Assembly (NCBI RefSeq): GCF_000328705.1
Contig: NC_019673.1
Coordinates: 7,885,501 to 7,949,500 of the forward strand
Source: Saccharothrix espanaensis DSM 44229
GTDB taxonomy: Bacteria > Actinomycetota > Actinomycetes > Mycobacteriales > Pseudonocardiaceae
Direction of reading: 5' to 3'
Length of the DNA: 64,000 nucleotides
A program made the translations under genes and the position numbers. Below, piece after piece: positions 1 through 64,000 of this stretch. The notes under the pieces are model-generated. The model did not search any database and was not told the origin of the DNA. It was given only the letters and a program-made list of their open reading frames with translations. Every line of letters starts with the position of its first letter. The first letter of the stretch is position 1.

Positions 1-79
1 CAAGGACGCGGTCGACCGGATCCTGCCCGAGGTGCTGGCCATCGCCCGCGGCCTCGCCGACCAGGCCGCACTCGCCTGA
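1..79 (+). CDS. C-terminal end of an unidentified protein (partial)
   Basis: The window opens inside a reading frame whose codons start at base 2 and end at TGA 77-79; it encodes 25 visible residues ending in RGLADQAALA. The tail is an Ala/Leu-rich helix of the sort found at the C-terminus of many regulators and enzymes, too short for a family assignment. A GC-rich hairpin at 95-120 follows it, which supports a real gene end. The start and most of the gene lie outside the window. Confidence 0.6.
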   Translation, partial: KDAVDRILPEVLAIARGLADQAALA

Positions 80-94
80 CCTGAGCACACGCGC

Positions 95-120
95 GGCGGA
101 GGACCCGGCGGCCCTCCGCC
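95..120 (+). terminator. Hairpin after the truncated first gene
   Basis: GGCGGAGG (95-102) and CCTCCGCC (113-120) are perfect reverse complements around a 10-base loop, 15 bases after the stop codon at 77-79. There is no U tract, as is usual in high-GC actinobacteria. Confidence 0.5.
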
Positions 121-189
121 ACCTCGGCGTCCCGCCGGCACTGTGATCGACCGGACTTCCCGGCATCCGGACCGACGCCGGGATACCCG

Positions 190-228
190 TTGACCCGATT
201 AGATTCATGCGCATACAGTTAATGCGCA
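190..228 (+). promoter_or_regulatory. Promoter and operator of the SMR-marR operon
   Basis: A -35-like TTGACC (190-195) is followed after 18 bases by TACAGT (214-219, TAnnnT). A perfect 7-bp inverted repeat, TGCGCAT (208-214) and ATGCGCA (222-228) with a 7-base spacer, covers the -10 element. Its position would let a bound dimer block RNA polymerase. The natural candidate is the MarR-type protein encoded third in the same operon (997-1494); that link is inference. Confidence 0.55.
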
Positions 229-267
229 AGCAACCAGATCGTCCGTCCACCACAGAGAGTCGGTCCG

Positions 268-588
268 ATGCACTGGCTGTACCTGGCGATCGCCACCGTC
301 TTCGAAGTCGCGTTCGCCCTGGGCACCAACGCGACCAAGGGCTTCACCCGGCTGGTCCCGTCGATCGTCACCCTGGTCGCCGCCGCCGGCGGCATCTACT
401 TCCTGTCCCTCGCCCTGCGCACCCTCGACGTCGGCGTCGGCTACACGATCTGGACCGGCATCGGCTCGGTCGGCACGGTCGTGCTCGGCGTCCTGCTGTT
501 CAAGGAGCGCCTCACCGGTGCCCGGGTCCTGTGCTTCGGCGCGATCGTGCTCGGCGTCATCGGCCTGCGCGTCGCCGCCGGTGTCTGA
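268..588 (+). CDS. Small multidrug resistance (SMR) family transporter, subunit 1
   Basis: A 106-residue protein with four predicted membrane helices, the usual SMR length. Family members are dual-topology proton-coupled exporters of cationic compounds or guanidinium. Glu13 in the first helix (VFEVAFALG) matches the proton/substrate-binding Glu14 of EmrE. The conserved YTIWTGIGSVGT and FKERL segments of helices 3 and 4 are present. ATG 268 is chosen because helix 1 begins directly after it; a weak GAGAG lies 8 bases upstream. The next gene encodes a second SMR protein 34 bases downstream, suggesting a paired (heteromeric) pump like EbrAB or YkkCD. Substrate is unknown; a SugE/Gdx-type guanidinium exporter is possible, but no guanidine riboswitch was recognised upstream. 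Confidence 0.9.
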   Translation: MHWLYLAIATVFEVAFALGTNATKGFTRLVPSIVTLVAAAGGIYFLSLALRTLDVGVGYTIWTGIGSVGTVVLGVLLFKERLTGARVLCFGAIVLGVIGLRVAAGV

Positions 589-622
589 CCTCCCCTCCCC
601 ACGAACCCGGAAGAGCGAGAAC

Positions 623-997
623 ATGACCGAGCAGACCCCGACGGCCACCCCCGCGCAGACCGACGTGCGCTCGTGGACGTACCTGCTGATCGCGGCAGTC
701 TTCGAAGTGGTGTTCGCGCTGGGCACCAACGGTTCCGACGGCTTCACCCGGCTGGGCTGGTCCATCACCACCGTGCTGGCCGCCGCCGGCGGCATCTTCT
801 TCCTCTCCCTCGCGCTCAAGACGCTGGACGTCGGCGTGGGCTACACGATCTGGACCGGCATCGGGTCGGTGGGCACCGTCGTGTTCGGCACGCTCGTCTT
901 CGACGAGTCGCTGTCGCCGCTGAAGGTCGCGTGCTTCGTGCTGATCATCGGCGGCGTCGTCGGCCTCAAGATGACCTCCAAGCCCGCGACCGCGTGA
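623..997 (+). CDS. Small multidrug resistance (SMR) family transporter, subunit 2
   Basis: This 124-residue protein is strongly similar to the preceding gene product, including the YTIWTGIGSVGTVV segment, so the pair looks like a tandem duplication. Glu28 (VFEVVFALG) is the essential membrane glutamate. It differs by an 18-residue polar, Thr/Pro-rich N-terminal extension, which would favour a fixed topology in a two-component SMR pump. ATG 623 is chosen over an upstream in-frame start that would overlap the first gene. The stop codon overlaps the ATG of the MarR gene by one base, so the three genes are almost certainly one operon. Confidence 0.88.
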   Translation: MTEQTPTATPAQTDVRSWTYLLIAAVFEVVFALGTNGSDGFTRLGWSITTVLAAAGGIFFLSLALKTLDVGVGYTIWTGIGSVGTVVFGTLVFDESLSPLKVACFVLIIGGVVGLKMTSKPATA

Positions 998-1494
998 TGC
1001 CCGGCCACCCGACGACGCGTGGCGGGCCGAACCCACCGGTGGCCCTCTCCGGTGACGGACAGCTGTGGGCCCGGGTGTCGGCGTTGCACACCCGGGTCGG
1101 CGCGGCCGTGCGGAAGGTGCTCCGGCAGCGGGCCGACATCGGCTTCTCGGAGTTCCTGGCGCTGATCGCCCTGGCCGGCTCACCCCTGGGCGAACTGCAC
1201 ATGCAGGACCTGGCCGAGGCGACCCTGCTCAACCAGAGTTCGGTGAGCCGGCTGGTCGTCCGGCTGGAGCGGACCGGCCTGACCGAGCGCCGGACCTGCG
1301 AACGCGACCGGCGCCGCGTCTACACCGGGATCACCGGGGCCGGCCGGGACGTCCTCGCCGACGCGCTGCCGGCCTACGAGGCGGCGCTGCGCGACACCTT
1401 CGGCCGCCTCGACGTGGACGGCGACCTCGGCCCGCTGCTGGCGAAGCTCCGCGACCGGCCACCGGCAACGGCGCGGGTTCCCTCGATCGGATGA
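997..1494 (+). CDS. MarR-family transcriptional regulator, likely controls the SMR pump
   Basis: A 165-residue winged-helix protein. Residues around 60-110 carry a MarR-type DNA-binding region: a helix-turn-helix (MQDLAEATLLNQSSVSRLV) followed by a wing with the basic RRTCERDRRRV segment. MarR proteins are dimers that usually repress adjacent efflux genes and release DNA on ligand binding. The start overlaps the SMR stop codon (TGATG), so it is cotranscribed with the transporters it probably controls. The inverted repeat at 208-228 is the best candidate operator. The C-terminus is short and Pro-rich compared with typical family members. Confidence 0.85.
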   Translation: MPGHPTTRGGPNPPVALSGDGQLWARVSALHTRVGAAVRKVLRQRADIGFSEFLALIALAGSPLGELHMQDLAEATLLNQSSVSRLVVRLERTGLTERRTCERDRRRVYTGITGAGRDVLADALPAYEAALRDTFGRLDVDGDLGPLLAKLRDRPPATARVPSIG

Positions 1495-1537
1495 CCCGGA
1501 CCGGCCGAACCCGCGCCCGCAGGCGAAGATCTCCGGC

Positions 1538-1903
1538 GTGGGAACGACGTATGAAGGCCGCACGCTCACCCTGCACTGGGACGACCGCCAGGTGGTGGGC
1601 CGCTGGTGCGACGGCGGCGAACTGGACGCGGTGCCCGCCACGCCGGCCGACGACCGGGTGCGCTGGCTGGTGGACCTGATCGGCGAGTACCGCCGCGCCT
1701 ACCCCGGCGCGCGGGTGCGGGCCACGAACCGCGACGGCTGGCGGGAACCGGTGCGCGGATCACTCCAGCACGTGGTCCCGCAGGCGCGCCGCACCCCGCC
1801 CGCCTACGTGGTGCGCTCACCGCTGGAACCGCTGCACTACCACGTGATCCCCGCGCAGCGGCAGGTCAAGGAGTGCTGGCACCGCTGCGCCGGCGTGAAC
1901 TGA
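1538..1903 (+). CDS. Conserved hypothetical protein, 121 residues
   Basis: No family is recognised. The protein is acidic to neutral with many Trp, Arg and aromatic residues, no signal peptide and no membrane helix. The Trp/Arg-rich middle and C-terminal PLEPLHYHVIPAQRQVKECWHRC segment look like a compact soluble domain. GTG 1538 is the assumed start; no strong ribosome binding site is visible. It lies between the marR gene and ftsY, to which it converges with 9 bases between stop codons. Codon use is typical for the window, so I consider it a real gene of unknown role. Confidence 0.6.
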   Translation: MGTTYEGRTLTLHWDDRQVVGRWCDGGELDAVPATPADDRVRWLVDLIGEYRRAYPGARVRATNRDGWREPVRGSLQHVVPQARRTPPAYVVRSPLEPLHYHVIPAQRQVKECWHRCAGVN

Positions 1904-1912
1904 CCGCCCCGA

Positions 1913-3280
1913 TCAGCCGAGCAGGGCGTCCACGAACGCGACGGGCTCGAACGGGGCCAGGTGGTCGGCACCCTCGCCCAGCCCCACGAGCTTCACCGGC
2001 ACGCCCAGCTCGCGCTGCACCTGGAACACGATCCCGCCCTTGGCGGTGCCGTCGAGCTTGGTCAGCACGATCCCGGTGACGTCCACCACCTCGGCGAACA
2101 CCCAGGCCTGGGTCAGCCCGTTCTGCCCGGTGGTGGCGTCGAGCACGAGCAGCACCTCGTCCACCGCCGCCTGCTTCTCCACCACCCGCTTGACCTTGCC
2201 CAGCTCGTCCATCAGCCCGGTCTTGGTGTGCAGCCGGCCGGCCGTGTCGACCAGCACCGTGTCGACGCCCGCGGCCACGCCCTCCTTCACGGCCTCGAAC
2301 GCCACCGATGCCGGGTCCGCGCCTTCCGCGCCGCGCACGGTCTCCGCGCCGACCCGCGACCCCCACGTCGCCAACTGCTCGGCCGCCGCCGCGCGGAACG
2401 TGTCCGCGGCACCCAGCAGCACGGTCCGCCCGTCCGCGACGAGCACCCGGGCCAGCTTGCCGGTCGTGGTGGTCTTGCCGACGCCGTTGACGCCGACCAC
2501 CAGCACCACCGCGGGCTTGCCGGAGTGCGGCAGCGCGTGCACCGAGCGGTCCATCTCCGGGTGCAGCGCGTCGACCAGCACCTCGCGCAGCAGCGCCCGC
2601 GCGTCGTCCGACGAGCGCACCCCGCGGGCCACGATCTGCGCGCGCAGCGCCGTGACGACCTGGTCGGTCACCGCCGCGCCGAGGTCGGCCATCAGCAGCG
2701 TGTCCTCGACGTCGGTCCACGAGTCCTCGTCGAGGTCGCCCGCGCCGAGCAGACCGAGCAGGCCCTGGCCCAGCGTGGACCGCGACCGCGACAGCTTGCC
2801 GCGCAGCCGCTCCAGCCGGCCGGCCGTGGGCTCGATCTCCTCGATCTCCGACGCGGCCTCGGGCAGCGGCACCTCGACGAACCCGCGCTTGACCGAGTCG
2901 CGGGGCACGGCGGCGTCGTCGCCGACGCCGGGCTGCCCGTCGACCTCGGTCCGGTCCGCGACCGGGTGCCGCACCGGCTCGACGTCCGGCTTCCCCCCGG
3001 TCTCGGGCTCGACCGGCGGCTCGACCGGCGGCCCGACCTCGGGTTCGGCTTCGCGAACGGGCCCGGGGTCGGTCTCGACGGGATCGGCGGCGCGCACCGC
3101 CTCGGCGGGCTTGGCGAAGGTGACGCCGGCACCGGCCTGGTACCCCTTGACGGGCTTGTCCCGCTCGGGCTCGGTGAGGCTGATCCGCCTGCGCTTGGAC
3201 AGCACGACGCCCGTGACGAGGGCGACCGCGAGCAGCGCCGCGACGACGACAACGATCCAGATCAGGAGCTCGGTGGACAC
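1913..3280 (-). CDS. ftsY: Signal recognition particle receptor FtsY
   Basis: FtsY docks SRP-ribosome complexes at the membrane for cotranslational insertion. The 455-residue product has an N-terminal membrane helix (about residues 5-28), a variable acidic/Pro-rich A domain, and the SRP GTPase NG domain. Visible motifs are the P-loop GVNGVGKT (about 263-270), DTFRAAAAEQ (about 293), DTAGR (about 345) and TKLDGTAKGG near the C-terminus. I chose GTG at 3280 because GAGGA sits 7 bases upstream; a GTG at 3301 would add 7 residues. In M. tuberculosis ftsY and smc are near neighbours; here about 11 kb of accessory genes separate them. It is divergent from anmK. Confidence 0.95.
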   Translation of the reverse strand: MSTELLIWIVVVVAALLAVALVTGVVLSKRRRISLTEPERDKPVKGYQAGAGVTFAKPAEAVRAADPVETDPGPVREAEPEVGPPVEPPVEPETGGKPDVEPVRHPVADRTEVDGQPGVGDDAAVPRDSVKRGFVEVPLPEAASEIEEIEPTAGRLERLRGKLSRSRSTLGQGLLGLLGAGDLDEDSWTDVEDTLLMADLGAAVTDQVVTALRAQIVARGVRSSDDARALLREVLVDALHPEMDRSVHALPHSGKPAVVLVVGVNGVGKTTTTGKLARVLVADGRTVLLGAADTFRAAAAEQLATWGSRVGAETVRGAEGADPASVAFEAVKEGVAAGVDTVLVDTAGRLHTKTGLMDELGKVKRVVEKQAAVDEVLLVLDATTGQNGLTQAWVFAEVVDVTGIVLTKLDGTAKGGIVFQVQRELGVPVKLVGLGEGADHLAPFEPVAFVDALLG

Positions 3281-3312
3281 CGGCCAATCCTCGCACGCCA
3301 CGCATTGTCACC

Positions 3313-3333
3313 AATCAACGAACAATGTTGATT
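3313..3333. promoter_or_regulatory. Inverted repeat between ftsY and anmK
   Basis: AATCAAC (3313-3319) and GTTGATT (3327-3333) form a perfect 7-bp dyad with a 7-base spacer, in a short AT-rich patch unusual for this genome. It lies 33 bases before the ftsY start and 61 bases before the anmK start. A nested CATTGT/ACAATG pair (3303-3308 and 3322-3327) overlaps it. The geometry fits a dimeric repressor such as a GntR or LacI type; the regulator is not in the window. Confidence 0.45.
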
Positions 3334-3394
3334 TCCGGCAACTTTCCCACCGAGCCCCTTGCGCCCGCCCCCGGTGTGCAATAGGACACAGGGC

Positions 3395-4519
3395 GTGAGG
3401 GTGATCGGGCTGATCTCGGGAACGTCCATGGACGCCGTCGACGTGGCGGTGGGCGACTTCGCGCTGGAGGGCACGACCGTCGTACTCACGCCGGTGCACC
3501 ACGGCGAGCACCCCTTCCCACCGGCCCTGCGCACCCCGCCGACCAGCGCGCAGGACCTCTGCCTGATGGACAACGACCTCGGCCGGCTGTTCGCCGACGC
3601 GGCCCGGCCGCACGTCCGGGCGCACCGGGCCGACCTCGTCGCCTCGCTCGGCCAGACCGTCCACCACCACGTCGTGGACGGCCGCTGCGCGGGCACCCTC
3701 CAGCTGGGCCAGCCGGCGTGGATCGCCGAGGCCACCGGACTGCCGGTGATCGCCGACTTCCGGGTCCGCGACGTCGCCGCCGGCGGCCACGGCGCACCGC
3801 TCGCGAGCACCCTCGACGCCCTGTGGCTGGCCGAGCTGCCCAACACCACCGCCCTGAACGTCGGCGGCATCGCTAACATCACCCGGCGAACCCCAGACGG
3901 GGTGGTCGCCTACGACACCGGGCCGGGCAACGCGCTGCTCGACGCGGCCATGACCGCCCTGTCCAACGGCCTGCGCACGCACGACGTGGACGGCGAGTTC
4001 GCCGCCCGCGGCCGGATCCACGGGGAACTGCTGACCCGCCTGCTCGCCGACCCGTACTACGCCGCGCGCCCGCCCAAGTCGACCGGCAAGGAGCACTTCG
4101 ACCTCGGCTACCTCGAACGGGTCGCCGACGGCCTGACCCTGCCCGCCGAGGACCTGCTGGCCACGCTCACCGAGCTCACCGCCCGCACCGTCGCCGCCGA
4201 GTGCGCCGGCACCACCGTGATCGGCTCCGGCGGCGGGATGCGCAACCCCGCGCTCGTGCGCTCGTTGCGGGACAAGGTGGACCTGCGCACCAGCGACGAG
4301 TTCGGCCTGCCCGCGGACGGCAAGGAGGCGTACCTGGCGGCCCTGCTCGGCTTCCTCGCCTGGCACGGCCTGCCCGCGAACGTGCCCGCCGCCACCGGCG
4401 CGGCCGGCCCGCGCCTGCTCGGCGCGATCACCCCGGGCCGCGACCCCCTGCGACTGCCCGACCCCGCCGACGCCCCCGTCACCGGGCTCAGAATTGGAGG
4501 ACACCGTGCGCGCCCTTGA
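3395..4519 (+). CDS. anmK: Anhydro-N-acetylmuramic acid kinase
   Basis: AnmK phosphorylates and opens 1,6-anhydro-MurNAc to MurNAc-6-phosphate in peptidoglycan recycling. The 374-residue product has the ATP-binding GLISGTSMDAVDVA motif at residues 5-18, NVGGIANIT and DTGPGNALLDA in the middle, and the sugar-kinase GSGGGMRNP motif near residue 290. GTG 3395 is chosen because the conserved sugar-kinase strand (VRVIGLISG) begins there and AGGA lies upstream; an upstream TTG would add an unlikely tail. The following sodium symporter gene overlaps its end by 14 bases, so uptake and phosphorylation of a cell-wall sugar may be coupled. Confidence 0.92.
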   Translation: MRVIGLISGTSMDAVDVAVGDFALEGTTVVLTPVHHGEHPFPPALRTPPTSAQDLCLMDNDLGRLFADAARPHVRAHRADLVASLGQTVHHHVVDGRCAGTLQLGQPAWIAEATGLPVIADFRVRDVAAGGHGAPLASTLDALWLAELPNTTALNVGGIANITRRTPDGVVAYDTGPGNALLDAAMTALSNGLRTHDVDGEFAARGRIHGELLTRLLADPYYAARPPKSTGKEHFDLGYLERVADGLTLPAEDLLATLTELTARTVAAECAGTTVIGSGGGMRNPALVRSLRDKVDLRTSDEFGLPADGKEAYLAALLGFLAWHGLPANVPAATGAAGPRLLGAITPGRDPLRLPDPADAPVTGLRIGGHRARP

Positions 4520-6053
4520 TGTCGCCATCATCGTGCTGTTCCTGGTGGGCATGCCGCTGCTGGGGGTGTGGATCGGCGGGCGGCAGCGGTCCGCCACGGA
4601 CTACTTCGTCAGCGAGCGGCGCATCTCGTGGTGGGTCGTGTGCGTGTCGGTGGTGTCGGCGGAGACCTCGACGTTGACCGTGCTGTCCGTGCCGACGATC
4701 GCGTACGGCGGCACGATGACCTTCCTGTCGCTGGCGATCGGCTACCTGATCGGCCGGGTCGTGGTGTCGTTCGTCCTGCTGCCCAAGTACATCGCGGGCA
4801 ACCTGGTCACCGCGTACGGGTTCCTGGGCAAGCGGTTCGGCAGCGGGCTGCAGGGCACCGCCTCGGTCACCTTCCTGGTGACCCGGCTGCTCGCGGACGG
4901 TCTGCGGCTGTTCGCCACCGCCATCCCGGTCAAGGTGGTGCTGGCCGCGTACGGCGTGGACGCGTCGTACTGGGCGATCGTGGTCGTGCTGGGCCTGGCG
5001 ATGGTGGTCTACAGCTTCCTCGGCGGCGTGCGCGCCGTGGTGTGGGTCGACGCGATCCAGATGCTCTGGTACGTGCTGGGCGCGATCGCGGTGATCGTCG
5101 TGCTGTCCGGGAAGCTGCCCGCCGGCTGGTTCGACTCGGCCGTCGACGCGGGCAAGTTCCAGGTCTTCGACCTGTCCGCCAGCCCGTTCACCTCGCCCTA
5201 CGCGATCCTGACGGCGTTCATCGGCGGCGCGGTGCTGTCGATGGCCTCGCACGGCGCGGACCAGCTGATCGTGCAGCGGCTGATGGCCACGCAGGACGTG
5301 CGCGCGTCGCAGAAGGCGTTGATCGCCAGCGGTGTCGTGGTGTTCCTCCAGTTCGCGCTGTTCCTGTTCATCGGCGTGATGCTGTGGGCGTTCTACAAAG
5401 GCGTGAGCCCGGTGAAGGACCTCGGGCTGAACAACAACGACGAGCTGTTCGCGAACTTCATCGTCAAGGACATGCCGTCGGGGCTGTCCGGGTTCGTGAT
5501 CGCGGGCATCCTCGCCGCCGCGCTGAGCTCGTCGCTGGGCGCGCTGGCCTCCTCGACGGTGACCGACGTGGTCCAGCGGGTGGTGCGCCGGCCGTTGCGC
5601 GAGGCGGAGCTGCTCAAGCAGGGCCGGCTGTGGACCGTGGTGTGGGCCGGGCTGCTGATCGTGTGCGCGGGCCTGTTCGCCTCGTTCACCAAGCGCGGCA
5701 ACCCGATCGTGGAGCAGGGCCTGTCCATCGCCGGGTTCACCTACGGCGCGCTGCTGGGCGCGTTCCTGCTGGGGCTGCTGTTCCGCCGGGCCAGGCAGAC
5801 CGACGCGGTCGTGGCGTTCGTGACGACGGTCGTGGTGATGGCGCTGGTGATCCTCGGCGTGCGGTTCGTCGGCCCGGACGCGAGCCTGGCGATCGACTTC
5901 TCCGCCGCCACCGCCACCTCGAAGGTGCTGGCCTACCCGTGGTACACGCCGCTGGGCGTGCTGGTGACGTTGATCGTGGGTGGCCTGCTGTCGTTGCGGC
6001 ACAGGCAGGACCTGCCGCCCGAGGTGGAGCCGGCCAGTGCTCGGGCGGCGTGA
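4506..6053 (+). CDS. Sodium:solute symporter (SSS) family protein
   Basis: A 515-residue membrane protein with about 13 predicted helices, the normal size for the SSS family, which imports solutes with sodium. The N-terminal LDVAIIVLFLVGMPLLGVW helix and the ATDYFVSERR and SVVSAETSTLTVLSVP segments are typical. GTG 4506 is chosen because GGAGG lies 5 bases upstream, inside the end of anmK. SSS genes next to anmK are thought to import sialic acid or anhydro-muropeptide sugars; the substrate here is inferred as a cell-wall amino sugar, not shown. The C-terminal tail is short and polar. Confidence 0.85.
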   Translation: MRALDVAIIVLFLVGMPLLGVWIGGRQRSATDYFVSERRISWWVVCVSVVSAETSTLTVLSVPTIAYGGTMTFLSLAIGYLIGRVVVSFVLLPKYIAGNLVTAYGFLGKRFGSGLQGTASVTFLVTRLLADGLRLFATAIPVKVVLAAYGVDASYWAIVVVLGLAMVVYSFLGGVRAVVWVDAIQMLWYVLGAIAVIVVLSGKLPAGWFDSAVDAGKFQVFDLSASPFTSPYAILTAFIGGAVLSMASHGADQLIVQRLMATQDVRASQKALIASGVVVFLQFALFLFIGVMLWAFYKGVSPVKDLGLNNNDELFANFIVKDMPSGLSGFVIAGILAAALSSSLGALASSTVTDVVQRVVRRPLREAELLKQGRLWTVVWAGLLIVCAGLFASFTKRGNPIVEQGLSIAGFTYGALLGAFLLGLLFRRARQTDAVVAFVTTVVVMALVILGVRFVGPDASLAIDFSAATATSKVLAYPWYTPLGVLVTLIVGGLLSLRHRQDLPPEVEPASARAA

Positions 6054-6076
6054 CGCGAAGAGTTGACGCGGGGTTC

Positions 6077-6142
6077 GTGCGGAGGAGTTCTGCGCGGAGG
6101 GTTCGTGCGGAAGGTGCTGTGCGGAGGGTGCCGTGCGGAGCG
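6077..6142. repeat. Degenerate tandem repeat between convergent genes
   Basis: About five copies of a 13-15-base unit with the core GTGCGGAGGGT follow each other between the symporter stop and the GNAT stop. Units start near 6077, 6092, 6105, 6119 and 6133. No promoter or hairpin is clear. Confidence 0.55.
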
Positions 6143-6144
6143 GG

Positions 6145-7080
6145 TCAGGCGGCCGGGGTGGCGCGGTAGGCGACCAGTTCCAGGTAGAGCTCGAAGCCGA
6201 GCCGTTCGAACATCCGGCGGGACGAGGCGTTGCCGGCCAGGATCGACGCGGCGGCCTGCGGCCGGGCCCCGTGCCGTTCGGCCAGCTTCCAGACCAGTTC
6301 GGTGACCAGCGCGGCACCCACCCCGGCGCCGCGCGCGTCGGGTTCGACCGCGACGAAGTCGATGTAGTACTCGCCGGGCTCGGCCTTGCCGGCGGCGTAG
6401 CCGAGCACCCGGTCGCCGTCCATCGCGACCACCACGGTGTGGTGGCCGCCGTCGTCCACGAGCTTGCGGCCGGACAGGTAGGTCTTGGGGAAGCACCGCT
6501 CGTGCAGCACGGCCACCGCCTCGTGCACGGCGGCGTCGGTCGGCAGCACGCGCATCTCGCGGGCCGGGCCGGTGCGCGGGCAGCCCGCGTCCCGCAGCAG
6601 CAGGCCGCGCAGGTCGTCGTCGCCGAGCACGTAGATGCCGCTGGGACGGCCGGCGGTGAAGCCGTGCCGCTCGGCGAACGCGGCCAGCCGGCGGTGTCGG
6701 GTGTGGCCGTAGACCTCGCGGTCGTCGACGCCTCGCAGCAGCGGGGCGGCCTCGGCGTAGAGGGCGTCGGAGGTCTGGTCCCAGATCCGGCTGCCCGCCG
6801 GGTGGTTCACCGGCACGTCCACGAACGGGCCGTGCAGGAAGACCCGGTTCAGCTCGGTGTCGACCTCGACGCTGAGCACGCCGCACAGCCGGCCGGAGTC
6901 GTCGGTGGCGACGACCGTGCAGGACGGCCAGTCGGGTTCGAATTCGGCGAGCTCCTCGGTGAGCTCGCCGAGCGTCTCACCGAGGTAGCCGATGTGGTGC
7001 GCGGTGTCGGCTTGCAGCCGGACGAGCAGCGCCAGCACGCCGTCGAGGTCGTCCTGGCGGGCGAAACGGGTGACATACAT
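6145..7080 (-). CDS. GNAT-family N-acetyltransferase with two tandem acetyltransferase domains
   Basis: The 311-residue protein contains two GNAT folds, an N-terminal one (about residues 1-150) and a C-terminal one (about 165-311). The C-terminal domain has the full acetyl-CoA-binding motif DARGAGVGAALV (R/Q-x-x-G-x-G/A) and a typical ASSRRMFERLGF helix-strand. In the N-terminal half the pyrophosphate loop is not conserved, so it is probably structural. Mycothiol synthase MshD has the same double-GNAT layout, but its diagnostic residues cannot be confirmed here. ATG 7080 begins MYVTRFARQDD, the usual first GNAT strand. It is convergent with the symporter and cotranscribed with the upstream MFS gene, 11 bases away. 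Confidence 0.82.
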   Translation of the reverse strand: MYVTRFARQDDLDGVLALLVRLQADTAHHIGYLGETLGELTEELAEFEPDWPSCTVVATDDSGRLCGVLSVEVDTELNRVFLHGPFVDVPVNHPAGSRIWDQTSDALYAEAAPLLRGVDDREVYGHTRHRRLAAFAERHGFTAGRPSGIYVLGDDDLRGLLLRDAGCPRTGPAREMRVLPTDAAVHEAVAVLHERCFPKTYLSGRKLVDDGGHHTVVVAMDGDRVLGYAAGKAEPGEYYIDFVAVEPDARGAGVGAALVTELVWKLAERHGARPQAAASILAGNASSRRMFERLGFELYLELVAYRATPAA

Positions 7081-7091
7081 ACCGGGAATCG

Positions 7092-8297
7092 TCACTCGCC
7101 GGGCCGGGCGAAAGCGAGGGGTTTTCGGGGCCTGGTGACCGCCCAGTAGCCCAGGGCCGCCGCGCTCACCGCGGCGCCCGCCCATGATACTCCGGTCCAG
7201 CCGGCGACGTCGTGGACGGCGGACGCCCCGAGTGCGCCCAGGCCGCTCCCGACCGAGTAGCACGCCATGTACGCGCCGATCAGGCTGCTGCCCGCGGCCG
7301 GCCGCACCGCCAGGACCATGCTCTGGCTGGTGACGTGCACGGCCTGCACCGCGAAGTCCAGCAGGAGCGCGCCGAACGCCAACGCCCACAGCGACTCCAC
7401 CGCGAACCCCAGCGGCAGCCAGGAGAGGGTGAGCAGCGCCAGCGCCACCCCGGTGGTGCGCTGCCCGAGCCCCCGGTCGGCCAGCCTTCCCGCGCCCGCC
7501 GCCGCCACCGCGCCCGCAGCGGCGACGAGACCGAACGCGCCGATCGCGGTGTGCGACAACGACAGCGGCGGCGCGCTCAGCGGCAGCGCCACCCCGCTCC
7601 ACAGCAGGCTGAACGACGCGAACAGCAGCGTGGTGAGCAGCGCCCGGTTCCGAAACACCGGCTCGGTGACGAACAGCGCCGCCGTCGAGCGGAGCAGTTC
7701 CGGGTAGCGCGGCACGGGACGCGCGGGCGGTGCGGCCGGCGACCGCCGCAGCGCCGCCGCCAGCAGCACCGCCACCCCCGCCGACACCAGGTAGACCGCC
7801 CGCCAGCCGGCGAGGTCGGCGAGCACGCCGGACACCGCGCGGGCCAGCAGGATGCCGAGCACCACCCCGCTGGTGATCACCCCGACCACCCGGCCGCGCC
7901 GGTCCGGTCCGGCCAGCGCCGCCCCGAACGCCACCAGCACCTGCGCCACCGCCGACAGCAGGCCGACCGCCACCAGCCCGGCCAGCAGCACGACGGGGTG
8001 GCCCGCGGTGCCGACGACGACCAGGGCGGCGGCCATCAGCACGGTCATCGCGAGCACCAGCCGGCGGCGGTCGAGCAGGTCGCCGAGCGGTGCGACGAAC
8101 AGCAGGCCGACCGCGCAGCCGACCTGGGTGAGCGCGACGACCAGGCCGGTGCCGGCCGGCGTGAGGCCGAAGTCGTGGGCGAGGGTGACCAGCAGCGGCT
8201 GGGCGAAGTACAGGTTCGCGACCGCGAGCCCCGCCGTGGCGGCGAACAGCAGGGTGCGCCGGTGACCGATCACGCGCCGACCTCCAAGTGGTTTCAT
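7092..8297 (-). CDS. MFS transporter (drug efflux type)
   Basis: A 401-residue protein with 12 predicted helices. It has the MFS motif A variant GDLLDRRRLVLA between helices 2 and 3 and the GHRRTLLFAATAGLAVANLYFAQPLL first helix of the YnfM/AraJ-like arabinose-efflux group. These are proton antiporters that export small compounds. ATG 8297 is chosen because it directly precedes the basic N-terminus and helix 1; a TTG at 8342 would overlap the divergent regulator promoter. Divergence from an HxlR-type regulator at 8345, with two dyads between them, suggests repression or induction by that regulator. Confidence 0.85.
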   Translation of the reverse strand: MKPLGGRRVIGHRRTLLFAATAGLAVANLYFAQPLLVTLAHDFGLTPAGTGLVVALTQVGCAVGLLFVAPLGDLLDRRRLVLAMTVLMAAALVVVGTAGHPVVLLAGLVAVGLLSAVAQVLVAFGAALAGPDRRGRVVGVITSGVVLGILLARAVSGVLADLAGWRAVYLVSAGVAVLLAAALRRSPAAPPARPVPRYPELLRSTAALFVTEPVFRNRALLTTLLFASFSLLWSGVALPLSAPPLSLSHTAIGAFGLVAAAGAVAAAGAGRLADRGLGQRTTGVALALLTLSWLPLGFAVESLWALAFGALLLDFAVQAVHVTSQSMVLAVRPAAGSSLIGAYMACYSVGSGLGALGASAVHDVAGWTGVSWAGAAVSAAALGYWAVTRPRKPLAFARPGE

Positions 8298-8300
8298 CTT

Positions 8301-8344
8301 GCTACCAGTCGGACGGTAGCGGGAGGTGGTTGTAAGATGCAACC
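8301..8344. promoter_or_regulatory. Two inverted repeats in the MFS/HxlR divergent promoter
   Basis: The 47-base divergent spacer holds GCTACC (8301-8306)/GGTAGC (8315-8320), a perfect 6-bp dyad with 8-base spacer, and GGTTG (8328-8332)/CAACC (8340-8344) with a 7-base spacer. In addition CATCTT (8295-8300) pairs with AAGATG (8334-8339). They are candidate HxlR operators. Confidence 0.5.
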
Positions 8345-8791
8345 GTGGTGCGCAGGACGAGTCTCGACCAGGCGGAGTGCCCCGTCGCCCGCTCGCTCGA
8401 CGCGATCGGCGACTGGTGGTCGCTGCTGATCGTGCGCGACGCGTTCGACGGCGTGCGGCGGTTCAACGAGTTCCAGCGCGGGCTCGGCGTGGCGAAGAAC
8501 ATGCTCAGCGCCCGGCTGCGCGCACTCGTCGCGGCCGGGGTGCTGGAGACCGTGCCCGCCGCCGACGGCGGCCCCTACCGGGAGTACGTGCTCACCGCCA
8601 AGGGCCGCGACCTGTTCCCGGTGATCGTCGCACTGCGCCAGTGGGGTGAAACGCACTCGTTCACCCCCGGCGAGGCGCATTCGGAGCTGGTCGACCGCGC
8701 CACCGGCCGACCGTTGGCGCGGCTGGAGATCCGCTCGGACGGCGGCGCGGCGCTCGCTCCGGAGGACACCGTCGTGGTCAAGACCGGCTGA
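8345..8791 (+). CDS. HxlR-family transcriptional regulator
   Basis: A 148-residue winged-helix protein. The signature CPVARSLDAIGDWWSLLIVRDAF (Cys12 followed by the WW helix) and FNEFQRGLGVAKNMLSARL recognition helix mark the HxlR family; some members sense reactive aldehydes or quinones through this Cys. The wing has YREYVLTAKG. A C-terminal extension of about 45 residues follows, as in many actinobacterial members. The gene is divergent from the MFS transporter at 7092-8297 and likely controls it. GTG 8345 is the assumed start; GTG 8348 is also possible. Confidence 0.88.
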   Translation: MVRRTSLDQAECPVARSLDAIGDWWSLLIVRDAFDGVRRFNEFQRGLGVAKNMLSARLRALVAAGVLETVPAADGGPYREYVLTAKGRDLFPVIVALRQWGETHSFTPGEAHSELVDRATGRPLARLEIRSDGGAALAPEDTVVVKTG

Positions 8792-8843
8792 ACGCACGTC
8801 CCCATCTCTTGCCGCACGACCTGGGGTGGTGGACCCTCAAGGT

Positions 8844-9182
8844 GTGAGTAGTGAGGAAACGATCCAACTCGAACTCAACGACAGCGGGGTGGCGGTAGAC
8901 CTGCCGATGCCTGCGAACCAGCGGGACCAGGTGCAGGAGGTCCCCTACCGGCCGGTCGAGTTCCGGGACGACGACCTGCCCAACGCCCTCGAACGGGCCT
9001 CGTCGTGGCTGCGGCAGACCCAGGACTGGCTGGGTGAGCCGGTGGACGTGATCGCCGTCCACCTGGACTACGACGACACCAAGGGCTCGCCGTACTACAA
9101 CCTCAAGCTGTTGTGCAACGAGGAGGACCTCGCCGGGGTGCCTCGCGTGGTTCGGGAGCAGAACACGGTTACCCGTCAGTAG
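8844..9182 (+). CDS. Conserved hypothetical protein, 112 residues
   Basis: No function recognised. The acidic soluble protein lacks signal peptide and membrane helix. It starts at GTG 8844 (MSSEETIQLEL) and ends 15 bases before the acyltransferase gene, suggesting cotranscription. Residues 50-95 (SSWLRQTQDWLGEPVDVIAVHLDYDD then GSPYYNLKLL) form an alternating helix-strand pattern compatible with a small alpha/beta domain. Codon use is like its neighbours. It is most likely a lineage-specific actinobacterial gene. Confidence 0.6.
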   Translation: MSSEETIQLELNDSGVAVDLPMPANQRDQVQEVPYRPVEFRDDDLPNALERASSWLRQTQDWLGEPVDVIAVHLDYDDTKGSPYYNLKLLCNEEDLAGVPRVVREQNTVTRQ

Positions 9183-9197
9183 CGTACCGTTGCGGTC

Positions 9198-9923
9198 ATG
9201 CCAGATCGCGTGTACCCGCCGGTGATCGCCGCGGCCAAGGCCCTGTTCCGCGTGCTCGACCTCCGCATCGCCGTGGAAGGCGCGCACCACGTGCCGATCA
9301 CCGGCGGGGCCGTGCTGGCGAGCAACCACGTCAGCTACCTCGACTTCGTCTTCGCCGGCTACGGGGCGCAGCCGTCCCGTCGCCTGGTGCGGTTCATGGC
9401 CAAGGACGAGGTGTTCACCAACCGGGTGTCCGGCCCGCTGATGCGCGGGATGCACCACATCCCGGTGGACCGCTCGGCCGGGCAGGAGTCCTACCGGAAG
9501 GCGCTCGACGCCCTGCGCGCCGGCGAGGTCGTCGGGATCTTCCCCGAGGCCACCATCAGCCGGTCGTTCACCGTCAAGGACGTCAAGAGCGGCGCGGTCC
9601 GGCTGGCCGCCGAGGCCGGCGTGCCGCTCCTGCCGACCGCCGTGTGGGGCACCCAGCGCCTGTGGACCAAGGGCCGGCCGAAGAAGCTGACCCAGCGGCA
9701 CGTGCCGGTCACCATCATCGTCGGTGACCCGATCGAGCCGACCACCGACGCGGACCTGCGCACCCGGATGCAGGAACTGCTCGACCAGGCGCAGGCGCAC
9801 TACCCCGACCCCGGCGCGGGCCAGTGGTGGCAGCCCGCGCACCTGGGCGGCACCGCCCCCACGCCGGAGGAGGCCGCCGCCCTGGACGCCCGGCCGCGCA
9901 AGCCCGAGCCGGACGCCCGCTGA
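9198..9923 (+). CDS. 1-acyl-sn-glycerol-3-phosphate acyltransferase family protein
   Basis: A 241-residue PlsC-type acyltransferase. The catalytic NHVSYLD (HX4D, about residues 36-42) and the FPEAT substrate-binding motif (about 113-117) are present, with a further conserved VPLLPTAVWGTQ segment. Family enzymes acylate lysophosphatidate at the inner membrane during phospholipid synthesis. ATG 9198 begins directly before the conserved N-terminal helix. The C-terminus (from about residue 205) is a Pro/Arg-rich tail. A second member of the family is encoded at 57492-58193. A long hairpin with tandem repeats follows at 9933-10038. Confidence 0.9.
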   Translation: MPDRVYPPVIAAAKALFRVLDLRIAVEGAHHVPITGGAVLASNHVSYLDFVFAGYGAQPSRRLVRFMAKDEVFTNRVSGPLMRGMHHIPVDRSAGQESYRKALDALRAGEVVGIFPEATISRSFTVKDVKSGAVRLAAEAGVPLLPTAVWGTQRLWTKGRPKKLTQRHVPVTIIVGDPIEPTTDADLRTRMQELLDQAQAHYPDPGAGQWWQPAHLGGTAPTPEEAAALDARPRKPEPDAR

Positions 9924-9932
9924 CCGATCCCG

Positions 9933-10038
9933 CCGTACTCGATCCCGCTGTACTTGACCCCGCTGTACTTGATCCCGTTGGGTGCCCGTCGAGCTTCGGC
10001 GGGCCCCAGCGGGCCCCAGCGGGATCAAGTACAGCGGG
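9933..10038. terminator. Long bidirectional hairpin built from tandem 15-bp repeats
   Basis: Three tandem 15-bp units (9933-9947, 9948-9962, 9963-9977; last unit CTGTACTTGATCCCG) are followed by an inverted copy at 10020-10034. The arms 9959-9977 and 10020-10038 pair perfectly over 19 bp and continue with one G-U pair to about 24 bp. The loop holds a duplicated CGGGCCCCAG. It lies between convergent stop codons, so it can terminate both transcripts. Confidence 0.75.
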
Positions 10039-10041
10039 CCC

Positions 10042-10710
10042 TCAGCCGGCCCCGACGGGCACCGGCTCACGCCGTTGCGGACGCCGCTGCTCGCGCCGCA
10101 GCACCCACTCCGCGACCAGCAGGTTCGGCACCCACGAGCCGAACGGCATGAACGCGTAGGCGGAGTCGAAGTCGCCGACGACCGGCAGCAGCAGGATCAC
10201 CCCGACCCTCAGCATCACCCCGGCGTAGACCAGCGAGAACGCCCGGACCATCCACCGCCGGTGGGCGGCCGGGTCACCGCGCCGGATCGCCCGCAGGCCG
10301 AGCACCGGGAACGCCACCGACAGCACGGCCAGCAGCCCGAACCCGGCCATCCCGTTGACGCCCGCGATGCTCATCGGCGCGAGCACCGCGCCCGCCGTGC
10401 CGCCGACCAGCATCGCCACGATCGTGATCCGGCCGAGCACCCGGTGGAACTTCGGCCACCGCCTGCGCACCTTCGCCGACAGCTGCGCCGGGCACAGCAG
10501 CAGCGCCAGACCGCTGCCGACCATGTGCGTGTAGAGCACCGCGTGCACCCACGCCGGCTTCGCCGCGTAGTGGCTCGCCAACCCGCTGTCGCCCATCTCC
10601 TCCAGCGGCGCGGTCAAGTAGGGCAGCGGTGCGAACACCGCGATGGCGACCGCCGTCAGGGCCAGCCACCCGAACCCGATCTTGCGCCGGGTCGTGAGCA
10701 CCGTTGCCAC
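10042..10710 (-). CDS. DUF2306 family membrane protein
   Basis: A 222-residue integral membrane protein with about six predicted helices. The pattern of a helix with VLYTHMVGSGLALLLCPAQL, then the short basic RRRWPKFHRVLGRI stretch, and later RRGDPAAHRRWMVRAF is typical of DUF2306, whose members may bind haem through such His residues; function is unknown. GTG 10710 is chosen because AGGA lies 8 bases upstream and the basic start VATVLTTRRK precedes helix 1. It is divergent from a two-component system (10871-12564), with a palindrome between them, so that system may regulate it. Confidence 0.8.
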   Translation of the reverse strand: MATVLTTRRKIGFGWLALTAVAIAVFAPLPYLTAPLEEMGDSGLASHYAAKPAWVHAVLYTHMVGSGLALLLCPAQLSAKVRRRWPKFHRVLGRITIVAMLVGGTAGAVLAPMSIAGVNGMAGFGLLAVLSVAFPVLGLRAIRRGDPAAHRRWMVRAFSLVYAGVMLRVGVILLLPVVGDFDSAYAFMPFGSWVPNLLVAEWVLRREQRRPQRREPVPVGAG

Positions 10711-10798
10711 CGGTACGTCCTTTCTCGTCAGGGGAATCGCCCGGAACGCTAGGGACGCGGACCCCTCGCGGTCGCCCCCCGAGGCCAGTCGACGTATC

Positions 10799-10814
10799 TC
10801 CCTCTCCCGAGGGA
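10799..10814. promoter_or_regulatory. Inverted repeat between DUF2306 gene and two-component system
   Basis: TCCCTC (10799-10804) and GAGGGA (10809-10814) form a perfect 6-bp dyad with a 4-base spacer in the 160-base divergent spacer. It is a candidate site for the adjacent NarL-type regulator; no clear -10 or -35 pair was identified. Confidence 0.4.
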
Positions 10815-10870
10815 TGGGCTGTCCTCTCAAGAGCGTTGGCCGCACGCGGCGCGACGGGGGACGATGAGCC

Positions 10871-11923
10871 ATGCCCACCCGCTCGGACGCCTGGCTCGCC
10901 GCCGGGCTGGTCGTCGCGTCGGTCGCGGCGGCGCTGCTGACCGGGTCCGAGCCGCCGCACCGGCCGACCGACGCGGTCAGCCTCGCGTTCGCCGTGCTGT
11001 CCGCGTTCAGCCTGCTGTGGCGCACCACCGCGCCGGTGTCGATCACCGCCGTGACCGGCACCGTCGTGGTGCTCAACGCGGCGGCCGGCTACCCGCCCAC
11101 CGTCGTGCAGTGGCCCGCGTGGATCGCCGTGTTCACGGTGTTCGCCACCTACGGCTGGCGGATGCGGCTGGCCGGCGGGCTGATCACGTTCGTGGCGCTG
11201 GTCGGGTACGTGCTGTTCGACCGCAACGAGGTCGGCTCCGCCGAGCTGTTCAGCATCAGCATGAGCTTCCTGATCTCGATGGTGGCGGGCGAGGCGACCC
11301 GGGCCCGGCGGTTCTGGGCCGAGGCGTCCCAGGCGCGGCTGTTGGCCGAGGAGCGCACCCGGCTGGCGCGCGAACTGCACGACGCCCTGGGGCACGCGGT
11401 CAACGTGATCGTGATGCAGGCCGGGGTGGGCCGCCGGGTGTTCGCCGACAACCCCGAGTTCGCGCAGGCGGCGTTGGGGCACATCGAGACCGTCGGGCGT
11501 GACGCGCTGGGCGAGCTGGACCGGCTGCTGCGCGTGATGCACAGCGACGACGACTCCCCGCCCGACCTGGGCGAGCTCGCCGCCCGGGTCCGCGCGGCCG
11601 GCCGGGACCTGCGGCTCAACACCTCCGAGGTGGACCTCGCGCCGGGCGCGGCGCGGGCGGTGCACCGGATCATCCAGGAAGCGGTGACCAACGCGTTGCG
11701 GCACACCGAGACCGGCCGCATCGACGTGGACCTGGCGCAGGTCGGCGACCGGGTGGTGCTGGAGGTCGCGAACGAGGGCCGGCACCTGGCCGCGCCGACC
11801 CCCGGCCGCGGCCTGGTCAACATGCGCGAACGCGCCCGGCTGGAGGGCGGCGAGTTCGAGGCCGGCCCGGTCGACGGTGGTTTCCTGGTGCGCGCCACGC
11901 TGCCCGCGCGGAGCACGCCGTGA
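10871..11923 (+). CDS. NarL-type sensor histidine kinase
   Basis: A 350-residue sensor with five or six predicted N-terminal membrane helices (to about residue 140), then the HisKA_3 dimerisation domain with phospho-acceptor His in RLARELHDALGHAVNV (about residue 175), and a HATPase domain with QEAVTNALRHT (N box) and GRGLVNMRERARLEGG (G box). It has no extracellular sensor domain, so it resembles the DesK-like membrane or cell-envelope sensors. Its stop overlaps the regulator start (GTGA), showing a cotranscribed pair. Signal unknown. Confidence 0.92.
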   Translation: MPTRSDAWLAAGLVVASVAAALLTGSEPPHRPTDAVSLAFAVLSAFSLLWRTTAPVSITAVTGTVVVLNAAAGYPPTVVQWPAWIAVFTVFATYGWRMRLAGGLITFVALVGYVLFDRNEVGSAELFSISMSFLISMVAGEATRARRFWAEASQARLLAEERTRLARELHDALGHAVNVIVMQAGVGRRVFADNPEFAQAALGHIETVGRDALGELDRLLRVMHSDDDSPPDLGELAARVRAAGRDLRLNTSEVDLAPGAARAVHRIIQEAVTNALRHTETGRIDVDLAQVGDRVVLEVANEGRHLAAPTPGRGLVNMRERARLEGGEFEAGPVDGGFLVRATLPARSTP

Positions 11924-12564
11924 TCCGGGTCCTGCTGGCCGACGACGACTCGCTGGTGCGCGGCGGGCTCAAGGCGCTGCTGCACGGCGAGTCGGACATC
12001 GTCGTCGTCGGCGAGGTCTCCAACGGCCGCGACGCCGTGGTGTCCGCGCTGGCGCTGCGGCCGGACGTCGTGGTGATGGACATCCGGATGCCGGTGCGCG
12101 ACGGCGTGTCCGCGACCCGTGAGCTGATGTCGGCCACGCCCCGGCCGCGGGTGCTCGTGCTGACGACGTTCGACCTGGACGAGGTGGTGGACGACGCGAT
12201 CTCGGCGGGCGCGGACGGCTTCCTGCTCAAGCGGGCGTCGCCGGAGGAGCTGGTGGCCGGGATCCGCACCGTCGCCGGCGGGGACGCGGTGATCTCGTCG
12301 TCGGTGACCCGCCGGCTGTTCGAGGCGCACGCCCTGCGCACCCCGGCCGACCGGGCGCGGACCGTGCGGCTGACCGACCGCGAGGCCGACGTGCTGCGGG
12401 CGATGGCCGAGGGGCTGTCGAACCCGGAGATCGCGCGGGCCCTGCACCTGTCCGTGGAGACGGTGAAGACGCACGTCAAGCACGTGTTGACCAAGCTGGA
12501 GGTGCGCGACCGCACGCAGGCCGTGGTGTGGGCGTACCGGACGGGCTTCGCCTACCGCAATTGA
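11920..12564 (+). CDS. NarL/FixJ-family response regulator
   Basis: The 214-residue regulator has a receiver domain (LLADDDSLVRGGL, phospho-Asp in VVVMDIRMPVRDG at about residue 52, Thr switch in VLTTF, Lys in LLKRASPEE) and a C-terminal LuxR-type helix-turn-helix (LTDREADVLRAMAEGLSNPEIARALHLS). It is the partner of the overlapping histidine kinase. Likely targets are its own operon and the divergent DUF2306 gene, given the dyad at 10799-10814; this is inference. Confidence 0.93.
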   Translation: MIRVLLADDDSLVRGGLKALLHGESDIVVVGEVSNGRDAVVSALALRPDVVVMDIRMPVRDGVSATRELMSATPRPRVLVLTTFDLDEVVDDAISAGADGFLLKRASPEELVAGIRTVAGGDAVISSSVTRRLFEAHALRTPADRARTVRLTDREADVLRAMAEGLSNPEIARALHLSVETVKTHVKHVLTKLEVRDRTQAVVWAYRTGFAYRN

Positions 12565-12590
12565 GTTGCCGGTCACCCGTTCCGCCCGGT

Positions 12591-13169
12591 ATGACCGGTT
12601 CCATGTTCTGCTGGATGGACCTGAAGACCCGGGACGTGCCGGGCGCGGCGGCGTTCTTCGAGACCGCGCTGGGGTGGCGGTTCACCGGCCGCGAGATCGT
12701 CGCGGGCGAGCACCGGATCGGCGGGGTGAGCGACCTGGCGGACCCGTTCTACCCGCCGGGGATCCCGGCGCACATCGCGTGCTACCTGGCCGTGGACGAC
12801 GTCGCCGGGGTCGCGGAGGCGGCCGTGGCGCACGGGGCGCGGCTCGTGGTCGGTCCGTTCGAGGTCGAGGGCCAGGGCGCGGTGGCGACCCTGCTCGACC
12901 CGGTCGGCGTGGCGTTCTCGCTGTGGGAGGCGCGCGGCTTCGCCGGGTGGGACTTCCCGCCGGGCACACCGAACGCCCCGATCGGGGCGGTGCACGTCAG
13001 CGACGACTCGGACCGCGCGCGGCGGTTCTACCGGGACGCGCTCGGCCTCGACGCCACGGTCGAGCACGGCGACGCGGCGCGGTGGGAGATCGTCGTCCAC
13101 GCCGCCGGGCGAACCCGCCTGACCGGCCCGGACGGCCTGGACTTCCGCCTCGACCCGCTGCCCGGCTAG
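12591..13169 (+). CDS. VOC superfamily protein (glyoxalase/bleomycin-resistance fold), two domains
   Basis: A 192-residue protein with two vicinal-oxygen-chelate domains. The first (about 1-108) starts FCWMDLKTRDVPGAAAFFETALGW; the second (about 122-192) starts IGAVHVSDDSDRARRFYRDALGL and is shorter. Family members bind metal or hydrophobic ligands and include glyoxalases, dioxygenases and drug-sequestering proteins. The first domain lacks the His usually at the start of its first strand, so metal binding is uncertain. ATG 12591 is used; ATG 12603 is possible. It converges on smc with a 4-base overlap of the stop regions. Confidence 0.8.
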   Translation: MTGSMFCWMDLKTRDVPGAAAFFETALGWRFTGREIVAGEHRIGGVSDLADPFYPPGIPAHIACYLAVDDVAGVAEAAVAHGARLVVGPFEVEGQGAVATLLDPVGVAFSLWEARGFAGWDFPPGTPNAPIGAVHVSDDSDRARRFYRDALGLDATVEHGDAARWEIVVHAAGRTRLTGPDGLDFRLDPLPG

Positions 13170-16100
13170 TCCTCAGGCTCCCCGGCGGCCGGCTCGGCAA
13201 CGACTTCCGCCGGCACCTCCTGGGCGGGCACCTCCGCAGGCGCCGCCACAGGCGTCTCCACGGCAGGTGCTTCGGCGGGCGGCGGCACGGCGGCGGGCGC
13301 GGACTTGGCCGGCCGCACGTCGTCCCGGCCGCGCAGGCGCTGCGAGATCACCTGGCTGATGCCGTCGCCGCGCATCGACACGCCGTACAGCGCGTCGGCG
13401 ATCTCCATCGTCGGCTTCTGGTGGGTGATGATCAACAGCTGCGAGCGCTCGCGGAGCTGCTCGAACAGGCTGATCAGCCGGTGCAGGTTGGTGTCGTCCA
13501 ACGCCGCCTCGACCTCGTCCATCACGTAGAACGGCGACGGCCGCGCGCGGAAGATCGCGACCAGCATCGCCACCGCCGCCAGCGACTTCTCGCCACCGGA
13601 GAGCAGCGAGAGCCGCTTGACCTTCTTGCCCGGCGGGCGGGCCTCCAGCTCGATGCCGGTGGTCAGCATGTCGTCCGGCTCGGTCAGCACCAGGCGGCCC
13701 TCGCCGCCCGGGAACAGCACCTTGAACACGACCTCGAACTCGCGCGCCACGTCGTCGTAGGCCGACGTGAAGACCTCCAGGATCTTGTCGTCGACCTCCT
13801 TCACCACGGTCAGCAGGTCGCGGCGGGTGGCCTTGATGTCCTCCAGCTGGTTGGACAGGAACTTGTAGCGCTCCTCCAGCGCCGCGAACTCCTCCAGCGC
13901 CAGCGGGTTGACCTTGCCCAGCAGCGACAGGTCGCGTTCCGCGCGCTTGGCCCGCCGCGCCTGGGTGTCGCGGTCGAACGGGATCGGCTGCGGCGCGGTC
14001 ACCGCCTCGCCGCGCTCCTTGGCCGCCTCGTACTCGGCGACCTCCTGCTGCGACGGCGGGATGAACACGTCCGGGCCGTACTCGGCGACCAGGTCGTCCA
14101 GGCCGATGCCGAAGTCCTCGGCGACCTTGGTCTCCAGCTGCTCGATGCGCATCCGCTGCTCGGCCCGCAGCACCTCGTCCCGGTGCACGGCGTCGGTCAG
14201 CTTCTCCAGCTCCACCGACATCTCCCGGACCAGGCTGCGCACCTGGGTCAGGAACGTCTCGCGCTGCGCCTTGCGCTCCTGCGCCACGTCGCGGTCGCGC
14301 GCGGCACGGGCCAGCGACTCGCCGATCCGCGCCAGCGCCACCTCGCCGCCGCGCACCACGGCCTTGGCCACGACCGCGCCCCGGGCCCGTGCGGCGTGCG
14401 CGCGCTGCGCCCGTTCCCGGGCCTCCCGCTCGGCGCGCGCGGCCCGGCGCAGCCCCTCGGCCCTGCCCTGCACCGCCCGCGCCCGCTCCTCGGCGGTGCG
14501 CAGGTGCAGCCGCGCGTCCACCTCGCCCTGCCGGGCCGACGCCAGCTCGGCGGCGGCCTCGTCGCGCTGGGCGGTGTCCGGCTCGTCGTCCAGCGGCTGC
14601 TCCTCGGCGACCAGGAGGCGCTCCTCCAGCTCGCCGAGCTTGAGCAGGTTCTCCTCGCGGGCGGCCTCGACCTTCTCCCGCTGCACCCGCACCCGTTCGA
14701 CCTCGGCCTGCGCCGAGCGGACCGCGGCGGCCAGCCGGTTGAGCCGCTCGGAGGACCGGGCGCGGCGCACCTTGGCCTCGTTGAGCTGCTCCTTGAGCGC
14801 GTCCACCTCGGTCCGCCGGGCCCGCTGCTCGGCCCGCGCGCCCTCCAGCGCGGCGGCCGACCGCTCCAGCGAGCGCTCGGTCAGCGCCAGCTTCTCCGAC
14901 GCCTCGTCGACGGCGGCCTGCACCTCGATCACGCTCTGGCTGCGCCCGGACCCGCCGACCGCCCAGTCCGCGCCGAACACGTCACCCTCGCGGGTCACCG
15001 CCCGCACGTCCGGGTACGCCTCGACCAGGTCCCGCGCGCCGGCCAGGCCGTCCACCACGGCCAGCCGGTCCAGCGCGCGGTGCAGCGCCGGGCGCAACGC
15101 CTCGGGCGACCGCACCAGCTCGACGGCCCACCGCGCGCCCTGCGGGAGGACCGGCCACGACGGCAGGTCCACCGGCACCGACCCGCCGACCAGCACCCCG
15201 GCCCGGCCCGCGTCCTGCTCCTTCAACAGCTCCAGGGCGGCCAGCGCGTCGGCGCCGGACGCCACGGCCACCGCGTCGGCGACCGGCCCGAGCGCGGCGG
15301 CCAGCGCCACCTCGAACCCGGGCTCGACGGTGAGCAGCGCGGCGACCGACCCGAGCAGGCCCGGCAGCCGGGACGCGAGCAGCGCGCCCGCGCCGTCCTT
15401 GCGGGTCAGCCCCAGCGACAAGGCGTCCACCCTGGCCTGCCACGACGCGATGTCGCGCTCCGCGGTCCGCTCGGCCTTCACCAGCTCCTCGACCCGGCTC
15501 CGGGCGGCGTCGTTCGCCTCGACGGCCCGCTGGTGCCGCTCGTCCAGGCCGACGTCGTCCTCGTCCTCGGTGCCGGTGACCTCGCGGGCCTCGGCGAGCT
15601 CCTGCGCGACGACCTCGGCCCGCTCCGCCGCCTCGGCCAGCGCGACCGACATCCGCTCGATCTCCTCGGCGGTCGCGGAGGTCTTCGAGCGCAGCGCCTC
15701 CACCTGGCCGGACAACCGGGCCAGGCCCTCGCGCCGGTCGGCGATCGCGCGCACGGCCGCGACGTGCGCCTTCTCCGCGGCCTGCACCACGCGTTCCAGC
15801 TCGGCGCGGGTCTCGACGGCCTCGGCCAGCCCGATCCGGGCCTCCGTGACGGCGTCCTGGAGTTCCTGCTCCAGCTCCGCGGTCTGCTCGGCCTCGGCGT
15901 CCAGCTCGTCCGGGTCACGCCCGCCGCGCGGTGCCTCGACCGACGCCGACAGGTGCCGCTCGCGCTCCACGGCCAGCCGGACCGTGCCGCGCAGCCGTTC
16001 TTCCAGGGCGGAGAGCCGGTACCAGGTGTCCTGCGCCTGCTGGAGCTTCGGCGCGTCGGCGCTGACCTGGTCTTCGAGTTCGTTCTGCTGGAACTGCGCC

Positions 16101-16891
16101 TGCTGGAGGGACTGCTCGACCTCGGTGCGCCGGGCGCGCGCGGTGGCCTCGTCCTGCTCCTCGCGGGCCAGCGCGGCGCGCCGGGTCACCAGGTCGTCGG
16201 CCAGCAGGCGCATCCGGGCGTCGCGCAGCTCGGACTGCACGGCCTGGGCGCGGCGGGCGATCTCGGCCTGCTTGCCCAGCGGCTTGAGCTGGCGGCGCAG
16301 CTCGGCGGTGAGGTCGGTGAGGCGGGCCAGGTTCGCCTGCATCGCCTCCAGCTTCCGCAGCGCCTTCTCCTTGCGCTTGCGGTGCTTGAGGACGCCCGCG
16401 GCCTCCTCGACGAACGCGCGGCGCTCCTCGGGCTTGGACTCCAGGATCGCGGCGAGCTGGCCCTGACCGACGATGACGTGCATCTCGCGGCCGATGCCGG
16501 AGTCCGACAGCAGTTCCTGGATGTCCATCAGCCGGCACGAGCTGCCGTTGATCTCGTACTCGGTCGCGCCCTCGCGGAACATCCGGCGGGTGATCGAGAC
16601 CTCGGTGTACTCGATCGGCAGCACGCCGTCGGAGTTGTCGATGGTCAGCGTCACCTCGGCGCGGCCCAGCGGGGCGCGGCCGGACGTGCCGGCGAAGATG
16701 ACGTCCTCCATCTTGCCGCCGCGCAGGTCCTTCGCGCCCTGCGTGCCCATCACCCAGCGCAGCGCGTCCAGCACGTTGGACTTGCCGGACCCGTTCGGGC
16801 CGACGACGCACGTGATGCCCGGCTCGAAGCGCAGCGTGGTAGCCGAGGCGAAGGACTTGAAGCCCTTCAGCGTCAGGCTCTTGAGGTGCAC
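13166..16891 (-). CDS. smc: Chromosome segregation protein SMC
   Basis: SMC dimers form the condensin ring with ScpA and ScpB to compact and segregate the chromosome. The 1241-residue product has Walker A GPNGSGKSN (about 32-40), two long coiled coils around a hinge (about 500-640), the ABC signature LSLLSGGEKSL and Walker B YVMDEVEAALDD near residue 1140. A Pro/Ala/Glu-rich tail of about 70 residues follows the head domain. GTG 16891 starts the family-typical MHLKSLTLKGFKSFA. In M. tuberculosis acyP and smc are adjacent; here an ECF sigma/anti-sigma pair lies between them. Confidence 0.97.
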   Translation of the reverse strand: MHLKSLTLKGFKSFASATTLRFEPGITCVVGPNGSGKSNVLDALRWVMGTQGAKDLRGGKMEDVIFAGTSGRAPLGRAEVTLTIDNSDGVLPIEYTEVSITRRMFREGATEYEINGSSCRLMDIQELLSDSGIGREMHVIVGQGQLAAILESKPEERRAFVEEAAGVLKHRKRKEKALRKLEAMQANLARLTDLTAELRRQLKPLGKQAEIARRAQAVQSELRDARMRLLADDLVTRRAALAREEQDEATARARRTEVEQSLQQAQFQQNELEDQVSADAPKLQQAQDTWYRLSALEERLRGTVRLAVERERHLSASVEAPRGGRDPDELDAEAEQTAELEQELQDAVTEARIGLAEAVETRAELERVVQAAEKAHVAAVRAIADRREGLARLSGQVEALRSKTSATAEEIERMSVALAEAAERAEVVAQELAEAREVTGTEDEDDVGLDERHQRAVEANDAARSRVEELVKAERTAERDIASWQARVDALSLGLTRKDGAGALLASRLPGLLGSVAALLTVEPGFEVALAAALGPVADAVAVASGADALAALELLKEQDAGRAGVLVGGSVPVDLPSWPVLPQGARWAVELVRSPEALRPALHRALDRLAVVDGLAGARDLVEAYPDVRAVTREGDVFGADWAVGGSGRSQSVIEVQAAVDEASEKLALTERSLERSAAALEGARAEQRARRTEVDALKEQLNEAKVRRARSSERLNRLAAAVRSAQAEVERVRVQREKVEAAREENLLKLGELEERLLVAEEQPLDDEPDTAQRDEAAAELASARQGEVDARLHLRTAEERARAVQGRAEGLRRAARAEREARERAQRAHAARARGAVVAKAVVRGGEVALARIGESLARAARDRDVAQERKAQRETFLTQVRSLVREMSVELEKLTDAVHRDEVLRAEQRMRIEQLETKVAEDFGIGLDDLVAEYGPDVFIPPSQQEVAEYEAAKERGEAVTAPQPIPFDRDTQARRAKRAERDLSLLGKVNPLALEEFAALEERYKFLSNQLEDIKATRRDLLTVVKEVDDKILEVFTSAYDDVAREFEVVFKVLFPGGEGRLVLTEPDDMLTTGIELEARPPGKKVKRLSLLSGGEKSLAAVAMLVAIFRARPSPFYVMDEVEAALDDTNLHRLISLFEQLRERSQLLIITHQKPTMEIADALYGVSMRGDGISQVISQRLRGRDDVRPAKSAPAAVPPPAEAPAVETPVAAPAEVPAQEVPAEVVAEPAAGEPED

Positions 16892-16974
16892 CGGGGCAGC
16901 GTACCCAAGCACCACCGGATCCCGACGCCGGCGCGCCGCGCCCCAGTTCAGGCCCGGTTCGGGGGGCGTAGGAC

Positions 16975-17613
16975 CTAGGGCCGCACCGAGACCAGCACGT
17001 CCATGTCCACCACGAGGTCGAGCCGCTCGATCTGGTCGAGCCGGAACGAGGTCGAGCCGGGGATCCGCTCGTCCTCGGCGTGGTCGCTGCTCCACCAGCC
17101 GCCGATCTCGGCCTTGCCCGCGCGGTCGTGCACCACGAGCTTGCACCGCCGGCCGGGCGGGACGTGCCGGATCGACAGCCACAGCTCGGTGCCCCAGGAC
17201 TTGGCGACCAGGTCGGCCCGCGCCGCCACGCCGGTGCCGCCGTCGACCGCCGCCCAGGTCACCGGGTCGCCGCCGGCGGGCCGGAACACCAGCACGCCCA
17301 CCGCGACCAGGACCGCCACCAGCACGCCGACCCCGGCGAACAGCGGCCACCGGCGACGGGCCGCAGCGGGTTCACCGGCCGGTTCGGGCTCGGGCAGCGG
17401 GTAGAGGTCCGGGTCGGGCGCGGGGTCCTCGAACGGGAGTTCCAGGTCCTCCAACCGGACCTGGCTCAGCAGCCCCGGCAGCGGGGCCAGCCGCAGCATC
17501 TCCCGGCGGCACGCGGCGCAGGTGCGCAGGTGGCGCTCGAACGCCGAGCGCTCCGCCGGGTCCAGCGAGCCGAGCAGGTACACGCCCAGGGCGACGGTCC
17601 GGTCGCAGCTCAA
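16975..17613 (-). CDS. Zinc-finger anti-sigma factor, membrane-anchored
   Basis: A 212-residue anti-sigma factor. The N-terminal zinc-binding ASD has LGSLDPAERSAFERHLRTCAACRRE (HX3CX2C, about residues 28-35); a transmembrane helix at about 93-115 (FAGVGVLVAVLVAVGVLVF) separates it from a C-terminal extracytoplasmic domain of about 95 residues. It should hold the neighbouring ECF sigma inactive until a signal arrives outside. TTG 17613 is chosen because the sigma stop overlaps it (TTGA) and the protein then starts MSCDRTVALGVYLLG as in relatives. The outer domain resembles the anti-sigma C-terminal domains common in actinobacteria; ligand unknown. Confidence 0.85.
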   Translation of the reverse strand: MSCDRTVALGVYLLGSLDPAERSAFERHLRTCAACRREMLRLAPLPGLLSQVRLEDLELPFEDPAPDPDLYPLPEPEPAGEPAAARRRWPLFAGVGVLVAVLVAVGVLVFRPAGGDPVTWAAVDGGTGVAARADLVAKSWGTELWLSIRHVPPGRRCKLVVHDRAGKAEIGGWWSSDHAEDERIPGSTSFRLDQIERLDLVVDMDVLVSVRP

Positions 17614-18116
17614 GACTCCGTCACCCCCCGCTCCTCCAAGGCGTCGCGCAGCGCGCGCAGGGCGTAGAAGCAGCGCGACTTGACCGTGCCGGGCGGGACG
17701 CCCAGGACCGCCGCCGCCTCGGTGACGGTACGGCGGCGGTAGTAGAGCTCGACCACCACGGCCCGGTGGTCGGGGCTGAGCGCACGCAGCGCTTCGGCCA
17801 CCTGCCAGCTCTGCAGGACGTGCTCGACCTCGTCGGCGACCGGTGGCAGGTCTTTCGGCTCGATGGGCACCTCGCTGTTGCGCCCGCCGCGCCGCCGGAA
17901 GCCGGAGATGACCAGGTTCCGCGCCACTGTGTAGAGCCACGGCCCGGCGTCGTCCGGGGTCAGTTCGTCAACGTGCTTCCACGCACGTAACAACGTCTCT
18001 TGGACGACGTCCTCCGCGTACTGGTGGTCGCCGCCGACCAGGCGCAGCACGTAGCCGTGCAGCGGACCGCGCCAGCGGCCGTAGAGCTGCCTGACCACTT
18101 CTTCGCCACGGTCCAC
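17610..18116 (-). CDS. ECF RNA polymerase sigma factor
   Basis: The 168-residue protein has sigma region 2 (about 15-85, with YAEDVVQETLLRAW and GPWLYTVARNLVISGFRRR) and region 4 (about 115-160, with LSPDHRAVVVELYYRRRTVTEAAAVLGVPPGTVKSR). These are the core parts of group 4 sigma factors of the SigL/SigK-like type. The overlapping downstream gene encodes its zinc-finger anti-sigma factor. GTG 18116 is the start. The pair sits as an insert between smc and acyP. Targets unknown; autoregulation is usual in this family. Confidence 0.93.
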   Translation of the reverse strand: MDRGEEVVRQLYGRWRGPLHGYVLRLVGGDHQYAEDVVQETLLRAWKHVDELTPDDAGPWLYTVARNLVISGFRRRGGRNSEVPIEPKDLPPVADEVEHVLQSWQVAEALRALSPDHRAVVVELYYRRRTVTEAAAVLGVPPGTVKSRCFYALRALRDALEERGVTES

Positions 18117-18149
18117 ACCGGTTTACTACGCCACCGGACCCTTACGCGT

Positions 18150-18446
18150 TCAACGCTCCACGAAACCCGTGCGGCCGCCGCGGGCGTCCGACCAGCGCTC
18201 CACGACCGAGTCCACCCGACCGGGTGTACCGCCGGAGCGCAAAGCGTCCAACAAAGTACGACAAGCGGCCTCGGGACCTTCCGCGTCGACCTCGACCCGG
18301 CCGTCGTCCAGGTTCGACGCGCTGCCGACCAGCCCCAGCTCAAGGGCCCTGGCGCGGGTCCACCACCGGAAGCCGACCCCTTGGACTTGCCCCCGCACCC
18401 AGGCGGTGAGGCGCACGGTCCGCTCTGCTCCAGTCACAACTGCCAT
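18150..18446 (-). CDS. acyP: Acylphosphatase
   Basis: Acylphosphatase hydrolyses carboxyl-phosphate bonds of small acyl phosphates. The 98-residue product is of usual size, with the phosphate loop VQGVGFRWW holding the catalytic Arg (about residue 27) and the catalytic Asn in [14 protein letters not shown] (about 45). A slightly long N-terminus of about 8 residues precedes the core; a start further in is possible. It is divergent from the CAP-domain gene, with only 37 bases between them. Confidence 0.92.
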
Positions 18447-18447
18447 C

Positions 18448-18475
18448 CTGACATTTCACCCGTTAGTGGTACGGT
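18448..18475 (+). promoter_or_regulatory. Promoter of the CAP-domain gene, near-leaderless
   Basis: CTGACA (18448-18453) and TACGGT (18470-18475) are separated by 16 bases. The GTG start at 18484 is 8 bases after the -10 box, so transcription would start at or just before the start codon. Confidence 0.5.
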
Positions 18476-18483
18476 GCGCGACC

Positions 18484-19206
18484 GTGACTGCGCGGCGCGG
18501 TAACCGATCCGTGATGGGCGTTCTGGTCGGGCTGCTGCTCGGGGCCGCCGGTGCGACCGGTGTGGCCGTGGCCGGCCCGGAGCGACTCGCCCCGTTCGTC
18601 GCCGCGCCCACCACAACACAGGACGACCAGGGCGACAACACGGGCGTCGGCGGAGTGGGCGGTATCGGCCTGCCCGCCCGCACCACCCAGCCCACCGCTC
18701 CCGCGCCGACCACCACCGAGTCGTCGACCACCACCGCTCCCACCACGACGACCACCACCACCACCGAGCAGACGACGACCACCACAACCGTCGCGCCCAC
18801 GACCGCGCCTCCGACCACCACCACGGTCCCCGCACCCGTGTCGGAGCCGCAGCGGGTCGTGGACCTGGTCAACGAGGCGCGCTCCGCCGCCGGGTGCGGC
18901 CCGGTGAAGGTGGACGACCGCGCGGTGAAGTCGGCCCAGGGCCACAGCGACGACATGTCGGCGCGCGACTACTTCTCGCACGACACCCCGGAGGGCGTCG
19001 ACTTCGCGCAGCGGATGCGCGCGGCCGGCTACCCGAGCCCCGGCGGCGAGAACATCGCGAAGGGCCAGCGCACGCCGGAATCGGTGATGAAGGCGTGGAT
19101 GAACTCCGACGGCCACCGGCGCAACATCCTGAACTGCGGGTTCACCGCGATCGGGGTGGGCCTGGCCGTCGACGGCTGGTACTGGACCCAGAATTTCGGC
19201 TGGTGA
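18484..19206 (+). CDS. Secreted CAP-domain protein with Thr-rich linker
   Basis: A 240-residue exported protein. A signal-like helix (about 11-32) is followed by a low-complexity linker (about 55-115) made mostly of Thr, Pro and Ala, and a C-terminal CAP (SCP/PR-1, YkwD-like) domain (about 120-240). The domain shows VVDLVNEARSAAGC, GHSDDMSARDYFSHDTPEG, PGGENIAKG and MNSDGHRRNIL motifs, including the two His residues of the CAP cavity. Bacterial CAP proteins are cell-wall associated; the activity is unsettled. The Thr/Pro linker may be O-mannosylated. Two further Thr-rich membrane-anchored proteins follow. Confidence 0.9.
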   Translation: MTARRGNRSVMGVLVGLLLGAAGATGVAVAGPERLAPFVAAPTTTQDDQGDNTGVGGVGGIGLPARTTQPTAPAPTTTESSTTTAPTTTTTTTTEQTTTTTTVAPTTAPPTTTTVPAPVSEPQRVVDLVNEARSAAGCGPVKVDDRAVKSAQGHSDDMSARDYFSHDTPEGVDFAQRMRAAGYPSPGGENIAKGQRTPESVMKAWMNSDGHRRNILNCGFTAIGVGLAVDGWYWTQNFGW

Positions 19207-19218
19207 CGAGGAGTGCGA

Positions 19219-19713
19219 GTGACCGACGGGCTGTACGAGACCCCGGAACCCGACCGCCGCCGGCCGCGCGTGTCGCCCAACGTCCTGCTGGCCGCGGCCG
19301 GCGTGCTGGTGGCGACGATCTTCGCGTCCGTCGCCTCGATCGCGGGCGCGGCGCAGGAGGCGGGCCCCGCCAAGCCGACGCCGCGCGAGGACGTCGTGCT
19401 GCGCAGCACGCTGGTCACCGCACCGACCACGACGGCGTCGTCCGCGCCGATCGCCACGACCACCGAGACGACGACCGCGCCCAGCGAGACGACGACCACC
19501 ACCACCACGACGGCCAAGCGCACCCGCGTGACCACGGTGACCAACCCGGACGGCACCACCACGACCACCACGGTCGAGGACACCCCGACGGACAACCCGA
19601 ACCCCACGACCACTTCCGACCCGACGCCTCCCACGTCGGACCCGGCGACATCGGACACCACCACCACGACGACGACCACGACGACCACCACCGCGCCGTC
19701 GTCCGGGAGATAG
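19219..19713 (+). CDS. Membrane-anchored Thr-rich protein (hypothetical)
   Basis: A 164-residue protein with a short basic cytoplasmic N-terminus (PDRRRPRVSPN), one membrane helix (about 22-44) and an extracytoplasmic region of low complexity. More than half of the last 90 residues are Thr, in runs of up to about a dozen, ending in TTAPSSGR. There is no recognised domain. GTG 19219 is chosen because GAGGAG lies 5 bases upstream; GTG 19213 overlaps that site. It follows the CAP gene by 12 bases and is probably cotranscribed. The composition resembles a glycosylated cell-surface stalk. Confidence 0.7.
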   Translation: MTDGLYETPEPDRRRPRVSPNVLLAAAGVLVATIFASVASIAGAAQEAGPAKPTPREDVVLRSTLVTAPTTTASSAPIATTTETTTAPSETTTTTTTTAKRTRVTTVTNPDGTTTTTTVEDTPTDNPNPTTTSDPTPPTSDPATSDTTTTTTTTTTTTAPSSGR

Positions 19714-19745
19714 CCCCGCCAAACGAGGGTGTTGTCCGAGGGTGA

Positions 19746-19775
19746 CGGTCCGCCACACGAAGGTGTGGAGGACCG
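19746..19775 (+). terminator. Hairpin terminator after the first two Thr-rich genes
   Basis: CGGTCC (19746-19751) and CCACAC (19753-19758) pair with GTGTGG (19763-19768) and GGACCG (19770-19775) around a GAAG loop, with one G-A mismatch. It lies 32 bases after the stop codon. Confidence 0.65.
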
Positions 19776-19857
19776 CCCGAACGATTCGCCCGCCGGCCCG
19801 ATCCGCCGATAACCCGGACACCTGACCATCCGACCGGGTTCCCCACAGGGAGATGGC

Positions 19858-20322
19858 GTGTTCGAGCAAGATCCTCAGCCGGCACCGAAGAGGAAGGCCT
19901 CCTCGGTGGCGCTGCTGGCGGGCGGCGGCGCGGTCGTCGCCACCGTGATGGCCACCCTCGCGTCCATGCTGGCCCTGGGCGGCGAGCCGGATCCGGCGCC
20001 GCCCGAGCCGCGCGCCGACGTGCAGCCGACGGTCGAGACGTCGGTGCGGGTCGCCGCCGACGGCAGCACGTCCACCGTGGTGGTCACCGTGTCCGCGCGG
20101 GCCCCGAAGTCGTCGACGGCGTCCGCGGAGCCGGCGAAGAAGGAGCCGGAGGCGGCCGGGCCACGACCGGAGGAGCCGAAGGTCGAGCAGACCACGACCA
20201 CCGCGCCGGTGGTGCCGACGTCGCAGTCGCAGAGCAACCCGCCGACGTCCTACAGCCCGACGTCGGCCTCCTCGTCCAGCGCGACGACGACGCCGACCCT
20301 CACGACGACCTCCGCGCCGTAG
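19858..20322 (+). CDS. Membrane-anchored Ser/Thr/Pro-rich protein (hypothetical)
   Basis: The 154-residue protein has the same layout as the preceding gene: a basic start (PAPKRKASS), one membrane helix (about 16-40, LLAGGGAVVATVMATLASMLAL) and a Pro/Thr/Ser-rich outer region with no recognised fold. A short beta-like segment (about 58-80, VETSVRVAADGSTSTVVVTVSA) precedes the low-complexity tail. GTG 19858 has GGGAG 7 bases upstream. It has its own transcription unit, since a hairpin at 19746-19775 ends the previous one. The three consecutive surface proteins may act together, but nothing in the sequence proves it. Confidence 0.7.
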   Translation: MFEQDPQPAPKRKASSVALLAGGGAVVATVMATLASMLALGGEPDPAPPEPRADVQPTVETSVRVAADGSTSTVVVTVSARAPKSSTASAEPAKKEPEAAGPRPEEPKVEQTTTTAPVVPTSQSQSNPPTSYSPTSASSSSATTTPTLTTTSAP

Positions 20323-20371
20323 CGGGAAAACCGCGGGCGACCGGCGGGCGCGGTCACTAGGGTCCGGTCGA

Positions 20372-21223
20372 ATGAGCGACTTCACCGCACCGCCGGTCGA
20401 CCCGTCGAACACCGGCCAGCTCGACGCCTGGGACGGCGACCAGGGCGACCTGTGGATCGACCAGGCAGACCGCCTCGAACGGGGACTCGCCCGCTACCAC
20501 CCGGGCTTCCTGGCCGCCGCCGCGCCCACCCCGGTCTCGGACGTGCTCGACGTCGGCTGCGGCGGCGGCCGGACCACGCTGGACGCGGCCCGCCGGGCGC
20601 GCTCGGCGCTGGGCGTCGACCTGTCGTCGCGGATGATCGACCGGGCCCGCGCGCAGGCGGCCCGGGAGGGGCTGGCGAACGCGGCGTTCGAGCAGGCCGA
20701 CGCGCAGATCCACCCGTTCCCGGACGCCGCGTTCGACGTGGTGATCAGCCGGTTCGGCGCGATGTTCTTCGGCGACCCGGTGGCCGCGTTCGGCAACCTC
20801 GCCCGCGCGCTGCGGCCCGGCGGCCGGGTGGTGCTGCTGACCTGGCAGGACTTCCGGCGCAACGAGTTCTTCGACGGGTTCCGCACGCTGCTGGCCGGCG
20901 GCCGGGACCTGCCCGACCCGCCGACCGACACGCCGAGCCCGTTCGCGCTCAGCGAGCCGGACCGGGTCCGCCGGGTGCTGACCGAGGCCGGTCTGGCGGA
21001 CGTGCGGCTCACCTCGCTGACCGAGCAGATGTACCTCGGCCGGGACGTCGAGGACGCCTTCGGGTACGTCACGCTGCGCCACGAGTCGCAGATCCGGGAC
21101 CTCCCGCCGGAGGCCGTGCCGGGCGCGCTGGAGGCGGTGCGGGCGAGCCTGGCGGAGCACGTGACCCCGGAGGGCGTCCGCTACGGCTCGGCGGTCTGGC
21201 TGGTCGAGGCGCGCAAGCCCTGA
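20372..21223 (+). CDS. Class I SAM-dependent methyltransferase
   Basis: A 283-residue methyltransferase with motif I VLDVGCGGGRTTLDAARRA (about 55), an acidic DLSSRMIDRAR loop, and motif IV region FDVVISRFGAMFF (about 123). The FGAMFFGDPVAAFGNLARALRPGGR segment matches the methyltransferase_11 group, close to UbiE-like enzymes. Substrate is unknown. ATG 20372 precedes MSDFTAPPVDPSNTGQLDAWDG, a common beginning of this subfamily. It is convergent with the aac(2') gene one base away from its stop. Confidence 0.88.
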   Translation: MSDFTAPPVDPSNTGQLDAWDGDQGDLWIDQADRLERGLARYHPGFLAAAAPTPVSDVLDVGCGGGRTTLDAARRARSALGVDLSSRMIDRARAQAAREGLANAAFEQADAQIHPFPDAAFDVVISRFGAMFFGDPVAAFGNLARALRPGGRVVLLTWQDFRRNEFFDGFRTLLAGGRDLPDPPTDTPSPFALSEPDRVRRVLTEAGLADVRLTSLTEQMYLGRDVEDAFGYVTLRHESQIRDLPPEAVPGALEAVRASLAEHVTPEGVRYGSAVWLVEARKP

Positions 21224-21224
21224 C

Positions 21225-21758
21225 CTACCAGACGTCGCCCTCGCGCCAGTCGCAGGCCAGCGGCCCGTCCACGTCCGGCACGACCTCGACGGGCAGCACG
21301 AAGATGCCGCCGTCGTCGTCCTCGGTGCGCTGCGGCCCGGCCGGGCCCAGCACCGAGGTCGGCCCGCGCCACAACCGCCAGCCGCGCCCCGCGTAGAAGT
21401 CCAGCGCGGTCTCGGCCGACGCCAGCGCGCCCGCCTGGTAGGCCCGCCGCACCACGTCCTCCAGCGCGCCCATCACCGCCGCGCCGTGCCCGCGCCCCCG
21501 CCGGTCCGCCCGGACGGCGACGGCCTCGACGTACCCGGTCCGCCACGCGCGCCCGTCGTGCAGCAGCCGGCGCTGCACGACGGCCCCGTGGCCGACGAGT
21601 TCGTCGTCCTCCCAGACGAACGCGTGCACGCCGCCCAGCGCGTGCTCCCAGTCCTCGTCGCTGAAACCGCCGTCGAACGCGTCGTCGCACAACGCGCGTG
21701 CCGCCGCGAGGACCGCCGGGTCCACTTCGGACGTGTGGGCCGTGGTCACTACCGTCAT
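21225..21758 (-). CDS. aac(2')-I: Aminoglycoside 2'-N-acetyltransferase, AAC(2')-I type
   Basis: This 177-residue GNAT enzyme closely resembles mycobacterial AAC(2')-Ic (181 residues). Shared segments include DEDWEHALGGVHAFVWED, VQRRLL, GYVEAVAVRADRRGRGHGAAVM (acetyl-CoA-binding R-x-x-G-x-G), FYAGRGW, GPTSVLGP, and the C-terminal CDWREGDVW. The enzyme acetylates the 2'-amino group of aminoglycosides such as gentamicin and tobramycin; in mycobacteria it is chromosomal and may also act on cell-wall sugars. ATG 21758 starts MTVVTTAHTSEVD. It is divergent from an oxidoreductase. Whether it gives resistance in this host cannot be seen. Confidence 0.92.
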   Translation of the reverse strand: MTVVTTAHTSEVDPAVLAAARALCDDAFDGGFSDEDWEHALGGVHAFVWEDDELVGHGAVVQRRLLHDGRAWRTGYVEAVAVRADRRGRGHGAAVMGALEDVVRRAYQAGALASAETALDFYAGRGWRLWRGPTSVLGPAGPQRTEDDDGGIFVLPVEVVPDVDGPLACDWREGDVW

Positions 21759-21891
21759 CGAGCCGCCAATCCGTTGTCCACCAACGACACCACGGCCTCC
21801 GGCGAGCACAGGCCGCGCAGTGCGCACGTACTGCCAACGATCATCTCGGCCGCGAAGTGCCCGAACCGCCGCGAACCGGCCACGACGTCCG

Positions 21892-21918
21892 GTGACACGA
21901 GTCACAGCGGGCCGCTGT
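21892..21918. promoter_or_regulatory. Overlapping inverted repeats before the NDH-2-like gene
   Basis: GTGAC (21892-21896)/GTCAC (21901-21905) with a 4-base spacer overlaps ACAGCG (21904-21909)/CGCTGT (21913-21918) with a 3-base spacer. They lie about 50 bases before the start codon at 21969 and are candidate operators in the 210-base divergent region. Confidence 0.45.
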
Positions 21919-21968
21919 CACGAACCGCCGCCCCGTCCCGCTCCACTGCCGACGAGAGGACGGGGACA

Positions 21969-23072
21969 ATGACAGAGCACATCGTGGTCGTCGGCGCGGG
22001 CTACACGGGGTTGGCGGCGGCCAAGCTGGCGGCGAAGTGGACCGATGCCGAGGTCACCCTGGTCAACGACCGCGACCGGTTCGTGGAGCGGGTCCGACTG
22101 CACCAGCTCGCCGCCGGGCAGACCTTGCGCGACCTGCCGCTGGCCGACCTGCTGCGAGGAACCCGGGTCCGGCTCGTCGTCGACCGGGTCACCGCGATCG
22201 ACTCGCAGATCCGCGAGGTCCAGCTCACCGACGGCACTCTCGCCTACGACAGGCTGATCTACGCGCTGGGCAGCCACGCCGACCTGGACTCGGTGCCCGG
22301 CGTCCGCGAGCACGCGCACACCGTGGCCACCCCGGGCGAGGCCGAGCGGCTGCGCGCCGACCTGGCCCACGCGCGGGTCGTGGCGGTGGTCGGCGGAGGA
22401 CTGACCGGGATCGAGGCGGCGGCCGAACTCGCCGAGAGCCTGCCGCACCTCAAGGTCGTGCTGGTCGCCGCCGGCGGGCTCGGCGAGGCGCTGTCGGCCA
22501 AGGCCCGGCGGTACCTGCGCACCACGTTCGACCGACTGGGCGTCGAGGTGCGCGAGCACAGCCGCGTCACGGCCGTGGACGCCGACGGCCTGACTCTCGC
22601 CGACGGCACCCGGGCAGCCGCCGACACGGTCGTGTGGACGGCCGGCTTCCGCGTGCCGGACCTCGCCCGCGACGCCGGGTTCGCCGTGGACGGCAACGGC
22701 CGGATGGTCGTGGACCAGGCGCTCGCGTCGGTCTCGCACCCGGAGGTGCTCGGGGTCGGCGACGCCGCCGCCCTCCGCCGCCCCGACGGGCTGGAGCTGC
22801 GCATGGCGTGCGCGACCGGTCTGCCGACCACCCAGCGGGCCGTGCGGGCGCTGGCGGACCGGCTGAGGGGCAAGGAGCCCAAGCCCTTCCGGTTCGCCTA
22901 CCTCAACCAGTGCGTGAGCCTCGGGCGCAAGCACGGCCTGGTCCAGTTCGTGCGCGGCGACGACAGCCCGCGCGAGGCCGTGCTCACCGGACGCCTCGCG
23001 GCCCGCTACAAGGAGGCCATCGTGCGCGGCACGGTCCTGTTCGAGCGCCACCCGACGATGCCCGCCGGCTGA
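21969..23072 (+). CDS. NAD(P)/FAD-dependent oxidoreductase, NDH-2-like
   Basis: A 367-residue two-dinucleotide-binding-domain flavoprotein. The FAD motif HIVVVGAGYTGLAAAKLAA is at residues 4-22, the NAD(P)H motif VVAVVGGGLTGIEAAAEL near 141, and the second FAD contact VLGVGDAAA near residue 260. It is shorter than classical type II NADH dehydrogenases and lacks an obvious C-terminal membrane anchor. Relatives are annotated as NADH dehydrogenase FAD-containing subunit or ferredoxin reductase. ATG 21969 has a purine-rich GAGGACGGGGA upstream. Electron acceptor unknown. Confidence 0.87.
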   Translation: MTEHIVVVGAGYTGLAAAKLAAKWTDAEVTLVNDRDRFVERVRLHQLAAGQTLRDLPLADLLRGTRVRLVVDRVTAIDSQIREVQLTDGTLAYDRLIYALGSHADLDSVPGVREHAHTVATPGEAERLRADLAHARVVAVVGGGLTGIEAAAELAESLPHLKVVLVAAGGLGEALSAKARRYLRTTFDRLGVEVREHSRVTAVDADGLTLADGTRAAADTVVWTAGFRVPDLARDAGFAVDGNGRMVVDQALASVSHPEVLGVGDAAALRRPDGLELRMACATGLPTTQRAVRALADRLRGKEPKPFRFAYLNQCVSLGRKHGLVQFVRGDDSPREAVLTGRLAARYKEAIVRGTVLFERHPTMPAG

Positions 23073-23093
23073 GGCGTCCCCGCGGCTCGCGCC

Positions 23094-23771
23094 TCAGAGC
23101 TCGAAGCGGTACCCCATCCCCGGTTCGGTCACCAGGTGCCGGGGGTGGGACGGCTCGGGCTCCAGCTTGCGCCGCAGCTGCGCCAGGTACACCCGCAGGT
23201 AGTGGGTCTCCTTCGCGTACTGCGGCCCCCACACCTCCTGGAGCAGCTGCTTCTGCGCGACCAGCCGGCCCCGGTTGCGGGCCAGGATCTCCAGCAGGCC
23301 CCACTCGGTGGGCGTCAGGTGCACCTCCTCGCCCTCCCGGAGCACCTTCTTCGCGGCCAGGTCGACGGTGAACGACGCCGTCTCCACCACCGCGTCCTCG
23401 CCCTCGGCCACCGCCGACCGGCGCACCGCGGCGCGCAGCCGGGCCAGCAGCTCGTCCATGCCGAACGGCTTGGTCACGTAGTCGTCCGCGCCGGCGTCGA
23501 GCGCCTCGACCTTGTCCGACGAGTCGGTGCGCGCGGACAGCACGATGATCGGCACGGACGTCCAGCCGCGCAGGCCCGCGATCACCTCCGTGCCGTCGAC
23601 GTCGGGCAGCCCGAGGTCGAGCACGACGACGTCCGGCTTGCCCTCGGCGGCGGCCTTGAGCGCGGTGGTGCCGTCGTGGGCGGTGAGGACCGAGTAGCCC
23701 CGCGCGGACAGGTTGATCCGCAGCGCGCGCACGATCTGCGGTTCGTCGTCGACCACGAGCACCTTCGTCAC
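23094..23771 (-). CDS. kdpE: OmpR-family response regulator, KdpE-like, without adjacent kinase
   Basis: The 225-residue regulator has a receiver domain (KVLVVDDEPQIVRALR, phospho-Asp in VVVLDLGLPDVDG at about 52, Thr/Ser switch in IIVLSAR, Lys in DYVTKPF) and a winged-helix effector (LTPTEWGLLEILARNRGRLV, then YLRVYLAQLRRKLE). The AETHYLRVYLAQLRRKLE-type helix and RALRINLSARGY are typical of KdpE, which activates the high-affinity potassium pump kdpFABC with KdpD. No kdpD or kdp pump gene lies in the window: upstream there is only a promoter region, then marR. It is therefore an orphan in this location. Confidence 0.82.
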   Translation of the reverse strand: MTKVLVVDDEPQIVRALRINLSARGYSVLTAHDGTTALKAAAEGKPDVVVLDLGLPDVDGTEVIAGLRGWTSVPIIVLSARTDSSDKVEALDAGADDYVTKPFGMDELLARLRAAVRRSAVAEGEDAVVETASFTVDLAAKKVLREGEEVHLTPTEWGLLEILARNRGRLVAQKQLLQEVWGPQYAKETHYLRVYLAQLRRKLEPEPSHPRHLVTEPGMGYRFEL

Positions 23772-23890
23772 GGTCCGACACTACGTCGTGCCCGGTCCGG
23801 CGTGCCGCCCCCGCCTCGGGTTTACCGCTTTTCTGATGACGTCTTGATGCCCGTCACCACGGCTTTTATGCCGTTTTAACGGCGGGGGAA

Positions 23891-23904
23891 CCGCACCGGT
23901 GCGG
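23891..23904. promoter_or_regulatory. 14-bp palindrome in the kdpE/marR divergent region
   Basis: CCGCACCGGTGCGG is a perfect palindrome 120 bases before the kdpE start and 124 bases before marR. It may be an operator or a hairpin. Confidence 0.35.
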
Positions 23905-23975
23905 AAACAGTGAGTACATCCGGGTGCGAATGAATCGGTTCGCTGGACAGCGGTACACCAATAGTGCGAATGTCC

Positions 23976-23991
23976 TGTCCGAATTCGGACA
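23976..23991. promoter_or_regulatory. 16-bp perfect palindrome upstream of marR
   Basis: TGTCCGAATTCGGACA is perfectly symmetric and ends 36 bases before the marR start at 24028, a typical place for an autoregulatory MarR operator. GTGCGAATG occurs twice nearby (23924-23932 and 23964-23972) as a direct repeat. Confidence 0.5.
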
Positions 23992-24027
23992 CTTGCTCAC
24001 GGTCGGTGAGCCACGAGGAGGTCCTCG

Positions 24028-24465
24028 ATGACCACCAGTGTGACCAACCAGGATGCGTTACAGCTCGTGGTCGCCGTACACCGGCTGATCCGGAGCCTGC
24101 GCCAGTCGGCACCCGTCCGACGGCTGCAGCCCACGCAGCTGCTCGTGCTCGCCGAACTCGCCGCGCAGGGACCCATGCGCATCGGCGAGATCGCGGTGCG
24201 CGCGCTGTGCTCCCAGCCCACGGCGACCACGGTGGTGACAGGCCTGGAATCCGGCGGGCTGGTGCGCCGGGAAGCGGACCCGGCGGACGGCCGCGCCACG
24301 ATCGTGGAGCTGACCGGCGCGGGCCGCGAGACGATCCTCTCGCTGGCGCACGGCGAAGCCGAACTGCTCTCCGAGCGGATCTCGCGACTGTCCGAAGAGG
24401 AGCGCGGCCACCTCCGGTCGGCCACCCCGCTGCTGCGCCGGCTCGCCGAGCCGAAAGCACGCTGA
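24028..24465 (+). CDS. MarR-family transcriptional regulator
   Basis: A 145-residue winged-helix protein. The DNA-binding part (about 45-100) shows MRIGEIAVRALCSQPTATTVVTGLESGGLVRREADPADGRATIVELT, with the typical Asp-x-Arg wing (DPADGRA). ATG 24028 has GAGGAGG at a good distance. No target gene lies downstream in the same direction; the next gene (mutM) converges. The palindrome at 23976-23991 suggests autoregulation, and the divergent kdpE-like gene is a possible second target. Confidence 0.87.
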   Translation: MTTSVTNQDALQLVVAVHRLIRSLRQSAPVRRLQPTQLLVLAELAAQGPMRIGEIAVRALCSQPTATTVVTGLESGGLVRREADPADGRATIVELTGAGRETILSLAHGEAELLSERISRLSEEERGHLRSATPLLRRLAEPKAR

Positions 24466-24496
24466 CGCGCATTCCACGCCGGCCGGCCCGGTGCCG

Positions 24497-25357
24497 TCAC
24501 ACCCCGCGCGGCCTCGGCTGGCAGCGCGGGCAGGAGAACGAAGAGCGGTTCATGAACGGCTCTCGCACAATCGCCGTTCCGCACCGCGCGCACGGGCGGT
24601 CTTCCTGCCCGTAAACGTTCAGGGAACGGTCGAAGTAGCCGGACTGGCCGTTCACGTTGACGTAGAGCGCGTCGAACGACGTGCCGCCTTCGCCCAACGC
24701 TTCGCGCATCACGTCGGTGGCGTGGCCGAGCAGTTCGGCGGCTTTGGCGCGGGTCAGCTTCTCGGTGGGCCGCAGGCCGTGCAGGCGGGTGCGCCACAGC
24801 GCCTCGTCGGCGTAGATGTTGCCCACACCGGACACCAGCGTCTGGTCCAGCAGCGCGCGCTTGACCTCCGTGCGCCGCCTGCGCAACGCGGTCACCGCGG
24901 CGTCCGGGTCGAACACGGGGTCCATCGGGTCACGCGCGATGTGCGCCACCGGCACCGGCAGCGGCGTGCCGTCGACCTCGACGATCTCGGCCAGCGCCAG
25001 CCCGCCGAACGTGCGCTGGTCGACGAACCGGAGCTCCGGGCCCTCGTCGGCGAACCGCACGCGGACCCGCAGGTGCTTCTCGTCCGGCGCGTCGAGCGGC
25101 TGCACCAGCATCTGGCCGCTCATCCCGAGGTGGGCGAGCAGGGCGTCCCCGTCGGAGAGGTCCACCCACAGGTACTTGCCCCGCCGGCGCGCGCCGACCA
25201 TGGTGCGACCGGCCAACCGGGACGCGAAATCCGCCGCACCGGGCAGGTGGCGGCGGATCGCACGGGCGTGCAGCACTTCGACCGCTGCGACGGTCCGACC
25301 GGCGACGTGCTCGTGCAGACCTCGGCGGACTACTTCTACCTCGGGCAACTCGGGCAC
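24497..25357 (-). CDS. mutM: Formamidopyrimidine-DNA glycosylase (Fpg/MutM)
   Basis: Fpg removes 8-oxoguanine and other oxidised purines and cuts the abasic strand. The 286-residue product has the catalytic N-terminal PELPEVE (Pro2, Glu3), the conserved Lys in RGKYLWV (about residue 60), the H2TH motif with [13 protein letters not shown], and the C-terminal zinc finger [13 protein letters not shown]...CPRCQ with four Cys. All catalytic residues are present. It is the last gene of the operon yceD-rpmF-rnc-orf73-mutM, starting 9 bases after orf73; the order matches M. tuberculosis rnc-fpg apart from the small insert. Confidence 0.96.
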
Positions 25358-25366
25358 GTGACGGGG

Positions 25367-25588
25367 TCAGTCCTCGTTGTCGGTCTCCGCGGCGGCTTCC
25401 AGCTCCTCCAGGAGCTCGTACGCGGCGGCCTGCGGCTTGGTGGGCTTGAGCATCCAGCCGCCCGCCTGGGCGGTGTCGCGGACCAGGACGAGGCCCTGGA
25501 TACCACCGCTGCGGGAGGCGTTCAACGGTCGGGAGTGGCGGTGGTGGTCGCGCACGCGCCGGTTGGTCCGGACGTTCGTGGCATACAT
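25367..25588 (-). CDS. Small conserved hypothetical protein between rnc and mutM
   Basis: A 73-residue protein with a basic first half (NVRTNRRVRDHHRHSRPLNASRSGG) and an acidic C-terminal helix (AAAYELLEELEAAAETDNED). The charge split suggests a nucleic-acid or protein-binding adaptor, but no family is recognised. It sits 5 bases after the rnc stop and 9 bases before mutM, so it is translated from the same mRNA. Placement in a tight operon and normal codon use support a real gene. ATG 25588 is the only in-frame ATG near the front. Confidence 0.7.
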   Translation of the reverse strand: MYATNVRTNRRVRDHHRHSRPLNASRSGGIQGLVLVRDTAQAGGWMLKPTKPQAAAYELLEELEAAAETDNED

Positions 25589-25593
25589 CGGCG

Positions 25594-26394
25594 TCAGTCT
25601 TCCTCGGTGGGTGGAGTCTGCGGTGGAGCCGATCCCGGTGCGTGCCCGTTCCCGGATGCGGCTTCCTGCTCCGCGCGAACCCGTTCCGACAGCACCCGGT
25701 AGGCGGCCTCGGCCGCCTTCTGCTCGGCTTCCTTCTTCGTGCTGCCATCGCCGGCGCCGTGGGACTTGCCACCGACGAGCACCGTTGCGGTGAACTCCTT
25801 GCGGTGGTCGGGTCCCTGGTCGTCCACCCGGTACTCGGGCACGCCCAGCCCCGCCGATGCGGTCAACTCCTGCAAACTGGTCTTCCAGTCCAACCCCGCG
25901 CCGCGCAACGGCGCTTCCGCCAGCAGCGGATCGAAGAGGTGGTGGACGAGTTGACGCGCGGTGTCGATGCCGAACTGGAGGTACACCGCGCCGATGACGG
26001 CTTCCAAGCCGTCCGCGAGGATGCTCGCCTTGTCCCTGCCGCCGGTCAGCTCCTCGCCGCGACCGAGCAGCAGGTGCCCGCCCAGACCGTCCTCGCCCAG
26101 CCCCCTGGCCACACCCGCCAGCGCGTGCATGTTCACCACACTGGCACGGAGCTTCGCGAGCTGCCCCTCGGGCAGGTCGGGATGGGTCCGGTACAGGTGA
26201 TCGGTGACCACCAGGCCGAGCACGGCGTCACCGAGGAACTCCAGCCGCTCGTTCGGCGGGAGTCCACCGTTCTCGTACGCGTACGACCGGTGTGTCAGGG
26301 AAAGCGTCAGCAGCTCGGCGTCCACCGGGACGCCGAGCGCTTCGAGCAACGGGGCGCGGTCGGCGGACCGACCGCGCGACGACCTACCCCCCAC
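25594..26394 (-). CDS. rnc: Ribonuclease III
   Basis: RNase III cuts double-stranded RNA in rRNA and mRNA processing. The 266-residue product has the signature [16 protein letters not shown] (about residues 49-64) with the catalytic acidic residues, [15 protein letters not shown] (second metal site, about 130), and a C-terminal dsRNA-binding domain (about 170-240) with the [12 protein letters not shown] helix. A Pro/Ser-rich tail of about 20 residues follows. It starts 30 bases after rpmF and belongs to the yceD-rpmF-rnc-orf73-mutM operon. Confidence 0.96.
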
Positions 26395-26424
26395 AGTGCG
26401 ACGCTACCTTCGCCTTGATGAGGA

Positions 26425-26607
26425 TCAGGCCGGCTGGACGACCTGGCGGCCGTCGTACTGGCCACAAGCCGGGCAGGCGACGTGCTGCGGCTTCGGCTGG
26501 CGGCAGGCCCGGTTCGAGCAGGCCACCAGGTGCACGGCAGCGGTCTTCCACTGAGCGCGGCGCGAGCGCGTGTTCGAGCGCGACATCTTCCGCTTCGGGA
26601 CGGCCAC
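26425..26607 (-). CDS. rpmF: 50S ribosomal protein L32
   Basis: The 60-residue protein has the family start [20 protein letters not shown] and a zinc ribbon with Cys30, Cys35, Cys45 and Cys48. The first Cys pair is C-x4-C rather than the usual C-x2-C, because two extra residues (NRA-type turn) are inserted; the second is C-x2-C. It therefore looks like a zinc-containing (C+) L32 with an expanded first knuckle. It starts 2 bases after the yceD-type gene, the classic pairing. Confidence 0.96.
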
Positions 26608-26609
26608 GA

Positions 26610-27197
26610 CTAGTTCTCCTCTGGATTGTCACGATTCCCGTCGAACCGCTCCTGAAGGGCGGCCCACCGGGGGTCAATCGTCTCATGCCCGTGATCGGGG
26701 CCGAGATCGGCCAGCCTGCCACCGCAGTCGACGCACAGCCCGAGGCAGTCCGGCGAGCACAGCGGCACCTGCGGCAGCGCGAGGACGAGGGCGTCCCGCA
26801 CCACCGGTTCGAGGTCGACCAGGTCGTCGTGCAACCGACTGACCTCGCCTTCCTCGGTGGTCTCGTCGGTGGCGCTGTCCGGGTAGGCGTACAACTCGGT
26901 CAACTCCACCTCGACCTCGGCCGACAGCGGTTCCAGGCAGCGCGAGCACTCCCCTTCGACCACCGTCGCGGCCGTGCCGGTCACCAGCACGCCCTCGACC
27001 ACCGACTCCAGCAGGAGGTCGAGTTCGACGACACCACCCGGGGGCACCGCGATCACGCCGAGCAGGCCGAGACCTTCCGCGGGCACCGAGCGCTTGTAGG
27101 CGCGGGATGAACCCGCGCGACGACCGAGGTCCCTGGTGTCGATGACCCAGGGCCCGGTGGCTGTGGAACGCGTGGACGCGTGACGGTGCTCAGGCAT
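26610..27197 (-). CDS. YceD family (DUF177) protein
   Basis: The 195-residue product belongs to DUF177/YceD, whose members occur next to rpmF and are linked to 23S rRNA accumulation and ribosome assembly. Typical features are [13 protein letters not shown] at the start, ECSRCLEPL (CxxC, about residue 83), and [16 protein letters not shown] (about 147-162) near the C-terminus, which together can form zinc sites. It is the first gene of the operon with rpmF, rnc, orf73 and mutM and equals M. tuberculosis Rv2926c by position. ATG 27197 is the first good start. Confidence 0.92.
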
Positions 27198-27309
27198 GAT
27201 GTTTGGTGTTTGCCGACGGGTGACTTACCACGGCCAGCCGGTCAAGGGTACGGGACAACCGGCGCTGACGTGAAATCGGCAGGTCCGGACTGGTCCGATC
27301 GGGTGTCCG

Positions 27310-27331
27310 GGCCGGCCGCGGGCGGCCGGCC
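27310..27331 (-). terminator. Hairpin terminator of the DivIVA-like gene
   Basis: GGCCGGCCGC (27310-27319) pairs perfectly with GCGGCCGGCC (27322-27331), leaving a very small loop, 7 bases beyond the stop of the gene at 27338-28066. The stem is all G-C. Confidence 0.6.
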
Positions 27332-27337
27332 GGGCGG

Positions 27338-28066
27338 TCAGGAGCGGGCGGTCTCGTGGTAGTCGAACGGGGCGGCGGCACCGGCCACCCCCGGACCGCG
27401 CAGGTGCGAGCGGCCCTTGCCGACCGAGCGGAGCGTGTGGGCCAGCAGGTCCTCGAAGTCGGCCAGCTTGCCGTCCACGTAGGCGTCGCACTCGCTGCGC
27501 AGCCGGATGGCCTCGGACTGCGCGCCGTCGAGCACCCGGGCCGACTCGGCGTGCGCGGCCTGCACGACCTCGGTCTGGTCGACCAGGCGGGCCTGCTCGG
27601 CCCGGCCCTCCTCGATCGCCCGCTCGTAGTTGGCGCGGCCGGCCTGCACCATCCGGTCGGCCTCGGCGTGCGCGCGACCCACCAGGTCCTCGTACTCCTG
27701 GCGGCCCGCGGAGATCGTCCGCTCGGCCTGGTCCTGCGCCTCGGCCACCATCCGCTCGGCCCGCGACCGGGCCTCGGACAGCATCCGCTCGGCCTCGTGC
27801 TGCGCCTCGGCGACCATCCGCTCGGCGTCGGACCGGGCCTTGCTGGTGCTCGCCTCCAGCTCGTGCTGGGCCTTGCCGACCAGCTCGTCGCGGTGGTCGA
27901 GCACGTCCTGGGCGTCGTCCAGCTCCGCCGGGATCGCGTCGCGCACGTCGTCGAGCAGTTCGAGCACGTCACCACGCGGCACGACGCACCCGGAGGTCAT
28001 CGGCACGCCACGCGCTTCCTCGACGATCGTGACCAGCTCGTCGAGGGCCTCGAACACCCGGTACAC
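27338..28066 (-). CDS. DivIVA-like coiled-coil protein (Rv2927c homologue)
   Basis: A 242-residue soluble protein. Residues 81-168 form eight consecutive 11-residue units of the type AERMVAEAQHE (hendecads), a nearly continuous helix. The N-terminus (YRVFEALDELVTIVEEARGVP) and the following PRGDVLELLDDVRDAIP are conserved with M. tuberculosis Rv2927c, which occupies the same place after rnc and yceD. Such proteins are related to DivIVA/Wag31-type polar growth scaffolds; the exact role is not established. ATG 28066 is the first start and is followed by this conserved segment. A second hendecad protein is encoded at 39601-40989. Confidence 0.85.
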   Translation of the reverse strand: MYRVFEALDELVTIVEEARGVPMTSGCVVPRGDVLELLDDVRDAIPAELDDAQDVLDHRDELVGKAQHELEASTSKARSDAERMVAEAQHEAERMLSEARSRAERMVAEAQDQAERTISAGRQEYEDLVGRAHAEADRMVQAGRANYERAIEEGRAEQARLVDQTEVVQAAHAESARVLDGAQSEAIRLRSECDAYVDGKLADFEDLLAHTLRSVGKGRSHLRGPGVAGAAAPFDYHETARS

Positions 28067-28108
28067 GGCACACTCCCCACGCCCACACAGCGGTACCCGT
28101 CCCAGTGT

Positions 28109-28147
28109 GCCCTGCCGATCACCCGGCCGCGGGTAGATCGGCAGGGC
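28109..28147 (-). terminator. Strong hairpin terminator after the ribonuclease gene
   Basis: GCCCTGCCGATC (28109-28120) pairs with GATCGGCAGGGC (28136-28147); inside, ACCCG (28121-28125) pairs with CGGGT (28130-28134) around a GCCG loop with one bulged A at 28135. The 17-bp stem lies 62 bases beyond the stop of the gene at 28209-28652. Confidence 0.75.
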
Positions 28148-28208
28148 GTGTCCCCACCCCTCCGGGTGACACCCCGGCGGAGGTCGGTCGCGGCGGCGGC
28201 CCGGCGGC

Positions 28209-28652
28209 TCAGCGGGAGACGTCGACCAGCACGAAGCTCGCGTAGTGGTCGGCGGTGTAGAAGTAGAGCTTCGGCGACGCGTTGCCGGTCACGATCCGCC
28301 GCGCGCCGCGCGTGGAGCTGCCGGGCGTCTTCACCGTGTACTCGCGGTAGTAGCCGGAAGCGCACGCCGGCAGGATCCGCTCCCGGTTCTGGAAGGTCTG
28401 GTTGTCCTGCGGGTACGGGTAGGGACCGCCGCGCTGGATCAGCCGGACGGTGTCGGTGGCCTGGGCGGGCAGCCCGGACAGGGCGACCCGGCGGAACCCG
28501 GAGGTGTCACCGCACGCCGCCTGGAGCGCGGCGAGCCCGGCGGACGCCGGCGCGGCGACGGCCGGGGCCTGCGAGACGGGGGTGAAGGTGCCGACGAGGA
28601 CCAGCAGCAGGGAGAGCAGCGCCTTGGCGCCACGCGATGTGATCTCGCTCAT
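28209..28652 (-). CDS. Secreted guanyl-specific ribonuclease (RNase Sa/St, barnase superfamily)
   Basis: The 147-residue precursor has a signal peptide (about 1-38, ending VAAPASA) and a mature microbial RNase of about 105 residues. It matches RNase Sa and RNase St: GLPAQATDTVRLI, GGPYPYPQD, FQNRERILP, GYYREYTVKTPG, TRGARRIVTG and TADHYASFVLVD. Catalytic residues by analogy are Glu104, Arg118/119 and His136, with Arg90. Cys47 and Cys97 likely form the RNase St-type disulfide; the Cys pair of RNase Sa is absent. ATG 28652 is chosen because the signal peptide starts there. No barstar-like inhibitor gene lies next to it. Confidence 0.93.
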   Translation of the reverse strand: MSEITSRGAKALLSLLLVLVGTFTPVSQAPAVAAPASAGLAALQAACGDTSGFRRVALSGLPAQATDTVRLIQRGGPYPYPQDNQTFQNRERILPACASGYYREYTVKTPGSSTRGARRIVTGNASPKLYFYTADHYASFVLVDVSR

Positions 28653-28716
28653 GCCTCGAACGGTAATCACGTCGAGTGAGGAATCGACCACGATGGGGTG
28701 AACCCGCCGTGACCGG

Positions 28717-29199
28717 TCAGCGGCGTTCGGCGAGCCGCTGGGTGAGCCGGGCCAGGATCGACGGCGGCAGCAGCGTCGACACGTCGCCGCCGTAGGTCGC
28801 CACGTCCTTGACCAGCGAGCTGGCCAGGAAGCTGTAGACCGGGTTGGTCGGCATGAACAGCGTCTCCACCCCGGTGAGCTGGTGGTTCATCTGGGCCATC
28901 TGGAGCTCGTAGTCGTAGTCGCTGACCGCGCGCAGACCCTTGACGATGGCCTGGATGTCGTTCTCCAGGCAGTAGTCGACCAGCAGGCCGTGCCACGAGT
29001 CGACCCGCACGTTGGGCCACTGCGCGGTGACCTCGCGGAGCATCTCGGTGCGCTCCTCGACGGAGAACAGGGTCTTCTTGTTCTTGTTGATGAGCACGGC
29101 GACGACGACCTCGTCGAAGAGCTTCGCCGCTCTGCCGATGATGTCCAGGTGTCCGTTGGTGGCCGGGTCGTAGGAGCCGGGGCACACGGCACGCGTCAT
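28717..29199 (-). CDS. coaD: Phosphopantetheine adenylyltransferase
   Basis: CoaD makes dephospho-CoA from 4'-phosphopantetheine and ATP, the fourth step of CoA synthesis. The 160-residue product is of normal length, with the nucleotidyltransferase motif GSYDPATNGHLDII (T/HxGH, residues 9-22), KGLRAVSDYDYELQMAQMN, and the C-terminal ISSS-like SLVKDVATYGGDVS. ATG 29199 begins MTRAVCPGSYDP as in relatives. It is 54 bases after rsmD, as in M. tuberculosis (rsmD Rv2966c, coaD Rv2965c). Confidence 0.96.
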   Translation of the reverse strand: MTRAVCPGSYDPATNGHLDIIGRAAKLFDEVVVAVLINKNKKTLFSVEERTEMLREVTAQWPNVRVDSWHGLLVDYCLENDIQAIVKGLRAVSDYDYELQMAQMNHQLTGVETLFMPTNPVYSFLASSLVKDVATYGGDVSTLLPPSILARLTQRLAERR

Positions 29200-29253
29200 G
29201 GTTTCGGACGGTAGCACCCGATCGGACGCGCCCACTCCGGCGCGTGGTCGGCA

Positions 29254-29820
29254 TCACCCGAGGGCACCACGGTACTCCGCCCAGTACAGCGCTGTGTCGC
29301 CGTATCGCTTGCTGCGCAAGGATTCCAGCGCACCAGGCCAGATCGGTTCAGGGCTGCGCGCCGCGCGCTCCACGATGGCCAGCGCGCCGTCGGCGAACCA
29401 GCCGTGCCGGACCAGCCCGTCGAGCACCAGCCCGAGCTGTTCGTCGGTCACCGCGTAGGGCGGGTCGGCGAAGACCACGTCGCACGGCTGGTCGGCCGGG
29501 TCGGCCACGGCGGACTCGGCGGACCGGTTGACCACGGTCGCACCCGGCAGGCCGAGCGCCCGCGCGTTGGCCCGCAGCACGTCGGCCGCCCGCTTGTCCG
29601 ACTCGACGAACACCGCCGAGACCGCACCCCGCGACAGCGCCTCGAAACCCAGCGCGCCGGACCCGGCGTACAGGTCGAGCACCCGGGCCCCGTCGAGGTC
29701 GATCAGGGCTTCCAGCGAGCTGAACAACGCCTCGCGCACCCGGTCCGAGGTGGGTCGGGTGCCCCGCGGCGGCACTTGCAGCCGACGCCCACCGGCGACG
29801 CCCGCGACGATCCTGGTCAC
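29254..29820 (-). CDS. rsmD: 16S rRNA (guanine(966)-N(2))-methyltransferase RsmD
   Basis: RsmD methylates G966 of 16S rRNA. The 188-residue product has the N-terminal RIVAGVAGGRRLQVPPRGTRPTSDRVREALF, the SAM motif VLDLYAGSGALGFEALSRGA (about 52) and the catalytic DPPY motif (VVFADPPYAV, about 122). GTG 29820 is the assumed start because conservation begins there. It is normally adjacent to pyc (pca) in actinobacteria; here a 5-kb accessory insert separates them. Confidence 0.95.
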   Translation of the reverse strand: MTRIVAGVAGGRRLQVPPRGTRPTSDRVREALFSSLEALIDLDGARVLDLYAGSGALGFEALSRGAVSAVFVESDKRAADVLRANARALGLPGATVVNRSAESAVADPADQPCDVVFADPPYAVTDEQLGLVLDGLVRHGWFADGALAIVERAARSPEPIWPGALESLRSKRYGDTALYWAEYRGALG

Positions 29821-30024
29821 CCGCCCATGGTCGCAGGCCGCCCCGCCCCGACCACCGGCGGCAACGCCGGACACCCACCACCCGACCCCCGCGCGACGCG
29901 GACGCCCGCCGCCCGACGACCCGGGGCGGCGGCACTGGGTTCGGTTCACCGAACCCCGCCCCCGGTGCCGGCGACTCCCTTCAGTGGCACGCCCCACCGG
30001 GCAGCCGGGCGTGGGCAGCCGGCG

Positions 30025-30107
30025 CGGGCTTTCCGGGCGGGCTTTCCGGGCGGGGCGACCGGCGAGGGCTTCGCGGGTCGTGCCGTCAGCGTGGGCTTCG
30101 CGGGTCG
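30025..30107. repeat. Short direct repeats after the STAND gene
   Basis: CGGGCTTTCCGGG is repeated back to back at 30025-30037 and 30038-30050, and GGGCTTCGCGGGTCG occurs at 30066-30080 and 30093-30107. They fill the 288-base gene-free stretch 29821-30108 between rsmD and the STAND gene; the rest holds no recognised element. Confidence 0.55.
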
Positions 30108-30108
30108 G

Positions 30109-33018
30109 CTAGCAGAGGTTTCGGTAGGACAACTCCGGGAAGTAGGTGTTCCACTCGGCCGGGGTCAGGCTCACCGACGGCGCCGCGCAGGCCACCGCGA
30201 CGGCCTGATCGGCTTCGAGGTTCCAGCGGATCGCGCTGATCAACGACGTGTGCTTGAGCGCGTGGACGCTGCGCCCGTCCGGGGCGAACCGCAGCCCGGT
30301 GACCCCGGAGCCGACCCGCACCGCGTCGGACTTGCGGCGCAGCTCCTGGGGTTTCGGGAACGTCCACTGCACGAGGTCCCCGGTCGACCCCACGGTCACC
30401 ACCGCCCGCTGGTCCGGGCTCACCGCCACGGCGTTCACCCCGCCCTGGTGGGCGGCGTTGAGGACGACCATGCGCGGGGCCGCCGGGTCGGCGAGGTTCC
30501 AGAAGGTGACCCCGCCGGTCAGGTCACCCACGACCAGTCCCCGGTAGCCGGCGAACGCCACCGCGCTGATCGAGCCGACCGCCTCGCTGTCCACTCGGCC
30601 GACCACCCTCGGCGACTCGGGTGCGGAGACGTCCCAGATCTCCAGGTCCTGGTCGTAAGGCGTGCCGGCGGCACCCTCCAGGTCGAGCGTGACGAGCAGC
30701 CGGCCGTCCCCGCTGAACTCGAACAGCGAGTTGGCGCCGGTCAGCGCACCGAGTTGACGCGGTTCACGCGGGTCGCGCACGTCCCACAGCCGACCCAGCC
30801 GGCCGGGCACCCAGCGCGTCTCGCCGCCCCTGGTCACCGGCGTCACGTCGACGGTGACCAGCAGCCCGCTGTCCGGGCTGAACCGCACGGCCCGCTGCCG
30901 GCCCGGGATGGTGCCCAGCTCGACCGGCCGCGCGGGGTCGCCGATGCCCGACAGCCGGATCCCGTCGCGGTCCCCGGTGGCGACCATCCGGGAGTCCGCG
31001 CTGAAGACCGGCTCCGCCTGGCCGCCGGGGATCGACCCGACCGGTGTGGCGCTGTCCCCGGACAGGCCGACCAGGATGGTGACGTCCGCCGCCCGCCGCG
31101 ACACCGCGGCGAGCCGGCCGTTCCCGGCGGTCGTCACCAGGGAACCCGTCGCCTCGGCCAGACCGGTCCCGCTGACCAGCCCCGACGCGCTCACCAGCGC
31201 GTTCGTCGTCTGCTCGGACGGGTTCAGGCGGTAGGCGGCGAGCAGCAGCCCGGCGGCCAGCTCCGGGTCCGAGTCGGTCAGCCGGGCGGCGGTCTCGATG
31301 GCGTCGTCGGCGAGCGCGATGGTGTGCTGCCGGGTCGCGGCGCGCTGGGTGTTCGTGGCGTAGATCGCGGTCAGCGCGGCGAAGACGGCGAACACCACGA
31401 CCAGCGCGGCCAGCGCCCGCACGACCCGCGCGTCCCGGCGTCGCCGGGACCGCTCGCTGCGGTCGGCGGACATGCCCGCGTCGAGGAACTCCCGCTCCAC
31501 CCGGTTGAGGCCGCCACGGGTCCGCGCCCACTCCGCCGCCTGCGCCAGCGGGCTGCCGCGTAACAACAGGTCCGGATCGCGCTGGTGGTGCCGCCACAGG
31601 GTCGCGGCGACGGTGAGGCTGCGGTGGGCGCGCCGCCCGTCGCGGTCTTCGTCCAGCCAGTCCCGCAGTCGGGGCCACGCGTCGATCAGTGCCTCGTGGG
31701 TGATCTCGGCCCGGTCGCCGGACAGCACCACGAGCCGCGCCGCGGCGAGCTCGCCCAGGACCGCGTCGACGTCCCCGCCGGCGTCCAGCTCGGCGCGGTC
31801 CACCCGCCGCCGGGTGTCCTCGCCCTCGTCGCCCGAGGCCACCATCCGCAGCAGGAGGTCCTTCGCCACCGCGCGCCGGGGTTCGTCGAGCGCGGAGTAG
31901 ACCGCTTCGGCGGACTTGGCCAATGCGCCGTCGATGCCGCCGGTCCGCTGGAACCCCGCGAGCGTGAGCGTGTTGCCCTTGCGCCGCACCCACGTCTCCC
32001 GCAGGGCGTGCGACAGCAGCGGCAGGACGCCGATCCGGCCGTGGACCTCGGCGACCAGGGCCGCGACCAGCGCACCCTCCACCACGCAGCCGGCGAGCTT
32101 GGCCGGTTCGACGATCGCGCACCGCAACTGCTCGACCGTCATCGGCCCGATGTCGACCTGACCGCCGGTGAGGACCGCGGCCAGCTCGCCCTCGCGCAGG
32201 CAGCGGCCGCGGAAGTCGGCGCGGACACCGAGCACGACCCGGCAGCGACCGTCGTCCGCCCGGGAGGCCCGGACCAGCGCGGCGACGAACGCCGACCGGG
32301 TCGGCTGGTCGCCGCACAGCGTGAACAGCTCTTCGAACTGGTCGACCACCAGCACGACCTGCCGGTCCGGCGGCCCGGCCACCAACGCCTGGCGGACGAG
32401 CCGGTGCAGGTTGCCCGGATCGGCCACCAGTTCCGCCCGGACCACACCGGCCGTCGTGCCCAACCACCGCGCCAGGTGCGCCGCGCACTCGCCGAACGGA
32501 TCCGCGCCGGGCGTGAACAGCGCGATCCGCGCCCCGGCCGCGGCCAGCCGGGGCACCAGCCCCGCGCGCAGCAGCGACGACTTGCCCGCGCCGGACGCCC
32601 CGAACACGGCAGTGAACCGCCGCTCGGCGACCTTGGCGACCACCTCCCCGACCAGGCTGTGCCTGCCGTGGAACCATGCCGCGTCATCGGCCTCGTAGGG
32701 TGCCAGGCCCGGGTACGGCGCGGTGTCACCGTCGCCCGGGGTGGGCGTTTCGGCCAGTTCGGTGCTCAGTTCGCGCCACCGGCGGGCCCACTCGGCTTCG
32801 TCGCCGCCGCACGCGCGCACGAAAGCGGTCGTGACCGCCAGGCTCGGCAGCTTCTTGCCGCCGGCCGCGTCGGACAGCGTGGTGGGCGAGTAGAGCGCCC
32901 ATCGGGCGAGTTGCCGGTAGCTCGGCGTTCCGGCCCGCGTGCGCAGCCGACGCAGGTCCAGCGCGAAGTCGGTCAACGCCGACCCGTCGGGTTCCAGCGG
33001 ACTTTCTCCTCGTGGCAC
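30109..33018 (-). CDS. HTH-STAND ATPase with membrane helix and WD40-like beta-propeller
   Basis: A 969-residue multidomain protein. Order: N-terminal XRE-like helix-turn-helix (about 13-90, TPSYRQLARWALYSPTTLSD), a STAND-type NTPase (nSTAND1, about 100-480) with P-loop GASGAGKSS (140-148) and Walker B VVLVVDQFEEL (221-231), a single membrane helix (about 532-553), and a C-terminal degenerate WD40-like propeller (about 610-960). Such proteins are common in actinobacteria and are thought to act as ligand-triggered switches; some STAND proteins defend against phage. GTG 33018 is the start. It lies in an insert between rsmD and pyc. Function is not established. Confidence 0.85.
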   Translation of the reverse strand: MPRGESPLEPDGSALTDFALDLRRLRTRAGTPSYRQLARWALYSPTTLSDAAGGKKLPSLAVTTAFVRACGGDEAEWARRWRELSTELAETPTPGDGDTAPYPGLAPYEADDAAWFHGRHSLVGEVVAKVAERRFTAVFGASGAGKSSLLRAGLVPRLAAAGARIALFTPGADPFGECAAHLARWLGTTAGVVRAELVADPGNLHRLVRQALVAGPPDRQVVLVVDQFEELFTLCGDQPTRSAFVAALVRASRADDGRCRVVLGVRADFRGRCLREGELAAVLTGGQVDIGPMTVEQLRCAIVEPAKLAGCVVEGALVAALVAEVHGRIGVLPLLSHALRETWVRRKGNTLTLAGFQRTGGIDGALAKSAEAVYSALDEPRRAVAKDLLLRMVASGDEGEDTRRRVDRAELDAGGDVDAVLGELAAARLVVLSGDRAEITHEALIDAWPRLRDWLDEDRDGRRAHRSLTVAATLWRHHQRDPDLLLRGSPLAQAAEWARTRGGLNRVEREFLDAGMSADRSERSRRRRDARVVRALAALVVVFAVFAALTAIYATNTQRAATRQHTIALADDAIETAARLTDSDPELAAGLLLAAYRLNPSEQTTNALVSASGLVSGTGLAEATGSLVTTAGNGRLAAVSRRAADVTILVGLSGDSATPVGSIPGGQAEPVFSADSRMVATGDRDGIRLSGIGDPARPVELGTIPGRQRAVRFSPDSGLLVTVDVTPVTRGGETRWVPGRLGRLWDVRDPREPRQLGALTGANSLFEFSGDGRLLVTLDLEGAAGTPYDQDLEIWDVSAPESPRVVGRVDSEAVGSISAVAFAGYRGLVVGDLTGGVTFWNLADPAAPRMVVLNAAHQGGVNAVAVSPDQRAVVTVGSTGDLVQWTFPKPQELRRKSDAVRVGSGVTGLRFAPDGRSVHALKHTSLISAIRWNLEADQAVAVACAAPSVSLTPAEWNTYFPELSYRNLC

Positions 33019-33255
33019 AGCCGTCGGCCCCCTCCGGTTGTGGTGACCGGATTGTGCTCCGACGACAGCGCCCGGTGCCCAGCTCGTCGCCCGTATTACT
33101 CGTTCGGACCAATGACTGTCGCTCGATCGGGTACATAGGTGCGATCACCGGTCCACCGTGCGCGACCGACCACCGCCATCGAAGCCCTGATAACCCGAGG
33201 AGCGTTCACACCAGCAGACCGCCGCGCGCTGTCGACGGACCGCGGGCCCGCCGGG

Positions 33256-33960
33256 TCAACGGCCCAGAGCGGCACCTCCGTTCACCGCGATCACCTGGCC
33301 GGTGATGTGGCCGGCCTCCGGCGAGGTCAGGAACGCGACCGCCGCGGCCACGTCCGCCGGCGTCCCCGGACGGCCGTTCGCCGTCTGCGAGACCAGGGTC
33401 TCCCGGCGTTGCGCCGTCATCCGGTCGCCGAAGAACTCGGTGTCCTCCACGTACCCCGGCGACACCACGTTCGCCGTGATGCCGCGCCCGCCCAGGGTGA
33501 ACGCCAACTCCGCCGTCCACGCCTCCACCGCCGCCTTCGCCGCGCCGTAGGCCCCGCCGCCGCGCCGCCCGGCGATCGAGCCGATCGTCACCACCCGGGC
33601 CTGGTCGGCGAACCTCGGCTCCAGCGCCGTCGTCACCAGGACGGCCGTCACCACGTTCGCCTCGTAGTTGGCCAGCCACCGGTCGCGCAGGTCCTCGCCG
33701 TCGACCGCGCCACCGGCGTTGTTCACCAGCACGTCCACTGTGGACGGCAGCTCGGCCAGCGCCGCCTCGACCGCCCGGGGGTCGGCCGCGTCGAAGGCCA
33801 CCGCCCGCGCGCCGACCTCCTCGGCCGCCGACGCCAGCACCTCCGCCCGCCGCCCGGTGATCACCACCTCCAGGCCGCGCGCCACCAACTCGGCCGCGAT
33901 CGCCTTGCCGATCCCGGTGCCGCCACCGGTCACCACCGCTGTCCTCACCGCTGTCGTCAT
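33256..33960 (-). CDS. Short-chain dehydrogenase/reductase (SDR)
   Basis: The 234-residue classical SDR has the cofactor motif TGGGTGIGKA (about 12-21), NNAGG (about 80), the catalytic Ser in IGSIAGRRGGGAY and the YGAAK motif (Tyr and Lys of the active site), then SPGYVEDTEFF. The Arg in VITGRR suggests NADP preference. ATG 33960 overlaps the stop of the metallo-hydrolase gene (ATGA), so the two form one transcript. Relatives are 3-oxoacyl-ACP reductase-like or oxidoreductases of unknown substrate. Confidence 0.9.
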   Translation of the reverse strand: MTTAVRTAVVTGGGTGIGKAIAAELVARGLEVVITGRRAEVLASAAEEVGARAVAFDAADPRAVEAALAELPSTVDVLVNNAGGAVDGEDLRDRWLANYEANVVTAVLVTTALEPRFADQARVVTIGSIAGRRGGGAYGAAKAAVEAWTAELAFTLGGRGITANVVSPGYVEDTEFFGDRMTAQRRETLVSQTANGRPGTPADVAAAVAFLTSPEAGHITGQVIAVNGGAALGR

Positions 33961-35042
33961 GCGAGCGCCTGCCACCATCCGTCGACCGCCGGGGGATCCG
34001 CCACGTCGATCCTCTCGCCCGGCCGCGGCACCGCCAACGGGATCTCCCAGGCCTTCGCCTCCCGCCAGACCCGGTCGACCGGCTCGGCCCAGTCGTGGAA
34101 CGCCAGGTTGAACGTCGCCCAGTGCACCGGGATCAACAGCCCGCCCCGGACGTCGCGGTGCGCCGCCACACCTTCCTCGGGCGTCATGTGGATGTCCGGC
34201 CAGTCCGGCCCGTACGCGCCGATCTGGATCAGCGAGGCGTCGAACGGCCCGTACTCCGCCCCGACCTTCCGATAGCCGTCGAAGTAGCCCGTGTCACCGC
34301 TGTAGTACACGCGGTGCCGCGGACCCACGATCGCCCACGAGGCCCACAGCGTGGTGTCGCGCCGCAGCCCCCGGCCGGAGAAGTGCTGCGCCGGCGAGGC
34401 GACCAGTCGGATGCCGGCCACCTCGTGCGACTCGTCCCAGTCCAGCTCGACGATCCGCTCCTCGGGCACCCGCCACCGGCGCAGGTGCGCGCCGATGCCC
34501 AGCGGCACCACGAAGACCGCGTCGCCCGCGCGGGTCAGCTCCCGCACGGTCGGCAGGTCGAGGTGGTCGTAGTGGTCGTGCGAGATGACCACCGCGTCCA
34601 CCGGGCCGACCTCGGACAGGGCGTGCGGCACCGGGTGCAGCCGCTTGGGCCCGACCGCCCGCGACGGCGAGCAGCGCTCGCTCCACACCGGGTCGAGCAG
34701 GATCCGCGCGCCGTCGATCTCGATCAGCGTGGAGGCGTGCCCGTACCAGGTGATGTGCAGCCCGTCGGCGGTGCCGGCCGGCACCGCGGGCACCAGCGGG
34801 ACCGGCCCGACCGGGTGCCGCCGCTGGCCACCGAACAGCAGCTCCCGCGCCATGTCCCGGGCACCGCCCGGCGGCAGGGTCCGGGTCGGCGCGGCGTTGC
34901 GGAACCTGCCGTCGCGGAACTGCGGGGAGCGCCGGACGCGTTCCCCGCGCGGTGAGCCGCCCAGCGCGACGGGCAGGTCGCGCAACGCCCACGCGACCGC
35001 TCCCGCCGCCACGCCGAGCAGCGCTGCGGTGACCTTCTTCAT
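33957..35042 (-). CDS. Metallo-beta-lactamase-fold hydrolase, NAPE-PLD/RomA-like
   Basis: A 361-residue protein with an N-terminal hydrophobic segment (about 5-22, VTAALLGVAAGAVAWAL) that may anchor or export it. The metal site is SHDHYDHLD (HxHxDH, about residue 155), with further ligands in ASPAQHFSG and YSGDTGYFDG, and VHWATF near the C-terminus. The layout matches the N-acyl-phosphatidylethanolamine phospholipase D-like group (M. tuberculosis Rv0906). Substrate unknown; a phospholipid is plausible. It overlaps the SDR gene and starts at ATG 35042. Confidence 0.87.
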   Translation of the reverse strand: MKKVTAALLGVAAGAVAWALRDLPVALGGSPRGERVRRSPQFRDGRFRNAAPTRTLPPGGARDMARELLFGGQRRHPVGPVPLVPAVPAGTADGLHITWYGHASTLIEIDGARILLDPVWSERCSPSRAVGPKRLHPVPHALSEVGPVDAVVISHDHYDHLDLPTVRELTRAGDAVFVVPLGIGAHLRRWRVPEERIVELDWDESHEVAGIRLVASPAQHFSGRGLRRDTTLWASWAIVGPRHRVYYSGDTGYFDGYRKVGAEYGPFDASLIQIGAYGPDWPDIHMTPEEGVAAHRDVRGGLLIPVHWATFNLAFHDWAEPVDRVWREAKAWEIPLAVPRPGERIDVADPPAVDGWWQALA

Positions 35043-35285
35043 GGCTCCTCCAACGGCCGTCCCGGCCCGGGGGTTCCCGAGGTCGGGAAGATCAACCGGT
35101 CGAGTGACGTTGGCCGGGGACGGCGACCGCGCGGCCGTCGCCTGCCCCGCGGATCGTCCCGGTCATCCTCACCGGAGCCGCCCGAACCGGCCACCGGACC
35201 GTCCACCTGGGACTCTTCCGACGGCACACCTCCCAAGCCGGACTTCGCGCCCACGTGGAATACCGGGACCGGAAGCCCTCACGAC

Positions 35286-35328
35286 GCACGCGGGCCGGAC
35301 ACCCCAGTGGGATGCCCGGCCCGCGTGC
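35286..35328 (-). terminator. Hairpin terminator of pyc
   Basis: GCACGCGGGCCGG (35286-35298) pairs perfectly with CCGGCCCGCGTGC (35316-35328), a 13-bp stem 9 bases beyond the pyc stop. The 17-base loop can form a further CCC/GGG stem. The 243-base stretch between this and the MBL gene holds no convincing gene. Confidence 0.75.
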
Positions 35329-35337
35329 ACGAGAGCG

Positions 35338-38300
35338 CTATTCGAGCACGATCAGCAGGTCGCCGCCTTCCACCTGCTGCACACCGCGCACGGCGAGGCG
35401 CTTGATCCGACCGGCCCTCGGCGCGGTGATCGCGGCCTCCATCTTCATCGCCTCGATGGTCGCCACCGTCTGGCCGGCGTCGACCTCGTCACCCTCCTCG
35501 ACGTTCGGCGTGACGACACCCGCGAACGGCGCGGCCACGTGCCCGGCGTTCGTCCGGTCGGCCTTCTCCGCCACCGGGATCTCGGCCGCGATCGAGCGGT
35601 CGCGCACCTGGATCGGGCGCAACTGGCCGTTGAGCGTCGCCATGACGGTGCGCATGCCGCGCTCGTCGGCCTCGCCGATCGCTTCCAAGCCGATCAGCAG
35701 CCGCACGCCGGGCTCCAAGTCGACCGAGTACTCCTCCCCCGGCCGCAGGCCGTAGAAGAAGTCCTTGCTGCGCAGCACGCTGGTGTCGCCGTACGCGTCC
35801 CGGTGCGCCTCGAACTCCTTGGTCGGCGCGGGGAACAGCAGGCGGTTCAACGTGGCGCGGCGGTTCTCCGCCAGACCCGCGCGGTCCTCGTCGGTCAGCT
35901 CCGCCACGCCCTTCGGCGCGGCCCGGCCCTGCAACGCCTTGCTGCGGAACGGCTCCGGCCAGCCGCCGGGCGGGTCACCCAGCTCGCCGGACAGGAACCC
36001 GACCACCGACGCCGGGATGTCGAACTTGTTCGGCTCCGCCTCGAAGTCCTTGGGCGACACGCCCGCGCCCACCAGGTGCAGCGCCAGGTCGCCGACGACC
36101 TTGGACGACGGGGTCACCTTCACCAGCCGGCCCAGCATCCGGTCGGCCGCGGCGTACATGGCCTCGATCTCCTCGAACTTCTGGCCGAGGCCGAGCGCCA
36201 CCGCCTGGGTGCGCAGGTTCGAGAGCTGACCACCGGGGATCTCGTGGTTGTAGACGCGACCGGTCGGACCGGGGATGCCGGACTCGAACGGCGCGTACAC
36301 CTTGCGCACGGCCTCCCAGTACGGCTCGATGTCGCACACCGCCTGGAGGTCCAAGCCGGTCTCGTTCTCGGTGTAGTCCGTGGCCGCCACGATCGCCGAC
36401 AGCGGCGGCTGCGACGTCGTGCCCGCCATCGACGCCGCAGCGCCGTCCACGGCGTCCACACCGGCCTGGATGGCCGCCAGGTACGTCGCCAGCTGACCGC
36501 CCGCCGTGTCGTGCGTGTGCAGGTGCACGGGGAGGTCGAACTCCTTGCGCAACGCGGTGACCAGCCGTGCGGCGGCCGGCGGGCGCAGCAGACCCGCCAT
36601 GTCCTTCACGGCCAGCACGTGCGCACCCGCGCCGACGATCTGCTCCGCCAGCTTCAGGTAGTAGTCCAGCGTGTACAGGCGCTCGTCCGGGTTCGACAGG
36701 TCGGCCGTGTAGCACAGCGCCACCTCGGCGACGGCCGTCCCGGTCTCCCGCACGGCCTCGATCGCCGGACGCATCTGCTCCACGTCGTTGAGGGCGTCGA
36801 AGATGCGGAAGATGTCGATGCCGGTCTTGGTCGCCTCTTCGACGAACGCGTTGGTCACGGCTTCCGGGTACGGCGTGTAGCCCACCGTGTTACGGCCGCG
36901 CAGCAGCATCTGGAGCGTGATGTTGGGTACGGCCTCCCGCAGCGCGGCGAGACGCTCCCACGGGTCTTCGGCGAGGAACCGCAACGCCACGTCGTAGGTC
37001 GCACCGCCCCACGCCTCAAGGGACAGCAGCTGCGGCGTAAGGCGCGCCACGTACGGCGCTACGGCGAGCAGGTCCTTGGTGCGTACTCGTGTCGCCAACA
37101 GCGACTGGTGCGCGTCACGGAACGTCGTGTCGGTGACGCCGAGCACCTTCGACTCGCGCAGCCAGCGCGCGAAACCCTCCGGACCCAGCTCGGTGAGCTT
37201 CTGCTTGGAACCCGCCGGCGGCTCGACCGACAGGTCGACCGGAGGCAGCTTGTCCTTGGGGTCCACGGCGGCCGGGCGCGCGCCGTTGGGCAGGTTCACC
37301 GTGACGTCCGCGAGGTAGGTCAGCAGCCGCGTGCCGCGGTCGGCGGAGTGCCGTGCGGTCAACAGGTGCGGGCGCTTCTCGATGAACGACGTGGTGACGC
37401 GGCCCTCGTAGAAGTCCTCGTCGTCCAGGACCGCCTGGAGGAACGGGATGTTCGTGGACACGCCGCGGATGCGGAACTCGGCGACCGCGCGACGGGCCCG
37501 TGCCACGGCGGCGGAGAACGTGCGGCCGCGGCAGGTGAGCTTCACCAGCATGGAGTCGAAGTGCGCGCCGATCGCGGTGCCCGCGCCGGTCGTGCCGCCG
37601 TCGAGCCGGATGCCCGAGCCGCCCGGCGAGCGGTAGGCGCTGATCATGCCGGTGTCGGGGCGGAAGCCGTTGGCCGGGTCCTCGGTGGTGATGCGGCACT
37701 GGAGGGCCGCGCCGCGCAGGTGCACGGTGTCCTGGCTCAGGCCCAGGTCGTCGAGGGACTCGCCGGAGGCGATGCGCATCTGCGACTGCACCAGGTCGAC
37801 GTCGGTGACCTCTTCGGTGACCGTGTGCTCCACCTGGATGCGCGGGTTCATCTCGATGAAAACGTAGTTGCCGCGCGGGTCTAGCAGGAACTCGACGGTG
37901 CCCGCGTTGCGGTAGCCGATGTGCCGGGCGAACTTCACCGCGTCGGCGCACATGCGGTCCCGCAGCGCGGGGTCGAGGTTCGGGGCGGGCGCGATCTCGA
38001 TGACCTTCTGGTGCCGGCGCTGCACCGAGCAGTCCCGCTCGAACAGGTGGATGACGTTGCCCTCGCCGTCGGCGAGGATCTGCACCTCGATGTGGCGGGG
38101 CTCCACCACGGCCTGCTCCAGGAACACGGTCGGGTCGCCGAACGCCGACTCGGCCTCGCGGGAGGCCGCCTCCAGCGCCTCGCGCAGCCCGGCGGGCTCG
38201 TCGACCTTGCGCATGCCGCGACCACCGCCACCGGCGACGGCCTTCACGAACACCGGGAAGTCGATGTCCTTGGCGGCTTCGAGCAGGTCTCCGACGTCGC

Positions 38301-38715
38301 TGGACGGCGCGCTGGACCGGAGCACCGGCAGCCCGGCCTCGCGGGCGGCGGCGATGGCGCGCGCCTTGTTGCCGGTCAGCTCCAGCACGTCCGAGGGCGG
38401 GCCGACGAACGTGATCCCGGCCTCGGCGCAGGCCTTGGCCAGTTCGGGGTTCTCCGACAGGAAACCGTAGCCGGGGTAGACCGCGTCCGCGCCGGCTTTG
38501 AGGGCCGCCTGCACGATGCCGTCCACGGAGAGGTACGCGCGCACGGGGTGACCGGCCTCGCCGATCTCGTAGGACTCGTCGGCCTTCAGCCGGTGCAGTG
38601 AATTGCGGTCCTCGTGGGGGAAGACGGCAACCGTACCGGCGCCCAGCTCGTAGGCAGCGCGAAAAGCCCGGATCGCGATCTCGCCGCGGTTGGCGACAAG
38701 AACCTTGCGGAACAT
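35338..38715 (-). CDS. pyc: Pyruvate carboxylase
   Basis: The 1125-residue enzyme makes oxaloacetate from pyruvate and bicarbonate. Domains in order: biotin carboxylase (about 1-450, with KAVAGGGGRGMRKV ATP grasp and NPRIQVEHTVTEEVT), carboxyltransferase (about 530-810, DTTFRDAHQSLLATR, with VKDMAG and HTHDT metal-binding motifs), allosteric linker, and biotinyl domain with EAMKMEA, Lys1091 being the biotin site. ATG 38715 has GGGAGG upstream. In M. tuberculosis pca lies directly upstream of rsmD. A GCACG/CGTGC dyad (38754-38767) sits over a possible -10 TAACGT. Confidence 0.97.
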   Translation of the reverse strand: MFRKVLVANRGEIAIRAFRAAYELGAGTVAVFPHEDRNSLHRLKADESYEIGEAGHPVRAYLSVDGIVQAALKAGADAVYPGYGFLSENPELAKACAEAGITFVGPPSDVLELTGNKARAIAAAREAGLPVLRSSAPSSDVGDLLEAAKDIDFPVFVKAVAGGGGRGMRKVDEPAGLREALEAASREAESAFGDPTVFLEQAVVEPRHIEVQILADGEGNVIHLFERDCSVQRRHQKVIEIAPAPNLDPALRDRMCADAVKFARHIGYRNAGTVEFLLDPRGNYVFIEMNPRIQVEHTVTEEVTDVDLVQSQMRIASGESLDDLGLSQDTVHLRGAALQCRITTEDPANGFRPDTGMISAYRSPGGSGIRLDGGTTGAGTAIGAHFDSMLVKLTCRGRTFSAAVARARRAVAEFRIRGVSTNIPFLQAVLDDEDFYEGRVTTSFIEKRPHLLTARHSADRGTRLLTYLADVTVNLPNGARPAAVDPKDKLPPVDLSVEPPAGSKQKLTELGPEGFARWLRESKVLGVTDTTFRDAHQSLLATRVRTKDLLAVAPYVARLTPQLLSLEAWGGATYDVALRFLAEDPWERLAALREAVPNITLQMLLRGRNTVGYTPYPEAVTNAFVEEATKTGIDIFRIFDALNDVEQMRPAIEAVRETGTAVAEVALCYTADLSNPDERLYTLDYYLKLAEQIVGAGAHVLAVKDMAGLLRPPAAARLVTALRKEFDLPVHLHTHDTAGGQLATYLAAIQAGVDAVDGAAASMAGTTSQPPLSAIVAATDYTENETGLDLQAVCDIEPYWEAVRKVYAPFESGIPGPTGRVYNHEIPGGQLSNLRTQAVALGLGQKFEEIEAMYAAADRMLGRLVKVTPSSKVVGDLALHLVGAGVSPKDFEAEPNKFDIPASVVGFLSGELGDPPGGWPEPFRSKALQGRAAPKGVAELTDEDRAGLAENRRATLNRLLFPAPTKEFEAHRDAYGDTSVLRSKDFFYGLRPGEEYSVDLEPGVRLLIGLEAIGEADERGMRTVMATLNGQLRPIQVRDRSIAAEIPVAEKADRTNAGHVAAPFAGVVTPNVEEGDEVDAGQTVATIEAMKMEAAITAPRAGRIKRLAVRGVQQVEGGDLLIVLE

Positions 38716-38968
38716 TCGGCGTTCCCTCCCAGGTCACTCGGCGGTCAATCAAGGCACGTTACCGTGCGTGTCCCGCCCCTCGGGAGTTCCATCTCACGTG
38801 ACGGACGTCATCGTGATCGTTCACTCACCCGGTCAAGGGCGGTCCGACCTGGGGCGCGGCCCGTGGATTGTCCCCTGCGCGCCGGCTCGGCGCAGCCCCC
38901 TGACGGCGGGCTCACATTTCCGGCGGGGGCGGCCGGGAGTCGGCACCGGCGTTCACCCGAAAGTGATC

Positions 38969-38998
38969 TTGCGGGCGATCGAACGCGTGTTCGATACT
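38969..38998 (+). promoter_or_regulatory. LexA SOS box overlapping a promoter
   Basis: TCGAAC (38979-38984) and GTTCGA (38989-38994) with a 4-base spacer exactly match the actinobacterial LexA consensus TCGAAC-N4-GTTCGA; symmetry extends one further A/T pair on each side. A -35-like TTGCGG (38969-38974) and -10 GATACT (38993-38998), 18 bases apart, flank and overlap it, so LexA would repress. The remainder of the 338-base stretch 38716-39053 contains the pyc promoter region. Confidence 0.75.
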
Positions 38999-39053
38999 TG
39001 ACGGGCACGACCCACTGCCGCCAACCACCCGAACCGACCGAGAGGAGATGTGC

Positions 39054-39377
39054 ATGACAGAGAGAGCCGGCGCGGCGGAATCGCCCTCGAACGCCCCGAG
39101 GTCCGATCCCAGCCGACAGAGCCACCCATCGGGCCAGGTGCCCGAACCCCACGGCGAGTGGGCGCGCCGTCGCGCTTCCGACCGGTCAGGGCGTACCGAC
39201 CGGAGGCGCGGCGCAACACCCCGCACACCGATCACCCGACTCCGCACCGACCACCTCACCGTTTCCCGGTTCTCCGGACTCCGGACCCCAGGTTCACCGG
39301 TGGCGGACCTGGGTTCCGTCCGGCACCGCCGGAGTCCGCTCCACCGATTCCCGCTCGGCCACTCCGCCAACCGTTAG
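39054..39377 (+). CDS. Small Arg-rich ORF under a consensus SOS box (unknown)
   Basis: The 107-residue product has no recognised domain. It is hydrophilic, rich in Arg, Ser, Pro and Gly, and probably disordered. The gene start is well supported: AGAGGAG (39041-39047) lies 6 bases before ATG 39054 and a promoter with LexA box lies about 50 bases upstream. Against it, third-position G+C (about 80 percent) is lower than in neighbouring genes. The ORF may encode a DNA-damage-induced protein such as a division inhibitor, or be the leader of a damage-induced RNA; the sequence alone does not decide. Confidence 0.5.
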   Translation: MTERAGAAESPSNAPRSDPSRQSHPSGQVPEPHGEWARRRASDRSGRTDRRRGATPRTPITRLRTDHLTVSRFSGLRTPGSPVADLGSVRHRRSPLHRFPLGHSANR

Positions 39378-39600
39378 CTCGGCCACTGCACGGATGGCGA
39401 ACGGGCGTCGGCGGGCGATCGATCCCGGCTGACGAGGCGGCCGACCGGACCATCGCCGACGGGCACAACACCGCAGGTCCGAGGACTCCTCACAATCGGG
39501 TGGCCATATCGTCGCCGTGAGCGGACAATCACCGAGCCGTTACAGTGCGTTCGCTGCATCGGGTGACGGACCGTGTCGACTTCTCGGTAGGGTTGGACAT

Positions 39601-40989
39601 ATGGCCGGGGCTGAAGGGACAGGGCAGCCTGCTGCCCGTACCCACTTCGATGTTGTTCTGCGCGGGTACAACCAAAAACAGGTCAACGAGCGCGTGACCC
39701 GTCTCCAGTTCGACCTCAACAACTCCAACAGATCACGCGACGCCGCGGCAGCCCAGGTCGCCGAACTCTCCAAGCTCCTCAGCACCACCCGGGCCGAGCT
39801 CGACAAGGTCAAGGCCCAGCTCGGCAACCTGGCCTCCAGCCCGGTCAGCGCGTCGAACGTCACCGAGCGGGTGCGCGTGATGATGACGTTGGCCGAGGAG
39901 GAGATCGCCGACATCCGCAAGGGCGCGGTCGACCAGGCCAACGCGACCCGTGCGGAGGCCGAGCGGTTCGCCGCCGAGGGCCGGGCGATGCACCAGCGGG
40001 CCATGAGCGACCTCGAAGAGCGCCGCAAGCAGCTCGAGGCGGGCTTCCAGAAGCGGGCGGCCGACCTGGAGAAGCAGTACCAGGACCGCCGGGCCGAGCT
40101 GGAGCGCTCGCACGAGGAGCTCCGGACCAAGCTGACCGCCGAGCACGAGACGCTGCTCGCCGAGACGCGGGCCGACCGCGAGCGGGTGACGGCCGAGTTC
40201 GAGGCCAAGAGCACGGCGCTGGACGAGCGCCGGGTCGAACTGGACGCCAAGTACAAGGGCTACCACGACGAGCTCGACAAGGAGTACGACGAGCTGCGCA
40301 CCACGCTCCGCAAGGAGCACGAGGGGCACGTCGTGGAGGCCAAAGCCGAGGCCGCCCGGCTGCTGGAGGTGGCGCGGGCCGAGGTCGGCGCGCTGCGCGC
40401 CGAGTCGGACAAGCAGATCGCCGAACTGGAGTCGGAGGCGCTGGCCAAGGCCGAGAAGGCCGTCGCCGACGCCAACGGCTACGCGGAGAAGACCACGTCC
40501 GACGCCGACGCCCAGGCCGCGAAGACCCTCGCCGAGGCCACAGCCCAGGCCGACCGGACGGTCACCGAGGCGAACGCGCACGCCGAGAAGACGATCGCCG
40601 ACGCGAACAGCCAGGCGGAGAAGTCCGTCACCGAGGCCACCAGCCTGGCCGAGAAGACGGTCGCGGACGCCAACGCGCTCGCCGAGAAGACGGTCAGCGA
40701 GGCGGCGGCCAAGGCGGAGAAGACGATCACCGATGCCGACACGCACGCCGACCGCCGCATCACGGCCGCCGACCAGAAGCTGACGGAGCTGCACACCGTG
40801 CACAAGGCGCTGGCCGAGCAGTTCGCGGCTGCCCAGGACGCGGTCTCCAAGGCTGTGGCGACCCTGCTGCCGTTGGACGCCGAGAACGACGCCGACGAGT
40901 CGTCGGCGCAGTCGTCCGAGGCCGGCTCCCGCTCCGGCGCGGACAGCGAAGAACCCACCACCCAGCTACCGGTCCCCCGCACTGACTGA
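39601..40989 (+). CDS. DivIVA-domain coiled-coil scaffold with ten hendecad repeats
   Basis: A 462-residue protein. A DivIVA-like N-terminal segment (about 15-45, HFDVVLRGYNQKQVNERVTRL) is followed by heptad coiled coil (45-270) and, at 284-393, ten 11-residue repeats of type AEKTVADANAL, encoded by 33-bp units at 40450-40779. The C-terminus is acidic and Ser-rich. Actinobacterial relatives (Wag31, Scy, FilP) organise polar growth and the cytoskeleton. ATG 39601 is chosen because the conserved domain follows soon after; a GTG at 39517 would add 28 unconserved residues. Spacer 39378-39600 holds no other recognised element. Confidence 0.87.
   Translation: MAGAEGTGQPAARTHFDVVLRGYNQKQVNERVTRLQFDLNNSNRSRDAAAAQVAELSKLLSTTRAELDKVKAQLGNLASSPVSASNVTERVRVMMTLAEEEIADIRKGAVDQANATRAEAERFAAEGRAMHQRAMSDLEERRKQLEAGFQKRAADLEKQYQDRRAELERSHEELRTKLTAEHETLLAETRADRERVTAEFEAKSTALDERRVELDAKYKGYHDELDKEYDELRTTLRKEHEGHVVEAKAEAARLLEVARAEVGALRAESDKQIAELESEALAKAEKAVADANGYAEKTTSDADAQAAKTLAEATAQADRTVTEANAHAEKTIADANSQAEKSVTEATSLAEKTVADANALAEKTVSEAAAKAEKTITDADTHADRRITAADQKLTELHTVHKALAEQFAAAQDAVSKAVATLLPLDAENDADESSAQSSEAGSRSGADSEEPTTQLPVPRTD
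40450..40779 (+). repeat. Ten 33-bp coding repeats (hendecads)
   Basis: Residues 284-393 of the scaffold protein are ten units of 11 residues with Ala-Glu/Asp-Lys/Arg-Thr at the start of most units. The period is exact, with no insertion. Confidence 0.85.
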
Positions 40990-41186
40990 CCGCTTCACCG
41001 ACCGACCCTGCGCCGGGCGCACCTGAGCCCGACCGACCCCTGTCCCGGCGGTAGGTGGCCGGTCTGCGTTCGTGGGCGTGACAGCCGGCGTCGCCGTGGC
41101 GCGGGGCGGTGGACAGCGCCTCGCCGGTGGGTGCCGGCGTACGGCGGTCCGGCGCGCCGGGCGTGAACTTGGTTGGCGGGGGTGCG

Positions 41187-41216
41187 GGTTGCCGGTGCCG
41201 GTTGCCGGTGCCGGTT
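41187..41216. repeat. Tandem 13-bp repeat next to the lipoprotein gene
   Basis: GGTTGCCGGTGCC occurs at 41187-41199 and 41200-41212, followed by the start of a third copy. It lies 8 bases before the stop of the convergent lipoprotein gene. Nothing else is recognised in 40990-41223. Confidence 0.5.
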
Positions 41217-41223
41217 GTCTGGG

Positions 41224-42051
41224 TTACTTCGGGAGTTGGTCGGCGGGGACGACCTCGGCGGGGGCGGGGGTCGGGAAGTCGAACGGTTGGCCCCACTCGG
41301 TGAAGCGGGTGGTCGACTGCTTGACGACCTTGCCGTCCAGTTCGAAGCGGTACTCCGCCTTCTGGGGTGCGCCGGTGTCGTCCACCCACACCACGGCCCG
41401 GATGGTGATGCCGAACTCGGCCAGCTGGGTGTGCTGGAGCTGAATGTCCGGGTTCTCGATGACCTTCGCCATCTTCATCGGGTCGACCACGAGGTCGTAG
41501 CGGGTGGTCGGGGTGCCGTCGAGCTGCTCGGCGGCGCGGTTGACGATCAGGGCCGCGCGGGGCTGCACGTAGTCGAGTTCCGCGCCGACCGTCGCGCCCG
41601 GTCCGAAGCCGCGCAGGAGGGCGTCGACGTCGCCGCTGTTCTGGCGGGTGTAGAAGCCCCACTTCTTGCCCTCGGGCATGGGGGCGCCGTCGACGTGCAC
41701 GTAGAGGCCGTCGCGGGTCATGACCATGTCCATCTTGCGGTTCTGGCCGCCGGTGGCCATCTGCATGGCCATCGAGCCGGTGATGCCGTCCGGGTCTTGG
41801 CGGAGGGTGCCGTCGATGGTGTTGCGCACCTCGGTGGCGTTGCCGTCGGTGGCGAAGCCCTCGGTGTGGAAGCGGGCGGTCTTGAGTTCGGTGCGGCGTT
41901 GGTCGAGGCGTTCCGCCAAGACGGCCACATCGCCCTTGGGCGGTGAGCTCGGCGGCGGGGTCGTCGTGCTCTCGCCGGGCCCGGACGAGCAGGCGGCCGG
42001 CGCGGACAGGACCAGTGCGGTCGAGGTCAGGGCGAGCAGCAGGCGGCGCAC
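41224..42051 (-). CDS. Lipoprotein, LppX/LprG-like
   Basis: A 275-residue exported lipoprotein. The signal peptide (about 1-20) ends in a lipobox APAAC with the lipidated Cys at about residue 21, followed by a Ser/Thr/Pro-rich linker. The mature domain shows TARFHTEGFATDG...DGTLRQDPDG...MQMATGG and MVMTRDGLYVHVDG, the half-barrel pattern of the LppX_LprAFG and related LolA-like families that carry lipids to the envelope. GTG 42051 begins MRRLLLALTS. The family assignment is from pattern, not alignment, and could be another LolA-type group. Confidence 0.75.
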   Translation of the reverse strand: MRRLLLALTSTALVLSAPAACSSGPGESTTTPPPSSPPKGDVAVLAERLDQRRTELKTARFHTEGFATDGNATEVRNTIDGTLRQDPDGITGSMAMQMATGGQNRKMDMVMTRDGLYVHVDGAPMPEGKKWGFYTRQNSGDVDALLRGFGPGATVGAELDYVQPRAALIVNRAAEQLDGTPTTRYDLVVDPMKMAKVIENPDIQLQHTQLAEFGITIRAVVWVDDTGAPQKAEYRFELDGKVVKQSTTRFTEWGQPFDFPTPAPAEVVPADQLPK

Positions 42052-42125
42052 AGTTCGGCGACGATACCCCAGCCGGTCGGCCCGGCCGCCGGTCAGCCCG
42101 GCCGGAGGACGAGTCCGGCGGGGCG

Positions 42126-42776
42126 TCAGCCCAGCAGGACTTGCCAGTCCTCGCGCACCGGCGGCAGGGTGAGGCGTTCCTGGATGAGGAAGTCCTGCCG
42201 CCACCGGCCCACCTCGCGCGCGGCGAGCAGGTAGTACACCGTCGCGGCCACCACGCAGCCGATCGCGGCGATGGCGGCGAGGCCGCCCAGCCAGTCGCCG
42301 GCCGACCAGGCGCGCACGGCCACCAGCACCGGCAGGGCCAGCACCGCCAGGTCGAACAGCCGGCCCAGCAGGTTGCGCCACCACGGCCTGGTGGCGACGC
42401 GCACGCCCGCGTCTTCGAGCGTGTCGTACTCGTCCGGGCCGTGTTCGCGCAGCCTGGTCGCCTCGACCCGCCGGGTGCGGATCTCGATCAGGACGCCCCA
42501 CAGCGTCGCCAGGCCCAGGACCAACAGCAGGACGTCGACCGCGTGGTAGTACCAGGGGGCGTCGAGGTTGGCGGCGTATGACGCGAGGCCGGCCGCCACC
42601 ATGACCGCGCCCGCCCGCTTGAGCGAGGACAGGTACTGCTTGGTCAGCCAGGTGGGCAGCAGCGACTTGACGACCTTGTCCCGGACGTCGGGGCGGGCGG
42701 CGCGCAGGGCGCGCGCTTGCTCGCGGGCCCGTTCCAGTTCCGGGGCACGGCTGCGGGTGGGCGACAGGACGCGCAT
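42126..42776 (-). CDS. Hypothetical membrane protein downstream of recG
   Basis: A 216-residue protein with about four predicted helices (two near 55-105, two near 140-185), a basic N-terminal region (residues 1-40) and a cytoplasmic middle loop with EATRLREHGPDEYDTLEDAGV. No family is recognised. Its ATG at 42776 directly follows the recG stop (42777-42779) on the same strand, so it is translated from the recG mRNA. The role is unknown. Confidence 0.75.
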   Translation of the reverse strand: MRVLSPTRSRAPELERAREQARALRAARPDVRDKVVKSLLPTWLTKQYLSSLKRAGAVMVAAGLASYAANLDAPWYYHAVDVLLLVLGLATLWGVLIEIRTRRVEATRLREHGPDEYDTLEDAGVRVATRPWWRNLLGRLFDLAVLALPVLVAVRAWSAGDWLGGLAAIAAIGCVVAATVYYLLAAREVGRWRQDFLIQERLTLPPVREDWQVLLG

Positions 42777-45653
42777 CTAGGCCTTCTCCAGGTATTCCGC
42801 CCGTTCCTCGTCGAGCAGGCCGGCCACCAGCGACGCCAGCCCCGGGTGGGCGGCCAGCTCCGGGTCGGCGTCCACGACCTGGGTCGCGACGATCCGGGCT
42901 TCGGCGATCACGTCCTCGTCGCGCAGCAGCGACAACATCTTCAGGCCCGACCGGGTGCCGGACTGGGCGGCGCCCAGGATGTCGCCCTCGCGGCGCAGCT
43001 CCAGGTCGAGCTGGGCGAGTTCGAACCCGTCCAGGGTGGATTCCACGGCGCGCAGCCGGGCCATCGTGGCGGTCCCATCGGGCATCTCGGTGACCAGCAG
43101 GCACAGGCCGGGCGCGCTGCCCCGGCCGACCCGGCCGCGCAGCTGGTGCAGCTGGCTGACGCCGAAGCGGTCGGCGTCCATGATCACCATGACGGTGGCG
43201 TTCGGGACGTTCACGCCGACCTCGACCACCGTGGTGGCGACCAGGACCTGCACCTCGTTGCCCGCGAAGGCCCGCATCACGGCGTCCTTCTCGTCCGGTG
43301 GCATCCGGCCGTGCAGGATGTCGACGCGCAGCCCCTGCAACGGGCCTTCGGCCAGGCGTTGGGCCACGTCCACGACGGCCAGCGGCGGTCGGCGGTCGGA
43401 CGTGTCGTCCTTGGGCGGCTCGTCGCCGGACGAGCCCTCGGACTCGCCGTCGCCGATGCGCGGGCAGACCACGTACACCTGGTGGCCGTTGCCGACCTCT
43501 TCGCGGATGCGCTGCCAGGCCCGGTCCAGCCACGCCGGCTTCTCCGCCATCGGCACCACGGAGGTGCTGATCGGCGAGCGGCCTTGCGGCAGCTCGCGCA
43601 GCGCGGAGACCTCCAAGTCGCCGTAGACCGTCATCGCGACCGTGCGCGGGATCGGGGTCGCGGTCATCACCAGCACGTGCGGTGTGGAGCCGCCGGCGCG
43701 GCCGCTGAGGGCCGCCCGCTGCTCGACGCCGAACCGGTGCTGCTCGTCCACCACGACCAGGCCCAGGTCGTGGAACTCGACCTTGTCCTGGATGAGGGCG
43801 TGCGTCCCGACGACCACGCCGGCCTCGCCGGTGACGATCTCCAGCAGGGCCTTCTTGCGCTGCGCGGTCGGCATCGAGCCGGTCAGCAGGGTGACCCGGG
43901 TGGCGTGCTCGGCCCCGCCCAGCTCGCCCGCCTGGCCCAGGTCGCCGAGCAGGTCGCGCAGCGACCGGGCGTGCTGCGCGGCCAGCACCTCGGTGGGCGC
44001 GAGCATGGCGGCCTGCCGGCCCGCGTCCACGACCTGGAGCATCGCGCGCAGGGCGACCATCGTGTTGTGGGTGACGACGAAGTGGTCCGTCACGTAGAGC
44101 CGGGACGGGTGGGCGACGGAGATGCACTGGACCGGCTTCACGCCGACGAACTCGACCCGTTCGACGTACCGCACGGGCGGCGCGGTGCGGTCCAGCGCGT
44201 CCCGGAACGGCGGGAACTCCTCAGGCAGCCGCACGACGACCTCGTGCTGCTCGTAGCCGTAGCCCACCACGCCGGTGCCGCCCAGCGACTCGGCCAGCTC
44301 GCTGACGTAGTCGGCGAGGTTCTCGGACTCGGTGCGGAACACCACGTCCACCCCGTCGCACGCACCGCCGGTGCTGAGCAGCCCCTGCAGCAGCTCGTGC
44401 CGCTCCTTGACCGGGGCCAGCTCGACGCAGTCGACGTCCGGCGCGACGACCATCGGCAGCCGCCAGCGGGGCGCGCCGCCGTGGTTGCGCGGGTCGTCGC
44501 GCAGCAGGTCGTCGCGGATCTCGCGCAGGGTCCGCACCTCGCCGTCGTGGGTGGCCCACAGGTGTTCCAGGTCGCACTCGACGGACTTGCCGTCGGAGAG
44601 CACCACCCGGAACACCTCGCGCTCGCCCTGCGGGAAGACGCCGGTCACCTCGGTAGGGCTGCCGTCCTGGGTGATCACCTGGTCGCCGACCTGAAGGTCG
44701 CCCATGGCCACGAAGCCCTCGGGGGTGAGCACCAGGGCGTCCAGCGGCTGGGCCTTGCCGGAGCCGACCTCGCCCTGGAGCAGCCGGTTCATCGGCTGCT
44801 CGGCGGACAGGTCGGCGGAGATCCGCTCGCCGACCTCGCGCTGGCCGGCGGTGAGCTCGAAGGGCAGCCGCTCGTCGAAGGCGTCGGCGACCAGGCCCGG
44901 TCTGGGCGGACAGGCGGGGGCGGGGCGGGCGGTGGCGGAGCGGCGGCGCTGGGCCAGGGCGAGCTGCACGGCCATCGCCTCGTCCCACTTGAGCCGCTGC
45001 TGCGCGACGGTGATCGCGGCCCACCCGTCGGGCCGGTGGATGTCGCGCAGCGCCTTCTCCAGCGACACCAGGCCGCGCTCCTCGCGCAGGTCGGCGGGCA
45101 GCGGGTCCTCGGCCACGCCGTCCCACAGCGCGAGCACCTGCTCGACGCAGTTGGACACGTTCCACGACTGGATGCCCTGCGCCGCCGGGTAGACCGGGAT
45201 GAACGCGCCCGCGAACTTGGCGGCGCTCCCGTCGGTCTCGGCGTCGAGCACCTGGTAGTCGGGGTGGGCGAGCTGGAGCTTGCCGTTGAACATGCCGACC
45301 TTGCCGGCGAACATCGCCTCGCGGCCGGGCAGCAGCTCACGCTCGACGGCGCGCGACCCGCGCCCGAAGAACACCAGGTGCAGGTCGGACGAGCCGTCCG
45401 TGATCACCGCCTCCAGCAGTTCGCCGCTGCGGCTCTTCATCCGGCGCTGCCGGGCGCTCTTCACCCTGGCCTGGACCGTGGCGTGCTCGCCCAGCTCCAG
45501 GCCCTTGATCTCGGTGAGCTTGCCGCGTTCGTCGTAGCGGCGCGGGTAGTGCCGCAGCAGCTCGCCGACCGTGGTCAGTCCGAGACCGCTCTCCAGCGCG
45601 TCGGCGCTCTTCTTGCCGAGCACCGACACCAGCTTTTCGTCGAAGGTCGTCAT
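42777..45653 (-). CDS. recG: ATP-dependent DNA helicase RecG, intein-containing
   Basis: RecG remodels stalled forks and Holliday junctions. The 958-residue precursor contains an N-terminal wedge domain (OB fold, about 50-150), then the helicase domain interrupted at residues 301-530 by an intein inside Walker A (QGEVGSGK-T). Without it the protein is 728 residues, the normal RecG length. After the intein come TMVALRAMLQ, APTEVLAAQHA, DEQHRFGV (DExH), TATPIPRT, TTVVEVGVNVPNA and the RGRVGRG (motif VI). The precursor must splice to give an active ATPase site. ATG 45653 is the start. Adjacent genes follow the M. tuberculosis order recG then DAK. Confidence 0.95.
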   Translation of the reverse strand: MTTFDEKLVSVLGKKSADALESGLGLTTVGELLRHYPRRYDERGKLTEIKGLELGEHATVQARVKSARQRRMKSRSGELLEAVITDGSSDLHLVFFGRGSRAVERELLPGREAMFAGKVGMFNGKLQLAHPDYQVLDAETDGSAAKFAGAFIPVYPAAQGIQSWNVSNCVEQVLALWDGVAEDPLPADLREERGLVSLEKALRDIHRPDGWAAITVAQQRLKWDEAMAVQLALAQRRRSATARPAPACPPRPGLVADAFDERLPFELTAGQREVGERISADLSAEQPMNRLLQGEVGSGKAQPLDALVLTPEGFVAMGDLQVGDQVITQDGSPTEVTGVFPQGEREVFRVVLSDGKSVECDLEHLWATHDGEVRTLREIRDDLLRDDPRNHGGAPRWRLPMVVAPDVDCVELAPVKERHELLQGLLSTGGACDGVDVVFRTESENLADYVSELAESLGGTGVVGYGYEQHEVVVRLPEEFPPFRDALDRTAPPVRYVERVEFVGVKPVQCISVAHPSRLYVTDHFVVTHNTMVALRAMLQVVDAGRQAAMLAPTEVLAAQHARSLRDLLGDLGQAGELGGAEHATRVTLLTGSMPTAQRKKALLEIVTGEAGVVVGTHALIQDKVEFHDLGLVVVDEQHRFGVEQRAALSGRAGGSTPHVLVMTATPIPRTVAMTVYGDLEVSALRELPQGRSPISTSVVPMAEKPAWLDRAWQRIREEVGNGHQVYVVCPRIGDGESEGSSGDEPPKDDTSDRRPPLAVVDVAQRLAEGPLQGLRVDILHGRMPPDEKDAVMRAFAGNEVQVLVATTVVEVGVNVPNATVMVIMDADRFGVSQLHQLRGRVGRGSAPGLCLLVTEMPDGTATMARLRAVESTLDGFELAQLDLELRREGDILGAAQSGTRSGLKMLSLLRDEDVIAEARIVATQVVDADPELAAHPGLASLVAGLLDEERAEYLEKA
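44064..44753 (-). other. Class 3-like intein in RecG with degenerate homing endonuclease
   Basis: Residues 301-530 of the RecG precursor. It starts with Ala (not Cys/Ser) and ends with THN followed by extein Thr531. Block A is LDALVLTPEGFVAMGDLQVGDQV; a Trp in HLWATH (residue 366), Cys510 in PVQCISV and Thr528 in VVTHN fit the WCT triplet of class 3 inteins, where the internal Cys starts the reaction. Residues 421-430, LLQGLLSTGG, look like a LAGLIDADG motif with both Asp lost, so the endonuclease is probably dead. Length 230 exceeds a minimal intein (about 130-150). Confidence 0.88.
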
Positions 45654-45667
45654 CCCGGCCTATTCAA

Positions 45668-47257
45668 CTACTCCACGCCGACAATGAGGACGGCGCCGGG
45701 CTGTCCACCTTGATACGCCGCCAGATCAACCTCCGGATGGGCGATGCGCAGGTGCTCCTCCAGCACCTGGGCGAGGCCCTCCGGCGCGTCCTCGCCGAGC
45801 AGCGCGGTGACCAGCTCGCCGCCGCCGGCCAGCATCCGGTCGACCAGCCGGCGGGCCAGCGCGCCGACGTCGGCCGGGCCGGGTTCGACCGCGACGACCT
45901 CGCCGTCGAGCATCCCGAGCAGGTCGCCGGGGCGGCAGCGGCCGACCCAGGTGATCGCCTCGCGTTCGGAGACCCGCAGCTCGCCGCGCCGGGTCGCGGC
46001 GGCGGCCTCGGCCATCGCCACCACGTCGTCGCCGGGCCGGCGGGACGCGTCGTGCACGGCCAGCGCGGCCAACGCCTGCACCGGCGAGGAGGTCGGCACG
46101 ACGACCACGTCCTGGCCCGCGTCGGCGGCCTGCGCGACCACTACGTCCAGCGGCGCGCGCAGGTCCGGGTCGCCGGGCAGCACGGTGACGTGCCGGGCGC
46201 GGGTGCTCACCACGACGGCGAGCAGGTCGGCCGGGTCGGCGGTGGGCGCGGCTACCACCGCGCCCTCGGAGCGGAACAGCTCCACCGCCCCCGCGCCCTC
46301 GACCAGCACGATGACCGCGCGGTCGCGGACGAACCGGGGGGCCTGCGCGGCGAACTGGTCGGCGAACCGGGCGACCGTGATCCGGTGCGGCCGGCCCTGT
46401 TCGACACCGGCCTCGATGGCCGCGCCGATGTCGTTGCAGTGCACGTGGACGGTCCACAGGTCGGCGCCGTCGCCGACCACCGAGACGCAGTCGCCCAGGG
46501 TGGCGAGCCGCTGCTTGAGGGCGTCGGCGTCGGGCGAGCCGTCGAGCAGGTACATGACCTCGTACTCGTACTCGGCCGACCCGGACTCGCGGGCGGTGGT
46601 GAGGGCTTCGGCGGTGCGCGCCGGGCTCGGCCGGGCGGCGGGCTCCACCGGCCGGCCGGTGATCACCGCGGCGAGGCTGTCCAGCAGCACGACCAGGCCC
46701 CGCCCGCCCGCGTCGACGACGCCCGCGCGGGCCAGCACGGCCAGTTGGCGCGGGGTCTCGGCGAGCGCCTCGGCGCCGGCTCTCGCGGCGGCGGTGACCA
46801 CGTCGTCCAAGGCGTCGGACGGGCAGTCGCGGGCGGCTTCCGCGGCGGCGTGCAGGACGGTGAGCACGGTGCCGGGCACGGGCCGGGAGACCGCGGCGGT
46901 GGCGAGTTCGTCGGCGCGGCGCAGGGCGTTGCGCATCGCCTGGCCGCCGGCCGTGGACGCGCCCTGGGCGGCTTCGGCGAGCCCGCGCAGCACCTGGGAC
47001 AGGATCACCCCGGAGTTGCCGCGGGCACCGGCCAACGCGCCCCGGGCGAGTGCGGCGAGGGCCTGGCCGACCGAGTCCGCCGGGGCCCTGAGCAGCGAGT
47101 CCTGCGCGGACCGCATGGTCTGCGACAGGTTGGTGCCGGTGTCGCCGTCGGGCACCGGGAAGACGTTGATGCGGTCGATCTCGTCGCGGTTGGCGTCCAG
47201 GGATCGGACGCAGGCGTCCGCCCACTGGCGCACCGCGACCGCGTCGAGTACCTGCAT
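45668..47257 (-). CDS. DAK2 domain fatty acid kinase subunit-like protein (FakA/YloV family)
   Basis: A 529-residue protein with the N-terminal DhaL/DAK2 domain (about 1-200): INVFPVPDGDTGTNLSQTM (metal/phosphate-binding loop), LARGALAGARGNSGVILSQ and AGVVDAGGRGLVVLLDS. The rest contains the FakA-type middle and C-terminal domains. FakA phosphorylates fatty acids bound by FakB for use in phospholipid synthesis. No fakB gene is nearby. ATG 47257 is preceded by TACCCT (47265-47270) with 7 bases between, suggesting a leaderless mRNA. Position next to recG and rpmB matches M. tuberculosis Rv2974c. Confidence 0.88.
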   Translation of the reverse strand: MQVLDAVAVRQWADACVRSLDANRDEIDRINVFPVPDGDTGTNLSQTMRSAQDSLLRAPADSVGQALAALARGALAGARGNSGVILSQVLRGLAEAAQGASTAGGQAMRNALRRADELATAAVSRPVPGTVLTVLHAAAEAARDCPSDALDDVVTAAARAGAEALAETPRQLAVLARAGVVDAGGRGLVVLLDSLAAVITGRPVEPAARPSPARTAEALTTARESGSAEYEYEVMYLLDGSPDADALKQRLATLGDCVSVVGDGADLWTVHVHCNDIGAAIEAGVEQGRPHRITVARFADQFAAQAPRFVRDRAVIVLVEGAGAVELFRSEGAVVAAPTADPADLLAVVVSTRARHVTVLPGDPDLRAPLDVVVAQAADAGQDVVVVPTSSPVQALAALAVHDASRRPGDDVVAMAEAAAATRRGELRVSEREAITWVGRCRPGDLLGMLDGEVVAVEPGPADVGALARRLVDRMLAGGGELVTALLGEDAPEGLAQVLEEHLRIAHPEVDLAAYQGGQPGAVLIVGVE

Positions 47258-47281
47258 GGCGGGGAGGGTATTCGACCCGGT

Positions 47282-47311
47282 TTGGTGGCGTCGCGGCCCA
47301 CCGGCTACCCT
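47282..47311 (+). promoter_or_regulatory. Promoter of rpmB
   Basis: TTGGTG (47282-47287) and TACCCT (47306-47311) are 18 bases apart, upstream of rpmB (start 47404). On the other strand TACCCT at 47270-47265 serves the divergent DAK gene. Confidence 0.5.
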
Positions 47312-47403
47312 GACGTGGTTGCCATGCCCGGCTGAGGCTTGTGCACGCTTGCGCGCCCGCCGGGGCGTGAGTACCGAAGGACAAACCTTAAGGAGTGGCT
47401 GAC

Positions 47404-47595
47404 GTGGCTGCCGTGTGCGACGTCTGTGGCAAGGGGCCGGGCTTCGGCAAGTCGGTCTCGCACTCCCACCGGAAGACCAATCGCCGGTGGAACCCGAACA
47501 TCCAGACCGTGCGCGCGAAGGTTTCCGCTTCGCAGCGGCAGCGGCTGAACGTCTGCACCTCGTGCCTGAAGGCGGGCAAGGTGGTTCGCGGCTGA
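47404..47595 (+). CDS. rpmB: 50S ribosomal protein L28
   Basis: The 63-residue protein has the family pattern [31 protein letters not shown] and the C-terminal [13 protein letters not shown]. The CDVC and CTSC pairs make it a zinc-binding (C+) type L28. GTG 47404 is chosen because AAGGAG (47390-47395) lies 8 bases upstream and the conserved start begins there; GTG 47395 overlaps that site. A strong terminator follows at 47618-47653. Actinobacteria often have a second, zinc-free L28; none is in the window. Confidence 0.95.
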
Positions 47596-47617
47596 GACCG
47601 CGTTCGGTTGAGCGTTG

Positions 47618-47653
47618 CGGAAGGCCCCGGGAACCCGTTCCCGGGGCCTTCCG
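47618..47653 (+). terminator. Perfect 17-bp terminator hairpin of rpmB
   Basis: CGGAAGGCCCCGGGAAC (47618-47634) is the exact reverse complement of GTTCCCGGGGCCTTCCG (47637-47653), followed by TCGTTCT. It is 23 bases after the rpmB stop. Confidence 0.85.
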
Positions 47654-47752
47654 TCGTTCTGGGGTGCTGTCGTTCCGGGTTGCCGTCGTCCGGGTTTCCA
47701 TCGTTCTGGGGTTGCCGTCGTTCTGGGGTTTCCGCCGTTCCGGGGTTCCCGC
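47652..47752. repeat. Degenerate minisatellite after rpmB
   Basis: About six tandem copies of a 15-17-base unit, core TTCTGGGGTTGCCGTCG, run from the terminator stem outward. Units vary by one or two bases (TTCTGGGG, TTCCGGG, TCCGGG). The 210-base stretch 47654-47863 holds nothing else recognised. Confidence 0.7.
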
Positions 47753-47863
47753 GAAGGGGCTTGTTCGGCAGGCTTCCGGTGCCGGACGTCCAGCCGAACT
47801 GGGCACGGTGCCACGAACAGGGCTCGGTGCCGCCTGCGGACGCCTTACGGGTGCCGTGCGCGG

Positions 47864-48442
47864 TCAGCCGCGGGTGTTCACGGGAACGGCGGGCAGCGTG
47901 TCGCGAATGGTGGTGGAGATGTCCTGCAACGGGCCTGTGCCCGCGTCGGACGGCACGGTGAGCGCCACGTACGCCGGGCGGTCCACGACGTACCAGGTGG
48001 AGTTGCCGCCCTCGGTGAGCACCAGCCACTGGACGTCGGAGATGATGCGCAGCTCCGAGGTCTGGTTGAGCTCGCCGGGCCGGTCGAGGCCGCAGCGCAG
48101 CACGATCGGCTCGTGCTTCGCGTCACCCCACGCCACCGCGCCGACCGGCGCCGGGGCGGCCAAGTCGCGCCGGGGCAGCGTCGCCCCGTGGGACACCAGC
48201 TGCATCGGCAGCTTGCTCAGCAGCGCCTTGCAGTCCTCGCCCGCCGCGGCGGGCGCGGGCACCGGGACGAGCGCGAGCGGACCGGAGCGGTCCGACGTGG
48301 GGTCGGCGGGCTCGGCCTGGCCGCCGGTGCCCAGCAACAGCCCGACGGCCGCCACGCCCGCCGCGAGCAGCGCCGGCAGGCCGATGGCCACGGCGAGCAG
48401 CGGTCGGGGCAGCAGCGACGTGGGTTCGGATTCCTGTGCCAC
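47864..48442 (-). CDS. DUF3515 family membrane-anchored protein
   Basis: A 192-residue protein with one N-terminal membrane helix (about 14-38, LLAVAIGLPALLAAGVAAVGLLL) and an extracytoplasmic DUF3515 domain (about 60-190). Landmarks are Cys70 in GEDCKALLSKLP, then AVAWGDAKHEPIVLRCGLDRP and WLVLTEGGNSTWYVVDRPAYVALTVP. The two Cys residues may form a disulfide. M. tuberculosis Rv2980 (near ddl and thiL) is the positional counterpart. Function unknown. ATG 48442 is the start. Confidence 0.82.
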   Translation of the reverse strand: MAQESEPTSLLPRPLLAVAIGLPALLAAGVAAVGLLLGTGGQAEPADPTSDRSGPLALVPVPAPAAAGEDCKALLSKLPMQLVSHGATLPRRDLAAPAPVGAVAWGDAKHEPIVLRCGLDRPGELNQTSELRIISDVQWLVLTEGGNSTWYVVDRPAYVALTVPSDAGTGPLQDISTTIRDTLPAVPVNTRG

Positions 48443-48462
48443 CCGGCTATGACAACACGGAC

Positions 48463-48696
48463 CTACAGGTGGACCACCGGGCAGGTCAGTGTTCGGGTGA
48501 TGCCCTCGACGTTCTGGATGCGGGCGACCACCAGCTGGCCCAACTGGTCGACGGTGTCGGCCTCGGCGCGGACGATCACGTCGTACGGGCCGGTGACGTC
48601 CTCCGCGGTGGCCACGCCGGGGATCCCGGAGATCTCGGCCGCGACGGCGGCTGCCTTTCCGACCTCGGTCTGGATGAGGATGTATGCGTGCACCAC
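48463..48696 (-). CDS. Stand-alone Lrp/AsnC ligand-binding (RAM) domain protein
   Basis: The 77-residue protein consists of only the RAM domain of Lrp/AsnC regulators: VHAYILIQTEVGKAAAVAAEISGIPGVATAEDVTGPYDVIVRAEA, with no helix-turn-helix. Such domains oligomerise and bind amino acids, and may modulate full-length Lrp proteins. GTG 48696 or 48693 is the start. It lies 20 bases after the DUF3515 stop region, in the opposite order to thiL with which it is divergent (97 bases apart). Confidence 0.88.
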   Translation of the reverse strand: MVHAYILIQTEVGKAAAVAAEISGIPGVATAEDVTGPYDVIVRAEADTVDQLGQLVVARIQNVEGITRTLTCPVVHL

Positions 48697-48793
48697 GGCG
48701 TGCCCCTTCGTCGCGACAGGTTAGGTCGGGGTAGGAACGTGGTCAGCAACGTACCCCAGTCGGGGTTCCGAATGCTCAGAACGGGAGGCAATC

Positions 48794-49759
48794 TTGCGTC
48801 CGGAGCCGCCGCGGAACGCGGACACGGTCGCTGAAGTGGGTGAGTTCGGTCTCATCCGCCGGGTGACGGCAGGTCGGACGCAGCCGCCCACCACCCTGCT
48901 CGGGCCCGGTGACGACGCGGCCGTGGTGGCCGCGCCGGACGGGCGCGTGGTGGTGTCCACCGACGTGCTCGTGGAGGGTGTCCACTTCAGACTCGACTGG
49001 TCGTCGCCCGAGCAGGTGGGCCGCAAGGCGGCGGCCGTGAACCTGGCCGACGTGGCGGCCATGGGGGCGCTGCCCACGGCCCTGCTGATCGGTCTGGCGT
49101 GCCCGCCGGACACGCCGTCCGCCGTGGTCGAGGGCATCACCGCCGGGCTGTGGCAGGAGGCCGCCGTCGCCGGTGCCGGCGTGGTGGGCGGCGACATGGT
49201 GTCCTCCGCGACACTGGTGATCTCCGTTACGGCGCTGGGCGACATGAACGGCTACGAGCCGATCACCCGGTCGGGCGCCCAGGTGGGTGATGTCGTCGCG
49301 GTGTGCGGACGGCTGGGCTGGGCGGCCGGCGGGCTCGCCGTGCTGGGGCGCGGGTTCCGCTCGCCGGTGGCGGTCGTCGGGGCGCAGCGGAACCCCGAAC
49401 CGCCTTACGCCGCCGGGCCGCAGGCGGCCGCGGCGGGTGCGACGGCGATGATCGACGTGTCGGACGGGCTGCTGGCCGACCTGGGGCACATCGCGGAGGA
49501 GTCGGGCATCGGCATCGACATCCGCACCGAACTGCTGGAGGTCCACCCGCGACTGCTGGACGTGGCGTCCGCGCTGGGGGCCGACGCGCGGCACTGGGTG
49601 CTCACCGGTGGCGAGGACCACGCGCTGGCCGCGACCTTCCCGGAGCCGGCGGCGGTGCCCGACGGGTGGCGCACGATCGGCACGGTGCGGCACGGCGGCG
49701 GGGTCACCGTGGACGGTCGCGGGTACGAGAAACCCCCTGGCTGGGAGCATTGGCGCTAG
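48794..49759 (+). CDS. thiL: Thiamine-monophosphate kinase
   Basis: ThiL phosphorylates thiamine monophosphate to the active diphosphate. The 321-residue product has GPGDDAAVV (about residue 36), TDVLVEGVHFRLDWSSPEQVGRKAAAVNLADVAAMGA, GGDMVSS and IDVSDGLLADLGHIAEESG motifs of the PurM/ThiL fold, with its Asp clusters. TTG 48794 is the start: GGGAGG (48783-48788) lies 5 bases upstream. The next gene is 14 bases downstream. Order thiL-ung in this area is conserved in M. tuberculosis. Confidence 0.95.
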   Translation: MRPEPPRNADTVAEVGEFGLIRRVTAGRTQPPTTLLGPGDDAAVVAAPDGRVVVSTDVLVEGVHFRLDWSSPEQVGRKAAAVNLADVAAMGALPTALLIGLACPPDTPSAVVEGITAGLWQEAAVAGAGVVGGDMVSSATLVISVTALGDMNGYEPITRSGAQVGDVVAVCGRLGWAAGGLAVLGRGFRSPVAVVGAQRNPEPPYAAGPQAAAAGATAMIDVSDGLLADLGHIAEESGIGIDIRTELLEVHPRLLDVASALGADARHWVLTGGEDHALAATFPEPAAVPDGWRTIGTVRHGGGVTVDGRGYEKPPGWEHWR

Positions 49760-49773
49760 GTAGCCTGACCGGT

Positions 49774-50244
49774 GTGGAACTATTCACGCGAGCGTATGAC
49801 CATCCAGATTCGGTCAAGCTGATCGCCGAGCTCCAGCAGGTCTTCGTCGTGCGCTACGGCGGCGAGGACCACACGCCGGTCGACCCGGCGCAGTTCGCCG
49901 CCCCGCTGGGCCACTTCGTCGTCGGCTACCTCGACGACGCGCCGGTCGCGTGCGGCGGGTGGCGTGCCCACGACGAGGCACGCGACTCGCTGCGCCCCGG
50001 CGACGCCGAGATCAAACGGATGTACACGACCGATTCGGCGCGCGGCAGGGGTTTGTCGCGGGTGGTCCTGGCCGGGCTGGAGTCGTCGGCGCGCGCCGCG
50101 GGCCGCACCCGCATGGTGCTGGAGACCGGGCGGCCGCAGCCGGAGGCGATCGGGCTGTACCAGTCCAGCGGGTACCGGCGGATCGACAACTTCGGCTACT
50201 ACCGGGAAAATCCCGACAGCCTGTGCTTCGCGAAAGAACTCTAG
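49774..50244 (+). CDS. GNAT-family N-acetyltransferase
   Basis: The 156-residue protein has the GNAT core: FVVGYLDDAPVACGGWRAHD, then EIKRMYTTDSARGRGLSRVVLAGLESSARAAG (acetyl-CoA loop R-G-R-G-L) and LYQSSGYRRIDNFGYY at the C-terminus. Substrate unknown. GTG 49774 is preceded by TAGCCT (49761-49766) with 7 bases between, so translation may be leaderless. The gene ends 11 bases before the gamma-carbonic-anhydrase-like gene, whose ribosome-binding site overlaps its stop. Confidence 0.88.
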   Translation: MELFTRAYDHPDSVKLIAELQQVFVVRYGGEDHTPVDPAQFAAPLGHFVVGYLDDAPVACGGWRAHDEARDSLRPGDAEIKRMYTTDSARGRGLSRVVLAGLESSARAAGRTRMVLETGRPQPEAIGLYQSSGYRRIDNFGYYRENPDSLCFAKEL

Positions 50245-50254
50245 GAGGGCCTCG

Positions 50255-50776
50255 GTGGCGATCTACGCGCTGGGCGAGCACGAACCGGTGATCCACCCGG
50301 ACGCGTACGTGCACCCCGACGCGACCGTGATCGGCGACGTGCGGATCCACGCGCACGCGTCCGTGTGGCCGCAGGCGGTGTTGCGCGGCGACTACGGCCG
50401 CATCGAGGTCGGCGCGCGCACGTCCATCCAGGACGGCACGGTCGTGCACTGCACCGAGGTGCACCCGGCGCTGATCGGCGAGGAGTGCGTCATCGGGCAC
50501 AACGTGCACATCGAGGGCGCGACCGTCGCCGACCGCTGCCTGATCGCCTCGGGATCGGTGGTGCTCAACGGTTCGGTGGTGGAGACGGGCGCGATCGTCG
50601 GCGCGGGGGCCGTGGTGTCGTTCAACGGCCACGTGCCCGCCCGGTCGATGGCGCTGGGCGTGCCGGCGAAGGTCCGCGAGGGGTACGTGGTGCCCGACGG
50701 CGCGTGGCAGTTCGCCGTCGACAAGTACGTGGCCAACATCTTGACGTACCGCAAAGATCTGCGCCGCGTCGACTGA
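50255..50776 (+). CDS. Gamma-carbonic-anhydrase family protein (left-handed beta-helix)
   Basis: A 173-residue hexapeptide-repeat protein. Repeats such as [46 protein letters not shown] form the left-handed beta-helix, and metal-ligand His residues are seen in VVHCTEVHP and [11 protein letters not shown], in the positions used for zinc in gamma carbonic anhydrases. GTG 50255 has AGGAGG (50243-50248) upstream. Relatives are annotated as carbonic anhydrase or transferase; the catalytic Glu of the archaeal enzyme is not obvious, so the activity is uncertain. Confidence 0.85.
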
Positions 50777-50792
50777 GCTAAAGTGCCCGATC

Positions 50793-51467
50793 GTGGGACG
50801 TCCGCTTGAGGAAGTCATGGAAGCCGGCTGGGCGCAGGCACTCGCGCCGGTCGCCGATCAGATCGCGAAGATGGGCGAGTTCCTCCGCGAGGAGGTCGCC
50901 GCGGGTCGCACCTACCTGCCGGCCGGCGAGAACGTGCTGCGCGCGTTCCAGCAGCCGTTCCACGGTGTGCGCGTGCTGATCGTCGGTCAGGACCCGTACC
51001 CGACACCGGGGCACGCGGTGGGCCTGAGCTTCTCGGTGTCGCCGGAGACCCGGCCGATCCCGAAGAGCCTGATCAACATCTACCGCGAGTACGTGGAGGA
51101 CCTGGGGTACCCCAAGCCCACCAACGGCGACCTGACCCCGTGGACCGAGCAGGGGGTCCTGCTGCTCAACAGGGCGCTCACCGTGCAGCCGGGGAAGTCC
51201 AACTCCCACCAGGGCAAGGGCTGGGAGGCCGTGACCGAGCAGGCGATCAAGGCACTGGCGGCGCGCGAGGAACCCCTCGTGGCCATCCTGTGGGGCCGCA
51301 ACGCCCGCAACCTCAAGCCGCTGCTGGAGCCGTTCCCGTGCGTGGAGTCGGCGCACCCGTCCCCGCTCTCGGCGGCGGCCGGCTTCTTCGGCTCCAAGCC
51401 GTTCAGCCGGGCCAACGAACTCCTGGTCCAGCAGGGCGCCGAGCCGGTCGACTGGAAGCTCCCGTAA
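50793..51467 (+). CDS. ung: Uracil-DNA glycosylase (family 1)
   Basis: Ung removes uracil from DNA. The 224-residue product has the catalytic water-activating loop [18 protein letters not shown] (Asp at about 66), the LLLNRALTV segment and the DNA-intercalating SAHPSPLSA motif (His near 189). These are diagnostic for family 1. GTG 50793 is preceded by TAAAGT (50779-50784) with 8 bases between, compatible with a leaderless mRNA. It is followed by a terminator at 51475-51503. Confidence 0.96.
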
Positions 51468-51474
51468 GACGCCC

Positions 51475-51503
51475 GCGGCGCGTGCCGTCGTGGCACGCGC
51501 CGC
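51475..51503. terminator. Hairpin terminator between ung and ddl
   Basis: A 12-bp perfect stem, GCGGCGCGTGCC (51475-51486) with GGCACGCGCCGC (51492-51503), around GTCGT. It lies 7 bases after ung, and can also act on the convergent ddl transcript. Confidence 0.75.
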
Positions 51504-51507
51504 CTGT

Positions 51508-51525
51508 TCCCCCGGTACCGGGGGA
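51508..51525. repeat. 18-bp perfect palindrome at the end of ddl
   Basis: TCCCCCGGTACCGGGGGA is fully symmetric, 2 bases beyond the ddl stop. It may add to termination or be a protein-binding site. Confidence 0.5.
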
Positions 51526-51527
51526 GC

Positions 51528-52598
51528 TCAGCGCAGGCCGGTTCCCCGGGCGAGCGCGGTGTCGACCAGGGTGGTCAGCAGGGTCGGGTAGTCGATGCCG
51601 GTCTCGGCCCACATCCGCGGGTACATCGAGATCGGGGTGAAGCCCGGCATCGTGTTGACCTCGTTGACGACCAGCTCGTCGTAGTCGGTGACGAAGAAGT
51701 CGACGCGGGCCAGGCCCTGGCAGTCCAGCGCCCGGAAGGCCGTCACGGCCAGCTCGCGCAGGCCCGCCGCGACCCGGTCGTCGAGCTTGGCCGGGAGGTC
51801 GAACTCGCACACGTCGTCGAGGTACTTGGCGTCGAAGTCGTACCAGTCGACCGCACCGCCGACGACCCGGAGCTCGGCCACCAGCGACGCCTCGACCCGG
51901 CCGTCGGGGAACTCCAGGACGCCGCACTCGACCTCGCGCCCGGACACCGCGGCCTCGATGATGACCTTCGGGTCGGTCTTGCGCGCCAACGCGATCGCGC
52001 TGTCCAGGTGGGACCAGTCGACCACCTTCGAGATGCCGACCGACGACCCGGCGCGGGCCGGCTTCACGAACACCGGCAGGCCCAGGCGCTCGCGGTCCTG
52101 GGTCGACAGCGTCTCCTGGTCGCGGCGCAGGATCGCGAACTCGCCCACCGGCAGGCCCGCGTCGCGCAGCAGCTTCTTGGTGAACTCCTTGTCCATGGCG
52201 ACCGCGGAGGCCAGCACGCCCGGCCCCACGTACGGGATCGCCGCGAGTTCCAGCAGGCCCTGCACGGTGCCGTCCTCGCCCCACGCGCCGTGCAGCACGG
52301 GGAACACCACGTCCACGTCGCCGAGCACCTGGTCGGGCGACACCGGGACCAGCTCGCCGCCGGAGACCGGGACCAGGGAGTCGACCGTCGGCAGCCGGCG
52401 GTCGTGCACCTCCAGCGCCTTGGTGTCGTCGGCACCGATCACCCAGCGGCCCTCGTCGTGCGTGATACCCACGGGCACCACCTCGAACCGGTCCCGGTCC
52501 AGGTGCGGGAGGATGCTGCCGGCCGACAGGCAGGAGACCATGTGCTCGCTGCTGCGCCCGCCGAACACCACGGCGACCTTGGTCTTGCGTCGTGTCAT
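51528..52598 (-). CDS. ddl: D-alanine--D-alanine ligase
   Basis: Ddl joins two D-Ala residues for peptidoglycan. The 356-residue ATP-grasp enzyme has [12 protein letters not shown] at the N-terminus (catalytic Glu; EHMVSC where EHEVS is usual), [33 protein letters not shown] (ATP-binding Lys), a DFDAKYLDD omega loop with Lys-Tyr, and [11 protein letters not shown]. The Tyr fits a D-Ala-D-Ala enzyme; VanA/VanB-type D-Ala-D-Lac ligases have His there. ATG 52598 is the start. It is convergent with ung, as in M. tuberculosis order ddl-gpsA apart from the MocR and sulfur genes inserted here. Confidence 0.95.
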
Positions 52599-52609
52599 GG
52601 TTTCCGACC

Positions 52610-54007
52610 CTACCCGGATGGCTCAACGGTCGAACTCAGGAGTTCGGCCAGCACCGGCAGGGCGGCGGTGAGCTGCTCGCGCGAGCACGCCCCGTACCCG
52701 ATGGCGACGCCGAACACCTTGGGCCGCGCGGCGTGGTGCCGGCCGAGCCCGTCCAGCCGCAGGCCGCGCGCCTCGGCGGCGGCCAGCAGGTCGCGTTCGG
52801 CCTGGGCGTCGTCGAGCAGCACGACCACGTGCGCGCCCGCGTCGTCGCCCAGCACCGACACCCCGGCCGCCGCCAGCGTGGACGCCACCAGGGCCCGCCG
52901 CTCGGACAGCTCGCGCCGGAGCCTGCGCAGGTGGCGGCCCAGGTCGCCGGTCCGGGCGAGTTCGACCAGCACGCGCTGCCCGGCGGCCGACGGGGAGGTG
53001 CCGGTGTCGTCGCGGTGGGCCAGGATCGCGGCGGCGATCGGTTCCGGCGCGACCATCCAGCCCGCGCCCAGCGTCGGCGTGAGGATCTTGCTGGTGGTGC
53101 CCAGGTGCACCACGACGTCCGGGGCCAGCGCGGCGAGCAGCGGCAGCGGGGCGACGTCGTAGCGCAGTTCGCCGTCGTAGTCGTCCTCCACGACCAGCCA
53201 GCCTTCGCGCCGGGCCCGCTCCACGAGGGCGACCCGGCGCGCGGCGGACATCCGGCCGCCCATCGGGTACTGGTGCGCGGGCGAGCAGTAGACCCCGCGC
53301 ACGCCCTCGGGGACGCCGTCGACCAAGAGGCCCTCGGCGTCCACGGGGGCTTGGACGACCTTGATCCGCGCGGACCGCAGCGCGCCCACGGCCCGTTGGT
53401 AGCCGGGTTCCTCCACGGCTACGACGTCACCGGGCCGCAGCACGGCGGCGGCGATCTCCACCAGCGCGGCGGTGGTGCCGCCGGTGGCCAGCACGAGTTC
53501 TTCGCGCAGCCCGCCGCGCACGGCCAGCCCCCGGTGCCGCAGCAGGTGTTCGGCGACCACCGCGCGGTACTCGGGCAGCCCGCCGCGCTGGGGCCGGAAC
53601 AGCGGCAGCGAGTCGGCCGCCGCGCGCCACGCCCGCCGCCACGCGGCCCGGTCGAGCCCTTCGGCCCACGGCGCGCCGGGCGCGAAGTCGATCACGTCCT
53701 CGGCGGGTTCGGGGGTGGCGGCCCGGCGCGGGCGGCCCTTGAGCGAGCCGGGCGGGGTGGTCGTCACGTAGGTGCCCGACCCGTGCCGGCCCGCGATCCA
53801 GCCCTCGGCGTGCAACTGCTCGTAGGCTGCCGCCGTCACGGTCCGGCTGACGCCGAGCCGGTCGGCCAGGGCCCGCGTGGACGGCAGCCGGTCGCCGCTG
53901 CGCAGCCGCCCGTCCGCCGCCGCCGCGCGCAGCGCCTCGGCCAACTGGACGGCCAGCGGCTCGGCCGACTCGCGGTCCAGCGTCACGGGCAGCGCGGTCT
54001 CGGACAA
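52610..54007 (-). CDS. MocR-type regulator (GntR HTH fused to aminotransferase)
   Basis: The 465-residue protein has a GntR winged helix (about 1-80, [25 protein letters not shown]) joined to a type I aminotransferase domain (about 110-465) with [10 protein letters not shown] and the PLP Lys in [16 protein letters not shown]. MocR proteins sense vitamin B6 or amino compounds; PdxR controls pyridoxal synthesis. TTG 54007 is chosen because GGGAG (54013-54017) precedes it by 5 bases and the conserved domain follows closely. It is divergent from a PNPOx-like flavoprotein gene, a frequent partner. Effector unknown. Confidence 0.85.
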
Positions 54008-54074
54008 AATGGCTCCCTCTGATAGCCCTGAATTGGCTCTTGAGGAAGGCCACTTTACCCCGGACGCTGGTCGC

Positions 54075-54722
54075 ATGACGCTGTCACCGACGCCCCGCAG
54101 CACGATCAAGCGCGGGAGCAAGCGCGCCGTGACCGAACGCGAAGCCCTGCACACCGTGCTCGACGCCGGCCTGGTCTGCCACCTCGCGGTGGTGGTGGAC
54201 GGCGCGCCGCTGGTCCTGCCGACCGGGTACGGCCGCGACGGCGACACCCTCTACCTGCACGGGTCCACCGGCGCGCGCAGCCTGCGCGAGGCGGCGACCG
54301 GCGTGCCGGTGTGCGTGGCGGTGACCTTGCTCGACGGTGTCGTCTACGCGCGCTCGGTGTTCTCCCACTCCATGAACTACCGGGCGGCGGTCGTCCACGG
54401 CACCGCCGTACCGGTGACCAACCCGGACGCCAAGACCCACGCGCTCAAGGTGCTCACCGAGCACCTCTCGCCCGGCTCGTGGGACTACGCCCGGCTGCCC
54501 ACCCCGAAGGAGCTGGCCGCCACCTCGGTGCTCGCGCTGGACCTCGGCGAGGCGTCGGTGAAGATCCGCACCGGCCCGCCCGGCGACGAGGACGCGGACG
54601 TCGCCGCCGACGAGCGGTGGGCGGGCGTCCTGCCGCTGCGCACGGCGTGGGGCACGCCGGAGCCCGACCCGCTGCTGGTCGCCGACCGGGACGTCCCGCC
54701 GCACGTCAGCGCGCGGCGGTAG
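54075..54722 (+). CDS. Pyridoxamine 5'-phosphate oxidase-like flavin-binding protein
   Basis: A 215-residue protein of the PNPOx-like split-barrel fold: LVCHLAVVVDGAPLVLPTGYGRDGDTLYLHGSTGARSLREA matches FMN-binding nitroreductase or F420/heme-type split barrels of the pyridoxamine oxidase superfamily. FMN or F420 use is likely, but the substrate is unknown. ATG 54075 starts MTLSPTPRSTIKRG. The gene is divergent from mocR (54007) with 67 bases between them, holding TGGCTC direct repeats (54010-54015 and 54035-54040) as candidate MocR sites. It overlaps the convergent cysteine dioxygenase gene by 17 bases. Confidence 0.84.
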   Translation: MTLSPTPRSTIKRGSKRAVTEREALHTVLDAGLVCHLAVVVDGAPLVLPTGYGRDGDTLYLHGSTGARSLREAATGVPVCVAVTLLDGVVYARSVFSHSMNYRAAVVHGTAVPVTNPDAKTHALKVLTEHLSPGSWDYARLPTPKELAATSVLALDLGEASVKIRTGPPGDEDADVAADERWAGVLPLRTAWGTPEPDPLLVADRDVPPHVSARR

Positions 54723-55173
54723 CCCCGTCGACCGGGTCGAACCGGTACGGCCGCATGGTGCGCCCGCCGCCGCGGTAGACGTGGATGGTCACCGCCGGGT
54801 CCGGCCCGTCGTTGCGCACCTGGTGCACGTAGTCGGGGCCGAACACCCGCGACTGGCCGGCCACCAGGTGGTGCAGGTACTGGGTCCGGCCGGGCGCCAC
54901 GATCTCCGTCAGCGAGCCGCTGACCAGCGTGAACGCCCCGGTGCTCGGGCCGTGGTCGTGCAGGTCGGTGTGCTGGCCGGGCAACCACCCCATCAGCCAC
55001 ACCTCCTGCTCCCCGGTCCGCTCGACCAGCGCGGAGTAGCGGCTGTCGGGGTCGTAGCGCAGCAGGTGGGCCCAGCGCTCCCGCCGTGCCGCCATGTCGA
55101 GCGCGATCCGCACGGGGTGCAGCGCGGCGTGCGACTGGGGCAGGGCGATCGTGTTCTCCGGAACGGCGAACAT
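54706..55173 (-). CDS. Cysteine dioxygenase, type I
   Basis: The enzyme oxidises L-cysteine to cysteine sulfinate. The 155-residue cupin shows LMGWLPGQHTDLHDHGPSTGAFTLVSGSLTE, with the first cupin motif (HxH, iron ligands in TDLHDHG), and later GPDYVHQVRN with the third His. It is shorter than the mammalian enzyme, as other actinobacterial forms are. ATG 55173 has AAGGA upstream. A leader peptide gene (55238-55318) and alternative hairpins (55205-55233) precede it, suggesting control by cysteine supply. The cystathionine gamma-lyase gene lies further upstream on the same strand. Confidence 0.88.
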   Translation of the reverse strand: MFAVPENTIALPQSHAALHPVRIALDMAARRERWAHLLRYDPDSRYSALVERTGEQEVWLMGWLPGQHTDLHDHGPSTGAFTLVSGSLTEIVAPGRTQYLHHLVAGQSRVFGPDYVHQVRNDGPDPAVTIHVYRGGGRTMRPYRFDPVDGATAAR

Positions 55174-55204
55174 GGTTCCTTCTCGGGAGGAGGTGTGCGG
55201 TTGT

Positions 55205-55233
55205 GCAGGCGTCACGGGCCTGCGGGGCGCAGG
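55205..55233 (-). promoter_or_regulatory. Mutually exclusive hairpins between leader peptide and cysteine dioxygenase
   Basis: On the transcript CCTGCG (55233-55228) pairs with CGCAGG (55224-55219), while the overlapping GCAGGC (55223-55218) pairs with GCCTGC (55210-55205). Both stems cannot form together. The first begins 5 bases after the leader stop codon, where a stalled or terminating ribosome would cover it. Confidence 0.6.
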
Positions 55234-55237
55234 TCGA

Positions 55238-55318
55238 TCACCGAGAAGGACAGAGCGCGCTGGCGGCCAGGCCGAGGTCGATGTGACCCCGACCGGCGGT
55301 GACAGCACGGAAGGACAT
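55238..55318 (-). CDS. Leader peptide upstream of cysteine dioxygenase (26 residues)
   Basis: An ORF of 26 codons from ATG 55318 to TGA 55238, encoding a peptide with GRGHIDLGLAASALC near its end and one Cys codon (TGT) four codons before the stop. The pattern (Arg/Gly)-x-His-x-Asp-Leu-x-x-x-Ala-Ser-Ala-x-Cys matches the leader peptides that precede sulfur genes in actinobacteria, where translation of Cys codons reports cysteine supply. The promoter places the ATG at the transcription start. No Shine-Dalgarno is seen, in line with leaderless translation. Confidence 0.75.
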   Translation of the reverse strand: MSFRAVTAGRGHIDLGLAASALCPSR

Positions 55319-55325
55319 GCCGGAA

Positions 55326-55354
55326 AGACTGGCAGGGCCGCCCCGGCGGAGCAA
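55326..55354 (-). promoter_or_regulatory. Promoter of the leader peptide/cysteine dioxygenase transcript
   Basis: On the minus strand TTGCTC (55354-55349) and CAGTCT (55331-55326) are 17 bases apart, with 7 bases from the -10 box to the leader ATG at 55318. Transcription should therefore start at the ATG. Confidence 0.5.
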
Positions 55355-55406
55355 CCGCGTCCCACGAATTGGAACGGCCTCCACCCGTCAGAGTGAACCC
55401 AGGACG

Positions 55407-56489
55407 TCAGAGCGAAGCCAGGACGTCGGCGACGAGATCGGCGGTGTCCTCGCAGCCGGCGGACAGCCGCACCAGGCCCTCCGGCACCGGGTCGCCCCAC
55501 TGCGCGCGCCGGTCCAGCGTGGTGTGCAGCCCGCCGAAGCTGGTCGACGCCGCCACCAGCCGGGACCGCTCCAGGAACGCCGCCACGGCGGCCGCGTCGC
55601 GCAGCACGAAGGTCAGCACCCCGCCGAACCGCCGCATCTGCTTCGCCGCCACGGCGTGCGCCGGGTCCTCCGGCGCGCCCGGCCAACGCAGCCCGGTCAC
55701 CTCCGGGCGGCCCGTGAGCGCCGCGTGCAGCGCCGCCGCGTTCTCCGCCTGCCGGGTCAGCCGCAGGTCCAGCGTGCCCAGGCCGCGGTGCGCCAGCCAC
55801 GCCTCGAACGGACCGGGGATCGCGCCGCCGACCGTGCGCGCCGCCCGGACCTCCTCCGCCAACGCGTGATCCACTGTGGACACGTGCCCGAGCAGCACGT
55901 CGCTGTGCCCGGCCACGGCCTTGGTGTCGCTGCTCACCACGGCGTCCGCGCCGAGTTCCAGCGGCCGCTGCCCCAACGGCGTCGCGGTCGTGTTGTCCAC
56001 CGCCAGCAGCGCGCCCGCCTCGTGCGCGGCGGCGGCCAGCGCGGCGATGTCGCACACGTCCAGACCGGGGTTCGACGGCGACTCCAGCAGCACCAACCGC
56101 ACACCGTCGAACGACGGGTACGGCCCCGTCGTGGGCGCTTCGACCACCGTCACCGGCAGCTCGGCGACCAGGTCGCGAGTCAGGTAGTAGCCGTCCGACG
56201 GCAGCACCACGGTGTCACCGGGCCGCAGCACGACCCGCAGGAACGTCGAGATCGCCGCCATCCCGGACGGGAACAGCACCGCCTCGCCACCGTCCAACGA
56301 GCCCAACGCGGCTTCGAGCGCGCGCCACGTCGGGTTGTGCGAACGCCCGTAGGTGTTCTCGCCGCCCAAGTGGTACGCCGACGCGAACACCGGCCCCGCC
56401 AGGAACGGCTCCCCCGCGCCCGCCGACACCGTGTGCACGACCCGCGTGCCGTCCCCGTACTCCGGACCCACTCCAGAACCCACGCTCAC
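55407..56489 (-). CDS. Cystathionine gamma-lyase (Cys/Met metabolism PLP enzyme)
   Basis: A 360-residue fold type I PLP enzyme. Landmarks are [90 protein letters not shown] with the PLP Lys in [10 protein letters not shown], and [17 protein letters not shown] at the C-terminus. Relatives cleave cystathionine to cysteine. Its GTG overlaps the gpsA stop by 4 bases. With the downstream cysteine dioxygenase it covers cysteine formation and oxidation. Confidence 0.86.
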
Positions 56490-57490
56490 TGCCGTTCCGC
56501 CTTACGTTCCCGCCCCAACAACGCCGTCGTGAGCGCACGCGGGTCCAGCCCGTCGTGGCACACCCGGTGCACGCCGTCCGTGATCGGCATGTCCACACCG
56601 ATCCGCGCGGCCAGCTCCCGGATCGACGAGCACGACTTCACGCCCTCCGCGACCTGCCCGTGCGCGGCCTCCTGCGCCTGCGCCACGGTGTCGCCTCGGC
56701 CGAGCCGCTCGCCGAACGACCGGTTGCGCGACAGCGGCGACGCGCAGGTCGCGACCAGGTCGCCCAACCCGGCCAAACCCGCGAACGTCAGCGGGTCCGC
56801 GCCCAGCGCCGCGCCCATCCGGGCGGTCTCGGCCAGGCCGCGGGTGATGATGGAGGCCATGGTGTTGTCGCCGAACCCGAGCCCGGCGGCCATCCCGCAG
56901 GCCAGCGCGATCACGTTCTTGCACGCCCCGCCGAGCTCGCAGCCCACCACGTCCACGTTGGTGTAGGGCCGGAAGTAGGAGTTCGAGCACGCGTGCTGGA
57001 GGTCCACCGCCCGGTCGTGGTCGGTGCACGCGATCACCGTGGCGGTGGGCTGCTCGGCCGCGATCTCCTTGGCCAGGTTCGGCCCGGACACCACCGCGAC
57101 CTGGTCCTCCGGCACGCCCGCGACCTCGCGGACCACCTCGCTCATCCGCTTGAGCGTGCCCAGCTCCACGCCCTTGGCGAGACTGACCAGAGTGGCCCCG
57201 GCGGGCAGCGCCGAGCGCCACTGGGCGAGGTTGGCCCGCAGCGTCTGGCTCGGCACGCCCAGCACGACGGCCTCCGCGCCGGCCAACGCCTTCGCCGGGT
57301 CGTGGGTCGCCGCCAGGTTCGCCGGCAGGACCGTGTCGGGCAGGTAGCCGGGGTTGACCCGGGACCGGGTGATCTCGTCGGCGACCTCCGCCCGCCGCGC
57401 CCACAGCACGACGTCGGTGCCCGAGTCGGCCAGCACCTTCGCGAAGGCCGTGCCCCACGACCCCGCACCCATCACCGCGACGCGCTTCAC
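56486..57490 (-). CDS. gpsA: Glycerol-3-phosphate dehydrogenase [NAD(P)+]
   Basis: GpsA makes sn-glycerol 3-phosphate from dihydroxyacetone phosphate for lipids. The 334-residue product starts with the Rossmann motif [21 protein letters not shown], then has [46 protein letters not shown] (catalytic Lys) and GLGDLVATC motifs. GTG 57490 is one base after the plsC stop. The order plsC-gpsA is conserved; a second step of phospholipid synthesis is thus encoded next door. Confidence 0.96.
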
Positions 57491-57491
57491 G

Positions 57492-58193
57492 TCAGACCTT
57501 CTTCGAGTAGAAGCCGTCGGGCGCGGTCTCCTGCCGGATGTCCGCCAGGAGGTCCTTCACCTCGCCCATGAGCACGTCGGTCACCTCGCGCAGCACCGCG
57601 ATGGACTGCGGCCTGGCGCGGTGCGCGGCCAGGTCGACCGGCGGGCCGACCCTGGTCACCACGGTCTTGCGCGGGAACGGCCGGAACTTCTTGCGGTAGT
57701 GGTCGTAGAGGTCGCGGGTGCCCCAGCGGGCGGCCGGGATGATCGGCACGTCGTGCGCCAGCGCGAGCCGGGCCACGCCGGTGCGCGAGGCCATCGGCCA
57801 GCCGTCCGGGTCGCGGGTGATCGTGCCCTCCGGGTAGATCACCACGACGAGCCCCTGCTCCAGGGCCTCGTGGGCGGCGCGCAGGCTCTGCTGGGCGTCG
57901 GCGGTGCCGCGGTAGACCGGGATCTGCTTCGCGCCCCTGATGATCGAGCCGAGCACCGGGACCTTCCACAGGCTGTGCTTGGCCAGGAAGTGCGGCACCC
58001 GGCCCTGCCGGTGGGTGAACACTGCGTCGTAGACCGGGTCGAGGTGGGACACGTGGTTCATCACGACCAGCGCGCCGCCCGTCTTCGGGATGTGCTCCAC
58101 GCCCTCGTCGCGCCGCCGCGCCATCAGCGCGGTCGACGGGTAGAACACCGCCGCGGCGAGCCCCACCCAGAATCCGCCCTTCTCCCTGCCCAC
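57492..58193 (-). CDS. plsC: 1-acyl-sn-glycerol-3-phosphate acyltransferase (PlsC family)
   Basis: A 233-residue acyltransferase with NHVSHLDPV (HX4D, about residue 47), [10 protein letters not shown], and [25 protein letters not shown] (acyl-acceptor binding). It adds the second acyl chain to lysophosphatidic acid. ATG 58193 is the first in-frame ATG, followed by the family-typical hydrophobic start ([17 protein letters not shown]). The gpsA gene follows by one base. Divergent to cofC with 88 bases between. Confidence 0.93.
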
Positions 58194-58281
58194 GTGTTCT
58201 CCCTCTCGTCACCCGCGGCCCGCCTGGAGTCTTCCCCGCCGCGGGCGGCGGGGTCCAGTCGACATCGGGGAGTATGGCCGG

Positions 58282-58887
58282 GTGCGTGCCGATGTGGACC
58301 TGGTGGTGCCGGTCAAGACCCTGCAACGGGCGAAGACGCGGCTGGTGGGGGTGACCGACGACCGGCCGGCGCTGGCCCTGGCGTTCGCCCTGGACACCAT
58401 CGCCGCGGCGCTGCCGGTGGTGCGCCGCGTGCTGGCCATCACCGAGGACCGGGCGGTCGCGGCGCAGCTGCGGGCGCTGGGCGTCGGGTCGATCCCGGGG
58501 CCGGAAGGGCTCAACGAGGCCCTGCGGTTCGGCGCGGCGGTGCTGCGCGGGCGTGACCCGCGGTCGGTGGTGGGCGCGTTGCAGGCCGACCTGCCCGCGT
58601 TGCGGACCGACGAGCTGGCGCTGGCGCTGGACGCGGCGGAGGGGCGGGCGTTCTGCCCGGACCGGCAGGGCACCGGGACGACGCTGCTGCTGTCCGCGCC
58701 CGGCGGCGATCTCGACCCGAGGTTCGGCGTCGGGTCGGCGGAGGCGCACGCGCGGGACGCGCAGGTGTTGCTCGGGCCGTGGCCGACGCTGCGCAACGAC
58801 GTGGACACGGCGGCGGACCTGGAACTCGCGGCCGGCCTCGGGCTCGGACCGCGCTCGGCGGCCGTGCTGTGCCCGGTGGGCGGCTGA
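58282..58887 (+). CDS. cofC: 2-phospho-L-lactate (or PEP) guanylyltransferase CofC/FbiD
   Basis: The enzyme activates the lactyl or phosphoenolpyruvyl unit in coenzyme F420 synthesis. The 201-residue product begins DVDLVVPVKTLQRAKTRLVGVTD (nucleotide-binding), with ALQADLPALRTDEL (Asp-binding), FCPDRQGTGTTLLL and FGVGSAEAHARD motifs of CofC. M. tuberculosis Rv2983 is its positional and functional counterpart, acting on PEP. GTG 58282 is preceded by GAGTAT (58270-58275) with 6 bases between. fbiA, fbiB and fbiC are not in this window. Confidence 0.93.
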   Translation: MRADVDLVVPVKTLQRAKTRLVGVTDDRPALALAFALDTIAAALPVVRRVLAITEDRAVAAQLRALGVGSIPGPEGLNEALRFGAAVLRGRDPRSVVGALQADLPALRTDELALALDAAEGRAFCPDRQGTGTTLLLSAPGGDLDPRFGVGSAEAHARDAQVLLGPWPTLRNDVDTAADLELAAGLGLGPRSAAVLCPVGG

Positions 58888-58909
58888 GGACCGCCCACCG
58901 GACGTCACC

Positions 58910-60475
58910 TCAGCAGCAGGCTGAGCCTTCCCCGCAGCCACCGCCGCGCAGCATCGGGCACCCGTACCCGTAGTCCGGGTCCGGTGCCAGCGGCAAGCGC
59001 TTGCGCGGGCTGTCGGCGTTGCGGACGGCTTCCCTCACGGGCTCCGTCCTCAACTGCACGTTGGTGTGCGTCTCCTGCGCGTCGTACGCGCCCTTGGTGA
59101 GCTTCAACACCTCCACGCCGCGGCCGAAGTCGGCCACGTACACCCGGTCGCGGTGGAAGTACGGGGCCCACGACACCGCGCCCTCGGGCCGCCAGTACGC
59201 CACCTGGATCGGCTTGGTCGGGTCGGAGATGTCGAGGAACCGGGTGCCCTGCTCGTACCAGGAGTAGGCCACGATCCGCTTCTGCACGTCGAAGTAGTGC
59301 GCCGAGCAGAACACGTCCGGGCCGGGCAGGGTGCCCTCCTGGTCGTCCGGGCTCCAGATGCCCACGGTCTTGAGCGTGAACGGCTTGTCCGGCGTGGCCC
59401 GCCACGACTCGCCGTGCGTCGAGCCCTGGAGCGAGGAGATCACGAACCGGCCCTGGTCCTTGCACGTCGGGGAGTCGAACGCCTCCTCGGTGTGCAGCAG
59501 CAGGCTGCCCGCCGGGTTCTCCCGGGTCGGCTTGGGACCGTCCTTGACCGTGTCGCCGACCGGCCGGAACGAGTTGTGCGAGAACGAGGTGGGCATGTCC
59601 AGCTTCGGCGCCGCACCGCCCGCGTAAGGCACCGGGTTGTACGGCGTCGCCTCACGCGCACGGCCCGTCAACGGGTCCCTGTGCCGGCCACGCGTGTAGT
59701 AGCCACGCGTACCGCCCGTGCCCGCCACCCACGCGACACCGTCGGCGTCCACTTGGACGTCGTGGGTCATGTGGGTCTCACCCTGGTTCCGGTTGAGGTC
59801 CACGTAGGTGGTGAGGGTCTTCGGGTTGCGCGGGTCGCGCAGGTCGGTCACGAACACCTTGCCCGAACGCCGGTACGTGTCCGGGTCGTTGGACGGCGTG
59901 CCGTCGTACCCGGTCGTCCACAGGTACTGGCAGTCGTTGATGCACGTGGTGATGTGGCCCGTGCCCATCGAGGCGAAGTTCAGCAGCTCCAGCTTGCCCG
60001 GGTCGGCGGCCGAGATGATGTAGACGCCGGTCGGGCGCTCGTTGCCGGGCTGGCGGCCGAACGCGCTGCGCTCGCGGGCCAGGAACACCAGCTTGCGCTT
60101 CGGGTCGACGGTGACGTCCTCGTTCTCCCAGAACCGCTGCGCCGGGTCGTCGCCGGGCAGCGCCAGCTCCTGCTTGGTCAGGTGGTCGAGCAGCTTCGGC
60201 TCGTCCTGCCGGGTGACGTCGTAGGTCTTGAGGCCGAACGTGCCGCTGACGAACATCACGTCGCGGTGCCGGTACTGCACGAAGTTGACGGAGATCGCGC
60301 CCACGGTGTCCGGGACGGTCTTGCGCAGCTCGACGTTGCGCGCCGCCGCGGCGAGACCGCCGCCCTGGGTCGACTCCTGCCGGACGGGTGCGTCGGGGAC
60401 CGGTGCCGCCGTCGCGCTGCCCAGGCCCGAGAAGGCCAGCACCGCTCCGGTGACCACCCCTGCCAGAACCCTCAT
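58910..60475 (-). CDS. Secreted LVIVD-repeat (beta-propeller) protein
   Basis: The 521-residue protein has a signal peptide (about 1-24, ending ATAAP) and a large domain with repeated blades such as DVMFVSGTFGLKTYDVTRQDEPKLLDHL, GKVFVTDLRDPRNPKTLTTYVDL and QGTRFLDISDPTKPIQVAYW, typical of LVIVD repeats. The C-terminus is Cys/Gly-rich (GYGCPMLRGGGCGEGSACC), which may carry disulfides or a metal site. Function is unknown; it is probably extracellular. ATG 60475 starts the signal peptide. It is convergent with cofC (22 bases). Confidence 0.83.
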   Translation of the reverse strand: MRVLAGVVTGAVLAFSGLGSATAAPVPDAPVRQESTQGGGLAAAARNVELRKTVPDTVGAISVNFVQYRHRDVMFVSGTFGLKTYDVTRQDEPKLLDHLTKQELALPGDDPAQRFWENEDVTVDPKRKLVFLARERSAFGRQPGNERPTGVYIISAADPGKLELLNFASMGTGHITTCINDCQYLWTTGYDGTPSNDPDTYRRSGKVFVTDLRDPRNPKTLTTYVDLNRNQGETHMTHDVQVDADGVAWVAGTGGTRGYYTRGRHRDPLTGRAREATPYNPVPYAGGAAPKLDMPTSFSHNSFRPVGDTVKDGPKPTRENPAGSLLLHTEEAFDSPTCKDQGRFVISSLQGSTHGESWRATPDKPFTLKTVGIWSPDDQEGTLPGPDVFCSAHYFDVQKRIVAYSWYEQGTRFLDISDPTKPIQVAYWRPEGAVSWAPYFHRDRVYVADFGRGVEVLKLTKGAYDAQETHTNVQLRTEPVREAVRNADSPRKRLPLAPDPDYGYGCPMLRGGGCGEGSACC

Positions 60476-60566
60476 GCCCGCCACTCCTTTCCGTGATGAG
60501 GCTGTCGCGGAGCGTCGCAGGTGCGCGTCCGGAGCCACCACCCCCGATCGGCTAGCGTTGCCCGCC

Positions 60567-60776
60567 GTGCCCGATGAGCAGGCGACCGAACAGGCGACGG
60601 TGAGCGCCCACCACGACGACGGCTCGGCCACCGCGCTGCGTGACGACGGTCTCCTCGTCGACCTGCCCGCGCCGGCCGTGGCGGCGGGCGGCTGGCGGAC
60701 CCTGCGGCCCGGCCAGCGCGTGACGATCGCCCGGGATCCGGACGGAACGGTCACCGCGGTGCGCCGTCCCGTCTGA
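60567..60776 (+). CDS. Small OB-fold-like protein upstream of ppk
   Basis: A 69-residue protein with the beta pattern SATALRDDGLLVDLPAPAVAAGGWRTLRPGQRVTIARDPDGTVTAVRRP, resembling a cold-shock or S1-like OB fold with a five-strand barrel; nucleic-acid binding is plausible. Classic CSP RNP motifs are not visible. GTG 60567 is preceded by TAGCGT (60553-60558) with 8 bases between. It is 118 bases before ppk and may be its own transcript. Confidence 0.65.
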   Translation: MPDEQATEQATVSAHHDDGSATALRDDGLLVDLPAPAVAAGGWRTLRPGQRVTIARDPDGTVTAVRRPV

Positions 60777-60894
60777 CGCGGCACCCGGTGTGTGACGGAG
60801 CGCTCGCCGTTACGTGCTCGGGTGTGACGGGGAGTTCATCTCATCGTCGGCCGCGATCAGCGCGGCAGGGCGCGATGTGAGGAACAATGCCTTC

Positions 60895-63165
60895 GTGAGC
60901 ACGGACAACACCCCCGAGCAGCCCGCGCCGAAGCGCCGCACCCGGACGCCTCGGACCCAGCCGACCGCGAGCGCGCCACGCCGTCGCCCACGTCCGGCGG
61001 TGCGCCGCGACAACACCACCCCCGAGGCCGCCGAACCGGTCGCCGACACGCCGGCGCGCGCGTTCCCCAGTTCCCCGCCCGCCGTCACGGCGAGCGCCGA
61101 GGAGCGGGCCGACCTGCCCGACGACCGGTACTTCAACCGCGAGCTGTCGTGGCTGGACTTCAACGCCCGGGTGCTCGCCCTCGCCGAGGACTCCTCGCAG
61201 CCGCTGCTGGAGCGCGCGAAGTTCCTGGCGATCTTCGCCTCGAACCTCGACGAGTTCTACATGGTGCGGGTCGCCGGCCTCAAGCGCCGCGACGACACCG
61301 GCCTGTCGGTGCGCAGCGCGGACGGGCTCACGCCGCGCGAGCAGCTCGCCGCGATCGTCAAGCGCACCCGGGAACTGGTCGAGCAGCACGCCCGCGCGTT
61401 CCTCGACCACGTCCAGCCGGAGCTGGAGAAGCACGCGATCAGCATCGTGAACTGGGCGCAGCTGACCGACTTCGAGAAGCTGCGGCTGGCCAACTACTTC
61501 AGCGACCAGGTCTTCCCGGTGCTGACCCCGCTCGCCGTGGACGCCGCGCACCCGTTCCCCTACATCTCCGGCCTGGGCCTGAACCTGGCCGTGACGGTGC
61601 GCGACCCCGAGGGCGGCGCGGAGCGGTTCGCCCGCGTGAAGGTGCCCGACAACGTGCCCCGGCTGGTCCGGGTGGAGCACGACCGGACCAGTACCAGCGC
61701 GACGTTCCTGCCGCTGGAGGAGCTCATCGCCGCGCACCTGGGCGAGCTGTTCGCGGGCATGGAGGTCATCGAGTGCCACGCCTTCCGGGTGACCCGCAAC
61801 GCGGACCTGGAGGTCGAGGAGGACCAGGACGAGGACCTGCTCAAGTCGCTGGAGCGGGAACTGGTGCGCCGGCGGTTCGGTCCCCCGGTGCGGCTGGAGA
61901 TCGCCGACGACATGACCGAGCACATGCTGGAGCGGCTGCTGCGGGAGCTGGAGGTCGACCCGCACGACGTCGTCCAGGTGCCGGGCCTGCTCGACCTGTC
62001 GTGCCTGTGGCAGCTCTACAGCGTGGACCGCAAGCAGCTCAAGGACGCGCCGTTCGTGCCGGCCACGCACCCGGCGTTCGGCGAGCGGGAGACCCCCAAG
62101 AGCATCTTCGCCACCCTCCGCGAGGGTGACGTGCTGGTGCACCACCCGTACGACTCGTTCTCCACGTCGGTGCAGCGGTTCATCGAGCAGGCCGCCGCGG
62201 ACCCGCGCGTGCTGGCCATCAAGCAGACGCTCTACCGCACCTCGGGCGACTCCCCCATCGTGGACGCGCTGATCGACGCCGCCGAGGCGGGCAAGCAGGT
62301 CGTGGCGCTGGTGGAGATCAAGGCCCGGTTCGACGAGCAGGCCAACATCAAGTGGGCGCGGGCGCTGGAGAAGGCGGGCGTCCACGTGGTCTACGGCCTG
62401 ATGGGCCTCAAGACGCACTGCAAGACCTCGCTGGTGGTGCGCCAGGAGGGCTCGCGGATCCAGCGCTACTGCCACATCGGCACCGGCAACTACAACCCGA
62501 AGACCGCCCGGCTGTACGAGGACATCGGCATCCTGACCGCCGAGCCGACCATCGGCGCGGACCTCACCGACCTGTTCAACGTGTTGACCGGCTACGCCCG
62601 CCAGGACCACTACCGCAGCCTGCTGGTCGCGCCCTACGGCGTGCGGCGCGGCATCGTGGAGCGGATCGAGCGGGAGATCGAGCTGGCCCGCGCGGGCGAG
62701 CCCGCGGGCGTCCGGATCAAGGTGAACTCCCTGGTGGACGAGCAGGTCATCGACTCGCTCTACCGGGCGTCGCAGGCGGGCGTGAAGGTGGAGGTCGTGG
62801 TGCGCGGGGTGTGCGCGCTCAAGCCGGGCATCAGGGGCCTGTCGGAGAACATCCACGTGCGGTCGATCCTGGGCCGGTTCCTGGAGCACTCCCGGGTGGT
62901 GCACTTCGTCGGCTGCGCGGAGTACTGGATCGGCAGCGCCGACATGATGCACCGCAACCTGGACCGCCGGGTCGAGGTGCAGGTGCGGGTCACCGACCCG
63001 AAGCTCACCGCGCAGCTCGGCGACATCCTGGACTCCGCGCTGGAGCCCACGACCCGGTGCTGGGTGCTGCAACCCGACGGCGAGTGGGAGGCGTCCCCGG
63101 CCGACGGCAGCCGGGTGCGCGACCACCAGACCGAGTTGCTGCGCGCACACCGAGCACTCGGGTGA
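60895..63165 (+). CDS. ppk1: Polyphosphate kinase 1
   Basis: PPK1 polymerises polyphosphate from ATP. The 756-residue product has an N-terminal Thr/Pro/Arg-rich extension of about 75 residues not found in short homologues, then [28 protein letters not shown], the ATP-binding and catalytic His loops [17 protein letters not shown] and [19 protein letters not shown], and VYR-rich C-terminal PLD-like motifs. GTG 60895 is preceded by a purine-rich GAGGAAC; AACAAT (60884-60889) also allows a leaderless start. The MutT1 gene overlaps by 4 bases. M. tuberculosis has the same ppk-mutT1 order. Confidence 0.96.
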
Positions 63166-64000
63166 TCCGGGCGGCCGGCGCGGTCCTGTGGCGCGCGGAC
63201 GGTCTCGTGGCCGTCGTGCACCGACCGCGGTACGACGACTGGTCGCTGCCCAAGGGCAAGCTCGACCCCGGTGAGACGGTGCCCGCGGCGGCGGTGCGCG
63301 AGGTGCGCGAGGAGACCGGCTTCGACGCCGTCCTCGGGCGGTACCTGGCCACCGTCCGGTACACCGCGTTCGGCAAGCCGAAGACCGTCGACTTCTTCGC
63401 CGCCCGCGCGGCCGGGGGTTCGTTCGCCCCCAACGACGAGGTGGACGAGCTGCGCTGGGTGCCCGTCGCCGAGGCGGCGGAACTGGTCACCAAGGACACC
63501 GACCGCGACGTCCTGGCGGCCTACGCGGCCGAGCCGACCGACCTGGCCACCGTCCTGCTGGTGCGGCACGCGAAGGCCGGCAAGCGGGACAACTGGCCGG
63601 GCGAGGACGACCTGCGCCCGTTGAGCCAGGCGGGCCGCAGGCAGGCCGAGGGGCTGCGCGCCCTGCTGCCGCTGTGGGGCCCGACCCGGGTGCACTCCGC
63701 GCCGCGCACGCGGTGCGTGGACACCGTGCTGGGCGTGGCCCGGGACCTGGGCTCGCAGGTGCTGGTCGAGCCCCGGCTGTCCGAGGAGGGCTACTGGCCC
63801 GACCGCGAGGCGGGCCTGGTCCGGCTGCTGGAGATCGCCGACGGCGCGGGCGTGCCCGTGGTGTCCAGCCAGGGCGGCGTGATCCCGGACGTGGTGGCCA
63901 CGCTGGCGTCGCTGGCGGGCCTGCCACTCACCGAGGTGCCGTGCAAGAAGGGCAGCGTGTGGCTGCTGGCGTTCCGCCGGCCGGAGCCCGGCTGGTCCAC
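63162..64000 (+). CDS. mutT1: MutT1-type Nudix hydrolase/histidine phosphatase (C-terminus cut)
   Basis: The visible 279 residues carry an N-terminal Nudix domain with box [23 protein letters not shown] (about 35-57) and a C-terminal phosphoglycerate-mutase-like domain with RHAKAGKRD (His phospho-acceptor, about 136) and the conserved Arg/His of SAPRTRC and SSQGGVIPD. In mycobacteria MutT1 clears 8-oxo-GTP and dATP analogues using both domains. The start GTG overlaps the ppk stop (GTGA). The window end cuts the gene; no stop is seen by 64000, consistent with the roughly 315-residue mycobacterial protein. Confidence 0.93.

Follow-up and report, generated by a model that had tools for sequence, protein, structure and literature searches.

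Class 3 inteins have no nucleophile at residue 1 and are marked by Trp B:12, Cys F:4, and Thr G:5; His B:10 is required and the +1 residue is nearly always Ser or Thr (passages of PMC5222942 and PMC6195587). In the Mycobacterium smegmatis DnaB intein DnaBi1, a class 3 mini-intein located in the P-loop, the nucleophile is Cys118 (passages of PMC6195587). RecG is named among bacterial intein hosts in a table of a review (PMC5874633, in part). Within the literature passages covered, which came from open-licence papers, we found no description of where a RecG intein is inserted or which class it belongs to.

In the window, a 64,000-nucleotide stretch of the Saccharothrix espanaensis genome (a single contig of 9,360,653 bp), the recG precursor ORF occupies 42777..45653 on the minus strand, runs from an ATG start at 45653 to a stop at 42777, and encodes 958 aa. 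The NCBIfam model NF008167, with 1133.8 bits (cut-off 995), identified the product as RecG and matched it in two stretches. In the original prediction the Walker A motif was split between Lys300 and Thr531 by residues 301-530, and this was confirmed. The N-extein (44754..45653, minus strand; RecG residues 1-300) ends in QGEVGSGK, the first part of Walker A, and the C-extein (42777..44063, minus strand; residues 531-958 and the stop) starts with Thr+1, the Walker A Thr, in the sequence TMVALR. Between them lie 230 in-frame, stop-free codons (301-530) that run from AQPLDALVLTPEG to FVVTHN and correspond to the predicted class 3 mini-intein, Ala1 to Asn230 (44064..44753, minus strand). A RecG of normal length after removal of the insert had also been predicted; the joined exteins indeed make 728 aa, and the intein-free RecGs of the genus (n = 15) are 720-742 aa long.

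The class of the insert can be read from its splicing residues, all on the minus strand. Residue 1 is Ala (44751..44753) in this and in every other member of a set of 22 distinct RecG inteins, leaving no N-terminal nucleophile, and the block A features claimed originally did not hold up, since that residue is not Cys, Ser, or Thr. Block B contains His64-Leu65-Trp66 (44556..44564), in which His64 is His B:10 and forms a DxxH motif with Asp61, and Trp66 is Trp B:12 (position names follow passages of PMC5222942 and PMC6195587). Block G ends with Thr228-His229-Asn230 (44064..44072), that is, Thr G:5, the penultimate His, and the cyclising Asn, and is followed by Thr+1 (44061..44063; precursor Thr531), the predicted second branch point, which in the mature enzyme serves as the Walker A Thr. 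In block F, Cys210 (44124..44126) takes the Cys F:4 position as the predicted initiating nucleophile and is aligned with Cys118 of the 139-residue PDB chain 6bs8, which we take to be the M. smegmatis DnaBi1 entry, as the residue numbers agree. His64, Trp66, a Cys 20 residues ahead of the final Asn, and the THN end are found, together with Ala1, in 22/22 RecG inteins, and Thr+1 in all 10 carriers of the genus. The seven splicing positions all fall within the 59 of 230 columns that are invariant across the 22 inteins, a count that ignores relatedness. Among the seven mini-inteins alone, 163 of 230 columns are invariant and the catalytic positions are not unusually conserved (P 0.086), so that the conservation argument draws its strength from the wider set. 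A profile of 12 relatives matched the gp41-1 and DnaB inteins (6riz, 6bs8, and 6rix; E 4e-14 to 2e-13) over the splicing part and PI-SceI (E 2e-9) over the endonuclease part; the Pfam Hint_2 match to the 230-aa form was below the cut-off. By Ala1, the W66/C210/T228 triplet, His64, and Thr+1 the RecG insert of S. espanaensis is assigned to class 3, and with this signature splicing should start at the internal Cys210.

A class 3 mini-intein in the RecG P-loop, predicted to splice, is the best explanation of the locus, with a probability that we put at roughly 0.93. We infer splicing itself from the sequence, and the order of its steps by analogy to studied class 3 inteins. After translation of the 958-aa precursor and folding of the Hint domain, Cys210 (block F:4) would attack the Lys300-Ala301 peptide bond to give a branched thioester and the N-extein would be transferred to Thr+1. 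Cyclisation of Asn230, aided by His229, would then free the intein, and an acyl shift would give rise to the 728-aa RecG with Lys and Thr joined and GEVGSGKT restored. Because Lys300 and Thr531 are 230 residues apart in the precursor, the unspliced protein should not bind ATP normally and the helicase should depend on splicing. The mean extein dN/dS was 0.163 in the seven mini-intein carriers, compared with 0.145 for all 15 genomes without the intein and 0.128 when only the 11 nearer of these are counted; the value in the carriers is slightly raised, yet indicates purifying selection. The seven helicase motifs were found in all 25 RecGs of the genus after joining of the exteins, and no second full RecG match was seen in the S. 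espanaensis genome. On these three grounds (motifs, purifying selection, and the lack of a second full match) RecG is probably still used in the carriers.

Next we consider the spread of the insertion. A P-loop pattern search recovered RecG in 25/25 genomes of the genus, S. espanaensis included: 15 alleles are empty, seven hold a mini-intein (225-230 aa), and three (G064, G070, and G072) hold a full-length intein of 342 aa, with all 10 inserts sitting between identical Lys and Thr codons. Intein-free alleles, which the original prediction had proposed to seek in close relatives, are thus present. In the family, a RecG intein occurs in at least 16 of 390 genomes, namely 10 of the 25 Saccharothrix genomes and six of 24 Lentzea genomes. 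This search (E limit 1e-50) assigned 16 of 59 matching genomes to RecG; 15 of the host genes were translated, five of them from Lentzea genomes recognised by coordinates that coincide with those of named loci, and the sixth Lentzea genome (G238) was assigned by score and frame length. Fifty-two other family matches were obtained, and the 24 that were read were all PhoH genes. In one genus of the family (g30, G265-G326), none of the 62 genomes matches the pattern for the RecG P-loop, which 326 of the 328 others match. In the phylum sample, RecG is split at the P-loop by 228-343 aa in at least 8 of 298 genomes: S. espanaensis, one other genome (G402), and 6 of 16 genomes of a further genus (g53). 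The census counted genomes with a RecG match split into pieces at E <= 1e-30, and all 20 three-match genomes were inspected; 8/298 is a lower bound because the census would overlook a RecG intein whose N-terminal piece matches more weakly. In all seven other split RecGs of this sample the insert sits at the same codon as in S. espanaensis and has the class 3 residues. That codon is filled in the three congeners with full-length inteins, the five Lentzea genes read, the six genomes of g53, G402, and a RecG-like helicase of Rhodococcus plasmids. With at least 8/298 genomes in the phylum, at least 16/390 in the family, and 10/25 in the genus, the original view of RecG inteins as rare was too strong within their own phylum.

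The S. espanaensis intein does not contain an intact homing endonuclease. The first LAGLIDADG half is absent (gap at 44420/44421), and a remnant of the second half is found at intein residues 112-161 (44271..44420, minus strand), where the motif reads LLQGLLSTGG as compared with LLQGLLDTDG in intact relatives. Pfam LAGLIDADG_3 was below the cut-off in the two mini-inteins scanned, the S. espanaensis form included, and above it in 3/3 full-length RecG inteins scanned. Scored from letters picked by text pattern, both LAGLIDADG motifs are intact in 10 of the 22 distinct RecG inteins and damaged in 12, the latter being the seven mini-inteins, G064 and G070 (motif 1), Lentzea c012 (motif 2), L164, and L169. 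Since L164 (300 aa) and L169 (254 aa) cluster together (100/99) and away from the Saccharothrix mini-inteins, shrinkage probably happened at least twice. The retention of splicing residues while endonuclease motifs were lost points to selection on splicing. The mini-intein is less constrained than the host RecG (mean dN/dS 0.32 vs 0.16).

In the rpoB tree the seven mini-intein carriers form one clade (96/97) and the full-length carriers require at least two changes; in the RecG extein tree, support for the mini-intein clade is weaker (87/78). Synonymous divergences, simple Nei-Gojobori estimates on GC-rich DNA, were 0.32 for intein and 0.34 for extein in the mini-intein carriers (21 pairs), matching values as predicted by vertical inheritance. 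Intein divergence exceeds that of the host gene in the full-length carriers, at 0.38 vs 0.17 in three Saccharothrix pairs and 0.84 vs 0.27 in ten pairs from Lentzea, and this excess suggests that the inteins arrived separately. No co-conversion was seen around the site in Saccharothrix, where flank identity between full-length and empty alleles dips no further than it does between two empty alleles. The intein tree covers 10 of the 15 RecG inteins from Saccharothrix and Lentzea and 10 of the 24 PhoH inteins, and leaves aside the Phrappuccino match L159, in which no intein was located by script. Its 18 RecG inteins fall into a single group (92/98, not starred), separate from the PhoH inteins (100/100) and from five other class 3-type inteins. 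The origin we infer is one of repeated entry, deletion, and vertical descent: a homing intein of the LAGLIDADG type, with specificity for this site in RecG, would have invaded recG genes of the phylum on more than one occasion, its endonuclease would have been deleted in the ancestor of the seven Saccharothrix species, and the remnant would then have been passed on vertically.

The RecG-like helicase of Rhodococcus plasmids has RecG models as its top NCBIfam matches, all below their cut-offs, and its intein is class 3-type with both endonuclease motifs present. Among 67 plasmid records matched, three matched over the full helicase length and four more, at 91-96% identity, over 71%, which equals the extein share. 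One of the three full-length matches was read and is filled (L171); three of the four partial ones were read and are empty (L172, L173, and L174). On the 5' side, L171 is 84-91% identical to L172 and L173 within 400 bp of the site and 96-100% identical beyond; on the 3' side identity is 83-96% over 1.2 kb. The empty L172 and L173 are 95-100% identical to each other throughout, and the empty L174 is diverged everywhere and uninformative for this comparison. The tract around the site could reflect homing with co-conversion. Ordinary recombination with another RecG allele is a further possible source of the tract, and gene order downstream of the helicase also differs between filled and empty alleles, in keeping with that explanation. 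The plasmid homologue looks mobile.

The insert could in principle be a normal, lineage-specific RecG domain that is never removed, and it is inherited by seven species of one clade as such a domain would be. The Walker A Lys-Thr pair, however, is split by it, and it has a THN/T end. Chance or a normal domain is ruled out by the same site, with the same Lys and Thr codons, being empty in 15 of the 25 genus genomes, so that the 230 residues are not part of RecG in every relative; this reading is refuted, and its probability is close to nil. The same empty site supports the original identification of an intein in the Walker A loop. Initiation by another route, directly by Thr+1 (class 2) or by residue 1 (class 1), is highly improbable. 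Ala1 would be compatible with class 2 as well, but the W-C-T triplet together with Thr+1 marks class 3 (passages of PMC5222942), and among the solved structures matched over the splicing part is that of the DnaB intein, with its Cys118 aligned to Cys210. Class 1 is rejected by Ala1, as it needs Cys, Ser, or Thr at residue 1.

RecG is non-essential in E. coli, and the element might be a class 3 remnant that has lost the ability to splice, in strains where RecG is inactive and dispensable. Such a dead intein would be in line with the slightly higher extein dN/dS of mini-intein carriers and has a precedent in a pseudogene intein on record (title of PMC3196547); moreover, splicing is deduced from the letters of the gene. 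Against this stand the splicing residues, intact in 22/22 distinct RecG inteins while the endonuclease motifs decay, the seven helicase motifs retained in the exteins of 10/10 genus carriers, and the lack of stop codons in the inteins of these carriers. We regard the dead intein as improbable and retain the splicing class 3 mini-intein as the preferred reading. Precise loss of an intein is regarded as rare. This alone could account for the persistence of the mini-intein, and its retention as a conditional RecG switch, in which ATP binding would be improper until Cys210 is reduced and free, is a speculative addition that we consider unlikely. The switch would fit the presence of the mini-intein in all seven genomes of one clade with a non-working endonuclease yet intact splicing residues, and a second cysteine, Cys60, adjoins block B in 7/7 mini-inteins; but Cys60 lies off the DnaBi1 partner position and is missing from 7 of the 22 RecG inteins. 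If the switch were true, RecG would be kept off under oxidative or metal stress and released once the cell recovers, as proposed for the mycobacterial DnaBi1.

Other inteins were seen in the course of this work. A PhoH-like ATPase gene of S. espanaensis (1551120-1552196 of the contig) contains a full-length class 3-type intein of 359 aa (MRGR/AQPV...THN/T), and the PhoH site is filled in 24/24 such loci read from the family. In the type II topoisomerase genes of S. espanaensis (3541000-3552500) three apparent class 1-like inteins were read by eye. The A subunit holds two of them, and the B subunit, a 1163-aa ORF, holds one with an HNH-like motif; with these three, the genome appears to hold at least five inteins. 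The P-loop of an ATPase on contig CALMSM010000164.1, from a MAG labelled Candidatus Saccharibacteria, contains a class 3-type intein that includes a LAGLIDADG domain. On viral (IMG/VR) contigs, class 3-type inteins are located at GTGK/S and GYGK/T in terminase-like and DnaB-like proteins (L133 and L134; hosts named by eye). Two scans of viral contigs gave two distinct distant class 3-type relatives, in a terminase and a DnaB-like helicase (L135 repeats L133), and no RecG. Phage records matched (n = 347) were all below 60% identity, and none was annotated as RecG among the 40 of 347 matches listed.

The codon-precise class 3 RecG intein offers empty, full, and shrunken alleles within one genus, and the plasmid RecG-like helicase adds alleles with and without the intein, set apart by a recombination tract. 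With this three-state series and the plasmid alleles, the homing cycle (invasion, endonuclease decay, and fixation) becomes testable in soil bacteria, as does a possible control of repair helicases by P-loop inteins.

Compared with M. smegmatis DnaBi1 (passages of PMC6195587), the S. espanaensis RecG intein has in common the W/C/T triplet, the block B DxxH, Ala1, and the THN end; both are located in a P-loop ahead of a hydroxyl +1 residue and both are without a working endonuclease. They differ in host, RecG being a repair helicase and DnaB the replicative one, and in size, as the RecG form has 230 aa with half a LAGLIDADG domain remaining and DnaBi1 has 139 aa. Val47 of the RecG intein aligns with the DnaBi1 redox partner Cys48, whereas its Cys60 lies elsewhere. 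The PhoH class 3-type inteins share the AQP start, HLW, THN/T, the LAGLIDADG type, and the same genome, but form a separate clade (PhoH 100/100, RecG 92/98) in a different host protein and at a different site. The class 3-type inteins of phage terminases and helicases, such as L133 and L134, share the signature residues and P-loop sites. The catalogued RecG inteins have the same host protein, in a table line given without site, class, or organism (PMC5874633, in part). The S. espanaensis RecG intein thus adds to a host already named in a review and is of a known kind of element; unlike that table line, it is defined to the codon and the class.
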